From assembly GCA_950295325.1 (NCBI GenBank), contig OX485808.1, positions 14,076,501 through 14,140,500 on the forward strand: 64,000 nucleotides of DNA, given 5' to 3'. Position 1 is the stretch's first letter, and each line of letters begins with the position of its first letter. This DNA is from Polytrichum commune (lineage: Eukaryota > Streptophyta > Polytrichopsida > Polytrichales > Polytrichaceae). The notes under the pieces are model-generated. The model ran no database searches. It worked only from the letters and a program-made list of their open reading frames with translations, and was not told where the DNA came from. Below, one piece after another: positions 1 through 64,000 of this stretch. Both the position numbers and the translations under genes were made by a program.

Positions 1-1
1 A

Positions 2-778
2 GACACGCATGAGGAAGACGACACCGACTACGACTACTTGGTACATGATGCCGACATTAACGATTTGGTCATTCCGTCCTCGAACGTCGAGAGCCTTGCA
101 GGCAACGACGATAGCGATGAAGGTTTAGGAAATGGGAAGGCATTGCAAGTCAAAATGGCAGAGCTAGAAGTGGAGCTTTTAACCGCAAAACGTGCACTGT
201 TGCGAACTCAGAGTGCACAACATGCGCAATCATCCGGAGGTGCAATTGCTGAGAGGGATGCAACTCTACGGAGCTACACATCTGAGCAACGGAGTCGGAG
301 GCGTCGGATAGCAAAACAACAACAAGACGAGGTACTTGTGAGGGAGCAACGCGGCAAGAAAAGGTATACTGTAGAGGTAGATATGAAAGGCAACCCTTGT
401 GGTCAAAACCGCTCATTGTGGCTAACCTACTTGAGGGGACATTCACAAGATGTGGATTTCAGTTAGAACAACTATAACGCACATAAGACCTCCATGTTAT
501 TAAACATAAAGCAACATGTAGACAACGCGTTTGAATACGAGGGAGGTTTGGGGCAAGTCACGGAGGAAGCCTTCCATGCAACTTTGAAAGGGCAGTTAAG
601 AATCAAAAGATACCAACTGAAGAAGGCATTACAAGAAAGGAAGACAAAACCGAAACACATTCGGCAGGACCACTGGTTAAATTTGTCTCGGTTAATATCG
701 GAGGACCGCAAGTTGAAAGAGGCCGAGCAGTTGAAGACAAATCGTGCGCAGGTGAAGAGGCCATCGGTGGCGGGCTGA
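2..778 (+). pseudogene. CACTA transposase-associated protein (Ptta/En/Spm-like), interrupted by TAG
   Basis: The frame is open from the window edge, so the true start is upstream. It runs through an acidic region (DTHEEDDTDYDY), a coiled basic stretch (RSRRRRIAKQQQDEVLVREQ) and the block KGNPCGQNRSLWLTYLRG. A TAG stop at 464-466 breaks it, and the same frame then resumes with NNYNAHKTSMLLNIKQHV and ends with QDHWLNLSRLISEDRKL and NRAQVKRPSVAG. The order 'polar linker, W-x2-L, NR-x-K-x2-S' matches the plant transposase_24/Ptta family by memory of the family. The reading frame is conserved on both sides of the single stop, so recent inactivation is likely; read-through is possible but less so. 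The frame closes at 776-778, probably just past a 5' splice site. Confidence 0.7.
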
Positions 779-894
779 AATGAAGAAGACTTGATAACAT
801 CTGAACTATGAAGTTTTCATGTGAATAGGTTTTTTTAAGTTCATTGTATCAATATGCAGGAGTCACTAATGCAAGGGTGGGAAGTCATCTATGA

Positions 895-1548
895 TCACAG
901 AGTTCAGACCTAGAGAGGGCGCCAACCCAGTCGGAGATCGAAGCAGAGCTTCAATCGCGGAGGGAAGAGGCAAAACAAAGGGCAGGCACGAGCCACATAT
1001 CCTCCGGATCTCGGGGACAAGCCAGAGTGGACCTTAGCTCTCATTCAAACCGCGTCTCGAACGCGGGTGAGGATCATGACATGCATAAGCGGATGCTAGG
1101 GTTCGAGGAGAGTATGAAACTTATTATGGCTGCTCTAAAAATTGGGGGAGTGGAGACGACACAAACCGTGAAGGACAACATTGGAAGGGTGGAGAGCTTA
1201 GACATTGCAAAGGATGACATTGGAGGGGTAGAGAGCTTGGACACCGCGAATGATGACATTAGAGGGGTGGAGAACTTATCCACCGCGAAAGAGGACATTG
1301 GAGGGATGGAGAACTTATCTACCGCGAAGGAGAATACTGGAGGGGTGGAGAGCACGGAGACCCCACAGGAGAAAACAGGAGGGTTGGACAGTTCAAAAAC
1401 CTTGGAAAAGATCATTGGAGCAGTGCACGGAGATAGTAACGTGAAAAACTCTTCGTTAGAACGTGCCCCCGCATACACTCTTACAGTAGTAATGGAATTT
1501 GATAATATAATATCTAGTAGTAGTGATGGTTTGCAATGTAATGACTAG
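895..1548 (+). pseudogene. CACTA-encoded linker exon with six 13-residue repeats
   Basis: Open from just after a tga at 892-894, with a plausible 3' splice site (gatcacag) at about 893-900. It begins SQSSDLERAPTQSEIEAELQ, a charged segment like the one that follows the transposase-associated block in plant CACTA genes, and continues RREEAKQRAGTSHISSGSRG. Residues encoded by 1171-1404 are six tandem 13-mers of the type K-x-D-I-G-G-V-E-S/N-L-x-T-A. The C-terminus runs into the palindrome array and stops at 1546-1548. No enzymatic motif is visible. It is probably the middle of the same transposon gene as the 2-778 block; the gene model is inferred. Confidence 0.5.
1171..1404 (+). repeat. 39-bp coding tandem repeat, six units
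   Basis: Six in-frame 39-bp units, each encoding 13 residues (for example KDDIGGVESLDTA, then NDDIRGVENLSTA). Later units drift (QEKTGGLDSSKTL) but keep the 13-residue register, so length was preserved while residues changed. Confidence 0.9.
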
Positions 1549-1839
1549 TTGTAGTCATGACTGAAAATGCGAGGACTGGCAGTAGTCATATTAGAGATAT
1601 AATGACCAGTAATAGTCATTTAGAAAAAGTAATGACTAGTAGTAGTCATTTTGGTTGAGCTAATACACTCTTACAGTAGTAATGGAATTTGATAATATAA
1701 TGTCTAGTAGTAGTCATGGTTAGCAATATAATGGCTAGTCGTAGTCATGCCTGAAAATGCCAGGAATGGTAGTAGTTATATTGGAGATATAATTACCAGT
1801 AATAGTCATTTAGAAAAAATAATGACTAGTATTAGTCAT
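1480..1839. repeat. Phased array of 18-bp near-palindromes in two ~190-bp tandem blocks
   Basis: Consensus ATGACTAGTAGTAGTCAT. Copies start at 1510, 1541, 1572, 1602 and 1632, and again at 1700, 1731, 1762, 1792 and 1822, so each group of five is spaced 30-31 bp apart. A degenerate copy (CTTACAGTAGTAATGG) leads each block at about 1480 and 1670. The best copy is 1632-1649. The two groups are a direct duplication with a 190-bp period. The same TAGTCAT/TGACTA words recur, irregularly spaced, toward the 3' terminus at 3950-4870. Confidence 0.85.
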
Positions 1840-1908
1840 TTTGGCCGGGCTAAATGCAGACTATGCCGAAAATATTGATTAATTTTCCTTCATGGAGGTT
1901 AAGGTTGA

Positions 1909-2304
1909 TTGAATGAAATAACAATGACCAAAGAAAAAAAATTGCAGAATAGGGAGAAAACGACAGTCCAACCTGAAAAGAAGAGCCAGGGAGCAGCTAT
2001 AATAGAAAAGGATGATGGAAAAGAAAGCGACACAATATCACAACATGAGGAGCAACGAAAAGGTCGAAGGAAGAGAGCCCGCATCTCGGAGGTGGAAAAA
2101 CTCCAAATTGCAGGAGCGCTGCAGGTGAGTCCGACTAAACTAAGGGCAGCTGCGGGGGAGCAGAAGAGGCCACGGACGAAGTTTGCGCAACATAGAGCTC
2201 CGAAAGGGAATGTGGGAAGCGCGAAAGTAGCCGAGGTGGTTGATGGCCGTCGGAAACAAGAGGGAGGAGCCTCAAAAAATGTAAACATCCTAACCTCACA
2301 TTGA
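1909..2304 (+). CDS. Lysine/arginine-rich ORF in the CACTA element, function unknown
   Basis: 131 codons, strongly basic, low complexity, with nuclear-localisation-like clusters (GRRKRAR, EQKRPRTK). No conserved domain recognised. It lies between the palindrome array and the DUF8039-like exon on the same strand, so it may be an internal exon of the same transposon protein, a nuclear DNA-binding linker. Whether it is translated as shown is unknown; the ATG at its start need not be used. An intron would be needed to reach the next exon at 2391. Confidence 0.35.
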   Translation: MNEITMTKEKKLQNREKTTVQPEKKSQGAAIIEKDDGKESDTISQHEEQRKGRRKRARISEVEKLQIAGALQVSPTKLRAAAGEQKRPRTKFAQHRAPKGNVGSAKVAEVVDGRRKQEGGASKNVNILTSH

Positions 2305-2390
2305 CCTTGTTTATAGCTTTCCGGCATCAACTATGTGTTATTGCATGTCGCATTCGAAAGTTTTTAATGTAAGTGTTGTTTACAATGCAG

Positions 2391-2702
2391 GAAGTCATAG
2401 TGATCGGGGAATCCTCCTCTACATTCTCCGTAGATGATGTTGTGGAAATTATGGGATATGGGGTAGGTGAGAAAGGTAAATTGGTTGCACACGGGAAGGT
2501 GAGAAACGTGCAAGGATGAACGGTGCATGGAGTTCCAATTTACGAAGGATGTGTGTCCGTGGAGGTAGCCAGAAGTGAAGAAGATGAACATGTATTTTTT
2601 AGAAGTGTGGAAATGAACGATTCATCCATACGAAAGATTGGGAAAGCCGTTGGGAATTTCATCTTGTGGCCGACGGAGTTTCTACGCCATGCATGTCTGT
2701 AG
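2391..2702 (+). pseudogene. DUF8039-like terminal exon of CACTA gene, TGA-interrupted
   Basis: A pyrimidine tract and tacaatgcag at 2381-2390 give a clear 3' splice site. The frame then reads EVIVIGESSSTFSVDDVVEI, continues GKLVAHGKVRNVQG, hits TGA at 2517-2519, resumes TVHGVPIYEGCVSVEVARS, and ends KIGKAVGNFILWPTEFLRHA before TAG at 2700-2702. The pattern 'V-A-x-G-x-V, HGVP, G-x-V-x-V, A-x-G-x-x-I-x-WP' matches, from memory, the DUF8039 domain found at the end of plant CACTA accessory proteins. The single stop replaces a residue in the turn before HGVP. With the TAG at 464, it makes this copy unable to encode the full protein. Confidence 0.7.
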
Positions 2703-2924
2703 TTGTAGTTCAGTATATAAAATATATGTTGGGTATAGGGTAGAGAGTGTGGAATAACAATCTGCAAAGAGCTGTGAGACTTTGCTTTGCGGACGAGACG
2801 TAGATGTGCAACGTATCCTACTGAAATACCGACAAGGCATTGAATATGCTTTGTCATCTGTTGTAGTGAATTTTATCAATATATCGACGAAACATATTCA
2901 TATTATGTTTTGCAGCAAGTGATG

Positions 2925-3890
2925 GCACTCAGTGTTAACAGTCGTACTGTCGCGCACCTCTCCATGAGGAGTGCCCGCAACACCATGGGCACAAGGGGGA
3001 CCCCGGAGTGACACCCGGGACTTGTGGCGCCATTGGTGAGAGGGCCCAAGTATTCTTGGTGTGGGTGAGGGCCCCGGGCGTTGAGAACGCCTCTCACCCA
3101 CGGGGACTAAGAGTCATGAGGGTAAGGCCATAAGTTTTGAGGAGCTTATGGCGGTGGAATTCTAGAATGCTAAGGAACACCTCAATCGGAGGTGCTAGCT
3201 AGGAGATATGGCCATTTGAGTGGGGCGCTGTCCCGGGACAGCACCCTGGGACAGCAGTGACCTGGGAGTGGTGCCCGGGACTGCCAAGGTTTGAAGAGCC
3301 ATAACTTCATCAATACTTGCCCGAATGAGGCAAGCAAGGGGTCCATTGGCATCTACGGAAAGAGTAGGTGACGATAGAGTGGTCGCTTGAGAGCATCAGA
3401 CATCATATGTAGAAGTTATTGTGGTCTGAAGCTGCTGGGGGGGTTCTAGCCCCAGCGGCTAAGGGAAAATGTCCACTTGGCCCCAACCCTTGTAGAGAGA
3501 CAAAAGGATACTTGATGGTGGGGTAGGGGCCCCGCCCAAAGTCCTAGAGGCTTATATGGGTGAGGCGGCTTAGCCGACCGACCCCCCCGGAGCATACTTG
3601 GCAATGTGCTCCGGGTAGTTGTAGTGTTGTTTTGGCAACACGATGATCAACTTAAGAGTGGACTTCCATGGATGGAAGTCCACCTTAGCCATTGGCTACC
3701 TACAAAGGGGAGAGTCCCGAATGCATGTGTAGGAGGGTTTGGTGACCTAGCCATGAGCTTGAAGGTCCGCGGTTTTGGGAGCTAACCATGCATGTGCGTG
3801 GGATGTGCAGGTTAGCGCTCATGGCACTTGCTAGGTTGGAAAGGCGGTCAAGCTAGGTGAAGGAAAACTAGCAAGGGTTGCGACACGTAC
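2925..3890. other. GC-rich, hairpin-rich block inside the CACTA element
   Basis: Much richer in G+C than both flanks, with abrupt edges. It contains several strong stem-loops: 3658-3683 is a 26-nt near-perfect palindrome (12-bp arms, 2-nt centre), and others are at about 3589-3618 (GGAGCAT...ATGTGCTCC), 3625-3642 (GTGTTG...CAACAC) and 3230-3262 (CTGTCCCGGGACAG). No long ORF; a short one starts at 2922 after a possible splice acceptor. It may be a nested solo LTR or a captured fragment; no TG...CA ends with a matching duplication were found. Confidence 0.4.
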
Positions 3891-3939
3891 TATGATGTGC
3901 ATTGTCTTAATGCAATGTCTATATGATATTACATCATGG

Positions 3940-4875
3940 AACTCAATGTTTAGTCATGCATTGTAGTCAAGTAATCCCCACTGATGACTACGCCTAGTTT
4001 CCTTATAGAAGAAAATTCATGAATGCAAAACGCAATGTTCTTTCAAAATGTTACTATTCGTAGTCATGTGCGGAGACCATATCCAGTCAGTAAAATGAGC
4101 ATATGTATTCAAATGTAATTGTAGTGCATCATTGAAATATTTTGACTATGCTTAGTCACATATTGTTGTAAGGTGTTCAAATATGATAACTACGTTTTCC
4201 AATATGTTGGTGCGCAAAATGTTTGTTCATGATGACAATGTGTAGTCACCATGTACACAGCAAAAACGTAATCGTTATTTTTGTAAATTTCGTTGATTTT
4301 GATAATAATACTACTTATTGACAAACATAATGACTACATATAATGACCTAAATTCAAACAGTAACTACTACACAAACATATTCACCAGCCTCTCAAAATG
4401 TAAAGCTTCAAATGAATATAATTTTGGGAAGAAATCATGTAACAGATGACTATTATTAGTTGCAGCATGACTAAATGCAGTTATTAATGAAAAAATGCAC
4501 TTCACGAATTAACAATGCCAGAAAAAACCGTGTAATCATGCAATTACAAAACATCATCACTTACAGTCATGTAGTGATCACTAATTCCAATCAAATGACA
4601 TTACTACACATGACTATATATAGACACACATCAATAACTAAATATAATGAAAAATGACAAGGCGTTGAGGGGCAGCCCAAAACGAGGTCCCAAAACCCCA
4701 TGGGGAACACTTCATGGGGAACAACAACTGTCCGATATAACCGTAGTCATTTTGTCTAGAGCGACTGGTCCGACATGACCAGGTTGAGGACTATAAATGG
4801 TGCTAGTCATCAGTGGACTTTACTACCGGATTTAGTCAGAAACCCCAGTCATTTTTTCGTGTTCTCCTTGTAGTG
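3940..4875. repeat. CACTA 3' subterminal repeat region and terminal inverted repeat
   Basis: Dispersed TAGTCA/TGACTA words in both orientations (for example near 3953, 3985, 4059, 4146, 4235, 4332, 4447, 4747, 4804, 4834). The region ends in the CACTA-type terminus at 4866-4875. Such subterminal motifs bind the element's accessory protein in known En/Spm elements. Confidence 0.7.
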
Positions 4876-5068
4876 TCAATAAATCATGTCTAGACTGAAG
4901 ACATCAAACAATGTTTTTTTTCTCTACCTACTATTCTCAAACCTATTTTAGATTGAAAGAATTAGATAAATTGATGCATTATATGGTACCCTTATTTTTT
5001 TGTACACAAAAATTTGTAATTGAAGAAGTGCTTCATTATATCGAAGAATTGTATAAATTTTCTCACAA

Positions 5069-5728
5069 ATGAATAAAAAATACCCTACATTCTTTCTCAC
5101 ATGGTTTAATAAATTTTCGCGAGTGCCCTACCCGGGGTGGCCCCACTTACTATCTACATGCGAACACCCATACCTAAAAGGGCTTAGAATTGCAAGACGT
5201 AACAAAGCAGTACACCTTATCACCCAGACACTACAAGCCAATAAAAACACCAGATTCCTTACCATGGTCAATGCATATCATCTCAACAATCGCCTACAAG
5301 AACAAACCGTACCAGACTGGCTCCTACGATGCATATGTCAACAACAACCATGCCAATGTCAAGATAAACTTAGACCCGACATCCTATGCATGATTGGAGC
5401 CCCCAACCATATAACATTTCCTATATCGCCATCACCTAACCACACAATACAATTCATTGAATTCACATATTGCCACGACATATTCCCTGAACAAGCCATT
5501 TCACAAAAACACGCCAAATATGACCCACTAAATAACACCATCCAGAATAATGGCTGGAAAACCAACCCCATCATAACAATCACGGCAGGAGTAAGAGGAG
5601 CCATACACGAACACTCCATTAAAAAACTCACAGAATTAAAAATCCCAAAATCAAACATCAAAAAACTCATGAAAGACATACACCAAAATGCCATTAAATA
5701 CCTCACCTATTTAGTATTAAACAAATGA
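5069..5728 (+). pseudogene. Non-LTR retrotransposon ORF2 C-terminus (5'-truncated copy 1)
   Basis: 219 codons open without a stop, aligning in translation with the 8515-9516 copy from about residue 24 (WPHLLSTCEHP against TWLHVLLKCKH). It lacks all reverse transcriptase motifs, so it is the truncated 3' end of a LINE-like element. Recognisable pieces: the last Cys and His of a CCHC knuckle, RRNKAV (the R-H-N motif, here RRN), a C-x-C-x4-C-x-C cluster in CICQQQPCQC, KLRPDILC, and IQFIEFTYCHD. The spacing PD...(E) suggests a PD-(D/E)XK restriction-like endonuclease as in R2-type elements; this is inference. The downstream 3' UTR ends in a pyrimidine tail near 5930. Confidence 0.65.
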
Positions 5729-5935
5729 AAACTAGACAACAAACATACATTGGTGCCCCCAGCATAACAACAACGGACTACTAGTGACTCATCAGAGCCC
5801 ACCTCCCCAAAGGAGGCATAAAACCATATACTGCATCACGGAATACTGTGATCAGTATAAGGCCAACGGGCTCGAAGTCACGCCGGTATGCCAATACGGG
5901 CGTTCTTTTTTCTTTTTTCTTTTGCTTGTAGTTGT
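5105..5935 (+). mobile_element. 5'-truncated non-LTR retrotransposon, copy 1
   Basis: Comprises the coding remnant plus a roughly 200-bp 3' UTR. The UTR shares GAGGCATAAAACC, ACGGGCTC and ACGGGCGTTC followed by a CTTTT-rich tail with the copy near 30.42-30.55 kb. The tail is T/C-rich rather than poly(A). The left boundary is where similarity to copy 2 begins, in AT-rich sequence. Confidence 0.6.
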
Positions 5936-8514
5936 CAAAATATATTACTAGAATAAATAAGGTTGTGATAAGCCTACAAGGTTGGTCCGTAGTGGGAGAA
6001 GAGTTATCCCATATTGTTTTATGACCCAAGTTTAAAATGAGCAATAAAGGGCAAGGCACATGGTGGAAGAGACCATCTCACTCCACGCATTGTTCATATG
6101 CCTTTGTGTATGTGTATATGCTTGTCCAAAACGATCTATGGTCTTATTGACTTCCAATAATAGCTAGGGGTGAAGCTCCTCTCAATCATGCTATGTATTG
6201 ATTGATGTTAACTCTCTATTGGATTTGCATACCATCATAGAGTGTGCGCAAGCAAAATGTTTTGGGAACTTTGTCTTTGGCGGCAGGGGGGGGGATGAAT
6301 AAGATGAATTTGTTGTAATAACACGTGTTGGTGTTCATACTTTATGTGGTACTTTAGTGTAGCTTTAAGCCTAAATAATTTCATATAGCAACTACAATAG
6401 GAAAAAAAACAATCAACATGTCTTGCTACTATAGTAACATATATTAAAGATTGTCAAGGGTGTATGTAAATTAACACAAGGTAACATAATTGCACATATC
6501 AATGTATATGTTGCATACAAGTGAGACTTCACTAATGTATCAACAACAAGCCGCATGTTAAGAGGGAGAATTATTAATATTTTCTCAACATGGAAAGCTC
6601 TATATGACAACTCTATAGATGAGTGGATGTAAAAAGGATGCTAAATGTCCCCTTTTATTTTCTTATGAGAGAGAGTGATCTTGTTGTTGCCTACATATGC
6701 TAACAAGCTTTGTTGCAAAATTATTCGCGACATATTCAAATGGGACATCGTTAACATAAAGCAATCTGCTACCATTATCACGAATAGTACATAGAACATC
6801 AATTAAAAGCGGGAATCATGTACCAAGTAGTTTAGACGTTTAGACTCATTGGATAAAGGAAAGCTTCAAGTTCAATTGTCCTCGAATGGAGAATTTAAGA
6901 AATCATTTTTTGTACATATACCTAAGATCAAGCAAAGTCTTAGTTAGAAAAACATTAAGAGCATCATCTTGCACATGTGTGCCCAAAGTATAAAAAATGA
7001 TTAAAAAATAAACTCAATCAAGTGATAATGGAATAAATGGATTATTTATCATAAGTAGCGGCTTATGGTTGATACTATCATTCTTCTCGTTGCACGTTTC
7101 AAATGTGTCATGTCATTGGCGTTGAAATTGATAAAACGGGGAACTCTTAGTATTGGTTGTTAACACATTGGAAAATGGACCAATTGTTTTTGACAATATT
7201 TTGTGAATTGAGTAATGAGGATCAACACAAGCCTATGTGTTGCAAGTCAAATTTGCATCATATTATAGGATTCTATGAAGTTTTGTAGCCTTTGCACTAC
7301 CAACCAAACGCTATGAGCTATTTGGCATTCTATGGGGCCATCTTTCCCTTGGAAAAGGTTTGTCCAGGTGGAGATAAAACTTCAATGATACTTGACATAG
7401 TTCATTAGGGTGTGGAAAGTATAATTGGACCATTGGAATGGTGTGTTTTAATTTTATTTTGGAACACAAGAAGTGCATGGGCACTTGGCTAGTTTTTTCG
7501 TCAAGTAGAGAAAACATTTCACCACTAGGAATCGAATCGCCAACAACACAATTCGGTTTTAGGTACATCTTCGGTATCATCTGGAAGTTTAGGGTCATCT
7601 CGGACCTACTGGAATGGCATATCTATCTTTCAAGAGGGAAATGGGCCTATGACATTGCCAACACGAGCGAGTTGTTTGCCCAAAGTGGAAGTTTGTGGTT
7701 CACAATCACGTAGATAGATAGTAGAACATAGGATGTGACGTTCTAGCAAGTTGTTTGACTTGTCACAATACATTGAGTTATATAAAATAAGCTTCTACAA
7801 GTCAAATTTTGTATACATACCAATTTGACAAAGGATTTGAATTTGTAGATGTTGGCAAGTCTTTGGACAATTTCTCTTAATATCTTATTAAGTAATAATC
7901 TTCATTTGGAATAGGGGGTTTGCTTTTGGGGGAGGAGATTGTCTTCTTATTAAACACACAAGTTAGAATGTGCAAGTCATGGTATTTCTCTGATTTGAAT
8001 TTTGCATGGTTGATTTGATGACCATTTGTACTATGTGAATGTACAAATATGTGAATGCTTCCAAGGAGTACATATTTGAAGGTTCATGTAATAGGAAAAT
8101 ATTTCTCTAAAAATGTACAATATAACAATGGTGGGGCCATACTAACATGTCATAGGAATTCAAATTTTTTTTCTACATGAATAAGAGTCAACTCCAACTT
8201 CGGAATAAAGAGATGTATACTCTCCTTTCTTAAGCTTCAACTTTCATAATGAATTATGCCATATCAACACCAACCAATCTTTGGAAAGACATTGTCCCTA
8301 GTTGGATCCTCCCTCACCATTGCACATGTCCCCCTCTCCCATGCCACTGACTCACTTCATTTTGCCCATATATACTCCCCACCCATGCACCTCCCACTCA
8401 AGCAATCATTCTTCATTACATGGATGTCATATATTGCTATGAAAATTTCATGTAAACAACCATATAGGATTTTTTGGAGAAACATACTTTCTTGATACAA
8501 GTTGTCAAAGTGGC
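5936..8514. other. AT-rich intergenic stretch without recognised gene
   Basis: Only short ORFs; the longest (7438-7713, 91 codons, plus) is open but matches nothing I know. There is a G run at about 6286-6294. No terminal repeats were identified. Sequence just before 8515 may be the diverged upstream part of retrotransposon copy 2. Confidence 0.5.
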
Positions 8515-9516
8515 ATGTTGGAAAGTCCAACCAGTACTTATCCTTGCGGTTGCACTCAATGCAAGAAACGCCAGACAAAGGCCCCATTCGACACCTTGGT
8601 AAATACATCATTAAATATGACAAAAAAACATAACCTATCCCTCATAGCAACCCAAACACACCAATTACACAAATGGCTAGACAACAAAGACATAGACAAA
8701 ACATTATCAAATGATTTTTGGAATAACCCAGTCATCACAGATAGGCAAAAAACATGCCTAGTAAAATTCCGAACCGGACAATATATGGGACATGCTCGGA
8801 AACAACTCTTCTTTGGTAGAAACGTATACCCATCCCATACATGTCCTATTTGTAACTCCCTAGAAGCAGACACATGGCTACATGTACTCCTAAAATGTAA
8901 ACATTAACACATCCATGCGCTCATAACAAATAGACATAACAGAGCGGTATGGGAAATACGCAAACTTCTCGTCTCAAACAAAGTAACAAGACATTACATA
9001 CTTATGAATGCCGGCACATACAATGAACTACCCCAAGAAAACACAGTACCAACATGGTTACTACCATGCACATGCGACACCCAAAGATGCCACTGCAACG
9101 CTAGGCTCAAACCCGACATAATATGCATCTTAGGCCACCCATACGACTCCCCACCACCATAAGCACCTACACCCACAATTACTATACAATTCATTGAATT
9201 TACATACTGCAATGACATATTCTCTGCTGAAACAAGAGAACGAAAAATTACAAAATATCAACCACTCATCAATAATATTATAGCAAGAGGCTGGAACGTA
9301 GCCCCACTTATTGTAATAGCATCAGGGGCCAGAGCCACAACTCACATACCCTCGATGAATGAACTCGAAACAAAGCTTAAACTCCCTACATCACAAATTA
9401 GGAGCACATTCAAACAAATTAATATAATCGCCATACAATACGCACACTCAATATTAATCCATAAAAAACGGATAGAAAATAGACAACCCATCACAGACTT
9501 ACAAAATCATAATTAA
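8515..9516 (+). pseudogene. Non-LTR retrotransposon ORF2 C-terminus (copy 2), two stops
   Basis: One frame of 333 codons with TAA stops at 8905-8907 and 9160-9162, ending at TAA 9514-9516. In order: a helical thumb-like segment (FDTLVNTSLNMTKKHNLSLI), KFRTGQYMGHARKQLFFG, the zinc knuckle CPICNSLEADTWLHVLLKC (C-x2-C-x11-H-x4-C), the first stop, then NRHNRAVWEIRKLL, a C-x-C-x5-C-x-C cluster (CTCDTQRCHC), ARLKPDIICIL, the second stop, IQFIEFTYCND, and a helical tail ending LQNHN. Knuckle, RHN and PD...E occur in the order seen in restriction-like endonuclease non-LTR elements. The upstream RT core is not visible. A dead copy. Confidence 0.7.
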
Positions 9517-9765
9517 AATTAAAAAATTAAAAAATAAACCCAACACACTTTCCCCCCTCCCCTAACCGGTTAACCGGCAAAATCACTACTGTAGTTACTA
9601 ACATAGTGCCTACTCCCTGCAAAGGGTGAAGTAGTATTACATCCAACGCCACTACCTTGGGGTATGGCCACGGATGTCCTACGAACAGACACTTTATTCA
9701 CTCCGGCCCCCTAGGCGGGACCGGAGTTCTTCTTCTTCTTCTGCGGTTGGCGAAAGAAGGGACAT
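9517..9765 (+). other. Probable 3' UTR and pyrimidine tail of retrotransposon copy 2
   Basis: Follows the coding remnant directly and ends near a TTCTTCTTCTTCTTC run at 9728-9742, analogous to the pyrimidine tails of the other copies. Contains a short inverted CCGGTTAACCGG at 9565-9576 and GGCCCCCTAGGCGGGACC. Confidence 0.45.
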
Positions 9766-12708
9766 CCATGTCACACATTTCCCAAAACCTCTCCCAACCA
9801 CTCAAACTCCTCCCAACCAAAATGAACAGACTTCAACACTAGTTACACACCGCAAGCATCCACTCCATGTCCATTGTCATCGTAAACAAACAAAACTTGA
9901 ATATACGTTGCCAAACAATTGGGTTCCCCTGGGTTTCAACCCACACCAACCACACATCGTAGCCCCGTTTTTTCCAATTCAATACTCTCGTTGAAAATGA
10001 AATTATGAGCAATGAGCAATGAGAGTGGCAAGCGAGCTCCCCAAGTGTCTCAATCATAATAGGGAGATGGAAGTATTAAATAATCTCAAATGGGCCTCAT
10101 TAGGTTTCAAACGTGGACCTTCGTCAATCATGAAGCATTGCCACCCATCAACTGAATCCTACAACTCCAATGTGGCAAAACATGAACCCACTTTCATACT
10201 TTAGCACCCCTTGCCCCCCACACTACCACAATCTCCTTGGTTACATATGTTATCATTACCTCAAATAGAGCCCCCCCCAAAAAGGGTAAGTAAACTACAA
10301 ACGAAAAGGCTTTTCATTCATGCTTGCTCCATTCGAAGTTGGTTTTATATCTGTTTATCTAAAATTATGTTTGCAACCGCTTTTGTTCTTTGGGTTAAAA
10401 TCAAATTGATTCTTATGTCGAGGCCATGATCAAATTTGCGTCATCTAGTAACTTTTGTTGACTTGATCGACACATGGAAGTGTGCCCTAAGAGCATCTTC
10501 ATATTGTAGCACCATAGCTGGTTCGCACCTCAAAACGAATTTTTATTTTTATTTTTTTTAAATAAGGTTCGTCAACGAGAAACATAATTTATGCAATTTC
10601 GTCAATCCTATGATTTTAAAGAGATTAATTCGTTTTTTCGTTAAGGTTCAGCGGTTGTGCAAATAGGTTGTTGTTTTTTTCATTCATTCGTGGCGGCTTC
10701 TTGGCCTTAGACCTAAGTATCCACCTTAACTTTACTTAGTGCGGGTCTTGTTTGTCTTTGCACAATGTATGTGTTAGGTCTTTTGTATGCACTTTGATAT
10801 GTGTGAGAAGAGTGTTAGAAATGGCACCAAAACAACGACGGGTTGATTTTTCTTTTATACCTATTAGCAAGGAAAAGAGGGAGATGGATAGAGAGAGAGA
10901 GTTTGCTCCTCTTTGTGAAATAACAAAGCATCACAACATCAGAAACATTAGAATTGATTCAGACACAATTGTTCTAGAGGAGAGATTTGCCACCCGGGGC
11001 TCCCTCAACGACACCTTGAGCATAAATAATAAGAATAACAAGGCTCCAAATAAATCGAATAAGTTTGTTCCTACATGTGTGCTAACAATCTTTAGCCTTA
11101 CAAAAAATCCTTTGATGAAAGACATCAAAAGGCTGAACATGATTGCACACATGAGAGGCTGGGACCCTAACCTCACCGTTGGCAACAAACATTGTGCATA
11201 AATTTTTTAAAATTTAAACGCACATACAAACACGCTGCTAGTCCTCTTTGTGAAATAATAAATTCCAGTTCATTAATCATAAGCATCATCAAAAGTGATC
11301 TTGAAACATACGTTCTAAAGGGAGTGTTGACATCCCAGGCTGATCCCTACTAAGAATAATGCACTCCATATCAACGCACATATCCAAGCCGAGACATTAA
11401 GCATATCTATCAAACAGTTCAAAGGTTGACTAGTTGGAGATCGAACAAGTGCTCAAACACATCTTGTGCTCGTATGGAAAATCCTTCGATGAAAAGTAAA
11501 GATCCATGATTATATTGTAGGAAACAAACTTACAGAAGAACACACAAAAAAACAAGGATGCAAGCATCCAAAGCTCCACATATCTAATCACAACCATTTT
11601 CCATATGAAGGAGTCCCTATGCGTTCCTACATGTGGGCACATATGTTGCTAATGAAAACAAAAAGTGGCAACAAGATGTGTTGCTGACCATGTAGATGGA
11701 CAACAAATCTTTCTACTTAAACATCAACCAACAATTACATCAAAATATCATTCAAGCATATGGGAAGGTGGCGAGTGAAAACCTCGGGAATTAGCTCATG
11801 CCCTTATCCCCTAATGAATGAGATCAACATGATTTGCAAATATAAAAACATAAAAACGATGGTTAGGTATAGGTTGGTAGAGCTGCTCCCCGTGTAGAAG
11901 CCTTTGGGTCTCCTCGCCCTCATGAGCCCCTCCTCTACACTTACTAGGCAAGATGAAGGCAAGGCATTTTAAGGGTAGCATTGGGAAGTGCTCGGCGTTT
12001 TTGTCCCGTGACTTGAGCAACCTCATGAAGTTCATGAGCGAGGCGCCGAGCCATTAATGCGTAATCATGCAACCTCTTACAACACGTGGACGTGGTTGGA
12101 GCTTAGAAGAGTCCAAATTTTCCACTATTCGTTTTTTTTCCTAATGTAAATTTTCACTTGTTCATTTGATTCGACTCATAATTTCCGATTTTTTTCGGTT
12201 TTCTATTTGGAAATTATTTTTGCACGAACTAGCTATGGTGCTACGGTAGTGGCTAACACAACTCTCTTAACATAGCATATCACGATTTTAAGTGTTTGCC
12301 AACTATATCCAACTTGATGGCATGTGTATGGACAATGTTTGTGTGTACCAAACATAGAGTACAATGTTTGTGTGTGTACAACGTTGACACATGAAACATA
12401 ATTGTTATTGTTATCGATGCTTGCTAGATCGAGCAAACACAATTGAATAATTATATTGTGGAACACCATCAAAATGTTTTTGGTCATTTTATTTAACTTG
12501 CTTCGACTTAGTATGATGTAACTTTCCAGATTTTAAATTCAATGTGCCTTCTACAAACATAAAGTTTGGTATATTATAAAATATTATAGACCATGCAACT
12601 TAGTGATTCATGATCACAATGTTTCCAAACATATTCCCAAGGAGATACAATACGCGTGACTGAAAGTAATCCCTCAATTAGAATGCCAAAAACCTTTGTT
12701 TTGTGTGT
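9766..12708. other. Intergenic, no recognised gene apart from one ORF
   Basis: AT-rich sequence with scattered short ORFs. The stretch around 10903-10960 (CTCCTCTTTGTGAAATAA) is partly repeated at 11238-11290, a hint of a degenerate duplication around the 10752-11201 ORF. Nothing else stands out. Confidence 0.4.
10752..11201 (+). CDS. Hypothetical 149-codon ORF, probably repeat-derived
   Basis: Open frame from 10752; the first ATG in a good context may be internal (MAPKQRRVDFSFIP). Mostly polar and charged, with a run MDREREFAPLCEI and an asparagine-rich part (NNKNNKAPNKSN). No domain recognised, no signal peptide, no clear promoter. A partial downstream copy of its middle (11238-11290) suggests repeat origin. 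It could equally be chance in this AT-rich DNA. Confidence 0.2.
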   Translation: MSLHNVCVRSFVCTLICVRRVLEMAPKQRRVDFSFIPISKEKREMDREREFAPLCEITKHHNIRNIRIDSDTIVLEERFATRGSLNDTLSINNKNNKAPNKSNKFVPTCVLTIFSLTKNPLMKDIKRLNMIAHMRGWDPNLTVGNKHCA

Positions 12709-13045
12709 ACACTAAATATTGTATTTAGTGTCACCATTTATGTATGTCTTGCTCAATGCTAATGGTAACCACATGTGTAGTGTTACCAACACTACATGTA
12801 AACGTGACATAATTTGTAATTATTTTCTAAAAGAAAACTTGGGGATTGTGGATTTATAGTATTGACAAATACCGTCACTTACCTAAGTGATTTTTCATTG
12901 AAATTTCAATCATCTATGATAGTATCATTACACAACTTGTTGATTTGGAAAATATACCAAAAGTGGATAAACTAGAAGTAAGTTGGGATGACAATTATTG
13001 TAAACTTTGCAATAACTCCAAGGTCTTTGCAAATTGCAATACACC
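12709..13045 (-). mobile_element. Palindrome-ended MITE, inverted and truncated copy
   Basis: Starts with the 23-nt palindrome ACACTAAATA...ATTTAGTGT at 12709-12731. Its body, read on the minus strand, matches the 38946-39311 element (AAATATACCAAAAGTGGAT, GTAAGTTGGGATGACAATT). Similarity ends near 13045 in unrelated sequence, so the far palindrome is missing. Confidence 0.65.
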
Positions 13046-13440
13046 GAACATTCAAAGGAGAGAGAATTGTCTTATAAGAGAGTACCTCTCATGGATCCAA
13101 CGTAAAAACTACTGAGACATGTGATGAGTTCATGGGTGATTCATTTGAATTGACTTGGACTAGACTAATTTGGGATGTGTAAAGCTAATTCCAGACACCC
13201 CAAGGTAACAATGGGGATTTTCTTAGGAGTGGTTAATGACGCTTCCACCAATTTGAGATAGTGTGGCCTAGTCTAACTAATCAAAAGAGGCCCGGGGTTA
13301 CACAACCTAGTATGGCTAGTTAGGTCACTAAGTTAATCTATTCCCGAGATCTTTTATACAGGGAATTAAGTTAAGTGTGCCGCAAAAGTTAGTTAAAATA
13401 CCAAGACCGACCTATTTGCGCCTTGATTACGAGCAGACAG
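13046..13440. other. Short repeat fragment upstream of eEF1A
   Basis: 13136-13175 contains GACTTGGACTAGACTAA, shared with the 46.2-kb TIR element, so a fragment of that family sits here. The rest is unremarkable AT-rich DNA leading into the GC-rich eEF1A promoter. Confidence 0.4.
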
Positions 13441-14072
13441 CGGCGCAGCCCGGCGCCGTCAGATGATCTGGATCGGACGGTGGGCTGCGGGAGATTGGGG
13501 GCAGGGACGACGGGGAGGAAGGCAGGGAGCTAGGGTTAAGAGTCCGCGGCGCTGCTGAACTCTTCCCTTCACTCTTTGGCGCTCTCTCTGTGTGAGAGCT
13601 GCTCCCGACGCCTTCATCTCGCTGACATCCTCTCTGCGTCGTTTATACTCAGGTTCGTCGGCAGATGCACTCGTGTACTTCCGGTGCGCATGTATGCATT
13701 TTTTTTTTGCTTTGTTGAGTGGACGCGAGACGAGGTTTGTGCAGCTTGTTTAGTTTTGCTGGATAGGGTTCCGTTTGGGAGGGGTTGTTGGAAGCGGTGT
13801 GGCGGCGGTCCGGTGTTCGCACGGGGATTGGAATTGAGCTAGGCCGGTGAGAAGAGGGGTTTTGTTGTGGTGGGAGTTGTTTGGGATTTGGCGGCGTCCA
13901 GAAGGTGGGGTTTTACATGTCGCATGGAGAGTTTGTCGAATAGTGTGCTTGGGTGTTGGATGTCAGTGGGCGGGGTTGTTTGAAATGCCTGGCACTGAGT
14001 TTTGTTTTTTTGGTTAGTTTGTGGTATTGAGGGGGTTGGTGAATTGCATGCGTGGGGTGCAGAGCATTCAAG
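13441..14072 (+). promoter_or_regulatory. eEF1A promoter, 5' UTR and 5'-UTR intron
   Basis: Base composition switches to GC-rich at about 13430. A telo-box-like TAGGGTTAA lies at 13531-13539, followed by a pyrimidine-rich stretch (CTCTTCCCTTCACTC) likely near the transcription start. A 5'-UTR intron fits at 13653-14062: CAG|GTTCGT at the donor, and a T/G-rich tract ending in GTGCAG at the acceptor, 10 nt before the ATG at 14073. Plant eEF1A genes commonly have both a telo-box and a leader intron that boosts expression. Exact transcript ends need RNA data. Confidence 0.65.
13531..13539 (-). promoter_or_regulatory. telo-box
   Basis: TAGGGTTAA is the reverse complement of TTAACCCTA, one base from AAACCCTAA. 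This motif is established in promoters of plant eEF1A and ribosomal-protein genes, and it sits just upstream of the inferred start here. Confidence 0.6.
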
Positions 14073-15658
14073 ATGGGTAAGGAGAAAGCCCATATCAACA
14101 TCGTGGTCATCGGACATGTGGACTCCGGGAAGTCGACGACGACCGGTCACCTTATCTACAAGTTGGGAGGTATCGACAAGCGTGTGATCGAGCGTTTCGA
14201 GAAGGAAGCGGCGGAAATGAACAAGCGTTCGTTCAAGTACGCGTGGGTGCTGGACAAGTTGAAGGCAGAGCGCGAGCGCGGTATCACGATCGATATCGCT
14301 CTGTGGAAGTTCGAGACGACGAAGTACTACTGCACCGTGATCGACGCACCCGGACATCGCGATTTCATCAAGAACATGATCACGGGAACGTCACAGGCTG
14401 ATTGCGCCGTGTTGATCATCGACTCGACGACGGGAGGATTCGAAGCCGGTATCTCGAAGGACGGGCAGACGCGTGAGCACGCGTTGTTGGCATTCACATT
14501 GGGAGTGAAGCAGATGATCTGTTGCTGCAACAAGGTATGTGGTGGGAGTTATGTTGGAGGGTTGCGGAAAGTCGGTGGTTGGGAAGGGGTTAAATGTGGA
14601 TTTTGGGTTTTGGAATTTATGTTTCGTTTAGCTGGGATGGGCAGAAATGCAAAGTGAGATGTCTGCACAAGAGACGGTGGGGGTGTGGGTTATGTGTTGG
14701 GAGGTGATTGTGAGGTTTGAGGTACATTGGGAAACGGAGGCATAGGGAATGATTGTTGGGAATGTGTGGATTGCAGATGGACGCCACGACCCCGAAGTAC
14801 AGCAAGGCCCGTTTCGATGAGATCACGAAGGAGGTGTCTTCGTACTTGAAGAAGGTGGGGTACAACCCCGACAAGATTCCGTTCGTGCCCATCTCGGGAT
14901 TCGAGGGAGACAACATGATCGAGAGGTCGTCGAACTTGGACTGGTACAAGGGGCCGACGCTGCTGGAGGCTTTGGACGGCATTTTCGAGCCGAAGAGGCC
15001 ATCGGACAAGCCATTGAGGTTGCCCCTGCAGGACGTGTACAAGATCGGAGGCATCGGAACTGTGCCGGTGGGACGAGTGGAGACAGGAGTTATCAAGCCC
15101 GGTATGTTGGTGTGCTTCGCGCCGACGGGACTGACGACTGAGGTGAAGTCGGTGGAAATGCACCACGAGTCGATGTTGGAGGCGCACCCGGGAGACAACG
15201 TGGGATTCAACGTGAAGAACGTGGCGGTGAAGGACCTGAAGAGAGGGTACGTGGCGTCGGACTCGAAGAACGACCCGGCGCGCGAGGCGGCCAACTTCAC
15301 GGCGCAGGTGATCATCATGAACCACCCCGGACAGATCGGGAACGGGTACGCGCCGGTGCTGGATTGCCACACGTCGCACATCGCGGTGAAGTTCGCGGAG
15401 ATTTTGACGAAGGTGGACAGGCGGTCCGGAAAGGAGCTTGAGAAGGAGCCGAAGTTTTTGAAGAACGGAGACGCCGGGTTCGTGAAGATGATTCCGACGA
15501 AGCCGATGACGGTGGAGACTTTCGCCGAGTACCCGCCATTGGGACGGTTCGCGGTGCGCGACATGAGGCAGACGGTGGCGGTGGGAGTGATCAAGGCTGT
15601 GGAGAAGAAGGATCCGTCGGGCGCGAAGGTGACGAAGGCGGCTCTGAAGAAGAAGTGA
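14073..15658 (+). CDS. EF1A: Elongation factor 1-alpha (eEF1A), two coding exons
   Basis: Coding exons 14073-14534 and 14777-15658 join to 447 residues, the normal plant length. The GTPase carries aminoacyl-tRNA to the ribosomal A site in the cytosol. Visible motifs: P-loop GHVDSGKS (14-21), the switch region with ERGITIDIA (68-76), DAPGH (91-95), NKMD (153-156, split by the intron between K and M) and PISGF for G5. Domains II and III follow without gaps ([35 protein letters not shown]), ending in the basic tail [10 protein letters not shown]. No internal stops or frameshifts. Codons strongly prefer G/C at third positions, unlike the surroundings, as expected of a highly expressed gene. Start: the first ATG after the leader-intron acceptor gives [15 protein letters not shown]. 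Function essentially certain. Confidence 0.98.
14535..14776 (+). other. eEF1A coding intron (242 bp)
   Basis: GT at 14535 (AAG|GTATGT), AG at 14776 (GGATTGCAG|ATGGAC), phase 0, between Lys154 and Met155 of the NKMD motif. This is the conserved intron position of plant eEF1A genes. Confidence 0.95.
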
Positions 15659-15860
15659 ATAGCGTCGACGGAGCCGCAGCAGGGCAGTTGCGGTGGATGG
15701 CCCGCGGCGTTGGTTGCGGGTCCCGTTCAATCTCGTCTGGTTCATGCTTGTTCGATACATTTGTTGCTCGCCCGGCAGAGGCAGACTTGGGTGCTTGACA
15801 GACGATGGCAGGGCCGATGTGGTTTTTGATAAAACATATATAAAATTTTGATGACTACGA
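15659..15860 (+). terminator. eEF1A 3' UTR and probable polyadenylation region
   Basis: GC-rich 3' UTR changing to AT-rich at about 15820. GATAAAACATATATAAAA at 15827-15844 could serve as the near-upstream poly(A) element. The cleavage site is not determinable here. Confidence 0.45.
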
Positions 15861-17810
15861 CATTCATTTTAATTTTTATGTGAGGAGGGTTGTTGCAGTA
15901 AGGGAGTGCGTGCATGAATGGATTTTTGTGATGAATTATGGTTCGGTTTTATGAGATGGGGTGTGGGTTGCATTTTCCATGTGAAGTATGTTGAATAAGG
16001 ATTGCGGGTTGTTTTGTGATTTGGGTGTTTAGTGAGTAGATGTATTTTGTTCAATTTCAGATTGGAATGTCGTGAGCCAATATTGTGAAGACTGCTTTGA
16101 ATGGAGTAATATGATACAATGGGTTGCTGGTTTTTGCAAAAGTGATTGTTCCTAAGCCGGGATTTGGCTAGATGTCTGATCGTGTGAGTGATTGATTTTA
16201 TGGCAACTGTGAAGAGAGTAATTTGTATGTGTGAGCTTCTGTACTTCTTCCTGTGGTAATCTCGAGGGAATTTATTGTGGCTGCTATGAAGAATATTTCG
16301 AAGCCAGGCAATGAACTCGGATGTGCGGCTGATAGTTACATGTGAAGCGGTTGAGTTTGAAAAGCACCCCGCTGCTTCAAGATGGCTGGAAATGTAGCTG
16401 TCAATATAGAGCAGTTCTCGTAAGGAGATCCGAAACTTGCAACGGGCTGGAGTTGGAAGTATTAATACTTGGAGTACGCACGTCAGTTGTGCTAGTAAAT
16501 CTCCGCTCACGTTGATGGTAGGTTGTCGCTATACTTGTTCTACCATTTCTTACAGACGCACATTCTAACTGAAGTTTTCGTTTAGGCAAGTACATTCCAA
16601 AACCTCGTTGACCGAGTATATGAAGTGCTTCGAATGTTTAATGCATGGATCTCTTCGATTTGAGCGCGTTGAATCTACGCACAGGCTTAGAAGGTGAAGT
16701 TTGGGCTTCTGAATATATGTGTGGCGATAAGGGAGTTTTTTGTGAAGTTTTGCAATTTTAAGTTCTCAAGGAGTACATTTGGGACAAGAATCTTGGGTAA
16801 GTTACGAGACTATTGAAATTAGGTTTACTTCGGGATTTTGTTGGTTCCTCGAGGTTTGCACCTCTGGGTTGTGTAACGGCTGCCTAATCCAGAAACAAAG
16901 TGGATGTTGCTTAACTCGTCAATACATACCTACTTTTTCCTTAACTGGGCAACTCCATCATAAAAAGTTGTAACTATGGTGTTATCCCCAATGATATAAC
17001 TTGAGAGTAAGTGAGTCAGACGATCTTTTGCTACTTGATGGTAGATGTAGCATTACATATATTACAGATTGTGGGTAGTATCCTAGGAGCATATTCGGTC
17101 GGCGGTTTTGAACCTCTAGGTTTGGTTGAAAACTTCAACTTGGGATTGTAGTTTCGGGTGTATGGTCTAAGGCAGGGTAATGCATGCATTCAATGACGCT
17201 GTGTCATATTTTTCTACTGATGATGTCTTATCGAGAAGAAGTCTATGGGAGGCGAACCAGGGATCTGGCCTCTCGTGAGGCCACGTCGCCAATTCGAAAC
17301 CTTGAAAATGTGGTGAATCTACGTATTGCTGTCATTTTTGGTGGTTACTCCTAGTTTCACATCGCCTTGTTCTTTGTGAGGGCTGTTAATTTTCCAGCTA
17401 AGGTGCAAAGTACAAATATCCAAAACCAGCACTAAGCCTAAGTGTGAAACCTGCCACTCTGTAGACTACCACTGCTAAATGTACAAGAGCGGGAGATAGT
17501 GTTGGTTTTAGGTTTTGAATATGCATACCTTGCTGACTCTATTATATTAGAGCTTAGAAACAGTTGGAGCTCGACGGATCTAAGATAACTTGTCTTCAGT
17601 AAGTGATATTTGTACAGTCAGAAATCCATTTGTGGTGAAGGACTATTTGGATTTACACAGTGCTATATCTTTTTACTATTGATGTAATTGTTTTAACAAG
17701 CAAAGTTGTTGATTATTTGTAATGTCCAAACTACCAATTTCAAATTTGTTGGTAAAATATGAGATATACAATAAATAGACATAGCATTGTGTAATTCCAA
17801 GTAGTAAGTG
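15861..17810. other. Intergenic 3' of eEF1A, no gene recognised
   Basis: Mixed-composition sequence with no long plausible ORF; the open minus-strand frame at 15869-16510 has no recognisable domain and low coding character. No terminal repeats seen. The stretch at 17700-17810 resembles the body of the palindrome-ended MITE family. Confidence 0.45.
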
Positions 17811-17833
17811 ACACTAAATATCATATTTAGTGT
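17811..17833. repeat. 23-nt palindrome, MITE end
   Basis: ACACTAAATATC then ATATTTAGTGT; same terminal palindrome as at 12709, 38946, 60612 and 62402. It marks one end of a degraded copy whose body extends leftward to about 17700. Confidence 0.65.
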
Positions 17834-18080
17834 AGCATTGTCTTCAGGATGGTTGCATGACAATTTTCCCAGTGAAACTATATTTGAGCCAACCTAATAC
17901 AAAATGAAATTGAAAATACATATGTATGCAACAAATGGTGATCACATGTAGGATTGTGGTCATTCCTATGATTGTGCATTTAATTAGTGAGATGATTTCA
18001 TAGATAAGTATCACAATTCAACTCAAAATAATAGGCAGTAACATTAAACAAAATGGACCCTTGGGACCTTTAAGGGTTGA

Positions 18081-18248
18081 TATAACATAGGAGACTAGAT
18101 TTGTCTTGTTGTCAAACGTATGACTAGGTGAGATCATATAACATAGGAGACTAGATTTGTCTTGTTGTCAAACATATGACTAGGTGAGATCATATAACAT
18201 AGGAGACTAGATTTGTCTTGTTGTCAAACATATGACGAGGTGAGATCA
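18081..18248. repeat. 56-bp tandem repeat, three units
   Basis: Units begin at 18081, 18137 and 18193 (TATAACATAGGAGACTAGAT...). They differ by only a few bases (AAACGTATG against AAACATATG; GACTAGG against GACGAGG), so the array is recent. Confidence 0.9.
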
Positions 18249-20470
18249 TATGGTCATTTTGGTCTTGTAGGATTATGTATTCTAACCTCCCTATTGTCAT
18301 GCACGTGTCAACCAAAGTGGACATGATATCAAGGAGGTTTGCAATGTGAACATGGATGCATGTTAATGGAGAATTAGTTCAACATTGCAATAATGACAAT
18401 GATGACAAAGTTGACAACATGATGCGTGCTAGTTTATGGTTTCAATTCTTGGTGGATTATTTTCATTTCAAATTCTATGACATACAAGAAAGTATTGTGA
18501 CAACAAGGATGAAGATTTAAACTGAGCACATCTGTTCCCTAGGGTTTCGGGATATAAGAGAGGGAGTGACATAATATGGGATCTTCATGGCTAACTTGCA
18601 CAGTAGCCTGAAGAGGTTATGTGGAGTATGTACCAATGCTTCTATACCAATTCATTTATAAATAAATGTGAAGCTCGCTCTCTAAGAATCGAATGGAATC
18701 GATTTGAGGGTGGGATCCAGATATTGAAAAATTTATTCTGTGTGGCGATGTTTATGCCTTTTGTTCATCATGGAAGCTTGAAACGGATTCTTATGGGTAT
18801 GGATGCTTCAGACTTGGATGTATGTATGAACATGGTGTTTCAACTTGGACAAGTTTAATGTACGCATATCAGGTTGATTTTTGTTGTTATGCATACACTT
18901 CATGGCAGAACATTCTCCTGCATAAGGTAGAGCATGCTAAAACCCCATAGAACTAACACTGTAAAACCTTGCACAATACGAACATGTTGATTTTGCAAAA
19001 GTCCACCACCTGAGAGAGTTGGGTGAATTCCAATAAAACTTTTGAGGAATTTCATCTTGATTCTTGCGAATGTGAGTGCATGTGAACTTTTGCATTCAAA
19101 ATTTGGTCCTGAAATTTGCAATCTTAGTGATTAGTATTTGCTAAGTGGATGAGAGAATTTCCAATCCCATCCAACAGGCAAATTTGTCCTTAGAGTTGGA
19201 AGTCCCACAGCAGGGCCACATACTTTTGTGGAACCTCAGCTTGACAAGTATGACTCACATGACAAGGAACTCAAAAACATTTGAACAAAAAACCTGGGTT
19301 GGCAGTGCCCAGTCCAGTGTCAGGTGATTTTTGGACATTATCAGTCAAGATCCTTGGATTTCCAAGTTCAACCAGTTACATGCCGACATCTTTCGGTTTT
19401 TTGGGGTAAGATGTGGGTGTATTCCATAGATTCCTCTAAAGTAATTGGTAAGTTTCCTGAAGTCTTGAACTTCGATCAGTTATTTCTCAAACTCAACTGG
19501 TTCATATGTAACTAAGCTTACCAGCCGGTTCTCCCCATTGATTGGACCCAGTTGATCTTCGATCTAAGAATAATGATTTTAAATTGGTAGACTCCTTGCT
19601 TCGAGGACTGTTCCCATCTGCAAAGAGCTCTTAACTCTGAACCCCTACATACTGGCCGGGTATATGCAATTAAATTTCAGGAATTTTACCTTGTTCATAT
19701 TTTCTTCCAAAACTCAATTGTTTAGTGTCCTAGTTAGTGGATGCTGAAATCAAAATCATGGGCTGGGTCGGGTCGTCTGACAACCAGAAAATGGATAAAA
19801 TTTATTGTTTAGAGTTTGATGTATGCTGAGCTGATGGTATTCCCACTCCAGAGCATGAGGTTTTGCAATCCTATATCCTAAGTGCAAAGGTTTGCAAAGT
19901 TTCTTCCTAAATGCTAAACATTTGAACCTAGCAAAAATGATGAGTTCCAGAACTTCAATTCTTAGAATGAGGATGTGTCCAAAAATTTGCTGAACAAATG
20001 CATCATCATCCCCACATTGTGTGTGGTGGAACTGATCCAATGATGTTTGTATTTCGAACTTGTTATTCTTCTTGTTGTGATCCCTGATCATCTTGCGAAG
20101 ATGTTCAATCACACAGTAAGGTTTCAAGCGCACAAAACTGACAAAATTGTACAGAATTACTCTCAAGACAGGAAGATTCTAAGTCTGTCAAGAAAAAGGG
20201 AAAATTCGGTGCCCATGTGTATTTACCATAGAGCATGTAAGGATATATACAATCGACAGATTCATCAACGTCCTCCTCCGCCATGACTAACCACATGATT
20301 TAGAAGCTCTTAGAAAATCCCATTCAACAGGATATAAGAGTATCACAAATGATGAAAATTAAAAAAAGAAGTTTCCTAAGTATTTGGCACATAATTAATC
20401 TTGTGGTATAAGTAGTTGCAGACGTGTACAATAGAGTTGTATACCTAAGTGCATGTAAAAATCTTGAGGA
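18249..20470. other. Intergenic, no gene recognised
   Basis: Only short ORFs. 19183-19213 (TTAGAGTTGGAAGTCCC...GGGCCACAT) is a fragment of a dispersed repeat also present at 40.2, 43.7 and 48.1 kb. Otherwise nothing identified. Confidence 0.4.
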
Positions 20471-20477
20471 TGCAACG

Positions 20478-21500
20478 AAATTCTAGGTTTTATTAAGTGA
20501 TGAAATTGTCTTCCTTTTTGTACACTCACCTATCACGGTGATTAAGCTGACGTTGTGCTCTCAAATTTTGCAGTAACATCTGAACTTGCTTAGTGAAAAG
20601 GGGTGCCGTTGCAAGCTCAGATGATCAGGGAAGTGAGATTCCTCATAGTGCATCTTTAAGAAACAAAAAACCTTCTCAAATTAGAGAACAATTTAGCCAA
20701 TTTTACCTACTCAAAATAGATGTGGATAGTGACTAATTACAAATGATCCGCCAAAAATTGCTATGACCTAACCAGGCGGCTACTTCAACTGCCTACCTCC
20801 ATTCAAATGCAAATGCAAGTGATGCAAATTCTAGGTTTCATTTCGTGATGAATTCATCTTCCTCTTCGTACAGTCACCTATCACAGTGATTAAGCTTATA
20901 TTGTGCTCGCAATTTTTGAAGTAACACCTTGCATAGTGAAAGGGGTTGCCGTTGCAAGCTCAGATGATCAAGGAAGTGAGTTTCCTCATTGTATATCTTT
21001 AAGAAACAAAAAACCTTCTCAATTTCAAGCACAATTCAATCATTAATTCATCTACTCAAAATTGATGTGGAAACTGACTGAGTACATAAGATCCGCCGAA
21101 AATTGACATGACTTCACCTAGTCAGACGGCCAATCTAACTACCTATTTCCAATCAAATGCACATGCAATTCGTCTTCCACTTCGTACACTCACCTATCAA
21201 GGTGATTAAGCTTACGTTGTGCTCTATATTTTGTAGTGACACATGAACTTGCGTAGTGAAAAGGGGCGCCGTTGCAAATTCAGATGATCAAGAAAGCGAG
21301 ATACCTCCTTATGTCTCTTTGAAACCAAAACTTTCTCAATGTCAAGCACAATGTGACCAATTTCATCTACTCAAAATTGATGTGGAAATGGACTGAGTAT
21401 ATTAGATCCGCCGAGAATTGACATGACATAACCTAACCAGGAGGCCATTTCAACTGCCTACCTCCAATCAAATGCAAATGCAAGTGATACACGGATTGGC
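20478..21500 (-). repeat. Tandem ~320-350-bp repeat carrying the 3' end of the HIT gene
   Basis: Three copies. The common segment TATCACGGTGATTAAGCT recurs at 20531, 20879 and 21195 (periods 348 and 316). Read on the minus strand, each unit starts with the last 16-17 codons of the HIT protein and continues into its 3' flank. The copy at 21433-21489 is the real gene end. The middle copy (about 21122-21168) reads HVHLIGNR, stop, LDWPSD. The distal copy (about 20778-20830) reads HLHLHLNGGRQLK, stop, PPG. So the catalytic triad codons and terminator were duplicated twice and then decayed. Confidence 0.8.
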
Positions 21501-22044
21501 AACCTTGGGGGCCATCGTTGATCACCACCCGAAACCCTTCCTGCAATCCCTCTTGCTCCGCCACCAATTTGGCCGCATACAGAAGCTCCCCTAAAACGTC
21601 TTTATTCTTCTCACTCGCTTTGCTCAGCTGCGTCAGTCCATCTCTCTTCTTCGGAATGAGCACCACGTGCACGGGGGCTTGCGGATTGATGTCCCTGAAG
21701 GCCAGTACCTTCTCATCCTCGTACACAATCGTGGCAGGAATCTCTTTGCTCACAATTTTGTCGAATATCGTCGGGGAGTTTGTGTCCAGATTCTCCGCTG
21801 CGACCTTGGCTTCCACTTCCTCGTCCCTCCGCGCTCGCGCACAGAACAACCTTGCAGACCTGCGACCATTAATTTTCGTTTCGGAGCCAAATGTGCAACT
21901 GGAAATTCGATTCCCAGATGATTTTCGAGTGCATTGAAGGGCTGTTCTGCTAATCCTAGGCACAAGAGAGGATAAATGCTGCAGTGAAGGTGATCGGAGC
22001 GCCATTGCTATGGCTGGCGAACTCGCCAAAGCCGCCATAGCCAT
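21433..22044 (-). CDS. HIT-family (HINT-type) nucleotide hydrolase, likely plastid-targeted
   Basis: 203 residues in a single exon. Residues 1 to about 80 are Ser/Ala/Arg-rich and low in acidic residues (MAMAALASSPAIAMALRSPS, then RTALQCTRKSS), typical of a chloroplast transit peptide. The core begins TIFDKIVSKEIPATIVYEDE (about 92-111), continues FRDINPQAPVHVVLIPKK, and ends with the histidine triad H187-L-H189-L-H191-L-I followed by GGRQLKWPPG, the signature C-terminus of HINT proteins. Family members hydrolyse AMP-linked phosphoramidates such as AMP-lysine and acyl-AMP. Start: the first of two close ATGs (MAMA); both retain the leader. Plant HINT genes usually have introns, so the intronless form suggests a retrocopy or intron loss; no poly(A) trace is visible. 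The 3' end is embedded in a tandem repeat. Confidence 0.9.
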   Translation of the reverse strand: MAMAALASSPAIAMALRSPSLQHLSSLVPRISRTALQCTRKSSGNRISSCTFGSETKINGRRSARLFCARARRDEEVEAKVAAENLDTNSPTIFDKIVSKEIPATIVYEDEKVLAFRDINPQAPVHVVLIPKKRDGLTQLSKASEKNKDVLGELLYAAKLVAEQEGLQEGFRVVINDGPQGCQSVYHLHLHLIGGRQLKWPPG

Positions 22045-24609
22045 AGGTTCCCGAGCAAAACTGTGGACGAGTCATCGAGATCGAGACCGAGAGAGAGAAA
22101 ATAAGAATCTTCCAATTCCTAGATTATAGCTTCTTCCAAGTAATCCACGAATTCGTAGATATTGTTGCAGGTGTAATAACTCGTCAACTTAAGGTAAGTA
22201 TGTCTTAAACGGACACTAATCCATTTGGTACATGACGTGGCATTCCCGGATTGGGGAAGATGATGACTTTCCCATAGCATAACCATGTCCCTCCCTGTCG
22301 TCAATACACATGATCGAAGGGTCTAGAAGAGAGGCCACCGAAATGGTTATGTCCATTAACCGTGCTTGGGCCTCTTGGTCATCGATGGTTACCTAGTATT
22401 TATTTATTTAATTTCTTTGCACTCATTTCTTGTAGGATATGAAACTCGCACTTAGTGAAAAATGATTAGCAAATCTAAATCTATGCATGTAACTATCTTC
22501 TTCATGAGTTTTTGGAGCCCGTATGAACCTCCTACCGTATTCATTTTCAATTGAAAGTAGAGACTCTCCAAGTTATTAAATGACCATACATGACCCCCTA
22601 ATCATGTTGGAGAGTTGTGCCTTAGCCCTAGAGGTCCGAACATAGAAACATGCATCTTGATGTGTTATAGAATGAAGGGTGCAAGGCTAGTAAGCAAAAT
22701 CTTTGCAAAATAAACTTGTTGATATCAACTTAAAGTTGACATTCATACAATGGGTGTTTTGAAATGACTTGGTAAACTCCATGTAAGAAAGCTATAATTG
22801 TATAAAGTAAGATTGCATAGCTTTGGTTGAACTTCTTAGGTATTATGAGCACACATATAGGTCTAATATGTATTGATACATAAGGATTGATCCTGATTTA
22901 AGACATTTGCAAGTGAATCTCGTGTTTGGCATGTCCATTTATCTATCTTATGTTGACAATGTGAATGAATACAATGACCTTAGGTCTAGTAATGAACCTT
23001 GTTTGGAGGTGATGCCATGTGAAGTCAATGAAGACAACGGCATTGCTATGGTTGATGATAGGTATGCTTAAGGTATGTTGGAGTTGTTTAGTTCGATTCA
23101 TTGACACAAATTGGATCGAAAAGCGGACATTCCTAACTTTAGTTCTGATCATTGGAAGTGCATGTTTGTTGGTTTTTTCATTGAATACATGGGTCCTCCC
23201 AATTGTGCTCACTATTGAGTGTGAAATAGTTTATGAAATTTGAAGTTGTAGTCCAATCTCTTTTGAAGATGTGTTTTTATGGTGCTTGTTCGTTGGTCTT
23301 CACCGAAACACACACCAATCAAATGTAGGGATTTGATTAAGAATAGTAACCAAATAACACATGCATACATTGAGTATGATTTCAAGGCAACCTCACGAGA
23401 TGTCACATGCTTTGTGTTTACCATAACTGCCATGATATGTTGTTGGATAAGACCTGAAGCCACTAAATCCATGCATCTAGCATTCATGATCACAACATTT
23501 AACAATATGTACCACTCAAACTTCATTGTGTATTTCACGAGGTTTTGTGTAGTTGAGGATGTGATAGAGTTATTTATAAAGTAAATGAGATGAAACCATG
23601 GGTTTAGTCCCAAACCTTGAGTCTATGAGGATCAACACAGTCATTCAAGTTTTTTTATTGCTTAAACTATCATACACAAAGAGTGGTGTTAGGCAATTAA
23701 AAATCAACCTTCTTAGCTTGTCTTGCTAGAATGGGTGGGCCAAGCTAGGTATGATATGTACTTGACAATAGAAAACCATCCAAAGATTGCATTATTTGAT
23801 TCATTTTCCCTTTCACAAGTGATTTTAGGTGAAGGAATGATCTAATGTAAGTAGTTGTTAGATTTATCCTTGTGCATTTTGTTTAGTTTGAGGTCATGTT
23901 TGTGCTTCACATGCGAAAAGAAGAAAAGAGATCAACATTCTCTTCACTTATCATGCACAATTTTTCTTTTCAAAAGTGTTTTTGGTGAAGATATGATCTA
24001 GGTTGTCGGTGTTTTTCATTGTTGTTGTGCATTTTGTTTTAGTTTGTATTCCTACCTCAAAAGAAAGAAAGAGATTAACAACATCTTGACTTACATTGCT
24101 TATTTTTCATCTCAAAATTATTATTGGTGAGGTTGTGACCTAGTGTTAGGGTTCATGCTTGTTTTTTGTGAGTTTTCCTTAGTTTTAGCTTGCTTTTATC
24201 TTTAAGAGCAAAACTTTCTCACACCTACTTACTATATGATATCCGTGGAGATCACTCTTCCGGTTATAATTTCCTTATTAGAACAAGACTAACATGCTCA
24301 AAGCATGAAATGCATTGTATTGCAATTGGCATGCTCTTCAGAAATTATAATTCGTTCCCGCCACAATGCATGCATGACTTTGTACCCCCCCCCCCCCAAA
24401 AAAAATTTGAAAAATAAAAAAATGCATGCATGACATACATGAATGAAGAAAATGGATTTAAATAGATACTCTAAAGTATATTTTTATTCTATATAAATGT
24501 ATGCTTATTTTCCAATGCCCTTTTGAAAAAAATAAAATATTTTATTTATAGGAAGGGTATAAAGGAATTCATAGAAAAATCTCCTCAATTAAATACCCTC
24601 CAAATGTAC
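22045..24609. other. Intergenic with degenerate tandem repeats
   Basis: 22045-22130 should hold the HIT promoter and 5' UTR; no TATA box stands out. About 23812-24200 contains three diverged units of roughly 140-160 bp, each with 'GGTGA-GGnTnTGATCTAG' followed by 'TTGTGCATTTTGTTTAGTTTG'. There is a C run at 24384-24398. No gene recognised. Confidence 0.4.
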
Positions 24610-25328
24610 CAAACCTTGGAATATTTCCAAAATAACTAGAGTTAACTAGATTTTCTTCAATACATTTTAGGGAATGATTATAATTAACTAGAAAAAATTC
24701 AGACAACTATAACTATAATTTCAGTTGAGAGTCTTTAATATACTCAGGCCACTCAGGATCATCAAGAAACGCCTTTATATGGTCACTCACAATGTTGGGT
24801 TTTGGAACAACTTCCATGTATACCACCAACACAAATAAACACACTAGCAACACTACAACACTACAACAAAATTTCGTGAACATATTGTGCTCAACTTTAG
24901 TTAACTATATAGTTAGTTAGTTAGTTAGAAAAAATTCAGACAACTATAACTATAATTTCAATTGAGGGTCTTTAATATACTCGGGCCATTGAGGATCATC
25001 AAGAAACACCTTTATACAATAACTCACAATGTTGGATTCTAGAACAACATTCATGTACACCACCAACACAAATAACACACTAGCGACACTACAACACTGC
25101 AACAAAATTCCGTGAACAGGTTGCGCTCAACTTTAGTTAACTACATATATATGTATGTATATATATATATATATATATAACTATAATTCACAATATTTTT
25201 TGGTAGACTGAATTTAGAACAACTATAGTAACTACATTTTTTGGCAGGTCAAATCACGAACAACTATAGTTACAAAAGGCAACTAGTTAACTAATAGTTG
25301 AATAAGTTGGTTAGTTGTCCAAGGTCTG
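24610..25328. mobile_element. hAT-like MITE with 8-bp target duplication
   Basis: Flanked by AAATGTAC at 24602-24609 and 25329-25336. Termini CAAACCTTGGA and, inverted, CAGACCTTGGA. About 235 bp of its interior are tandemly duplicated (AAAAAATTCAGACAACTATA at about 24693 and 24930). A TA microsatellite lies at 25155-25180. No coding capacity. The 8-bp duplication and C-A-G-type ends indicate the hAT superfamily. Confidence 0.85.
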
Positions 25329-25366
25329 AAATGTACCTAGTTTCAAAGCTAGGATAACCCCTCCTT

Positions 25367-25467
25367 CCCCCCCCCCCCCCCCCAATGTGCACCTTCAAAT
25401 GAACTCAAATATTTGAATAGCTTCATGATGGTCATATGTGTTGAAAACCAAGGGGGGGGGGGGGGGG
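25367..25467. repeat. C17 and G16 homopolymers in inverted arrangement
   Basis: C run at 25367-25383 and G run at 25452-25467, 68 bp apart, so a single strand could fold back. They may be decayed termini of a G-rich-ended TIR element like those at 31122 and 63435. Confidence 0.6.
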
Positions 25468-26940
25468 TATTTCACTGACATTCCATTACAAATCGAGGTG
25501 AAATAAAGATAGGGTCCAATTCATGATCGTCTATTCCAAGGTTCTAGTTGGGCTCTCATTGGACCTCATAAAAAACTTTAATGTTGTTTGAAGTTTATAT
25601 TTGATGTTAATTATGTTTTATTTTAAGCATGTGACCTTGTTTGCATCTATCAGTTCATCGGTTTCAATCAGACATACACATGTGAGGTAAGTGGGCCTTT
25701 GTGTGGTCTCTTTTCTTAATTGGACCCTTATGTTGACTCAATGATACAAGACACATCACGGTGAGCTAAACTATGTGCTCAAATTTTCTAGAATCTAAAC
25801 ACCATTTTCGGTTTAAATGGTCAGCACATCTAACTTTTTGAGAGGGTCTATATTGATTGTGATCGTTTAAAGGGATTTTGTTTTCCTCTTACAACATTTG
25901 TATTTCAACTTTGATTTCCGGGGAGTGCGCCTTAATTGACCGTGCTATAGAACGTGAGTACACAAAAAGGTTCTATTTATGACTATGGTTACAAAAATAC
26001 AAATGGGTAGGGTAATCTACCTTTGGACCACGTGACCAAATTGTGTCCTATGGAAAACAATTTAGAATATACAAGTATATCATACATATTGTATATAGGA
26101 GATTATAGGACACTACGTAAAGTTTAGGCTGAAGATTTTTGCTAGGGTCTCAAGACTGGTCTCATACACATTGTAAGACATCCTTTGGTGTGTTGCGAGT
26201 GGTTTAGGGTTTAGCAATTGACCCATGGTTCCAAATGAGAGTTTGGAGTTTGAAGTAATTTTGTATATAGATGTGGGAGACTTGCTTTTTCATTTCAACA
26301 GACTCCATGCATACACGTGCTATAATATGACAATCCCCAGCATTTTGGTTGCTTAAATTGGGATGAATCAACCTCTAGAAGACTATAGGAGCTAATTGTT
26401 ATACTATCCCCCCTCGATAAGTGTTAGAAATCCAAACTCAACGAAGAAGACGAAGAATGTTACGGGCGCTCATCACGCCAAGAAAGAGATGTGTTGGAAC
26501 CAACAATGACCCGACTCTTCCGCCGGGCCCGTTGAAAGGGGGTCCCCGATGGGGCACCGTACAAAGTGTTTGGGGACTAGTTGGGCTAATCGGGTCCTCC
26601 CTTTTGAGAATCTCGGGCACAAGGGCACGTGCATGGCCCCCCATGTGACGAGCATGGGGTTAATTAATGAGCAAAAGTACATATATGACATTGTAAGTCA
26701 GCGGGCCTAATAAGCCAAGGATCGGAGCTTACAAAACTCTCAAAACCATTCGTTCATGGTGTCGATGTAGGAAAAGATTATTAAAGAAATCAAACCTAAA
26801 ACCATCCCTACTAAGATTGGTCCGCCTTGTGATCTACCGTCTTAGTACAGCTTATGACGCGGACAATATCGACGTACAAGCATTTTATAGGATCATGAAA
26901 TCGGGCGTGAATTTGATCTCGTTGTCGGCCGGTACTTAAC
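25468..26940. other. Intergenic; mariner-like end fragment
   Basis: ATACTATCCCCCCTCGATAA at 26401-26420 resembles the mariner-like terminus at 47162. A GC-richer island at 26465-26645 has short ORFs on both strands but no recognisable protein. Nothing else identified. Confidence 0.35.
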
Positions 26941-26943
26941 TTA

Positions 26944-28117
26944 GGGCCACTTTCACACACGAGCCAAGAGCTGTGACCATGCCATATGTGACCTCATATG
27001 TGACCAGGCCCTCAACACAATGCTATTTCAATGAATCTTTATTCATGCGGGTCCTCACACATGACAAAATAAAATAAACCAACGGTTCTGAGCGTTCGGA
27101 GTGCCATGGTCTCCCGGTTTTGTGCTAGACCTACCTCCAAGAGGTGGTTTTTGAAAATACTCCAAGTGACCATGAAACATGATCCATTTGAGGCCATGTA
27201 AGAATACATGTAGACTTTACATCCATCTTGCATTCACGTACTCCGTTGGTTCCTCAACGTAGTGTGAAGCAGAGCCCAACATTTTCCTTTAAATTTGCAC
27301 CCATACCCAGACCATGCCCATCAGCAGCGACCTATGCCCACCCATAGCATGACATGTGCGCACCCATGCCCACCCATGCCCACACATAGCATGACATGTG
27401 CCCACCCATGCCCACCCATGCTATTCAAATTGCGCCCATGTATTCAAAAATTGTGTAATGTGTATTACCCTCCTACACCAAGTCTTGGTTGGATTGGACA
27501 AATAAAAGGTCGTTCACTATCGCTGGCTTCAGCCCGGAGCGCTTCTTGGTTAGCGTATTCCCTGCATTTTTTCCTCTCGCTCCCTACCACTTTACAACAT
27601 CCTCTCTTTTCTTGAGTTTTGGAATCCTCTTGGTATGATTGGGTTTAAGGTAGGGTGGGAAAAGCGGAAGCACAAGAAAGTGACAAAAAAGAGACCGAGG
27701 ATTCTTGGGAGCCCAAGGACACACTCAAGAAGGAGGAGGAGGAGAACAAGAAGAAGACACACTGAAGGATGGACTCACCTTATTGGGTGAAGGTGATTTG
27801 GTGCTCTTACCCTCGAAAGCATTGAATGAGAGTTCATTCAATGACCCCTTCCAATATGCTTTGCTTTAGCCCATGCTCACCCATGCCCACCCATTATAAT
27901 ATCGAACCCATGCCCACCCATGAACAATAATATCGTAGCCATGCCCACCCATGAACAATAATATCGCAGCCATGCCCACCCATGCCCACCCAAAACCCAT
28001 GGGCATGGGTGGGCATGGGCATGGGCACCCAATGTAGGGCTCTGGTGTGAAGCAAACTTGGACCGGCTCCGCCTTTTCCACCAACGAGAGTGCTTGAAGT
28101 GTAATAGTCACGGGCCC
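26944..28117 (+). mobile_element. PIF/Harbinger-like MITE (TTA target), interrupted by a hAT-like element
   Basis: Flanked by TTA at 26941-26943 and 28118-28120. The left terminus is GGGCCACTTTCACACAC. The body matches the 42269-42729 copy (CATGCGGGTCCTCACACATGA; CCTCCAAGAGGTGGTTTTTG). A 775-bp hAT-like element plus its duplication splits it at 27270-28052. The right terminus lacks about 22 bp relative to the other copies, joining GGGCC directly to CCGTGAC. Confidence 0.8.
27270..28044. mobile_element. hAT-like non-autonomous element with CCCATGCCCAC subterminal repeats
   Basis: Target duplication GTGTGAAG at 27262-27269 and 28045-28052; termini CAGAGCCCAACATT and, inverted, CAGAGCCCTACATT. 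Both subterminal regions are packed with CCCATGCCCACC words, mostly in direct orientation, inverting once near 28000 (GGGCATGGGTGGGCATGGG). No transposase ORF. The uninterrupted empty site (GGTGTGAAGCGAGCTTGG) exists in the sister MITE near 42631. Confidence 0.9.
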
Positions 28118-28120
28118 TTA

Positions 28121-28822
28121 GACATTGTCTTTCTTGGTAGACTTTGAACTTGAAACCTATGTGAAGTTTTTCTAGAGAATGCTCAATTCTCAATTATTAA
28201 CAACCTATCAACAGCCGGGGAACAAAATGCTATGTAAATTCAAGGATATTTTAACAATGTTGGTTCATGTTTCATAAATATTTGTAAAGGTAGATATATG
28301 GAAAATGGTGAAAATAGGATGATTTGGTCAAAAAGAGTGGCTTGAATTTTTTGCAATATTTTCATGTGCATTTGTGCAAGATGGAGTAGAGTAAATGATG
28401 AGGAATGCAAGTTGTTTCATAATTTTATTCCATGTAAATAATTAGTTACATTCTCGCAAAGAAGCAAGTAAGTCGAACCCCATACTTGTATTGTAAAGTC
28501 TCCCCCCCCCCTTCATTTGAGCATCAAGATATCCTACTCTGCATAAAAATGCATAAAAATGCATACAAAACGGCTAGCTCAATGGCACTCAAAAGTGATC
28601 ATAGTGATGTGAAACAACACCTATCCGGCTAACCACTGCATCCTTTTTAGGCCGCCACTTTTACAATTAGCCATTTTGTGTTCACACAAGAATCATTCTA
28701 CCCTTAGTCTAGCACACCAATAATGGTCATTTATTGCTTTCGTTTTTTCTACCTTACTAGGTGTTGTCACGTGCAACTTGGTTCGTATGACTAAATGACA
28801 CCAAATCAACATATCAAAGGAC
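28121..28822. other. Intergenic, no gene recognised
   Basis: AT-rich sequence with a C run at 28502-28510 and a short ATGCATAAAA duplication at 28540-28565. No ORF of note. Confidence 0.4.
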
Positions 28823-29170
28823 GAACAATAGCTAGACACAATAAAGCCTTTCACATGTATCCCAAACATAACAAACTAATCAATATATTCAATTCTTCAC
28901 ACTACTAAACGCAAGAGTCATTGACAACAAACCTCATGACTCAACAATACCATATTGGATCCTGACTTGCACATGTAACAACCCACCATTGCCAATGTTT
29001 GGCTAGATTTCCGCCAAATATATCATGCACAATAAAAGCCCCACACCAAAGCCAAACATCAATAAATCTATTAGCAAACCACACATTACAATTTATTGGA
29101 TTCACCTATTGTCCATGACAAGTATTGAAAACTGCAATTAAAAAAAACAAAAAGAGTTATATGACCCACA

Positions 29171-29521
29171 ACACTAAACAATCTTATTAAATTTGGGCCG
29201 CAATATTTTCTAGAGCCCATGCTAATTCTCATAATGAGAATTAGTGTGGGTCACATTGATTTTCAACCCACACTAAATTTATAGTAGTGAATTTAATGTG
29301 GGCCATAGTTTCCTAACAATTAATGTGGGCGATCGTTTTATTTTGTGCTACTTTTGTCCTACAAGTAGTATTCAATGTGTTGGTCGGAAGTCTTTACAAA
29401 GACTTAGGGGATGACCCAGGGTATTGGACCCACGTTAATCCCCCTTTGACTAAAAATTAGTGTGGCCCATGTTAATTATCTCCATGTTGTTTTCCACCCA
29501 CACTAATAGGACTTCTAGTGT
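29171..29521. mobile_element. ~350-bp MITE with CACTA-type ends, copy 1
   Basis: Ends ACACTAAACAATC and, inverted, ACACTAGAAGTCC. The interior is rich in GTGGGCCACATTAA-type words in both orientations. Related copies at 31473-31821 and 39568-39904. Inserted in the coding part of retrotransposon copy 3. Confidence 0.75.
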
Positions 29522-29997
29522 AGTTGTCACACTTAAAACCAAAAGGGATGGAAAGTAAACCCCATGAGAACTATTACAACACATGTGAAAGGTGTCATCC
29601 ATGAAAACTCTATTTAGTAACTCAACAACCTTACAATACTTAAACAAATGTTTAACCTCTGCAATCCATACATCAAAACACCATAAATTACCTCACATAC
29701 CTTATGCGAAACAAGCAAAAATTAGACAACCAACAAACATCCATCACACCCCCACCATAACCCCTCCCTTGAATTCCATGGCCACTAAAATTCTATGTCA
29801 CGGTTCTTTCTCAAGGCATTCACCTAAGCTTATGTGTGACCCCCTTCCCAATACAACCTACATCAATTTCAATTGGATATTACCAAATTGTAAATTTGCC
29901 ATAACATAAATGTTTCAAGCACTGTCCCTCTCACCCTTCAACAAGGAATCAAAGTGCATCAAGACATAACATTATTTAGATCCATAATATTGTTAGT

Positions 29998-30094
29998 CTG
30001 TGGGACTGACAATATTCTACGTAATATTACCCACATTTAGATTGAATGTGGGGAGAATACTAGAATATTTTATAAAATATTGTCAGTCCCACAG
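29998..30094. repeat. Miniature foldback, 19-bp perfect arms
   Basis: CTGTGGGACTGACAATATT at 29998-30016 pairs with its exact reverse complement at 30076-30094. The loop holds a further hairpin (CCCACATT...AATGTGGG). It lies within foreign DNA inside retrotransposon copy 3. Confidence 0.75.
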
Positions 30095-30328
30095 TACACT
30101 GTTGTGAATCCAATTAATGTTATAGAAAACACAAAGTTGAATTGTCCAATATCTTTCGTTGAGACCACATGCCCCCCACAAGTTGCTCCTCTAAAGAGAT
30201 CTCATTGCTTCAAGGATTCTTCCAACATTCACGAGAATGTTAGGGTTACACATACCATTGATGGTAGGGTTGGGAATGTGTTGATTGATGAAATTGGAAA
30301 GCATACGGTCAAGGTAGTATTGGCTTGA
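30080..30328 (+). CDS. Hypothetical ORF fragment in inserted DNA
   Basis: 82 codons overlapping the right arm of the foldback at its start. The part from CPISFVETTCPPQVAPL onward has a protein-like composition (VRVTHTIDGRVGNVLIDEIG), but I recognise no family. Probably a remnant of a transposon gene; could be chance. Confidence 0.2.
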   Translation: MSVPQYTVVNPINVIENTKLNCPISFVETTCPPQVAPLKRSHCFKDSSNIHENVRVTHTIDGRVGNVLIDEIGKHTVKVVLA

Positions 30329-30546
30329 TAGTATTGGCTTGATAATATCTTGACTCATGTTTCGATGAACTTTCCCCCCCCTCATTTCCAACCAATGGAG
30401 GATATACTAGTACACCTTTTATGTAGAGAGGCATAAAACCTCATACTACAACACTGTCCGCTGTGTTAAGTATTTGGATAACGGGCTCACATTCACGTTG
30501 GTACCATGTACGGGCGTTCCTTTTTCCTTCTTTTCTTTTCTTTACA

Positions 30547-31121
30547 CCTTTTACGCCCATTCCTATGGTTGGAAGTCTAGCTTGGATAAGGAGAACTATG
30601 ACCATTATATTTTATGTGTGGGTAGGAAATGAGGGTGGCTAGTAATTTAACAAAACACCAATATTCAAATATAAATGATAAAATGTTGGTATAATATTGA
30701 TATTCTTGTATGTATATTTAACCCACGTTAGTTCATGTTAGTGTAAAAAACGTTGATTTCCTATTCCTCGGATTAAGCATTTATTATTGTAGGCTCAAAA
30801 ATGGCATGGGTCAAGAGAAGTTACAATGACCAAGTTGTGATATGACAAAATTATTGTGGGCCACAGTATTAGGTGTAGTGGCAAGTCCATGCCCGTAATA
30901 TGCACACCTACCATATAACTCCGATGTACCCATCTCATACCACCTCCTTCACTACCACTTTCTTTCCCTTTGAGTTTGGGGGGTTCCAAGAGCATGTTTT
31001 GTATGTGTAGATTCATGTCATAAAGTCCTTCATTGAAAGACAACAATAGCATGTGGTGAATAAATTGTGCTTTTATGCAAATGCTTACTATAGAGACCAC
31101 TATAACCATCACTGTCATTAT
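30547..31121. other. Intergenic, no gene recognised
   Basis: The minus-strand open frame at 30795-31118 (107 codons) has no recognisable domain. Its end abuts the 31122 MITE target site. Confidence 0.35.
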
Positions 31122-31391
31122 CTCGGGGGGTTCACTCCCTCTTATATATTTTCATACATGTGTGTTCGGGACCTATTTATGGGGGGGCTATTTACCTTGC
31201 AGAAAAGACTATAAGGTATGGTATTTTTCAAAATAAAGGTGTGATGGTATTTTACATGTAATCCTTTTTCACTATTTAAAAACCCCTTGTATTATATGTA
31301 AGTTTTTTACAAAATTTATCTACAATGAATATATTAGACCTTATTTTTTATCGCACGTTGTTCTACGATTTTCGCCAGTGAACCCCCCGAG
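31122..31391. mobile_element. 270-bp MITE with G-rich TIR and 8-bp duplication
   Basis: CTCGGGGGGTTCACT at the left end is repeated inverted at 31377-31391. The target duplication GTCATTAT is at 31114-31121 and 31392-31399. Shared internal words (CGTGCGATAA near the right end) link it to the elements at 60726-62211 and 63435. The 8-bp duplication fits hAT-like transposition. Confidence 0.9.
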
Positions 31392-31472
31392 GTCATTATT
31401 TTGGCTCATGTTTTTAATTAGGAATTTGAATATAATTACTAGATCAAACAATAGTCATGAATGTGACCTACT

Positions 31473-31821
31473 ACATTAAACAATCCTATCATTGCGGGCC
31501 ACATTAATTTCTAGAAGCCAATGCACTAATCCTCATAATGAGAATTAATGTGGACCACATTAAATTTTAACCCATGCTAAATTTCTAGGTACAAAATTAG
31601 TATGGGCCACATTCATTTTTTTCCCTAGAAATTAATGTGGGTGATTATTTATTTATATACTACTTTTTTCTTATAATTATTAATCAATGTCTTAGTCAGA
31701 AGTCTTCATGAAGACTTAGAGGAAGACATGGGATCTTGAATCTACATTAAATGCACCTTGCCTAGAAAAATAGTGTGGCCCATGCTAAATTTCCACCCAC
31801 ACTAATAGGACTACTTAGTGT
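31473..31821. mobile_element. ~350-bp MITE with CACTA-type ends, copy 2
   Basis: Left end ACATTAAACAATCCTATC; right end TAATAGGACTACTTAGTGT. Body colinear with copies at 29171 and 39568 (TCATAATGAGAATTAATGTG; GTCAGAAGTCTTCATGAAGA). Confidence 0.75.
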
Positions 31822-32156
31822 GCCTTTAGGGGTAAAAATTTAGATGGCCTTGATCATCCCATCTTTTGGGAAAGAACAAATTGGGACCATAATCTCCAAA
31901 ACCATCCGAAACTACATATTTGAATATCAATCACTTGTTAGCTCTTTAATGCCTGAAAGACCCCTAGGGGGCTTAATGTGATTGGATGTTGTTTTTGTGA
32001 ATGTCACCAATATTGTCAACTAATTCCCAAACTTAACTAGCATCATTTCAAGATGCTATCTATGATTGAACGGTTGCATTCGTGTATAACACATATTTTG
32101 AATGAGTCACACTCCAAAAATTGAAAATATTTGAATACATTATTGTTAATCTTACA

Positions 32157-32189
<33 letters not shown>

Positions 32190-33165
32190 CACACATGATT
32201 GTAGTACTTGTAGCTTGTGATATAGTGTGCTAATTCTAGGTTGAACCATCACAAAATCACTGAAGCAATCCAACAAATTTACACACAATCTACTTAAGTA
32301 GCCAATTTAAGTGTTGGATCTAACACATTGCTTGATAATATAACTCAAATAGAACATCAACCATGTCATATGATTGCAGAGTATATGGTCAAAATTAGAA
32401 TGGCACATGCAATGTGAAAATGACCATGGTCATCGCGACACAACCTCACTGACATCGTTTTTAACTGACGGGGCAGTGGTGGCAATCCCAACGACAGATG
32501 TGGAAAACTTCAAACAATGTTAGATGTAGCTCAAGTGGGTTGTTGTTTGGGCCATGCTTGTCTACTAGTCATAGAGTATATTGTCTACTTTGGACACTTA
32601 CATAATTTGGTTGAATTGTAATGATTTTGAATGAGAACGAGTCATTTTTGCTCATTAAGGATTATGGAAGAAAACCAAAACCATTGTAGAAACATAATTC
32701 TATGAATAGCCATATTTTTTTAATTTATGGTTTACCATATAACTGGCCTAGAAGTGTCACTTTCCCTATTACGAGACCTATGTTAGGTTATGCTAATAAT
32801 GGTCAACAACTTGGCCATTTGTGTAACCACATGAAACTTGGCATTAGTGTGCTTAAAGGTATCTTCCTCTTGCATACTAGAGCATAAAACTACATTGTAC
32901 TCCAATGTGCTATGGCAATAATGTCATCCCATGAAATAATACTCACTTCTTAAAGCTACTTAAAGTGACAATAATGTCATGTTGACAATTAGCATAATTG
33001 ATATGTTAAAACCTCTAGGCACTTTAATATAATCATTCATAAATAGCGTACGTGACATACCATGAACAATATAGTAAGTGAGGAGGCAACTATACACATA
33101 TGAGTTATGAGACATATTAGATGTTTAGTGATTCATAACCCAAAACTTGCTTACATGGTTGACTT
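31822..33165. other. Intergenic with (GTT)n microsatellite
   Basis: (GTT)10 at 32161-32189. The rest is AT-rich without a recognisable gene. Confidence 0.45.
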
Positions 33166-33500
33166 TGTTGACTTGCTTAAAATGTTTCATGGTTGATTGG
33201 ATTATTTTCAAAAACCACCTCTTGGAGATAGGCCTAACACAAAACTGGAGACGATGGCAATTTGAACTCTCACAATTGTTGATATATTATATTTTATCAT
33301 GTGTGAGGACCCCACATAAATGGAAATTCCTTGAAATAGCATTTGGTTGAGGGCCCGGTCACATATGATTTCACACTAGACTTGAGGGCATGTGACCACA
33401 CTACATGATTTTAGAAGTGCCTTGGGACGGCCGTTGGGCACTTCTTTTAGGCTCTCACAATTTCATGGTCACGGCTCTTGGCTCATGTGTGAAGTGGCCC
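33166..33500 (-). mobile_element. PIF/Harbinger-like MITE, truncated copy
   Basis: Right end GTGTGAAGTGGCCC at 33487-33500 followed by TAA at 33501-33503. The body is the reverse of the 42269 copy (CAAAAACCACCTCTTGGAG; CATGTGTGAGGACCCCAC). The other end is missing. Confidence 0.75.
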
Positions 33501-34165
33501 TAAACCATGATATCCAATGCCAACTTCTAAATTGGATGATTTTAAGGCAATTGAGTCAATTTCTCATCCAATCCAAATACATTCATTGAACCTCACATAA
33601 ATTCTTCGTTCGTCCAAATACTACATACCACCTACACTTTTCACCTACCCCACTTTCGATACAATATTGTAAGGGTCATGTAAACCAAGCTATAGTTATT
33701 CCAAAATCCATATAAATTTTTGCTCTATTGAATTTAAAGTACCCTATTTATTTTTCTCATGTGCTTTAATAAAACTTCGACAGTGGCCTCCCTGTGATCG
33801 AGCCTGAGTGAAACTTCAATGCATATGAAATATTGTGGTGGACAAACCCATCTCCAATAAACCCATCCCCCATACTTAATACATAGAGTCCCCTAAAGCT
33901 ATGAAGTTTACAAATGTTGTCATGACATCTGTCGTGATGAAAAAATGAGTAAATAAGGCAAAAATTTGAGTTCCTTAAAAGGGCATTGGTTGTATTGTAT
34001 TGACGTGTTTGTCTCCTAGTTATCGGGACTAACACAATATTCATTAAAATGAGATTTTTCCAGTGAACTGAGAGTACATAAAGCAAACTATTAATCCAAG
34101 AATGATATGAAAACCACTAGAAAGTTGTAGAGTACAAGTAAAAAAATAACATTTGATTTTCCGCC
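33501..34165. other. Intergenic, no gene recognised
   Basis: AT-rich. The minus-strand open frame at 33766-34086 has no recognisable domain. Confidence 0.4.
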
Positions 34166-34448
34166 GTAGTTTTCATTAAAATGAGAGTATGTTAAGCTGG
34201 GAAATCGACTCATTTAGGTCGACTCAACCTAAATTGACTAACATATTGTCCTCATTTAGGTCGATTCAACCTAAATTGACTAACATAATTGTCCTCATTT
34301 AGGTCGACTCAACCTAAATTGACAACAAAATGTCCTCATTTAGGTCTACTCAACCTAAATTGACAAAATATTGTTCTCATTTAGGTCGACTCAACCTAAA
34401 TGAGTCGATTTCCCAGCTTAACATGCTCTCATTTTAATGGAAACTACA
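34166..34448. mobile_element. Foldback element with ~68-bp TIRs and internal ~50-bp repeats
   Basis: Left arm GTAGTTTTCATTAAAATGAG... is the reverse complement of the right arm ending CTCATTTTAATGGAAACTAC, with few mismatches over about 68 bp including AAGCTGGGAAATCGACTC. Between the arms, 'TCCTCATTTAGGTCGACTCA + ACCTAAATTGAC' repeats about five times; each unit is itself an inverted TTTAGGT...ACCTAAA. No ORF. The target duplication is not clear. Confidence 0.85.
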
Positions 34449-36750
34449 CATCTGAAGTATAATCTAGTATTTATCAACCTAACATAACTTTCAGATGTCC
34501 AAATGGCCAATATTATTTTGAGAGGATCCCACTCTCTCAAAATATTGAATATCGACTCCGAGTAAGAAGCAATAGGTCAACCTATGTTATGAATATGAAT
34601 TGGGAGAGAATCTCGCCTTAAATTTTCTTATGATAATTTCAAAACTTGAAAGTAAATCACAATCTTTTTTAAAATCAAACATTTGTGATATCCGTTTCCC
34701 GACCTGCAAAAAATCACTTCATGATCACACCTACTATATACTACCGGTATGTAAAATTGACTTAAACTAACAACCTCTTAGAAACCATCACGAGTCCGTT
34801 AGAGGGGGTGCTCACATTTTTTAATTTCGGAAAAATTTAACTATCTATTTGTAGTCAATGCGGTTGTTCATTCATCGTAAAAAAAAAAAACCTTCCTCGT
34901 AAAGTAAAATTCTTCCGTATGACGACCCCGATTGAAGCGTGTGGAATACGTTTAGAAGGCCGAATACGCGATTTTATGGAAAGGTTCTAGAACCTCGACT
35001 GTAACCGTACTAAACTAAAAACACGGTGAAGCTTCAAAGTACACACTCATGTTCTCACGCGTACGTAGTTCAACTTGCTCATCATGACTATAAGGCAACT
35101 ACCACCTAAATTAATTATCTTTCTAATTAACCACTACTACTTATTATTATTAGGGTGGTGCTATTTTCCTCCCCGTCTTGTTGTTGGGTGATTGGGTGTA
35201 GGGTTTAGGGTTTAGTGATTGGAAGAGAGTTTTCATAATCCATCATTCTTACTAGCATGTAGTTTTGGGACACCTTATGAATAAACTAGGGAAATTCATG
35301 TTTAAAACTTGTTAATGAAATCTTTCATGAATCGGGCTAGTCGTGCCATTCGATATGATGTCTTGGTAAACTACATCATTGATCATCCTTTTAAGCGTAC
35401 AAGCATACTTACTACTACGATGTTGTTAAATCCAAACTTGGCTATTATTGTTGGTAATTGAAAGAAGATTTCAACGCACTCTAATTTGTGCTTCTTGGAT
35501 CCTGTATGAATAAAATGTGAATATTTCTAATTTGTTGATATTTGAATTCCCAATGTTGGGCCACTTATTAGCTCGTGTTCCATTCGTACTCCATAGTTTT
35601 GGTTCTTTCAAAACTACCATGTTGCCGTTGAGAAAGAAAAAAAAGGTCCCATTATGCGCACTACTATTCACCGCATTTTGGTAATAGGAAAACAACTCTT
35701 TATGACATCATTTTCCAACCTTCATTTGAAAGCTAATTGTGTTGCATATGTTGTCTTTTGTATATGTAGGCGTTCCAAATTCTACATCACTCACAACGAT
35801 TGTTGTTGTAAAAGTCTATTAGCAATGTTTTTATATGGTCGTTGAAGTGATCAAACACTAACAAAATTTATAAAAGGAGGGGAAATTCAAGGTTGTTGAC
35901 TTGGTAAATTTCTAGCACATTGTTCAACTCATAGTTACAAGCAATTAGACCACATCACAAGTGTCAATTTTTTGAGCAAATGTGAATCTATCATTATTTT
36001 TCTTGCACAAAATACTTGATCAAATATTGCTTGTAAGTCCAAACATATGGAAAGAGTCTCAAAATCAACTTCATGACTTCTTGTGACATGTCAATCACAA
36101 ATCAACTTTTCAATTCTTACTTTGTAGTTCATATTTGATTTTCCCCACATCTTTTGGAGTTAAAGGTTAAAAATTGGACAAAACCATGCAAATAAGCTTT
36201 TAGGGTTGCTGTATCTAAACAACGATGAATTGATCAAATGTTGACCACCATTATGTTGGGTAGACGAGCCCGTAAATGGTCGTTGCCAATGTTTAACATA
36301 TATGATGTAGAGGTCCTATAATAAAGTAAAGATTACAAGAGTTTATTGGCAAATTTAAATGAGAAACATAATTGTTAAGCTCTTGTTGAACTCACAATCT
36401 TTGGAGCCAAGATGAATATTTCAAAAATATTAAACATTATTTCAAAAGTTTTTCTTTTGGATATCTACATTTCAAGCTTGAGAACATACACATGCGTTAG
36501 AAATTGCTAGGTTGTTTTACTCGGAATTTTCTCTTGCGTGCCGCCTAAATGTACATAGATCTCTAGAATTCAAAATTCATATACATATTCCCCACCTATC
36601 CACCAAAATAAAACATGATGTTGAATGGAAAGCCAATGTCTATTGATCCTTTGGACAACGCCACACAAAACGTAGGCCCCCTTTACATTAAATTAGCTTG
36701 AGTTGAGAGCTTAACCTTGTAGATTTCAAGAGTTTGATACTTGAGGTTGA
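34449..36750. other. Intergenic, no gene recognised
   Basis: Short ORFs only. The segment near 35455-35525 (GGTAATTGAAAGAAGATTTC...) is similar to 55790-55860 and marks an uncharacterised dispersed repeat. Confidence 0.4.
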
Positions 36751-36758
36751 CAAGGTTC

Positions 36759-37197
36759 TAGACCTTGGACAACTGCCAAAATAACTATAGTTAATTAGAT
36801 TCTTTTTAATACATTTTAGGGAACAACTATAGTTAACTAGAAAAAAAATCAAGTATTTTTATATATTTAAAGAAGTTCACCTCTTGATTTGCTTTAGTTG
36901 AGGGTCTTTAATATGCTTAGGCCATTGAGGATCATCAAGAAACGCCTTTATGCAATCACTCCTTTATACAGTGTTGGGCTCTGGAACAACCTTCATGTAC
37001 ACCAACACAAATAACACACTAGTGACACAACAACACTACAACATAATTCTGTGAACAAGCTGCACTCAACTTTAGTTAACTAGATATAATAATAGTTAAC
37101 TACATTTTTTTGACATGTCAAATCATGAACAACTATAATTACGAAAAGCAACTAGTTAACTATTAGTTGAATTAGCTGGTTAGTTGTCTAAGGTCTG
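36759..37197. mobile_element. hAT-like MITE with 8-bp target duplication, sister of 24610 copy
   Basis: Target duplication CAAGGTTC at 36751-36758 and 37198-37205; termini TAGACCTTGGACAACTG and, inverted, CAGACCTTAGACAACTA. Interior shares GGCCATTGAGGATCATCAAG and AACTTTAGTTAACTA with 24610-25328 but has no internal duplication. Confidence 0.9.
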
Positions 37198-37205
37198 CAA
37201 GGTTC

Positions 37206-38945
37206 TTCCAAAGCTCAAACTATTGCAAAGTAGATCAATAGCTTCGAGTTCTCAATAGTTTCGGAAAGTGTAAAGCGGTTATGTTGAGAGTGAGACATGA
37301 GGGGGTTCGATGATATTGAACAAAAGAGGATTCTTGACGATTGGAAAGAACACTTGAAAGCCCCATGGGCTTGGGACCCACAAAACGAGAGCTCGAGCTC
37401 TCAAACAATTCGAAGCGACTTCCATAAAGTAGCAAGTAGAATATTGACCAAGAATTTGTCAAAATGACTCGGAAACACTTATCATAGCCCTTTGACATAG
37501 GATCCATTAAGGAGCCATCTAAGTATCATAAGCATGGTACAAAGTTGAAAGCTCAAGCCTAAAGTGCACTCTAGTGAACAAGCATGCGTAAGAGGCCTTC
37601 CCGCCAAACAAGAAGTGCCTTCTTTCTTTGAGCTCTGTTCTTTGAGCTCCATATCTTCGAGTTCCCAATCTCTCTAGTTATAAAGGGGCTAAAACCAACG
37701 CCTCACCCAAAAGCCAACATTTTGAGATCTTGGATTATAAATCCATGTTGATATTGAGAATGTCCACCACTTTAACATCATGTTCTTGTGTTGAATTTGG
37801 ATCATCTATCAAACAAAACTTTAACTTCTTATAATTTTTGCAAATAATGCATCTCTTTATAACTGCTACCTAGAAACATTTAGAAACTCCATCAATCTAA
37901 TAAGAGCATGTATACTTAACGCTTAAAGTGACGGTTTTAGCATGGCCAACTATCTTAGAACCAATTTTAACATATATTATCACAATTATTGAAGTTGCTT
38001 GCATTCATCCAACTACACAAAGGTGTAGGGATCTTTTCCGGTTATTTTTCTTGATGAAACACCTATATTGATTGGTGTGTGTGATTGGGTGACAGTCAAA
38101 GAAGAAAACGCCATAAAGACACATGTCTAAAAGAAACTTGACTACACCTACAAATTTTATCAACCACTCCGCACTTGCAATGAACAGAATTGGGAGGACC
38201 TCTATATTACGTCAAAGAATCAACAAACATGGACTTTCATGTACTATAACTAAATAAGGTGAGGTCAAAATTCCAGTCCGATTTTTGTTGATGCTTCATC
38301 ATAGACTTGTTAATGCAACATAAGTTTTGTTGTACAATTCTGATAAGTAGAAGTCAAAGAACTTGAAAAGAATGAACCAAATAACACCCACATACGCTAG
38401 TACACAAGCCAACAAACTCCACCTCCTTGTCCTCAAATTTTAACAATTTTAATAATAGTACGCTCACATCAAGTTGCATACGTTTCACCATAAGAGCAAA
38501 TTGTCCTCTCTCCTCGAGTCACTCTGGAACTTTTGGCCCTAAGTTGTCCAAGCATGCCACATATTCAAATGCTTATATACTTGTCCGTGTTTAATCTTGT
38601 ATTATTTATGGTACACTAGAATTAAAATATATATATTCTTGTCTTGGGAGCCTTGTGCCACAATTCAAGTGGATGGTAAGGGGCACCTTGGCATTTGAGT
38701 GTTGTTACAAGTAGTTGTGGTCTCTTCATTTTTTTATCTCTTTTTTTCCCTTTTTTTGGGCACAATTTGAAAAATCAATTGCAAGAACGGAACCAAAATA
38801 CAACCACCTCAGGAAAACTAGCGTAAACCAAGGACAAGTAGTTGTGGTTGAGTTGAGTATTGTACATGGTGCCTACTAAAACGGATTTTTGCCATCCATG
38901 TAATGTTCACTATGAAAACATATTATTGGTCATGACACATGATAT
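37206..38945. other. Intergenic, no gene recognised
   Basis: The minus-strand ORF at 37235-37507 (90 codons) is unrecognised. AT-rich remainder; T run near 38735-38755. Confidence 0.4.
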
Positions 38946-39311
38946 ACACTAAACATTGCATTTAGTGTCATATGGTTTTTCATGTCATTGTGGTAACTCT
39001 TTCAATGACGCTTCTTATGACTAAGTTTGCAACTATTGTCATCTTAACTTACTTGTTGTTCATCCACTTTTGGTATATTTTGCATCCTAACATTTATGTC
39101 ATGAAATTTTGTTACGAATGATTAAGATTTGGATGGAGAATCGCTTAATAAGTGATAGTAATTGTAACATTGTAAATCTACATTGTTCAATATGTTTCAC
39201 AAGGAATGACAAAGAATGTTCGGCTTACATTTAGTATTGGTGACACTACATGGGCGGTTTACAATTAGTATTGAGCAAGACAATAGAATCGATGACCACA
39301 ATATTTAATGT
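38946..39311 (+). mobile_element. Palindrome-ended MITE, most complete copy
   Basis: Starts with a 23-nt palindrome (38946-38968, ACACTAAACATTG...) and ends near a degraded version (CACAATATTTAATGT, about 39297-39311). The body is colinear with 60612-60720 plus 62220-62424 and, inverted, with 12709-13045. No ORF. Confidence 0.65.
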
Positions 39312-39567
39312 TACGGATGCCGTAACCTTTGAACCAAAGTACACGTAGAGTCTTCATATTGTGTAAAACATGAGAATTAGCGTTCTTCACTTGTCCATGT
39401 CAAACTTTGGCTCAATATTAATCGTCATGCACCTTCTTATGAGCTTCGTGCCAAAGCAAGGATCCAATTACACTAAGCTAATATTACATGCAAATTTGAT
39501 TTATAACTCTACTCTCACTTGGAAACTTAGATTTAAGCTTAAAATTGGGATACATGAAAATGCACGC

Positions 39568-39904
39568 ACATTAGATAGTCCTATTGTTGTGGGCCACAGT
39601 AATTTTGTAGAGCCCATGCTAATTAATGTGGGTCATTTTAATCCTCAACTCACGCAAAATTTTCTCATAGGAAACCATTGTGGGCCATATTGATTCTTTT
39701 TATTTATTTATAGAGAAGTAATGTGGGTGCTAATCATGTGCTATTTTTGTCCTAGAACTATCATTCAATGTGTTGGACGGAAGTCTTCATGAACACTTAG
39801 AAGAAGACCTGGGGTCTTGGACCCACATGAACTCCACCTTGACTAAAAAAATAAGTGTGGCCCACGCTAATTTTCCCCCTCGCACAAATAGGACTATTTA
39901 GTGT
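39568..39904. mobile_element. ~340-bp MITE with CACTA-type ends, copy 3
   Basis: Left end ACATTAGATAGTCCTAT; right end ATAGGACTATTTAGTGT, forming a nearly perfect terminal inverted repeat. Colinear with the 29171 and 31473 copies (GTGTTGGACGGAAGTCTTCA). Confidence 0.75.
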
Positions 39905-42265
39905 AGTTGTCAATTGGCTTGTGAAACCATAATTGAAATGTGTCATCAGTAGGCTCAACTGCTGAGTTCAACTTGAAGGGTGATATTGGAAAAGAGAAAA
40001 AAACAACCAATGATTGAATAAGGTTAAGTTTGTGATCTTAATAGACTAGATTTGCAATTTTTTCATTTGCACAAGACATGTGCTTTGGGATTAATATGAC
40101 CGCTCAAAGAGAAAGAGAGTATCCACTTTGATCTCCTATAACTTCTAGATCTCAATTTCTATCATAAAACTTGAAATTATGGTCTTTGCTAACTGGAGGA
40201 GACAATTCCCGATTAGAATCGACAATTCAAGATGCATTTGGAGTTGGAAGCGTCCACAATAGAGGCCACATACCACAAAGTGTATGATAGTCCACTGAGG
40301 GCCACTTTACACTAGAGCTTCAGGGCCCTTGACATGTGATATACAAATTATGTGATTGGTCAAGAAGCCAGAGATGGTCCAAGTACACTTTACAATAGAC
40401 CTTGAAAACCTAAGTGACCCCAAGATAATTGAATTGATGAAAAATCTACATGACAAGATGCATCCTCTATGGAAAAAGTGGATAAGGTTTCATGGTCTAC
40501 TAAATTTTGCACTAGGTCCATAAAAAAAAAGTTTACAAAAAACTAGGGACCGTGCGTGATGATCAATTAAATTGTCATTAAATTGTCATCCTTGGATAAT
40601 CCACTGTATTGCCATGATGGGGACTTGAACCCAAACATGTGTTGTGGTCCCTCAACTTGGTCCACTTTTACTTTAAACTAAGCTTGAGGGCCCAATAGTT
40701 GCCAAATTGTATTTTCTATTTCCCATGGTATGGCAAGTGCCTTAGATTTTCATGGTCACGACTCTTGGTCTTTGTGTAAAGTGGCCCCAAGTGATAATAC
40801 CAAACTGAAAAATCACAATCAATAAACAAGGAGAACCATCAGCTACTTACATATAAACTGGGTTGAGTTTGGGAAATAATTGGTTGAAGTTTGATACCTC
40901 AAATCAATAAAGAAAAACTGAAAGATGTCAACATGTAACTAGTTGGACTTGGAAACACTAGGATTTTGAACGTTTTTTCCCAAAATCCTCCCTAGACGCT
41001 GATGACAATGCACATCCACCCAGTTAAAAAAACAACTTGCACCAAACTCAACTAAGGTAGATGAGGCTAAAGTAAACACTTCCAACTCTGTGGAATCATC
41101 TTGCTGATGGATTTGAGGACAAGAAGCTTAAGCAAGTTAGCAATTATGAATTAGGATCAAAGCATTTGAAATTGTTGAAATCAGAGTTGAGGAAGGAGTT
41201 GATCTATGCTCTGGAATCAAAGATTCTCTACTTCCCAAGTTGGTGTTATAGGGGGGGGAATCTTTTATTGTTCAATGTTGTGTAAGTGGATGACATCATT
41301 AGTAGATTCTACATGAGTCATTTGCCAATGAAAACCAACTTTAATGCCAATATTGGTTATGTCACTTCTCTAAAGTGGTCACGGGTAAGATAAAATGTTG
41401 CCGAATTGGCTTTTCATTACAAAATATCGACAATACAAGTTGGTCGGCACCTCCTAGTCACATGTGGCCTCCTAATTTGCCCAAGTTGCTGCTTGTAAAT
41501 TTTCCCACCTTGCCCACAAAAATCAAGCATGTCATAACTCGGTGGATAGCACTCCTAACTATGGAGGATGTTGGGTGTAGTTTGATTTTTGCGAAGGTGA
41601 CTAGCCCAACTATCATCAAGGCGATGGCTACATCAACATGTATTAGGGTGGGTTTCCATGTAGGCCGCTCGCCCACCATATTCTAGTGTTGATTAGAACA
41701 AACCCACCCAAATGCACAAGGAATCTAGTAGGGGAGGGTTCGTATGTGGCAACTCAGCTACTCCCATCTTCTCAAATTTGGGCCCACCTACTAACCTCCT
41801 CCTCCTAAAACCGTTCTTCAAAACCTTTGGTGGCTAGCACTCGTAGGTTGAAGATTCTTTAGGAGATGCATGGAAGTCTAGCGGCCCGTGTCCACAACCC
41901 TCCACAGTCTACCAGACCGCTAGAATGTTGTTGAATGATAACTTGCGCTTAAGTACGTGCCAATACTTTCAACACATTATTTTCTAGAATCTAGTGGGCA
42001 AGCAACCTACATGAAATATTACCTTTACTCACCCACCGAATTAGAGTGACAATACCTCTTATTAAGAACTAGAAATAGATGTCCGATTAAGAAAGCTAAC
42101 CGAATTAGTATTATCTACCTTCCTACACCCACATAATCTACCTTTAAAGAACAGATTTGAAAGTGAGTCCAGGCCGCACTTGAAATTGCTCAAGCCAGGT
42201 GCTGTGAGGGGAGTCTGGGCATGTTCCCCCAAAACCGGAGTATGCTCAGCTGTGGTGAGTGGGTA
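39905..42265. other. Intergenic with a diverged Harbinger-like element and one ORF
   Basis: 40299-40787 is bounded by GGGCCACTTTACAC and inverted GTGTAAAGTGGCCC, resembling the Harbinger-like TIR; TTA duplications are absent. 40095-40275 contains the 'GTTGGAAGCGTCCACAATAG' dispersed repeat. The 41375-41686 ORF (103 codons, plus) is unrecognised. Confidence 0.45.
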
Positions 42266-42268
42266 TTA

Positions 42269-42729
42269 GGGCCACTTCACACATGACCAAGAGCCGTGAC
42301 CATGAAATTGTGAGAGCCCAAAAGAAAGCGTCCAAATGCCGTCCCAACACACCTTCAAAATCATGTAGTGTGAAGTGATATGTGACCGGGCCTTCAACCA
42401 AATGCTATTTCAATGAATTTCTATTCATGCGGGTCCTCACACATGATAAAATAGAATTAATCAACAATTGTGAGCATTTGGAGTGCCATGATCTCCTAAC
42501 TTTATGTGAGGCCTACCTCCAAGAGGTGGTTTTTGAAAATAATCCAAGTGACCATGAAACATGATCCATTTGATGTCATGTAGACTTTACATCCATCTTG
42601 CATTCACATATTGTGTTGGTCCCTCAAGCGTGGTGTGAAGCGAGCTTGGACCGGCTCCGCCTTTTCCACCAATGAGAATGCTTGAAGTGTAATGGTGATG
42701 GGCTTTCAGTCTCGTGTGTGAAGTGGCCC
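42269..42729 (+). mobile_element. PIF/Harbinger-like MITE, complete copy
   Basis: TTA at 42266-42268 and 42730-42732. TIRs GGGCCACTTCACACATGA and, inverted, GGGCCACTTCACACACGA. 461 bp with no transposase. TTA/TAA 3-bp duplications and GGGCC ends define PIF/Harbinger-type elements. It serves as the reference for the copies at 26944, 33166 and 44219 and holds the empty site for the hAT insertion in the first. Confidence 0.9.
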
Positions 42730-42733
42730 TTAG

Positions 42734-43108
42734 ATTATCGCATATGAGCGTATCTCTCATTCATCCAACATTAAAAATTCATCCAAAATCAAAAAGTTGT
42801 GGAATACTTTACCGAAGGTTACTCATCTTAGTTGATTTGGCATCAAAATTATATAAAGAGAGAGAGAGAGAGTATACGAGTGTACGTCTCATTCATCCAA
42901 CTTAAAAGCCCTGAAAAAGTTTGCAGCCCAGAGGTTTCTATGTTAAGTGCATTTGTTACCAAAATTAACTTCAACAACTCATACTTTAATCTAGTCCAAG
43001 TCATTTGAGATGAATAGGCCACAAGCTTATAAGGGCTCAAGTTTTTTTTTTTTTTTTAATAATTTTAATGTTGGATGGATAAGAGGTACTACACTCATAT
43101 GCGATAAT
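42734..43108. mobile_element. TIR element with ATTATCGCATATGAG ends
   Basis: Left end ATTATCGCATATGAGCGTA and right end, inverted, ATTATCGCATATGAGTGTA; inverted similarity extends into CTC-TTCATCCAAC. Inside are a (GA)n run at 42857-42872 and a second partial terminus at about 42873-42902. It directly abuts the Harbinger-like element on its left. Confidence 0.75.
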
Positions 43109-44218
43109 TCCCTCTCTCCCAAAATTGGCCTAGTTGAAGTTATTTGAGATGAATCAACCACAACTTATAGGGGGTGAAGTTGTTATGTTGGGATAGATGA
43201 GAGGTACGTTCGTATGCGACAAATCCCCCTTGGCCTCAACAACCCCCCCACGTGCTCATTACTTAAGATATACAGTGGGCCTGATGTGGTCCCTCTTCTT
43301 AGTGAAGCACCCATATATATTTGAGGGGACCCCAAAGAGACATGTATTACAATGAGAGAGGACCTCTATGATCGTTCAAAGAAAAAGATCATCTTCACTT
43401 TGAACGATTTCCTATAACTTTTGCATCTCAGCGAGCTAGTTTTGAAACTTGAAATGACAATATGCACGATTGTTAACTACTTTCATGACATGACCCGCTC
43501 CAAAGTCCAAATTGGTTGTAGGGTTCAGAGTGCCCCCAATAGCGTTGTATAGACACCGACCTAGATTCAACAATAATAGACACAATTGGAAGGACCTTTG
43601 TGATTGGTTAAAGAGAAATGTAATCTTTACTTGACCTCTTACAACTTCTGCACCTCAATAGTTAGCTAAGAAACTTTTGCACCTCAATAACAATATGTGT
43701 GATTGGCAATTGTTAACTATTGAAGACTAATTTTGAGCCCAAGTTGGGCCACCGTCAAAATTGGTTGTAAAGTTGGAAGTGCCCACAATAGGGCCGTGCA
43801 TCTTATAGAACCATAATACGGATGTTCTTCTTGGGCACCAAGTTGCTAAGTATTTGCTATGCCTTGTGGCACACATGCACCACTTTTCCACCTACTTCAA
43901 TCCACACGCAACATGGATGACTCTATGGCAATCGTAAAGGACCCATGGCCTTTGCCTTGAAGGTGTAGCTTAGTTGCCAAGGAACTCCTGCTCACAACTT
44001 GGGTTAATTCATATAGTTTCCGAGTCGGGATGAGAGAATATCATCACATACAAGTGTACTTCTCAGCATTCATCTAAGGAAAAGGGGAAAAAATTAAAAT
44101 TAAAATCCCCATACTAGTATGCAGTCCAGAGGTTTATTTTATTTCATTAGTATTTGACACTGGAATTAGCTTCAAAGATCTTAAATTAAGTTTAGTCGGA
44201 GTTATTTAAGTTGAATTA
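43109..44218. other. Intergenic with a ~240-bp duplicated dispersed repeat
   Basis: 43360-43560 and 43590-43800 are diverged direct copies sharing 'GACCTnTnTGATnGTTnAAAGA', 'CAAAATTGGTTGTA' and 'AAGTGCCCACAATAGnGCCGT'. 44028-44075 is a fragment of the ATTATCGCATATGAG-family end. No gene. Confidence 0.45.
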
Positions 44219-44470
44219 GGGTCACTTCACACACGAGACTGAGAGCCCGTGACTAGTTCACTTCAAGCACTCTCATTGGTGGGAAAGGCAGAGCCGGTCC
44301 AAGTTCGCTTCACAATGCGCTTGAGGGACCAACCGAGTATGTGAATGTAAGATGATATAAAGTCTACATGGACTCGTACATGGGCATCAACTGGATCATG
44401 TTTCTTGGTCACTTGGATTATTTTCAAAAACCACCTCTTGGAGGTAGGCTTAACACAAAACACAAATTTC
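44219..44470 (-). mobile_element. PIF/Harbinger-like MITE, truncated copy
   Basis: TTA at 44216-44218, then GGGTCACTTCACACACGAG. The body is the reverse of the 42269 element (GGCAGAGCCGGTCCAAG; ACCACCTCTTGGAGGTAGG). Truncated near 44470. Confidence 0.75.
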
Positions 44471-46142
44471 ATGTCAGGCTATAATTACAATCCTGGTTGT
44501 AGAAGCTTTTGGTGTCTAGACATATGATGCAGAAGAAAATGTTTCATGTTTGATTTGCTCTCTTTCTAAAGGCTCCTACTTCAAGGTTTGATTCTATGCA
44601 CATTGTGCCGTGGATGATCTTATTGAGAATTTGGCACGAAGCATTTGTTCACTACACAAACTTTTATTGTTGAACTTGCTGGAAAGTGTTGCAGTAGGAG
44701 TCTCATCAATCGTGTGTTGCATGACAACCTTTTCTTCTTGGATGTTCAAGGTTTTGAATGGCATACAAGTTTTTGTGTGCAATGATGTCTAAACAAGAAC
44801 TTTCCCAAGCTTTTTAGTGGTCATTTTGGGTTCATAGTAATTTATATTGGCCACATGAGCTACAATGCTACCAATGAGGTATACACACATAGGATTGATG
44901 TGGAGGAGCTGGAAAAGTTTGTGACCGAGAGAAATTTATATGGTTTATGTAAGAGGTATGCCTAAACACTCCAAGCTCTAGCAATTTCCTTTCTTCATTC
45001 ATGTTTTTTTTAACCTTTTTTTTAATGCCTCTAGCCCAATTCTACTTGTATAAGGCATGGATGAGTCTTGGTGATGATTACTCTATAGGTAGGGAATCTA
45101 TTAGTGTATCAAATCACCATAAAGACTACATCAAGTTTCAAATCATGGTATCATTGCAGGAAGTGGAAGCTAGGGATTCTACAAATTCACGAAAGGTTGT
45201 TAGATTACCAGGTTGTAAAATTTCAGAACCCATACATGAATTTCTTTGTGCTCATATGTAGACTCCTACAGAGTGGGTGTTGTGTTGTTCTAGCACACAA
45301 TCTTTTTTTTTTGGACAAATGACTGCACTTTTGTAATGCATATGGTGCATGATATTTTAGTTGTTGATATGACTGTTCACTGCTTAAGTTGCTCCTACTA
45401 CTTATTACTCTCAATGAATCGTCCTTATACTCGTCACTATCTCGATCTCATCATGTGGATGTGCGTTGAAAATCGAGTGACGTTGTTATGGTGAAAGTCG
45501 GATTGACTCTTTACAAGGTCAATGGAATGGCTTTGACTTGTACGTTGCCATTCTGAACCCCTGAACTCGTATTCTCTGAGCTGTTTAGACTTAATCCAAA
45601 AGGGGTGAACTAATAAATAAGGTGTCAGGAGTCTTTGATCGTTTGACGAATTTTAGTTAATTAGTAGGGAAAATATATATTCAAAGCATTCAAGTGCGTG
45701 TGAGAGAGAGAGAGTGTGAAATTGGGGGTTTGACTAAATTTGCAGAGAGATCTGTCCACCGTATGAAAATCCCGGAACGCGTCTCCCAAGGCTCGTCCTT
45801 GCCACAGTCCATGCTACCGTAGCTCACTTAACGTAAGTATTCACTAACTAGAACGCATACACTAAATATCAATAACCACCTTATGAAAGTAAGTAACATC
45901 AAATGTAAACTCAAACATTCAATATCAACTATGGTAATGTGTGGAAGTTACATGTTTGAATTTAGTGTTAGTGAGGATATGAAAAAAAAGGATTTAATAA
46001 GGGAGGTGGTAGTAGGGAAGGTAGTGGCACAACTGTGTCTAACACTAATTGTCAAAGGATTGAAAATTAATGTTGAGTAGGGTAGGGTGGTAACAACACT
46101 AAATATAATCAAACACTATGTCCTATTTAGTGTACTGTGAGG

Positions 46143-46146
<4 letters not shown>
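44471..46146. other. Intergenic, unrecognised ORFs
   Basis: 45001-45261 (86 codons, plus) begins with a hydrophobic stretch but matches no family I know. 46096-46133 has ACACTAAAT and ATTTAGTGT as an interrupted inverted pair, a relic end of the ACACTAAAT-type MITEs. No gene called. Confidence 0.35.

Positions 46147-46178
<32 letters not shown>
46147..46178. repeat. (GA)16 microsatellite
   Basis: Uninterrupted GA run adjoining the left end of the TIR element that follows. Confidence 0.9.
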
Positions 46179-46181
<3 letters not shown>

Positions 46182-46815
46182 GTCACATATGAGTGTACCT
46201 CTCCTTCATTCAACTTAAAAACGTGACCCTCTAGAGGGTTGTGGGCGATTCATATCAAATGACTTGGACTAGACTAAATCGGAGTTTTGAAAGCGGCCGA
46301 GAGTTGACACCCACCTCTTTGAGTTGTCCTATCCCCCCCTTCCCAGTTGGGCAAACCAACCCGTACACTGGTTCCTTGGAGGCAAGGGTTTAGGCATCCA
46401 ACAAGGAACGAGTGTATGGGTTGGTTCACCCAAATCTCCTCCCCCCCATCCCCCTCATCTGCCAACATCACCCAAGGTGAAAACACAACCAATCATATTA
46501 CAACTTGTAGATTTTATTATCCAAGAAGATTTGATCCTAGAATTAGCATCAAAGGCCCCAAATTAGACTAGCAGGTTTACTTGAGACGAGATAACCACGA
46601 ATATAAGAGAATGAGGGTTTGGACTCCTTCGACCTTGGTAATAGTGGTGGGAGCCCAGCTCAAAGGACGTACGTTAAACGTCTTCGCCTTCTCAAGCTAA
46701 ATTTTGATGCAAATCAAATCAACTATAAAAAGCAACATTCGGACTGCACAATATTTCGGGAATTTTTTTTGGTGTGTTGGATGAATGAGAGGCTCGTCCG
46801 CGATGCGATAATTCC
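46179..46815. mobile_element. TIR element (ATTATCGCATATGAG family) with nested hairpin
   Basis: The left end, AATTGTCACATATGAGTGTA followed by CCTCTCCTTCATTCAAC, pairs with the right end, GTTGGATGAATGAGAGG followed by GATGCGATAATT. An internal stretch (GACTTGGACTAGACTAAAT) also occurs near 13150. A separate 89-nt foldback is embedded at 46346-46434. No coding capacity. Confidence 0.65.
46346..46434. mobile_element. 89-nt foldback element, copy 1
   Basis: Arms of about 32 nt: TTGGGCAAACCAACCCGTAC... pairs with ...GTATGGGTTGGTTCACCCAA. The loop reads AGGCAAGGGTTTAGGCATCC. A second copy in the other orientation lies at 47985-48071. Confidence 0.8.
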
Positions 46816-47163
46816 CTGGCTCCTCTTTGCAGAAATTCCAGGCAGTTTTTGGGCAGGCAGGAATACTGTAAAAATGGCCGGCCAAATTAGTTAGCTTCAA
46901 CCGTTTTTCGATGAGAAATCGAATGAATGATGGTGTCGATCGAGAGTGTCGGCCTTCAGCTGGCTGCTGTGGCCACAATTATTATGGTTGACATCCACTC
47001 CACACTCCTGGACAAAGTCTCCTGCACATCTGACTTGCTAAATTTGACCCAAGTGTGACACAATTTTTTTGTTTTGTTTTGTGGTTCTATTTATATAGAA
47101 AAAAAACCAACTCGAAAGTTGGAGTGAGTGGCCACATGATGTGGGAAATGCATAAAGCATGTA
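46816..47163. other. Intergenic, no gene recognised
   Basis: Short stretch between two TIR elements; contains only unremarkable ORFs. Confidence 0.4.
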
Positions 47164-47654
47164 CAATCCACCCTCGATAAATGTTACACTTATAAACGTT
47201 AACTCATTGTATTTGTTAACAAAATCGTATTCCCCTCATATCGCTAACTAGAATGTTAACTATGTTAAATGTTAACAATAATTTACTCCCCTCTTTGTTA
47301 ATTTGCCACTTATTAATGTTAACCTACGAAATACATCCAATACTGTGTGATGACATATCCATTACATTGACTCACAACCTTTCAAAGTGGCAAAAAGCCA
47401 CCAAATTTGACTTTTGTGACCAAATTATTCATTTGGACTATATTGATTCTTATTTTGTTTCATAAAAATAAAAGATTGATTAGATAGATATATTTTATAT
47501 ATGATAATTTTGTAAAACTCTCCCTACATAATTGTAATGAATTTATATTTGTTAAGCATTCAAAAAGCTCCCTTTATAACTGTTACAATGTTAACTCACT
47601 ATAAATGTTAGGAAAATTTTACTCCAGAGCCTAACATTTATAGAGGGTGGACTG
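47164..47654. mobile_element. Tc1/mariner (pogo)-like MITE
   Basis: TIRs CAATCCACCCTCGATAAATG and, inverted, CAGTCCACCCTCTATAAATG, flanked by TA dinucleotides (47162-47163, 47655-47656). The interior repeats GTTAACnnn words. No transposase. 'CAGTCCACCCTC' ends with a TA target are characteristic of pogo-type mariner elements. Confidence 0.75.
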
Positions 47655-47984
47655 TACTATGCCTTTTGTTAAATTCAAAACTGGACACCTGTATTGGGTG
47701 GTATTATATGGCAAGGCTTGGGATCAAGAAAAGGCACCACAAACAAATGCGTCACAATAAGCTATTGGACTAGCTATGTGCTCTAAAGCATATTAAGCAT
47801 TGTTCTAGATTTTTTAGTTAAACTAACACAATTGGAAGAATCATATGTGGTTCTTGTAAGAGGAAGTCAAGAATCTCATTTTGATTTCTGTATATAAGTT
47901 AGTATAATTCGCATCTCAACTTCAATTCTAAAAATTGCAATTACGATGATTTGTGTGGATTACATCCACTAATTGGATAAGAGA

Positions 47985-48071
47985 TTTGGGCGAACCAACC
48001 CATACACTCGTTTCTTGTTGGATGCCTAAACCCTTGCCTCCAAGGAATCAATGTACAGGTTGTTTCACCCC
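47985..48071. mobile_element. 87-nt foldback element, copy 2
   Basis: TTTGGGCGAACCAACCCATA... to ...GGTTGTTTCACCCCA; same sequence as 46346-46434 in reverse orientation. It interrupts the dispersed 'GTTGGAAGTGCCCACAATAG' repeat family (47820-47960, then 48118-48160). Confidence 0.75.
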
Positions 48072-50932
48072 AGCCTTGGATAAGATAGTCATGAGGTCGA
48101 TTCGATAACCGGATTAGTTTGCAGAGTTGGAAGTGCCCACAATAGGGCCACATCCCGGGGGATGCACCTTTCCTAACACGTATGAGTATATTACATGGGT
48201 GCACAATATGGGTATTACTTTGAACTTTTCCTACATATACATATGCTACACAATTATAGCTCGTAGTTACGTACATCTATGAAGGACCTCTAGAATATAG
48301 ACAACATTTATGCTTGTATGGTAGGGTCACTAGACTTTATGGGATAGGCATTAAATCGTTAGATGGAATATAGGGATCCGATTGACTTGATGGATTGTTC
48401 ATCAAACATGGAGATTCGTTTATGTTGGGAGTCAGAAAGGAACCAACAATACGTGGAGATACGATCTTACAGATCGTTCGATGGTAGATTCAAAAACAAT
48501 AATTTGAATAGATATATGTGACACATACTGTAGACTTAGATGCTTATAAGTTACATCCAAGAGATAAAAAAGTCTCAACGATTTTGTTAACGAATGCCAA
48601 AATTTTACATTATATATATATATATACATATGTTATGGGTTCATTTTTATTCAAAAGTATATATGTATACCTATGTTAATGACTATATATGAATGTAGAT
48701 GATTTTACGTATACATATTGTCACTTGTACCTTCATCATTGAAATTGTACGTGTATTGCTTGATTATACAAAACATAACTTGTATACAGGGGGTTTCTAG
48801 AGTATATTGCGAACGCATGTGGTTCTTGGTTTTTTAATGAAAAGTGCACACCCCATAGGCCACATACCTTAAAATTTCAAAGACCGTGGAGGAGTGCAAC
48901 ATTGTTCTAAATGTGTCAAAGTAATATCTTGAAGGGAACATCAAGAACTATCACGAACAAGATTCATAAGTGAGGTCCCTTCAAATGATCACATCCACAT
49001 TGTAAAGAATAAACAATAAAAGATATACGGTCCTTCTATAACGAATCTAAAGGCAATCACTTTGAGGATTCATTGAATAATATTAAATCTCTAAATGAGC
49101 TCTAAGAGAAACTTGATATGATTGGCTAATATTACAAATACTAGGGATCATTGGTGGAATGTTGCAAGCACAATGCGTATCGGGTCTTCAATTAATCACA
49201 TTGTCAAAATATGTTTTTCAAATTTTGAGTGTAATATGTAGCTTACTTGAGAACACCCATTCAAGAAATGCTGAAGTTGATCGAACTATTAAAAATGTGG
49301 ATTTGCGCAATTGCTAAACAAATGAGACAACTCCCAAGCCAACCCAATGGTTAGAAATGTCAATGAAGCCCACAAAAATGACCACAAACCCTTGAGGTCA
49401 CATATGACACCTCCCGTATACCTAGTGAGACTGGGCTTGCCAACATTCGAAGGCATTAAATCAAGACCGTTAGTCAACATATTTAAAAAACATACTTACA
49501 TTAAGAATCTACTACACTTTTAAAAAAAAAATCCTAATATAACACATTCCCCCATGGTAAGTGCTTAAAAATGTTTCTGGAGAGCTAGCCCGGGTCTGGC
49601 TCTACACCCATGATGTTTCAAGAAATTCCTTCATAAATAAGTTCTAAAAGATCCCACTTTTTATCTAGTCAACAATTTTCTTCTCCTCCTCCTGAATACT
49701 TCAACAACAACTTCCTGCACCACTAATGGATTCCTCTTTGTCATTTCCTATACAGAAGCAATGCACTCATTTGGACACTAATCTTGAAATCATCTCAACA
49801 AAATTGTCACATTGCACAAGAATCATCACCCCACGTGAAAGTATCCACCTGATTAGTGCGGAAGAAAGTGGAAAGCGAGGCCCATGCAAGTGAGCCAGGG
49901 GTTGAAAAGGTGCCTGCAAGCTTGATGAGAGGGACTTGGCAACGGAGCAGTTTTAAAAGCTTAGACTTGGTGGTGAGGAGTTGGGCCCGGGAGCTGACCT
50001 TCAAAGTTGTGGCACCTTGCCATGATCAGTTGTAGGCAGCAGGGTTTTACTGCTTTTCCAAGCGTGGGCCACCATCGCCAGGTAATTTGGTAAAGTAATG
50101 AGCAACGGGCAGTATGTAGTCCAAGTAGTAGTACTATGGCCATTGACAAAACCCACAACAAGCAAGCCTGCTAGCCGGTCGTCCGGCGCGGCAGAGAAAA
50201 GGGAAGGAATGAGTTCCAGAGTGCACCCTGGTCCAAGAAACTGTCTCACCTGCACCTATCAACAATTATATCACCACCCAGAATTTGGTCTGTGCAGATG
50301 ATTACTGTCATGTTCAGGATTCATGTAAGGATGGAAGCTGAGACTTGAAGTTTTGAGCTTTGGATGCATGTCTGCAAGGGTAAGGTTGATGGTCGGTCGG
50401 TACTACTATGATTTGTGCGGAGGATGTCAACCACAAATTCAACTTGCAGTGGATTATGACTCAGACAAGAGCACAATTTGTCCTTTCTTTTATTATAGTG
50501 AGGATGCGCGTACCGCCCACCTGCCGAAACCCAACAGATGGAAAATAAATAAATTCGATGCATGCGTATTGAGTCTAGGAAGCTTAGCAACCGTCGTACA
50601 GTACTAGTGTGCTGCAAGTCGATCGGCGACGGTGGAGTTTGGGATTGAATCTGAGTTTGGGTGGATTTATCTATAAAGTAGTCTCGGATGGTGGTGATGT
50701 TGACAGGATCATTGGTGGATTACAACATCATGTAAGCCATGTTGCTGCAAGTTGTAGATGATGACTGCAGGAATTTGTGTGTAAGAATATTGAGTTGAAT
50801 CCATTCACAGTGCATGTTGCAAGTGAACGATCGATGTTGATGTCTGGATGGCCGGTGAGTGTCTGCAGGATGATTGTGTATTCGGGTTTCTAAGTCAATG
50901 GCTGTAGATTGGCTTGGAACTAAATTTGGTTT
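48072..50932. other. Intergenic, no gene recognised
   Basis: TA-rich microsatellite at 48611-48626. Short unrecognised ORFs on both strands around 49.8-50.6 kb. Composition becomes less AT-rich toward the protease gene. Confidence 0.4.
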
Positions 50933-51846
50933 AATAATGCCAGTTTCTTGTGCAGGTGCTGGGCGAATTCGGCGTGGTATTCTGGACTGTCCGAAGACTG
51001 CAAGAATCTTCAAGTTACTGAAACTTCTTGCGGAGTTGTGGCTCATGTGGCGAAGTTTCGGATGCAGTTTTCGGTGTTAACCACATTCACCATCGTTATC
51101 TGAGGAATTTCTGTGTGCAACATTAACCTCCGGCCATCTGCACAAATCTCTTGCCAAAAGACACACGGTATGACATTCTGCCGGGAGACTAAGATCGAAT
51201 ATCTTGTCTACCATTGAGAAAGTCAAGAGTAGGGGATTACGGATCCCTGCAGAGAGTTTGAAGCTGATTTCTGCGGGATGGGACTAGTGACTGCATATAT
51301 ATACACTTGTACTCCTGTGATCAAGCATAAATATCTCTAGCAGCAATTGCTTCGGTGGCTCCAGATAGCTGATTTTTGGTGGAATAATGCCGGTTTCCTG
51401 TGCAGGTGGCTGGCGTATGAATACAGTATGGGATTCTGGCCTCTCTGAAAGCTGCAAGCCTCAAGGTTATTGAAACTTCTAGCGGATTTGCCATGAGCTT
51501 TTCGTGAACACCACGGAGATTACAATTTCTATAGTGAAAGTTATAGTCGCATATAACCCGCTCAGCCTGAAGATTCGTTACACAACGAGCTGCTGATGAA
51601 GCCTTGGGAAACTGTCACGTTGTTGGTGTATGCCTTTCTGATGTAGTTTTCGGTGTTGAGTTGACATTCATCATCTTCCTCTTCAGAAGTTAGTCTGTCC
51701 ATTTGCACAATTCTCTTGCCCAAATTTGGCATCGTATGACATATTTCTGGTTCTAAGGTACTAAGATCCCGTCCTGCACGATTGAGAAGCTTAAGAGGAA
51801 CTTCCAAACCAATCCGTGCAGAGAGTTAGAAGCGGAATTGTGCGGG
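50933..51846 (+). promoter_or_regulatory. Upstream region of the aspartic protease, present as a direct duplication
   Basis: 50933-51310 and 51383-51880 are diverged direct copies: AATAATGCCAGTTTCTTGTG / AATAATGCCGGTTTCCTGTG at their left ends, and GCGGGATGGGACTAG / GCGGGATGGGAAATT at the start codon. The second copy contains the real ATG at 51847 and about 120 bp of extra sequence near 51490-51610. No reliable TATA box or transcription start can be assigned. Confidence 0.7.
51277..51342 (+). pseudogene. Decoy duplicate of the protease N-terminus
   Basis: ATG at 51279 opens a short frame, MGLVTAYIYTCTPVIKHKYL then stop, aligning with the real start MGNLKTAYTAS. It is the start-codon end of the upstream duplicate and codes for no protease. 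Confidence 0.6.
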
Positions 51847-53655
51847 ATGGGAAATTTGAAGACTGCATATACAGCTTCTGCTGTGATGATGGCGAGTCTC
51901 TTGATGGTGATTCTCTCTGCACATGTTGCACTTGCTCTCGCACATGCGGGGTCCGAGAGTCACCTTCCGGGGATCAACATGAGCTCCAGGCCCGAAGACA
52001 CCTTCAAAGTCGGGGTATGCCAAAACATGAAACACTCAACCTCTCCTTCGAAAGTCGGATGCAAAAATGACCAAAGCCAGCATCATCAAGAGACAACAAG
52101 TCGAGTTTCCACAGCAAGAAAGGATACAGGATTACTGCGAGTGGAGCTCAAACACCGCACTGCACACCCGATGCACCGATCAATCCCACCAAAAGACTCC
52201 CTATCACAGTCCTTACGGCGAGACGCCGCGCGAACACACGGCATATCCCGCAGGGTTGCAAACGCAGGAACCAAAACAGGGGTTAACCGTTCTGATCATA
52301 TTGTGGACACCAACTTGGATTCAACAGCAGAAAAAACAAAGAAGCAGCCAAGGGATCGGAGGCTGAATATTGTGCGGAGTGCGAACGATCCTCTCGATGA
52401 GAAAGTAGGGGGATACTTAGGGTTTGAGGGGACAGTAGAGTCAGGGGCTTCCCTTGGCTCCGGAGAGTACTTCATGGACATCTTCCTTGGCAGCCCCCCA
52501 AGACACATCCCTGTGATCATCGATACTGGAAGTGATCTAACCTGGGTCCAGTGTGCACCTTGTAAGCACTGCTACTCGCAAACTGGTGCCGTGTTCGACC
52601 CGGCGAATTCAACTTCCTATGGCCATGTCCCTTGCTCCTCTCCTGAGTGCTTGCTTGTGGACCCTTTCTACAACCGCTCTACCTGCGGTGCCACACCAGG
52701 AAAACCAAGCAGTTGCTCCTACTTCTATTGGTATGGAGATTTCTCCAACACCACTGGTGATTTTGCTACCGAAACCTTTACATTGAATGTGTCGAAGAGC
52801 CTCGGGGGAGGAGGAAGTGACAAAACCCTGAAGATTGAGAGGGTTAAGTTCGGGTGTGGGCATAGCAATGAGGGTTTGTTCCATGGTGCGGGTGGGTTAT
52901 TGGGGTTAGGGCAAGGCGAGGTTTCGTTCTCGTCGCAGCTCGGGTCGATCTACGGAAACAAGTTCTCGTATTGCCTTGTCGACCGAGACAATCCATTGTC
53001 CGTCTCGAGCACGATCGTCTTTGGGGATATTGAAGATGAGGAGGAAGAGGAGGAAGAGGAAGACGAGGTGCCTCGGAGGCGATCGTCTTACTACCGAGGA
53101 GTCCAAGGGTTCCAATTTACGCCGTTTGTGAAGAACCCGGTTGTGGATACGTTCTATTATGTGGAGGTTTCGCACTTGATCGTCGGCGGAGTGAACCTCA
53201 CGGGCGTCCCGGGGTCGGTGTGGAAGATCAACGGGCGCGACGGCGGCGGCGGGACGATCGTCGACTCGGGCACGACGCTCACCTACTTCGCCGAGCCCGC
53301 GTACTCAGCGTTGCGGGGGGCGTTCGCCGCGCGCATCGGGTTGCCGAAGACGCGCCCGCTCCAGCCATTGGACCTTTGCTACAACGTTACAGGCGTCTCA
53401 TCGATCGCGTCGACGATACAACAGCTGCCGACGTTCAGCGTCGTGTTTGCGAACGGCGCCGTGTGGCACCTTCCGCAGAAGAACGTGTTCATCCAACCAG
53501 ACCCCGACGAGCAGACGCTGTGCCTGGGGATACTCGGGTGCCCCCAGAACACCGTCTCCATCATCGGCAACTACCAGCAACAAAACTTCCACATGGTGTT
53601 TGATCGCGCAAAGTCGCAGCTTGGCTTTGCGCCCACCGATTGCTCGTCTTTCTAG
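51847..53655 (+). CDS. Aspartic protease, nepenthesin/ASPG1-like (pepsin family A1)
   Basis: 602 residues, single exon. Starts MGNLKTAYTASAVMMASLLM, a hydrophobic signal peptide of about 33 residues (ending ALALAHAG), so it enters the secretory pathway. Residues about 95-140 form the propeptide (LLRVELKHR ... SLRRDAARTHG), a pattern usual in plant nepenthesin-like proteases. The mature part begins around SGASLGSGEYFMDIFLG (200-216). Catalytic motifs: DTGSDLTW (226-233) and DSGTTLTY (473-480). The Cys-rich nepenthesin insert follows the first motif (CAPCKHCYSQ ... SSCSYFYWYGD). It ends FGFAP-like, QLGFAPTDC. An acidic run (DIEDEEEEEEEEDE, 394-407) sits between the lobes. Start: the upstream duplicate conserves the same ATG; an in-frame TTG at 51838 is unlikely. 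GC-rich 3' half. Confidence 0.95.
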   Translation: MGNLKTAYTASAVMMASLLMVILSAHVALALAHAGSESHLPGINMSSRPEDTFKVGVCQNMKHSTSPSKVGCKNDQSQHHQETTSRVSTARKDTGLLRVELKHRTAHPMHRSIPPKDSLSQSLRRDAARTHGISRRVANAGTKTGVNRSDHIVDTNLDSTAEKTKKQPRDRRLNIVRSANDPLDEKVGGYLGFEGTVESGASLGSGEYFMDIFLGSPPRHIPVIIDTGSDLTWVQCAPCKHCYSQTGAVFDPANSTSYGHVPCSSPECLLVDPFYNRSTCGATPGKPSSCSYFYWYGDFSNTTGDFATETFTLNVSKSLGGGGSDKTLKIERVKFGCGHSNEGLFHGAGGLLGLGQGEVSFSSQLGSIYGNKFSYCLVDRDNPLSVSSTIVFGDIEDEEEEEEEEDEVPRRRSSYYRGVQGFQFTPFVKNPVVDTFYYVEVSHLIVGGVNLTGVPGSVWKINGRDGGGGTIVDSGTTLTYFAEPAYSALRGAFAARIGLPKTRPLQPLDLCYNVTGVSSIASTIQQLPTFSVVFANGAVWHLPQKNVFIQPDPDEQTLCLGILGCPQNTVSIIGNYQQQNFHMVFDRAKSQLGFAPTDCSSF

Positions 53656-56563
53656 TCCATCAACCGTCTCTCTTTTATTTTCTGGACTACACGAGAAGCT
53701 TACATCCATCAGGTAACCTGTTGGAGCCGCAACTTGTATCCATTTTGCTAAAATGCTCCACCTGGTCCACTCGGTGTAGTAGAGAGTGGGCTTGCAAAAT
53801 CCAAGCTCCATTAATAGCCCAAGCCTATAACAAACCAATTTAAGCACGTGCTTTAAGGTGAGTGGGAGATTTTTTGCCATGGAGTATATCAGGATCCTGG
53901 ATTAGTGCGGATGCAATCACTGCCCACAGATCTGCTCTGACATGTGGTAGATTGCTCCTTCGGGTTCCACGGCGAGTAGTCCCTTGACACTTGTCTCCTC
54001 TCGGATGCATGCATGACGAGGTTGCGTCGTGATGTTTCTGAGCGGAAGTACTCCATCCACCAACTATCAATCAGCTGTCACTGCATGCAGAAAATGATGT
54101 TGTAGAGAGCCATCTTATAGCTCCATTTCGATTGATCTAAAGAGGCCGATGATGAAACGGTGGATTCAGCTGGCTCAGTTCAATTCTGAGTTCTCGAACG
54201 TCGAAGAATGCTATCGAATCCGGCCGGCCTTGAGGATTGAATTAGTGTAGCAGCTGCATTATGTTCAGGGTTAAGGGTTAACAATGACTACGTATCCCAG
54301 TGTGATGATCGTCCAAACTACGACAGGACTGAGATGAATGCAGTTGAGGAATCTGGTTGAATCCGCAGATTCCTGCATTTGTATTACATCAAAGATTGCG
54401 ATGATCCAAAGATCTGAAAAATTGGATACTCGTTTATTGTAGTGCATATTATGTCCCACCAATGCCGTAAAGTTTTGAAGGAACAGATTTGCACACCTGC
54501 ATCTATCATTTTTGTTTCTTCTTCATGTTTATGTCCTCAATATACTGGACCCTGAGGACAGTTGAGTCTCTAGTCCTTGCAGATGGAGGTCATGGGCATG
54601 TAGATCATCAGATCGAAGGTAGCTGACTGATCCTTTGAGTTGTACTGTTGATGAAGGAGATGATTGTACAGGAATTCGCATGACATGATGATTCTTGCTA
54701 ATGAAGTGGAAGGACAGTTTCGCAGGCACAATTATATGTATCTGGGAGCTGACTTTTTCAAATGTTATCATCAGGAGTCAGTAATCTACTGCCTACTTGA
54801 ACATCCAAAACCATCACTTTTTAACTCAGGTCCATCATACCTTAACCTTTGATTCAGTCTGCGATATGGGTTCAGTCTGCAAAAGTGGGAGGATGAGAAA
54901 AACTTGAATGATCCATTGCTGGCTCTGATCATGTGTTGCACGATTCATGACCGGCCAGTATATATAATAATAAGTTAGGTGCCACTTGTCACCTGGCAGT
55001 TCTGTGACCTGATAAAGTATAAGATATGTCTTCACAAGTTCACCAATACTCAAGCAAGTGCAACCTAGACAGTGGGGAATAATAATGTCCCCAAATAATA
55101 ATAATTTGGGGCTTGTCATGCCTGGAGCAGGAAGGCAGGAAACGTGGATGCATCTCGGATCTATGTAAGTAACTGTAGTTGTTGACACATGAACTGCACA
55201 TAATATTTGCTCAGTACATGAGCTGTGTTCACTCCGTTTCGGTTTGACACTGCTGCGCTCGCTCAGATTCAGTCTGAAAGTTCAGAATCGCAGGGTAAGA
55301 TTCGTGATTCACAATTGGCCCCACAGAACGGTTTCTTCCTGCTGAGCAATGTTATGCATTTTGATTGTCGATGGTGTATGAAGAGGCTTCTTGAGCCTTC
55401 TCCAAGCTGCTCTCTCAAGTCTCAAGTCCAGCTTGGGGTCACGAAGTTGCCTTGTGAGGTGTAATGTTCATTCTGGCAAAGAAAAATGTAATACGCAAGG
55501 TATTGAAATTAAAATATGTGCGTGAAGGTGATTTAATGTTGAATTCCATCCACTCTGAAGCAACAATGAACCGCTTGATCCAGTTTTAACACTTTTTCGG
55601 CATCCCCTGTCCTCATGAAGAATTAAAGCACTTTAATTTTTCTCGTTGACGACATTACAGTAATCGGTGAGAAGAGCCTAGTACCATCTTTGGAGAAGAA
55701 TACATTAGAAACACCTATGATCGTCCTTTAAGCAACTGAACGTAGTTGCTATGACTAGTACTTTTTCCTGTTTTTGAAATCGAGTGTTGTTAGCAATTGA
55801 AAGAGAATTCCAAAGCATCGTATCACGTGTTTTTGGATTCGGAATATGAATAAATTATGAATGATCAAAGTGTTACCTATAGATGCAACCCAAAACCGAT
55901 CCTAGCCTGATATGCTTGTGTTATGTACACCTTTGCAACCAATATCTACATTTTAGGATCGCCTTTTTGGTCAAAATGTGGGCGCCACTTTTGGGTTTGA
56001 CTCGAGGTTGCTTTTGGGTACTTCTACATTAATTGTGATGCACTCGGAACGAATAAAAGTGCATGTTGAGGTTGATCCACTGATGATGAGATCATGTAGG
56101 GCGGGGTTGGCGCACGCCACACTATTCACATCTACTTATAATGGTGGGGAGGCAGCTTGGTCGGTTAAGTGTGGGCCTACTTCATCTCTATAGTGATTGT
56201 CGGGACACCTTATCTAGAAACAAAAACTTGGCAGCAGGCTGCCCCTGACTTGAACCTACACTAATTATCCTGTTTAGTGAGGGCTGGCCAATAGTGCGTG
56301 TGGGAAACTAGGGAAGACCCGAACCTATATTTCTATTCGTCATGAAATTAGTGTCACTAGAAGATCTAGCTAGGATTTCATGAACCCAAATTGACTCGTC
56401 ATTTGGCGTTCATTTGGTTCTCTCCCATTCGTCGACCCATGATTGACATTTTCCATATTTTTTGTCTAAGTTCATTGTGAAATATGCTCAAAGTGTTTTC
56501 GCAATTGTTTTTGCCAGGTTTTGATGAGGAGCAATGCTACCATATCATTTAACAACGCCTATA
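53656..56563. other. Downstream of the protease, no gene recognised
   Basis: The 3' UTR should lie in the first few hundred bases; no clear poly(A) signal chosen. 54.1-55.5 kb is less AT-rich and free of recognised TIR elements but has no convincing ORF. 55790-55860 matches a dispersed repeat at 35.5 kb. Confidence 0.4.
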
Positions 56564-56564
56564 G

Positions 56565-56611
<47 letters not shown>

Positions 56612-56612
56612 G
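56564..56612. repeat. (GTT)16 microsatellite
   Basis: Perfect trinucleotide run of about 49 bp, long enough to be polymorphic. Confidence 0.95.
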
Positions 56613-59600
56613 CACCATCAAGAATGTTCTTAGAGTTGCAACCTCATGGAACTTCAAAGCACCTTCAAGCACACACACTAATTTTCTTGAAATGTATGGT
56701 AATTGAACGTGTATTCATGTATTTTAATATCACTCCGTAAAAATTTCAACCATCACTAATTTTGAGATTTGGCAAACGAGTGCATGTTTTGAGAATTCAT
56801 ACCGCACACACTAAATGGGATAATCAGTGTAGTTACTGAATAATATCATGGATGCATCTGTTCAAGGAAACCCAAATTTGAAGCTGCAAATTTTCTGAAA
56901 GTAAAGCATGGATGGTCAGCCTGAGTGGCATTGACCAAGTCAGTGTCCGTGTCAGGAATACTTACAATAATTTTGTTCATATCTGAATTTCACAGAATAA
57001 CTAATACGATTTCATATTATAATCAACCTGTGAAACACTGCCAAGTTTGAGATCAATTTCTTCCTTGCTGCAAAGGACAGAGACTTTGCACTCTCTAAGG
57101 GCAACATTCGATGCATTCTCATCTCCAGCTCCATTGGTCTCCACATCATTAGGACCAACTAAGTGACTTCTTAATTAGCTCCACACCACAGTGCAATTAA
57201 GCTTAAAGAGAAGCACTTGTCTACATGAATTTTAACATCCGCTAAGAGTCTTCCCTAATTTAAGGACTGAAAAACATATTTATAATGATAAGCACATGTA
57301 TATGATGTACATATGCATTGAGACCTCTCCGCCCCCCCAAAAAACAATTTGTCTCGGCTTTCGAGACTTCCTGCACTTAGTGTGATATGTTTGACGCGGG
57401 TCCACAATGTTAGTGGGCTACACCCACGAGCTCTCAAGGGTCTGTCCATGGACTCGTAAATCATGGCCACAACTAGATGTCTTGCTCTTTGAATTGGACC
57501 TCCTCCAATCTTACTGAGGTAAAGAGGGTCTAGTTAAAATTTTGTCCCAAATAGGTTTGTGATTCATTCATTCCAAATTGGGTTTGTCCATGGTCTTGCT
57601 CGTTGAGATGGGACCCATCAACCTTTTTGAAGGTAACATATTATCGCAATTGGATCCCACTAAAATAATTTGGGATGTCTAATGTATTTTTTGGAGTCAA
57701 TTCATCTAAACAGTTAGTTCATGCCCTCTTAACTACGGCCATAGCTAGTTGAGTAGAACTTTTTTTCCCCACATGTAGGTCCATGTAAGACTGTTTATGA
57801 TTAAATCATCTCAATTAAACTAATCATGGGTCTCTAATGACAATTCTGGAGTCAAATTAACTAAAAATGTAACTTATGCTTTATGATCGAGGTCATTACA
57901 CTACCATCTTAGGTAAGCTTAGTGGGGTCCCACAACTAAGGATTGCTATGGTCCGTCATTTTTGAACACAAGACCATGGCTACAAAGACTTGGAATCGTT
58001 AAGTAATGCATGGGCTACTACCCTACTTGCTCAGAAACTTAGTGGCTTCATGAGCAAGGCAATGAACCCAGGCTTACTTATAGTTGACTTGACTTGTCGG
58101 ATTTTTTTAACAAATCATCTCATAAAAGTTTTAAAAGTGAAACTCGGTGACAGGTGTCAGGAACTGAGTGGCCCATACGTGGCCAATACAACAGAAAAAT
58201 AAAGAAAGAATTAAAGGATGACTTCGATCCGACTAAGATCCCTCTGCAGGCTAGCTAGGGCACAAACAAAAGGCACACATCTCTCAAGGAATGCCGGCCG
58301 AAAGTCCTCCGTGTCCAACTACATTAATCGTAGACTTTGAAGTTTGGTCATGTGACATGATATAAGTTATCATGGTTGTTATTGGAGGCTACTCCAATTT
58401 CCTGCTCTCCACACCAAGTCCGACACCAAGCAACAAATGCGGACCCACACTAGTTGCACATTGTTCCCACTTAAATAGAGGTCACAATTTAAGCTATGGA
58501 ATATTTTTATGTTGTTGTAATTGTCACTATCAGCATATGAATCTTAGGCAATCATCTTGGGTTGGTGAAAGAACAATGCAAATCTAGCACCAGTCTGGTA
58601 GATTTGCGATTTTTTAGCGGTGTTGGGCAAGTTTCTAGTGATTTAGGGCAATTGCCGAGAACTCATATGCTTGTGGTGTGTGATAAAGACTCAATGACGT
58701 GATGTTGTTTTTCCCCCATTCAGAGTTATTACAAATGATTCACTTTGCATGGTAACTCATATTGCTGACCATCTATAACTGACTTAAAATTTGATTTGGC
58801 AAGCATGCATGATATTTCATTACATCATAATAACATCTTGTTTTTCCAGCACAAACGCTACCCTAAACATTTGATTTAGTATTGTTATCCTCGAAAGGTC
58901 AGGGTTGACAACCAAAGTCTGGTGTTTGGAGGTGCGTTGATCTTGTCTGCGGTGTGTTATCCATAATCTCTCTAGTTCTAACAAACACTCGAGATTTAAA
59001 ACTCTGCTAAGTTCACCACCCTCGCGGCTCCCAAGAAGTTTCCAAGTTTGATTTTGAGTTTACATGTTCCCAATAGAAACTCGAGACTAAACTTTGGTGA
59101 GACCGGAAGTCGGAGGAAGATCTCTTTGATCTTGTGTGACTTATTTATAGGTCCTCACACATGAGAGGCAAGCTATACAAGAAATAATAGTACATTTGAA
59201 ATTCAAGATTCTTCTTGTGTTTCACCATCTATCCGGACCTTTTAAAGATGAGTGTAGTGTGACATTATGATTGGTGTGCCATATTGATCATAATGGTCTT
59301 CGTGACTTGTCATATAGCACCAAGTGTTGGGTGACATCCTCTCTAGTTGCCAGCTAGTGGTTGCAAGGCAACCAATGTGGGCCAATGACGAATAATGTGG
59401 GCCACACCAAATCAGATTTTCAGTGTACTTATGCCCATGTTTCTACAAGACTTTTATTGAGAGAATTCTTTCCTTGGGCTAGCTTTAGTTGACCTTGAAG
59501 TCCTCAAAGGCACATTGATCTATACATGCATTGAAACCTTGTTTCAAGTACGTCAATTGAATTTTTGAATAAAAATGATATTACACATTTTTGCATATTT

Positions 59601-60507
59601 TAAGCTTTTCCATTTGCATATAGTTAAAATTAGATACATACTCTTATTATGTATGGTTGGAGCAATTGATACAATCAATGGAATCAATACTAGACAAAGG
59701 CTATAGTCTAAAATTTTATTTCACAAATCTCAATGCCTACTTCTAGGCATTGTCATCATTGGTTGAAAAGAATAATGATCCCATAATGATGCACAAATGT
59801 TTCACGATAGCCTCAAATGTCATCATAGGCAATGTTTGGACTCCCAAATCCCTAGTTTGACTTGGATGTTGAATTTGAGAAACCAAGTGATGATTGCATG
59901 TTCTAGATGGACCATTCTTGATTCATATGGTCATGTTCACTACAAAGATTCTTTGAATATTCTATTGTTATTACAAGAGGTTGTAATAGCTTATGCATTT
60001 CAACCTAAGAACAAATGAGAGGGCATCTAGAAGGGGGAGGGGAGGAAGACGAAAGTTTATCAACAAAACATGAAGTATTTGTGGGTTATTATACATATGG
60101 TTACCATCTTCCTCTTTTCCCCATCCAAAAGTGGTGCATCTTGTTCCTTTTGAAGTTGTATATTTTTTCAACTTAGAAATCTTCTTTCTTGAGCTTTACT
60201 AAATTGAAAATTAGTTGGATATTTTTTATCGAATGTTATAATTGAGTGCAAATGCAACATGTGCATTGTGACACTTTTCTACCCTCCGTGCATGTCATTA
60301 GTAGATATTTTATACTCTCACGGCCTAACATTAATGATACACAACATCCACGACATACAACCCTACTTAAGTCACTCCAATAAATATGTTATGCTCCCAA
60401 ATGCTAATTCCTCATGAGACTCTGCCCAAATTTATTTTTTTGGTGTCTTCGAAACCTCTCCCAAATGATTGGTCTCCCTTGACCTCCTTTATCATTCTTT
60501 CCATCTA
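56613..60507. other. Intergenic, no gene recognised
   Basis: 57590-57730 and 57775-57875 hold diverged direct repeats ('GnnTCTAATGnn...GGAGTCAAnTnAnCTAAA'). C run at 57330-57336. Several short ORFs without recognised domains. Confidence 0.4.
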
Positions 60508-60585
60508 CCTCATTGAATTTACATATTGCAACAATTGTTTCCTCAAGGAGGCAATGTGTTGCAAAATTGACAAATGTAGCCACCT
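60508..60585 (+). mobile_element. Non-LTR retrotransposon fragment, copy 4
   Basis: Encodes LIEFTYCNNCFLKEA, matching FIEFTYCND in the other copies. Only this short segment is recognisable, and it is cut off by the palindrome-ended MITE at 60612. Confidence 0.45.
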
Positions 60586-60611
60586 CCTCAATTGCAAACC
60601 CTCTTCACACT

Positions 60612-62424
60612 ACACTAAATATTGTATTTAGTGTCGTATGGTATTTTCAGTCATTGTGGTAACCTTTCTAATGACACTTCTTATGAACAACTTTACAAAT
60701 ATTAACATCCCAACTAACTTTTAGTCTCAGGGCGATCACACCCCTTATGTTTCATAACCACGTGCGATAATGGGGTATTTAATGGGGGGATATTTATGCA
60801 CGTCTCAATATTTTTTCCCTCCCTATTTGTAGATTAAAAGCTACTTTGACGTATTTTTAGCACCCTATATTTAGTTGTATTTTTTTAGAGAGGTCATTTT
60901 TTGGCACAATATATTTTTAATAAATCGTACAAGTACCAAATTGTGGACAGAATACTATAGCATTGCAAAACCGACTATGTTAGCAACAAACATTCCATAA
61001 CATTCAAATTGTCATTCATTTGGTTTCATTTAGAAATACCAATCCTAAATCATTCAAAGTACCATTCAAAACACAACCAATAGCACTTGGATATTAGTTA
61101 AAGGTTTGTCAATAAACATGGAGATAAAAAAAATATACAAGCTAAAATAAACAAGTTCTGGACACGGATAGAACAAAACAAGAAATACAATCAGTTGTGA
61201 CAAGACATGAAAATTTGCACAACTACCTACTCCAAAAAAAACAAGGTTGCATTCAAATACAAGAAAACTAAATACAAAATATTGAAAACATTTACTTTAA
61301 TCATGTTCACAAACACATTCAACTATAGTCCCATTCAAACCTTGTAACAAACATTTACAATGTGAAGGGTTAGGATACAACTATGCACCCTCCAATACTA
61401 TCAATGTTCATCATTCTCTATAATGTCATGATACAATGAATATCTACAACTAGTTGATGGCATTGGGGGGGGGGGGCAACCTTCAAAGTCTCCAACCACT
61501 CCACCTTGGCTTCCTCCAAGGCAAAGCGCAATCCCCAACTCTACCACATTGAAGTTGCCAAATGCTATAGCACACCATCGATCATCTAGAAAGCGTTGTT
61601 GTAGCAAAAGACAATCAATACAAGGTTGGCATATTGGACATTACAAAGGAAGTGGCCACTCTGCACCATCAATTTGCATGAAAGAAACCCTAGAAAATGC
61701 TCAGAAAAGTGTGAGCTTGGCGATCGACGACTGAGGTTGTGACAAAACCAAACCAATTGCAGGAAGCGGGTGAAGGTGACGGTGGAGGTTGTCAGGTTCT
61801 AAGCATCCAACGAAACTGTTGCAAAACCCAACGGCAGTTGAGGAGCGCCAACACATTCCTTCCCCCCAAAAAATTCCACGACATTTCCCTCCATACTCAC
61901 ATGCTTGATTCAAATTTGAACATCAACTACACACTTCTTCATTAAAGTAGTCAAACCTACAATTATTCTATTGATCCTACTACACACTTTTCGGGGGATC
62001 CTATGTCTATGACCCTATATTGTTCTACTGATTACTTAAAGGAAGGAATTATCCACCACCCTATTTCACATATAATCATGTAGGGGAGATATTTCCAATG
62101 CTATCGTAGATCTAAGGAAATTATAAATGTTACCCTAAACGAATTAAAATTGACCCTACTTTTTTTTTATCTCACGTGGTTTTCTAAAATTCCAATAGTC
62201 ACCTCCCCGAGTTTTTAATCACCCACTTTTGGTATATTTTGCATCCTAGCATTTTTGGAATGAAATATTGTCATGAATGATTGAAACTTGGATGGAACAT
62301 CGCTTAGTAACTGACAATAATTGCAACACTGTAAATTTCTAATGCCCAAATTTGTTTATAATGAACCGCAAATAATGTTAGGTTTACGTTTAGAATTGGT
62401 GACACTAAATACAATATTTAGTGT
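60612..62424 (+). mobile_element. Palindrome-ended MITE split by a 1.5-kb insertion
   Basis: Terminal 23-nt palindromes at 60612-60634 and 62402-62424. The left 110 bp (60612-60720) and right 205 bp (62220-62424) align with 38946-39311 end to end when 60726-62211 is removed. Confidence 0.75.
60726..62211. mobile_element. 1.49-kb TIR element nested in the MITE (31122 family)
   Basis: Ends CTCAGGGCGATCACACC and, inverted, CTCGGGGAGGTGACTATTGG. Both subterminal regions contain ACCACGTG(C/A)GATAA. Flanks CTTTTAGT (60718-60725) and TTTTTAAT (62212-62219) match at 6 of 8 bases, a mutated 8-bp duplication. Interior AT-rich, with a G run at 61466-61475 and no transposase recognised. Confidence 0.7.
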
Positions 62425-62894
62425 AGCGACTACACCACTAGGATTTTATTCTCTCATTGACACATTGTGAGCCCTACGATTACATGCATTAAAACTCAAA
62501 CTTTACTGCTTGAAATTATTAAACAAGTACCTACCCTTTTCTACCTTTCCTTGGGAACGATTTTGTACAAACATGTGAGGTCCCAAGCTTAGAGAATTAT
62601 ATTAGACAATGATTGCAATATTTCCACAACAATGTTGGTGCTCATTACAACAAGAGGTGGATGATGTATGATCAAAGAGTATCGATTAAGCATGAGATTT
62701 GGGTTCCAAGTAGCCAATCTAGATGAGATGGTTTACATCTTTTACTTTTATTCTAAACTCAAAGTTCAACCCGGACTAAGATTCTTTCCATGGAAAAAGA
62801 ACATGCTATCCTCACTTAGGTTACAATGTTATAGATGATTTGTCAACAAGAATCAAGGATGATGCTTGCAAATTGTTAGACAATATTGTTGATG
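62425..62894. other. Intergenic, no gene recognised
   Basis: AT-rich sequence with no ORF of note, between the split MITE and the pogo-like remnant. Confidence 0.4.
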
Positions 62895-63430
62895 CTTATT
62901 ACGGTCCCACCCTCAATATGTGTTATCATGGTAAGTGTTAAAATTGCCTCTGTGTTAAGGAAAATTTGCGCTCCCCAAAAATAATGCAAAGACTTACATG
63001 GTAGGTGTTGATTGTTAAATGTTAAGAGGATTCATATAAAAAAAATCTTTTCTTTTTCGATGAATTCATCTTGATAAGTGTTAATTTGGATAAAAGTGAG
63101 GCTATGGAATTTTATAACTTGGATGAAATCGAAGTAGACATGTTCATGATGTGTTTGACTTCTACATAGGGTGAAATTGGACTTACTGTGAATGCACATG
63201 AGTTCATCAATTATGAATTGAAATTTGATTAAAAAAAAATTCCCACATACATATTGAGGAGGAAATAAAAGGTCTGCTTGATGAAATAGATGATGCAGTT
63301 GATAATGCACCCATTGAAGAAGCCCACAATGTGCAAATTGGTGATGTGGTGATAGATATAGTAGGATTTAAAGGATGTTGAAAGCGCATTAGTGACCTTG
63401 AAACAATTTTTGGAACAAAAAATATTGATG
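62895..63430 (+). pseudogene. Possible pogo/Tigger-like transposase remnant
   Basis: TTATTACGGTCCCACCCTCA at 62893-62912 resembles the mariner-like terminus at 47162. Downstream, two frames give NLDEIEVDMF, GLTVNAHEFINYELKFD and, after a shift, EEEIKGLLDEIDDAVDNAPI and ISDLETIFG. This is acidic C-terminal tail sequence of the sort that ends Tigger/CENP-B-like DDE transposases. No DDE core is visible, several stops occur, and the assignment rests on general pattern. Confidence 0.3.
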
Positions 63431-63434
63431 TAAC

Positions 63435-64000
63435 CTCAGGGGGGGGGGGTAGTCATTGGTTGGAGTAGCAATATACGTGCGAACAAATGATAGGGTATTT
63501 TAAAAACATGGGGGCTAAAAATTATAAATGGAGTTAAGAGTAATATAGGGTATCAACCATGACACTGGACATCTTTAAAGTACTATAGGGTATGGAATAA
63601 TAGGTAATTTGGAATTATAAGTAATGCAAGCCATTTTTCTATTAACCCAAAGTAGAAATTTACATAATGATAGCATGTGAAAAAAGAAGAGAATTGAAAG
63701 TAATACCCCCCTATAAAATAGTGGTTGTTCGCACCTATATCCCTTGGGGGGGGTAGTCATTGGTTGGAGTAGCAATACACGTGCGAACAAATGATAGGGT
63801 ATTTAAAAAACATGAGGGCAAAAAATTACAATTGGACTCAAGAGTAATACAGGGTATCAAAAATGGCATTGGACATCTTTAAAGCACTATAGGGTATGAA
63901 ATAATAGGTAATTTGGAATTATAAGTAAAGGCAAGCCATTTTTCTATTAACCCAAAGTAGAAGTTTACATAATGATAGCATGTGAAAAAAAGAAGAGAAT
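63435..64000. mobile_element. G-rich-ended TIR element, tandemly duplicated, running off the window
   Basis: Starts CTCAGGGGGGGGGGGTAGTC. The block TAGTCATTGGTTGGAGTAGC begins at 63450 and again at 63754 (period 304), and the copies are nearly identical through to the end. The first unit ends near GTTGTTCGCACC, inverted to ...GTGCGAACAA, also present 40 bp inside its left end, so each unit has a TIR. Ends resemble the 31122 and 60726 elements. Confidence 0.7.

Follow-up and report, generated by a model that had tools for sequence, protein, structure and literature searches.

The TnpA protein of maize En/Spm has a 12-bp recognition motif and binds as a dimer, and VANDAL21 is a member of the MULE superfamily. 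TnpA recognises the subterminal repeats of En/Spm (PMC2613891) and activates Spm together with demethylation (PMC10398659). On VANDAL21 of Arabidopsis, the motifs of VANC21 (YAGTATTAY; the word palindrome does not appear in the text of that paper) are dense, lie in one orientation and form tandem repeats, also within the introns of VANB21 and VANC21 (PMC5735166). Binding of VANC21 and loss of methylation have both been shown on VANDAL21 (PMC5735166, PMC10398659), and tandem peptide motifs are frequent in the variable regions of VANC proteins (PMC5735166). Binding sites near the termini are a known feature of CACTA elements; among the matches listed from the open-licence literature (titles and abstract openings) none described an internal array of CACTA subterminal words.

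The window analysed here is a 64-kb stretch of DNA, near the start of which lies an element that can be called CACTA-like from its 3′ terminus and the subterminal region next to it; its 5′ end is outside the window. The features that define the element and its internal array are as follows.

Positions 1473 to 1662, + strand: block A, 190 bp, a leader and five near-palindromic sites starting at 1510, 1541, 1572, 1602 and 1632.
Positions 1663 to 1852, + strand: block B, 190 bp, a tandem copy of block A with sites starting at 1700, 1731, 1762, 1792 and 1822.
Positions 3931 to 4875, + strand: 3′ subterminal region, 945 bp, with TAGTCA 14 times (8 on the + strand, 6 on the − strand).
Positions 4854 to 4875, − strand: 3′ terminus, CACTACAAGGAGAACACGAAAA, which reads TAGTG at its end on the + strand; its 5′ partner would fall outside the window.

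The element ends at 4875 with TAGTG, and its subterminal region, examined on the 3′ side, holds short repeats in both orientations as CACTA elements do. Like En/Spm, it combines a CACTA-type end with subterminal repeats, which in Spm are bound by an element-coded protein; unlike En/Spm, it has a different word and a second dense cluster that is internal, and no Transposase_24 match was found. Soybean Tgmt* likewise has subterminal motifs that are direct and inverted and able to form stem-loops, but these are TTGGCAG and AATCTTACAG and are described there in the two borders only (PMC2613891). A tandem array within a CACTA element is also present in Chenopodium Jozin, although Jozin carries a captured satellite that has a 171-bp monomer in 32.5 copies near the 3′ end and is not linked to subterminal words in that account (PMC8978399). 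The locus is like VANDAL21 in its internal motif array, and the 13-aa repeat encoded upstream recalls the peptide motifs of VANC proteins, but superfamily and ends differ and the sites of the present element are putative binding sites; it resembles the VANDAL/VANC system in layout only and is not classed as one. Of the known systems, TnpA of maize Spm is taken as the nearest analogue, and the arrays of motifs in VANDAL21 introns of Arabidopsis as the nearest in layout.

All ten 18-bp sites are found at the starts given in the earlier note, with spacings of 31, 31, 30 and 30 bp in each block. The sites, five per 190-bp block, follow the form ATGACTA-GTAG-TAGTCAT with deviations and are asymmetric: 8 of the 10 have an exact right half, TAGTCAT, and 3 an exact left half, ATGACTA. 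The motifs of the array are dense, share one orientation (the eight exact right halves all lie on the + strand) and are tandemly repeated in non-coding DNA. With up to three mismatches allowed, the window contains 15 matches to ATGACTAGTAGTAGTCAT, of which 14 fall within the array and one is a stray at 59733; shuffles of the window gave a mean of 0.06 matches and at most 1. The 14 array matches represent nine of the ten sites on the + strand and five of those again on the − strand; the site at 1762 escapes the pattern with 4 mismatches, as judged by eye. An additional degenerate right half (TAGTAAT), the sixth per block, is located at 1487–1493 and 1677–1683. The block leaders also contain ACACTCTTA (1475–1483 and 1665–1673), which matches nine bases of the maize En/Spm TnpA motif, perhaps by chance.

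Near-palindromes of this kind could act as RNA hairpins in a transcript, for instance on splicing, and the + strand of 1500–1850 folds better than all of 100 shuffles (z −2.65). Repeats and palindromes yield such folding without any RNA function, however; self-pairing covers 4 to 8 of the 9 positions per site and all 9 in none of the ten, and in the 3′ region the same words are present on either strand. A function as RNA is considered highly improbable.

The array words were proposed to be those of the 3′ subterminal region, and the counts bear this out. TAGTCA is the top 6-mer of that region when counted without the array; its 14 occurrences compare with a mean of 0.7 and a maximum of 4 in 500 Markov-1 simulations of the region, in which no 6-mer exceeded 12. 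Among the 6-mers of the array, TAGTCA ranks second (11) behind AGTCAT (12), and ATGACTA/TAGTCAT is the leading 7-mer in each of the two regions. Exact TAGTCA is absent from 1–1472, 1853–2920 and 2921–3930. The last of these intervals, which separates the coding-like part from the 3′ subterminal region, is a GC-richer block (54%) and perhaps an insertion; no clear terminal inverted repeat was found at its edges, the best match being 13 of 20.

The 3′ region shares more with the array than the word. Half-sites with at most one mismatch start 28 times in 3880–4869, against 4.3 expected from mononucleotide shuffles. The half-site word came from the array, and its pairing was examined in the 3′ region alone, where 28 of the 29 half-sites found were evaluated; offsets below 7, at which the words overlap, were excluded, and the palindromes at 4142 and 4232 were counted from both halves. 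At +11, the offset of the array, the inverted partner matched at 3.61 of 7 positions on average, whereas 107 other offsets averaged 1.95 (z 5.4). Partners in the 7-4-7 arrangement that match at least 4 of 7 positions accompany 15 of the 28 half-sites; the 107 other offsets gave 2.9 on average and never more than 8. The means at −5 and +5 (3.25 and 3.32) are roughly what two shared bases yield. Given this +11 peak, found in the 3′ region by itself, the dimer geometry seems to belong to the recognition site of the element, and two 7-bp half-sites 11 bp apart suggest a dimer that would contact half-sites about one helical turn apart.

Regular spacing of 30–31 bp is confined to the array, and the irregular placement of half-sites in the 3′ region rules out such spacing as a trait of all sites. 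A full-site matrix built from the array gives 13 hits above 6 bits (at 9 places) in 3900–4876 and a further 20 elsewhere in the window, array excluded. Its best score outside the array, 15.1 bits, is that of the stray at 59733; no site of the 3′ region scores more than 13.7 bits (at 4050), since the second half tends to be weak in that region.

Words of subterminal type that lie far from the ends could also be what remains of a related element's end, either nested, as the earlier note had suggested among other readings, or rearranged. TAGTG does occur inside the first site, at 1521, as it does at five more places before the true 3′ end. However, with up to 3 mismatches allowed the window yields the 3′ terminus only once, CACTA is absent from the + strand in 865–4578, and the longest string common to the array and the 3′ region is 12 bases. 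Such an origin is held to be very unlikely.

The reading preferred here is that the array is a second, internal cluster of the element's own subterminal-type sites, at which a TnpA-like protein would dock for regulation or un-silencing; we give it about an even chance. It is weakened by the stray at 59733 that outscores every 3′ site, by the irregular spacing in the 3′ region, by the failure of Pfam to find a TnpA-like domain in the pieces, and by site changes that kept pace with those at other bases once the block had been duplicated. Docking sites for a DNA-binding protein, already proposed in the earlier note, remain the best interpretation on account of the shared word and the 7-4-7 geometry, but the exact phasing then ascribed to every site does not stand. 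At 10.5 bp per turn the phase drifts, and the five sites of one block fall at 0, −17, −34, −86 and −137 degrees, so it is not strictly true that all face the same side of the helix. At 10.17 bp per turn the sites of one block lie within 35 degrees of each other, with the second block rotated by about 114 degrees relative to the first; a value of 10.0 bp per turn brings all ten within 72 degrees. Phasing is best near 10.2 bp per turn, inside one block, and the helical repeat of nucleosomal DNA is close to this value, unlike 10.5. A common face therefore holds best within a block and near the nucleosomal-DNA repeat.

Blocks A and B differ at 18 positions, 9 in the 90 site bases and 9 in the 100 others. 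Since the two blocks are a 190-bp tandem duplication, the repeated spacing pattern counts as one observation rather than two. Within a block, the five units are 80% (A) and 77% (B) identical over the 18 site columns and 45% and 49% over the other 12 columns (p 0.0001 and 0.003 by permutation). Units also resemble one another in the 6 columns 5′ of the site (63% in A, 67% in B), and those 3′ of it (27% and 32%) are at the level given by base composition, 29%. If the site and its 5′ flank are taken together as 24 columns, their contrast with the 6 columns on the 3′ side is no less clear (p 0.00005 in A, 0.0001 in B). Part of the likeness among units is thus attributable to tandem descent or to a longer site, and the units probably descend from one another with site and 5′ flank kept.

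These data also bear on a neutral minisatellite, in which slippage multiplied a unit that held one subterminal word by chance and the array has no function. The 190-bp duplication, the subsequent divergence of sites as fast as other bases (9/90 versus 9/100) and the alike 5′ flanks are all consistent with it, and CACTA elements with internal satellite arrays are known (PMC8978399). What argues against it is the excess likeness of the site columns within each block, together with a word and a 7-4-7 geometry that are those of the 3′ region. A neutral origin is regarded as rather unlikely.

The array is internal to the element, as previously proposed, and non-coding; stops in all three frames rule it out as coding DNA, and where the longest open stretch is shared by both blocks, most A/B differences alter residues, as judged by eye. 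It sits between coding-like stretches of one orientation, listed below.

Positions 2 to 778, + strand: two adjoining open stretches in one frame, split by TAG at 464–466; no significant Pfam match.
Positions 1165 to 1353, + strand: 39-bp tandem repeat upstream of the array, in frame in the open reading frame 895–1548.
Positions 1909 to 2304, + strand: basic open reading frame of 131 aa, a candidate DNA-binding region downstream of the array; no Pfam match.
Positions 2391 to 2702, + strand: two open stretches in one frame, split by TGA at 2517–2519; no Pfam match.

The 39-bp repeat encodes a 13-aa peptide repeat, roughly (D/E)DIGGVESLDTAK. When the coding-like pieces were searched against Pfam, no match reached the curated cut-offs; those that fell short were to FlgT_N (E values of 0.033 and 0.42) and Myc-LZ (E value of 1.2). 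None of the pieces matched the TnpA-type Transposase_24 (E up to 1 or 10, filters applied), which is weak evidence because TnpA diverges strongly between species (PMC2613891, PMC8195511). The TNP2/TnpD transposase (Transposase_21) had no match among the window pieces searched and may lie upstream of the window; VANC-type DUF1985/DUF287 had no Pfam match among the pieces in the window. The present copy seems broken and may no longer act, since the stops at 464 and 2517 split adjoining open stretches.

The position of the array, ending 72 bp upstream of an ATG (1924) in the basic open reading frame, would also suit a promoter-proximal control region of a second gene, at which a bound protein represses or activates in an autoregulatory manner. 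The donor-like sites upstream of the array are weak (best 6 of 9 consensus positions in 1380–1560), in agreement with a separate gene. On the other hand, the coding-like stretches are co-oriented and acceptor-like AGs are located at 859, 2390 (immediately before the 2391–2702 stretches) and 2915, so that one spliced gene, with the array as a possible intron, would fit as well. A promoter role is judged unlikely.

For the preferred internal cluster of subterminal-type sites, the following course may be envisaged. A 30–31-bp unit would have been tandemly multiplied first, and the whole 190-bp block was then duplicated, as its two copies attest, to give ten sites. A TnpA-like protein, perhaps encoded by the pieces around the array, would probably bind both the array and the ends of the element. 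By analogy with VANC21 and TnpA, the internally bound protein may tune expression of the element and keep the non-coding stretch clear of silencing chromatin.

The array is poor in CpG. Its observed/expected ratio is 0.34, whereas the stretches on either side reach 0.86 and 0.92, the 3′ region 0.65 and the remainder of the window 0.59, and the 62 site cytosines of both strands comprise 2 in CG, 9 in CHG and 51 in CHH contexts. This scarcity may be no more than a consequence of the word's own sequence. A bolder proposal, which we consider rather unlikely, is that this CACTA element evolved an internal anti-silencing platform independently of VANDALs, having amplified its own dimer sites, nearly free of CG so that binding escapes CG methylation, and matched them to a protein with an expanding 13-aa repeat. 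A regular second cluster of its own dimer sites within the element would tie CACTA elements to the tandem-motif anti-silencing logic of VANDAL elements and would suggest that separate superfamilies reached the same answer to host silencing.

Relatives were sought in three collections, all without plants. No relative was found among viral contigs (searched with an EF1A-like stretch, 2520–2699 and the 22-base terminus), prokaryote genomes (the 22-base terminus) or plasmids (895–2330). The window appears to be nuclear DNA of a plant, as its genes include an EF-Tu-type GTPase, read as EF1A, and HIT and TAXi/aspartyl protease domains. Open frames at 5057–5728 and 8443–8907 resemble, by eye, the ends of LINE-type retrotransposon proteins, with no significant Pfam match. 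A direct repeat of about 300 bp that starts with a G run and TAGTCATTGGTTGGAGTAGCAATA occupies 63430–64000, with two copies in view. At 18080–18251 lies a 56-bp tandem repeat of 3.1 copies with 98% matches, which includes ATGACTAGGTGAGATC.
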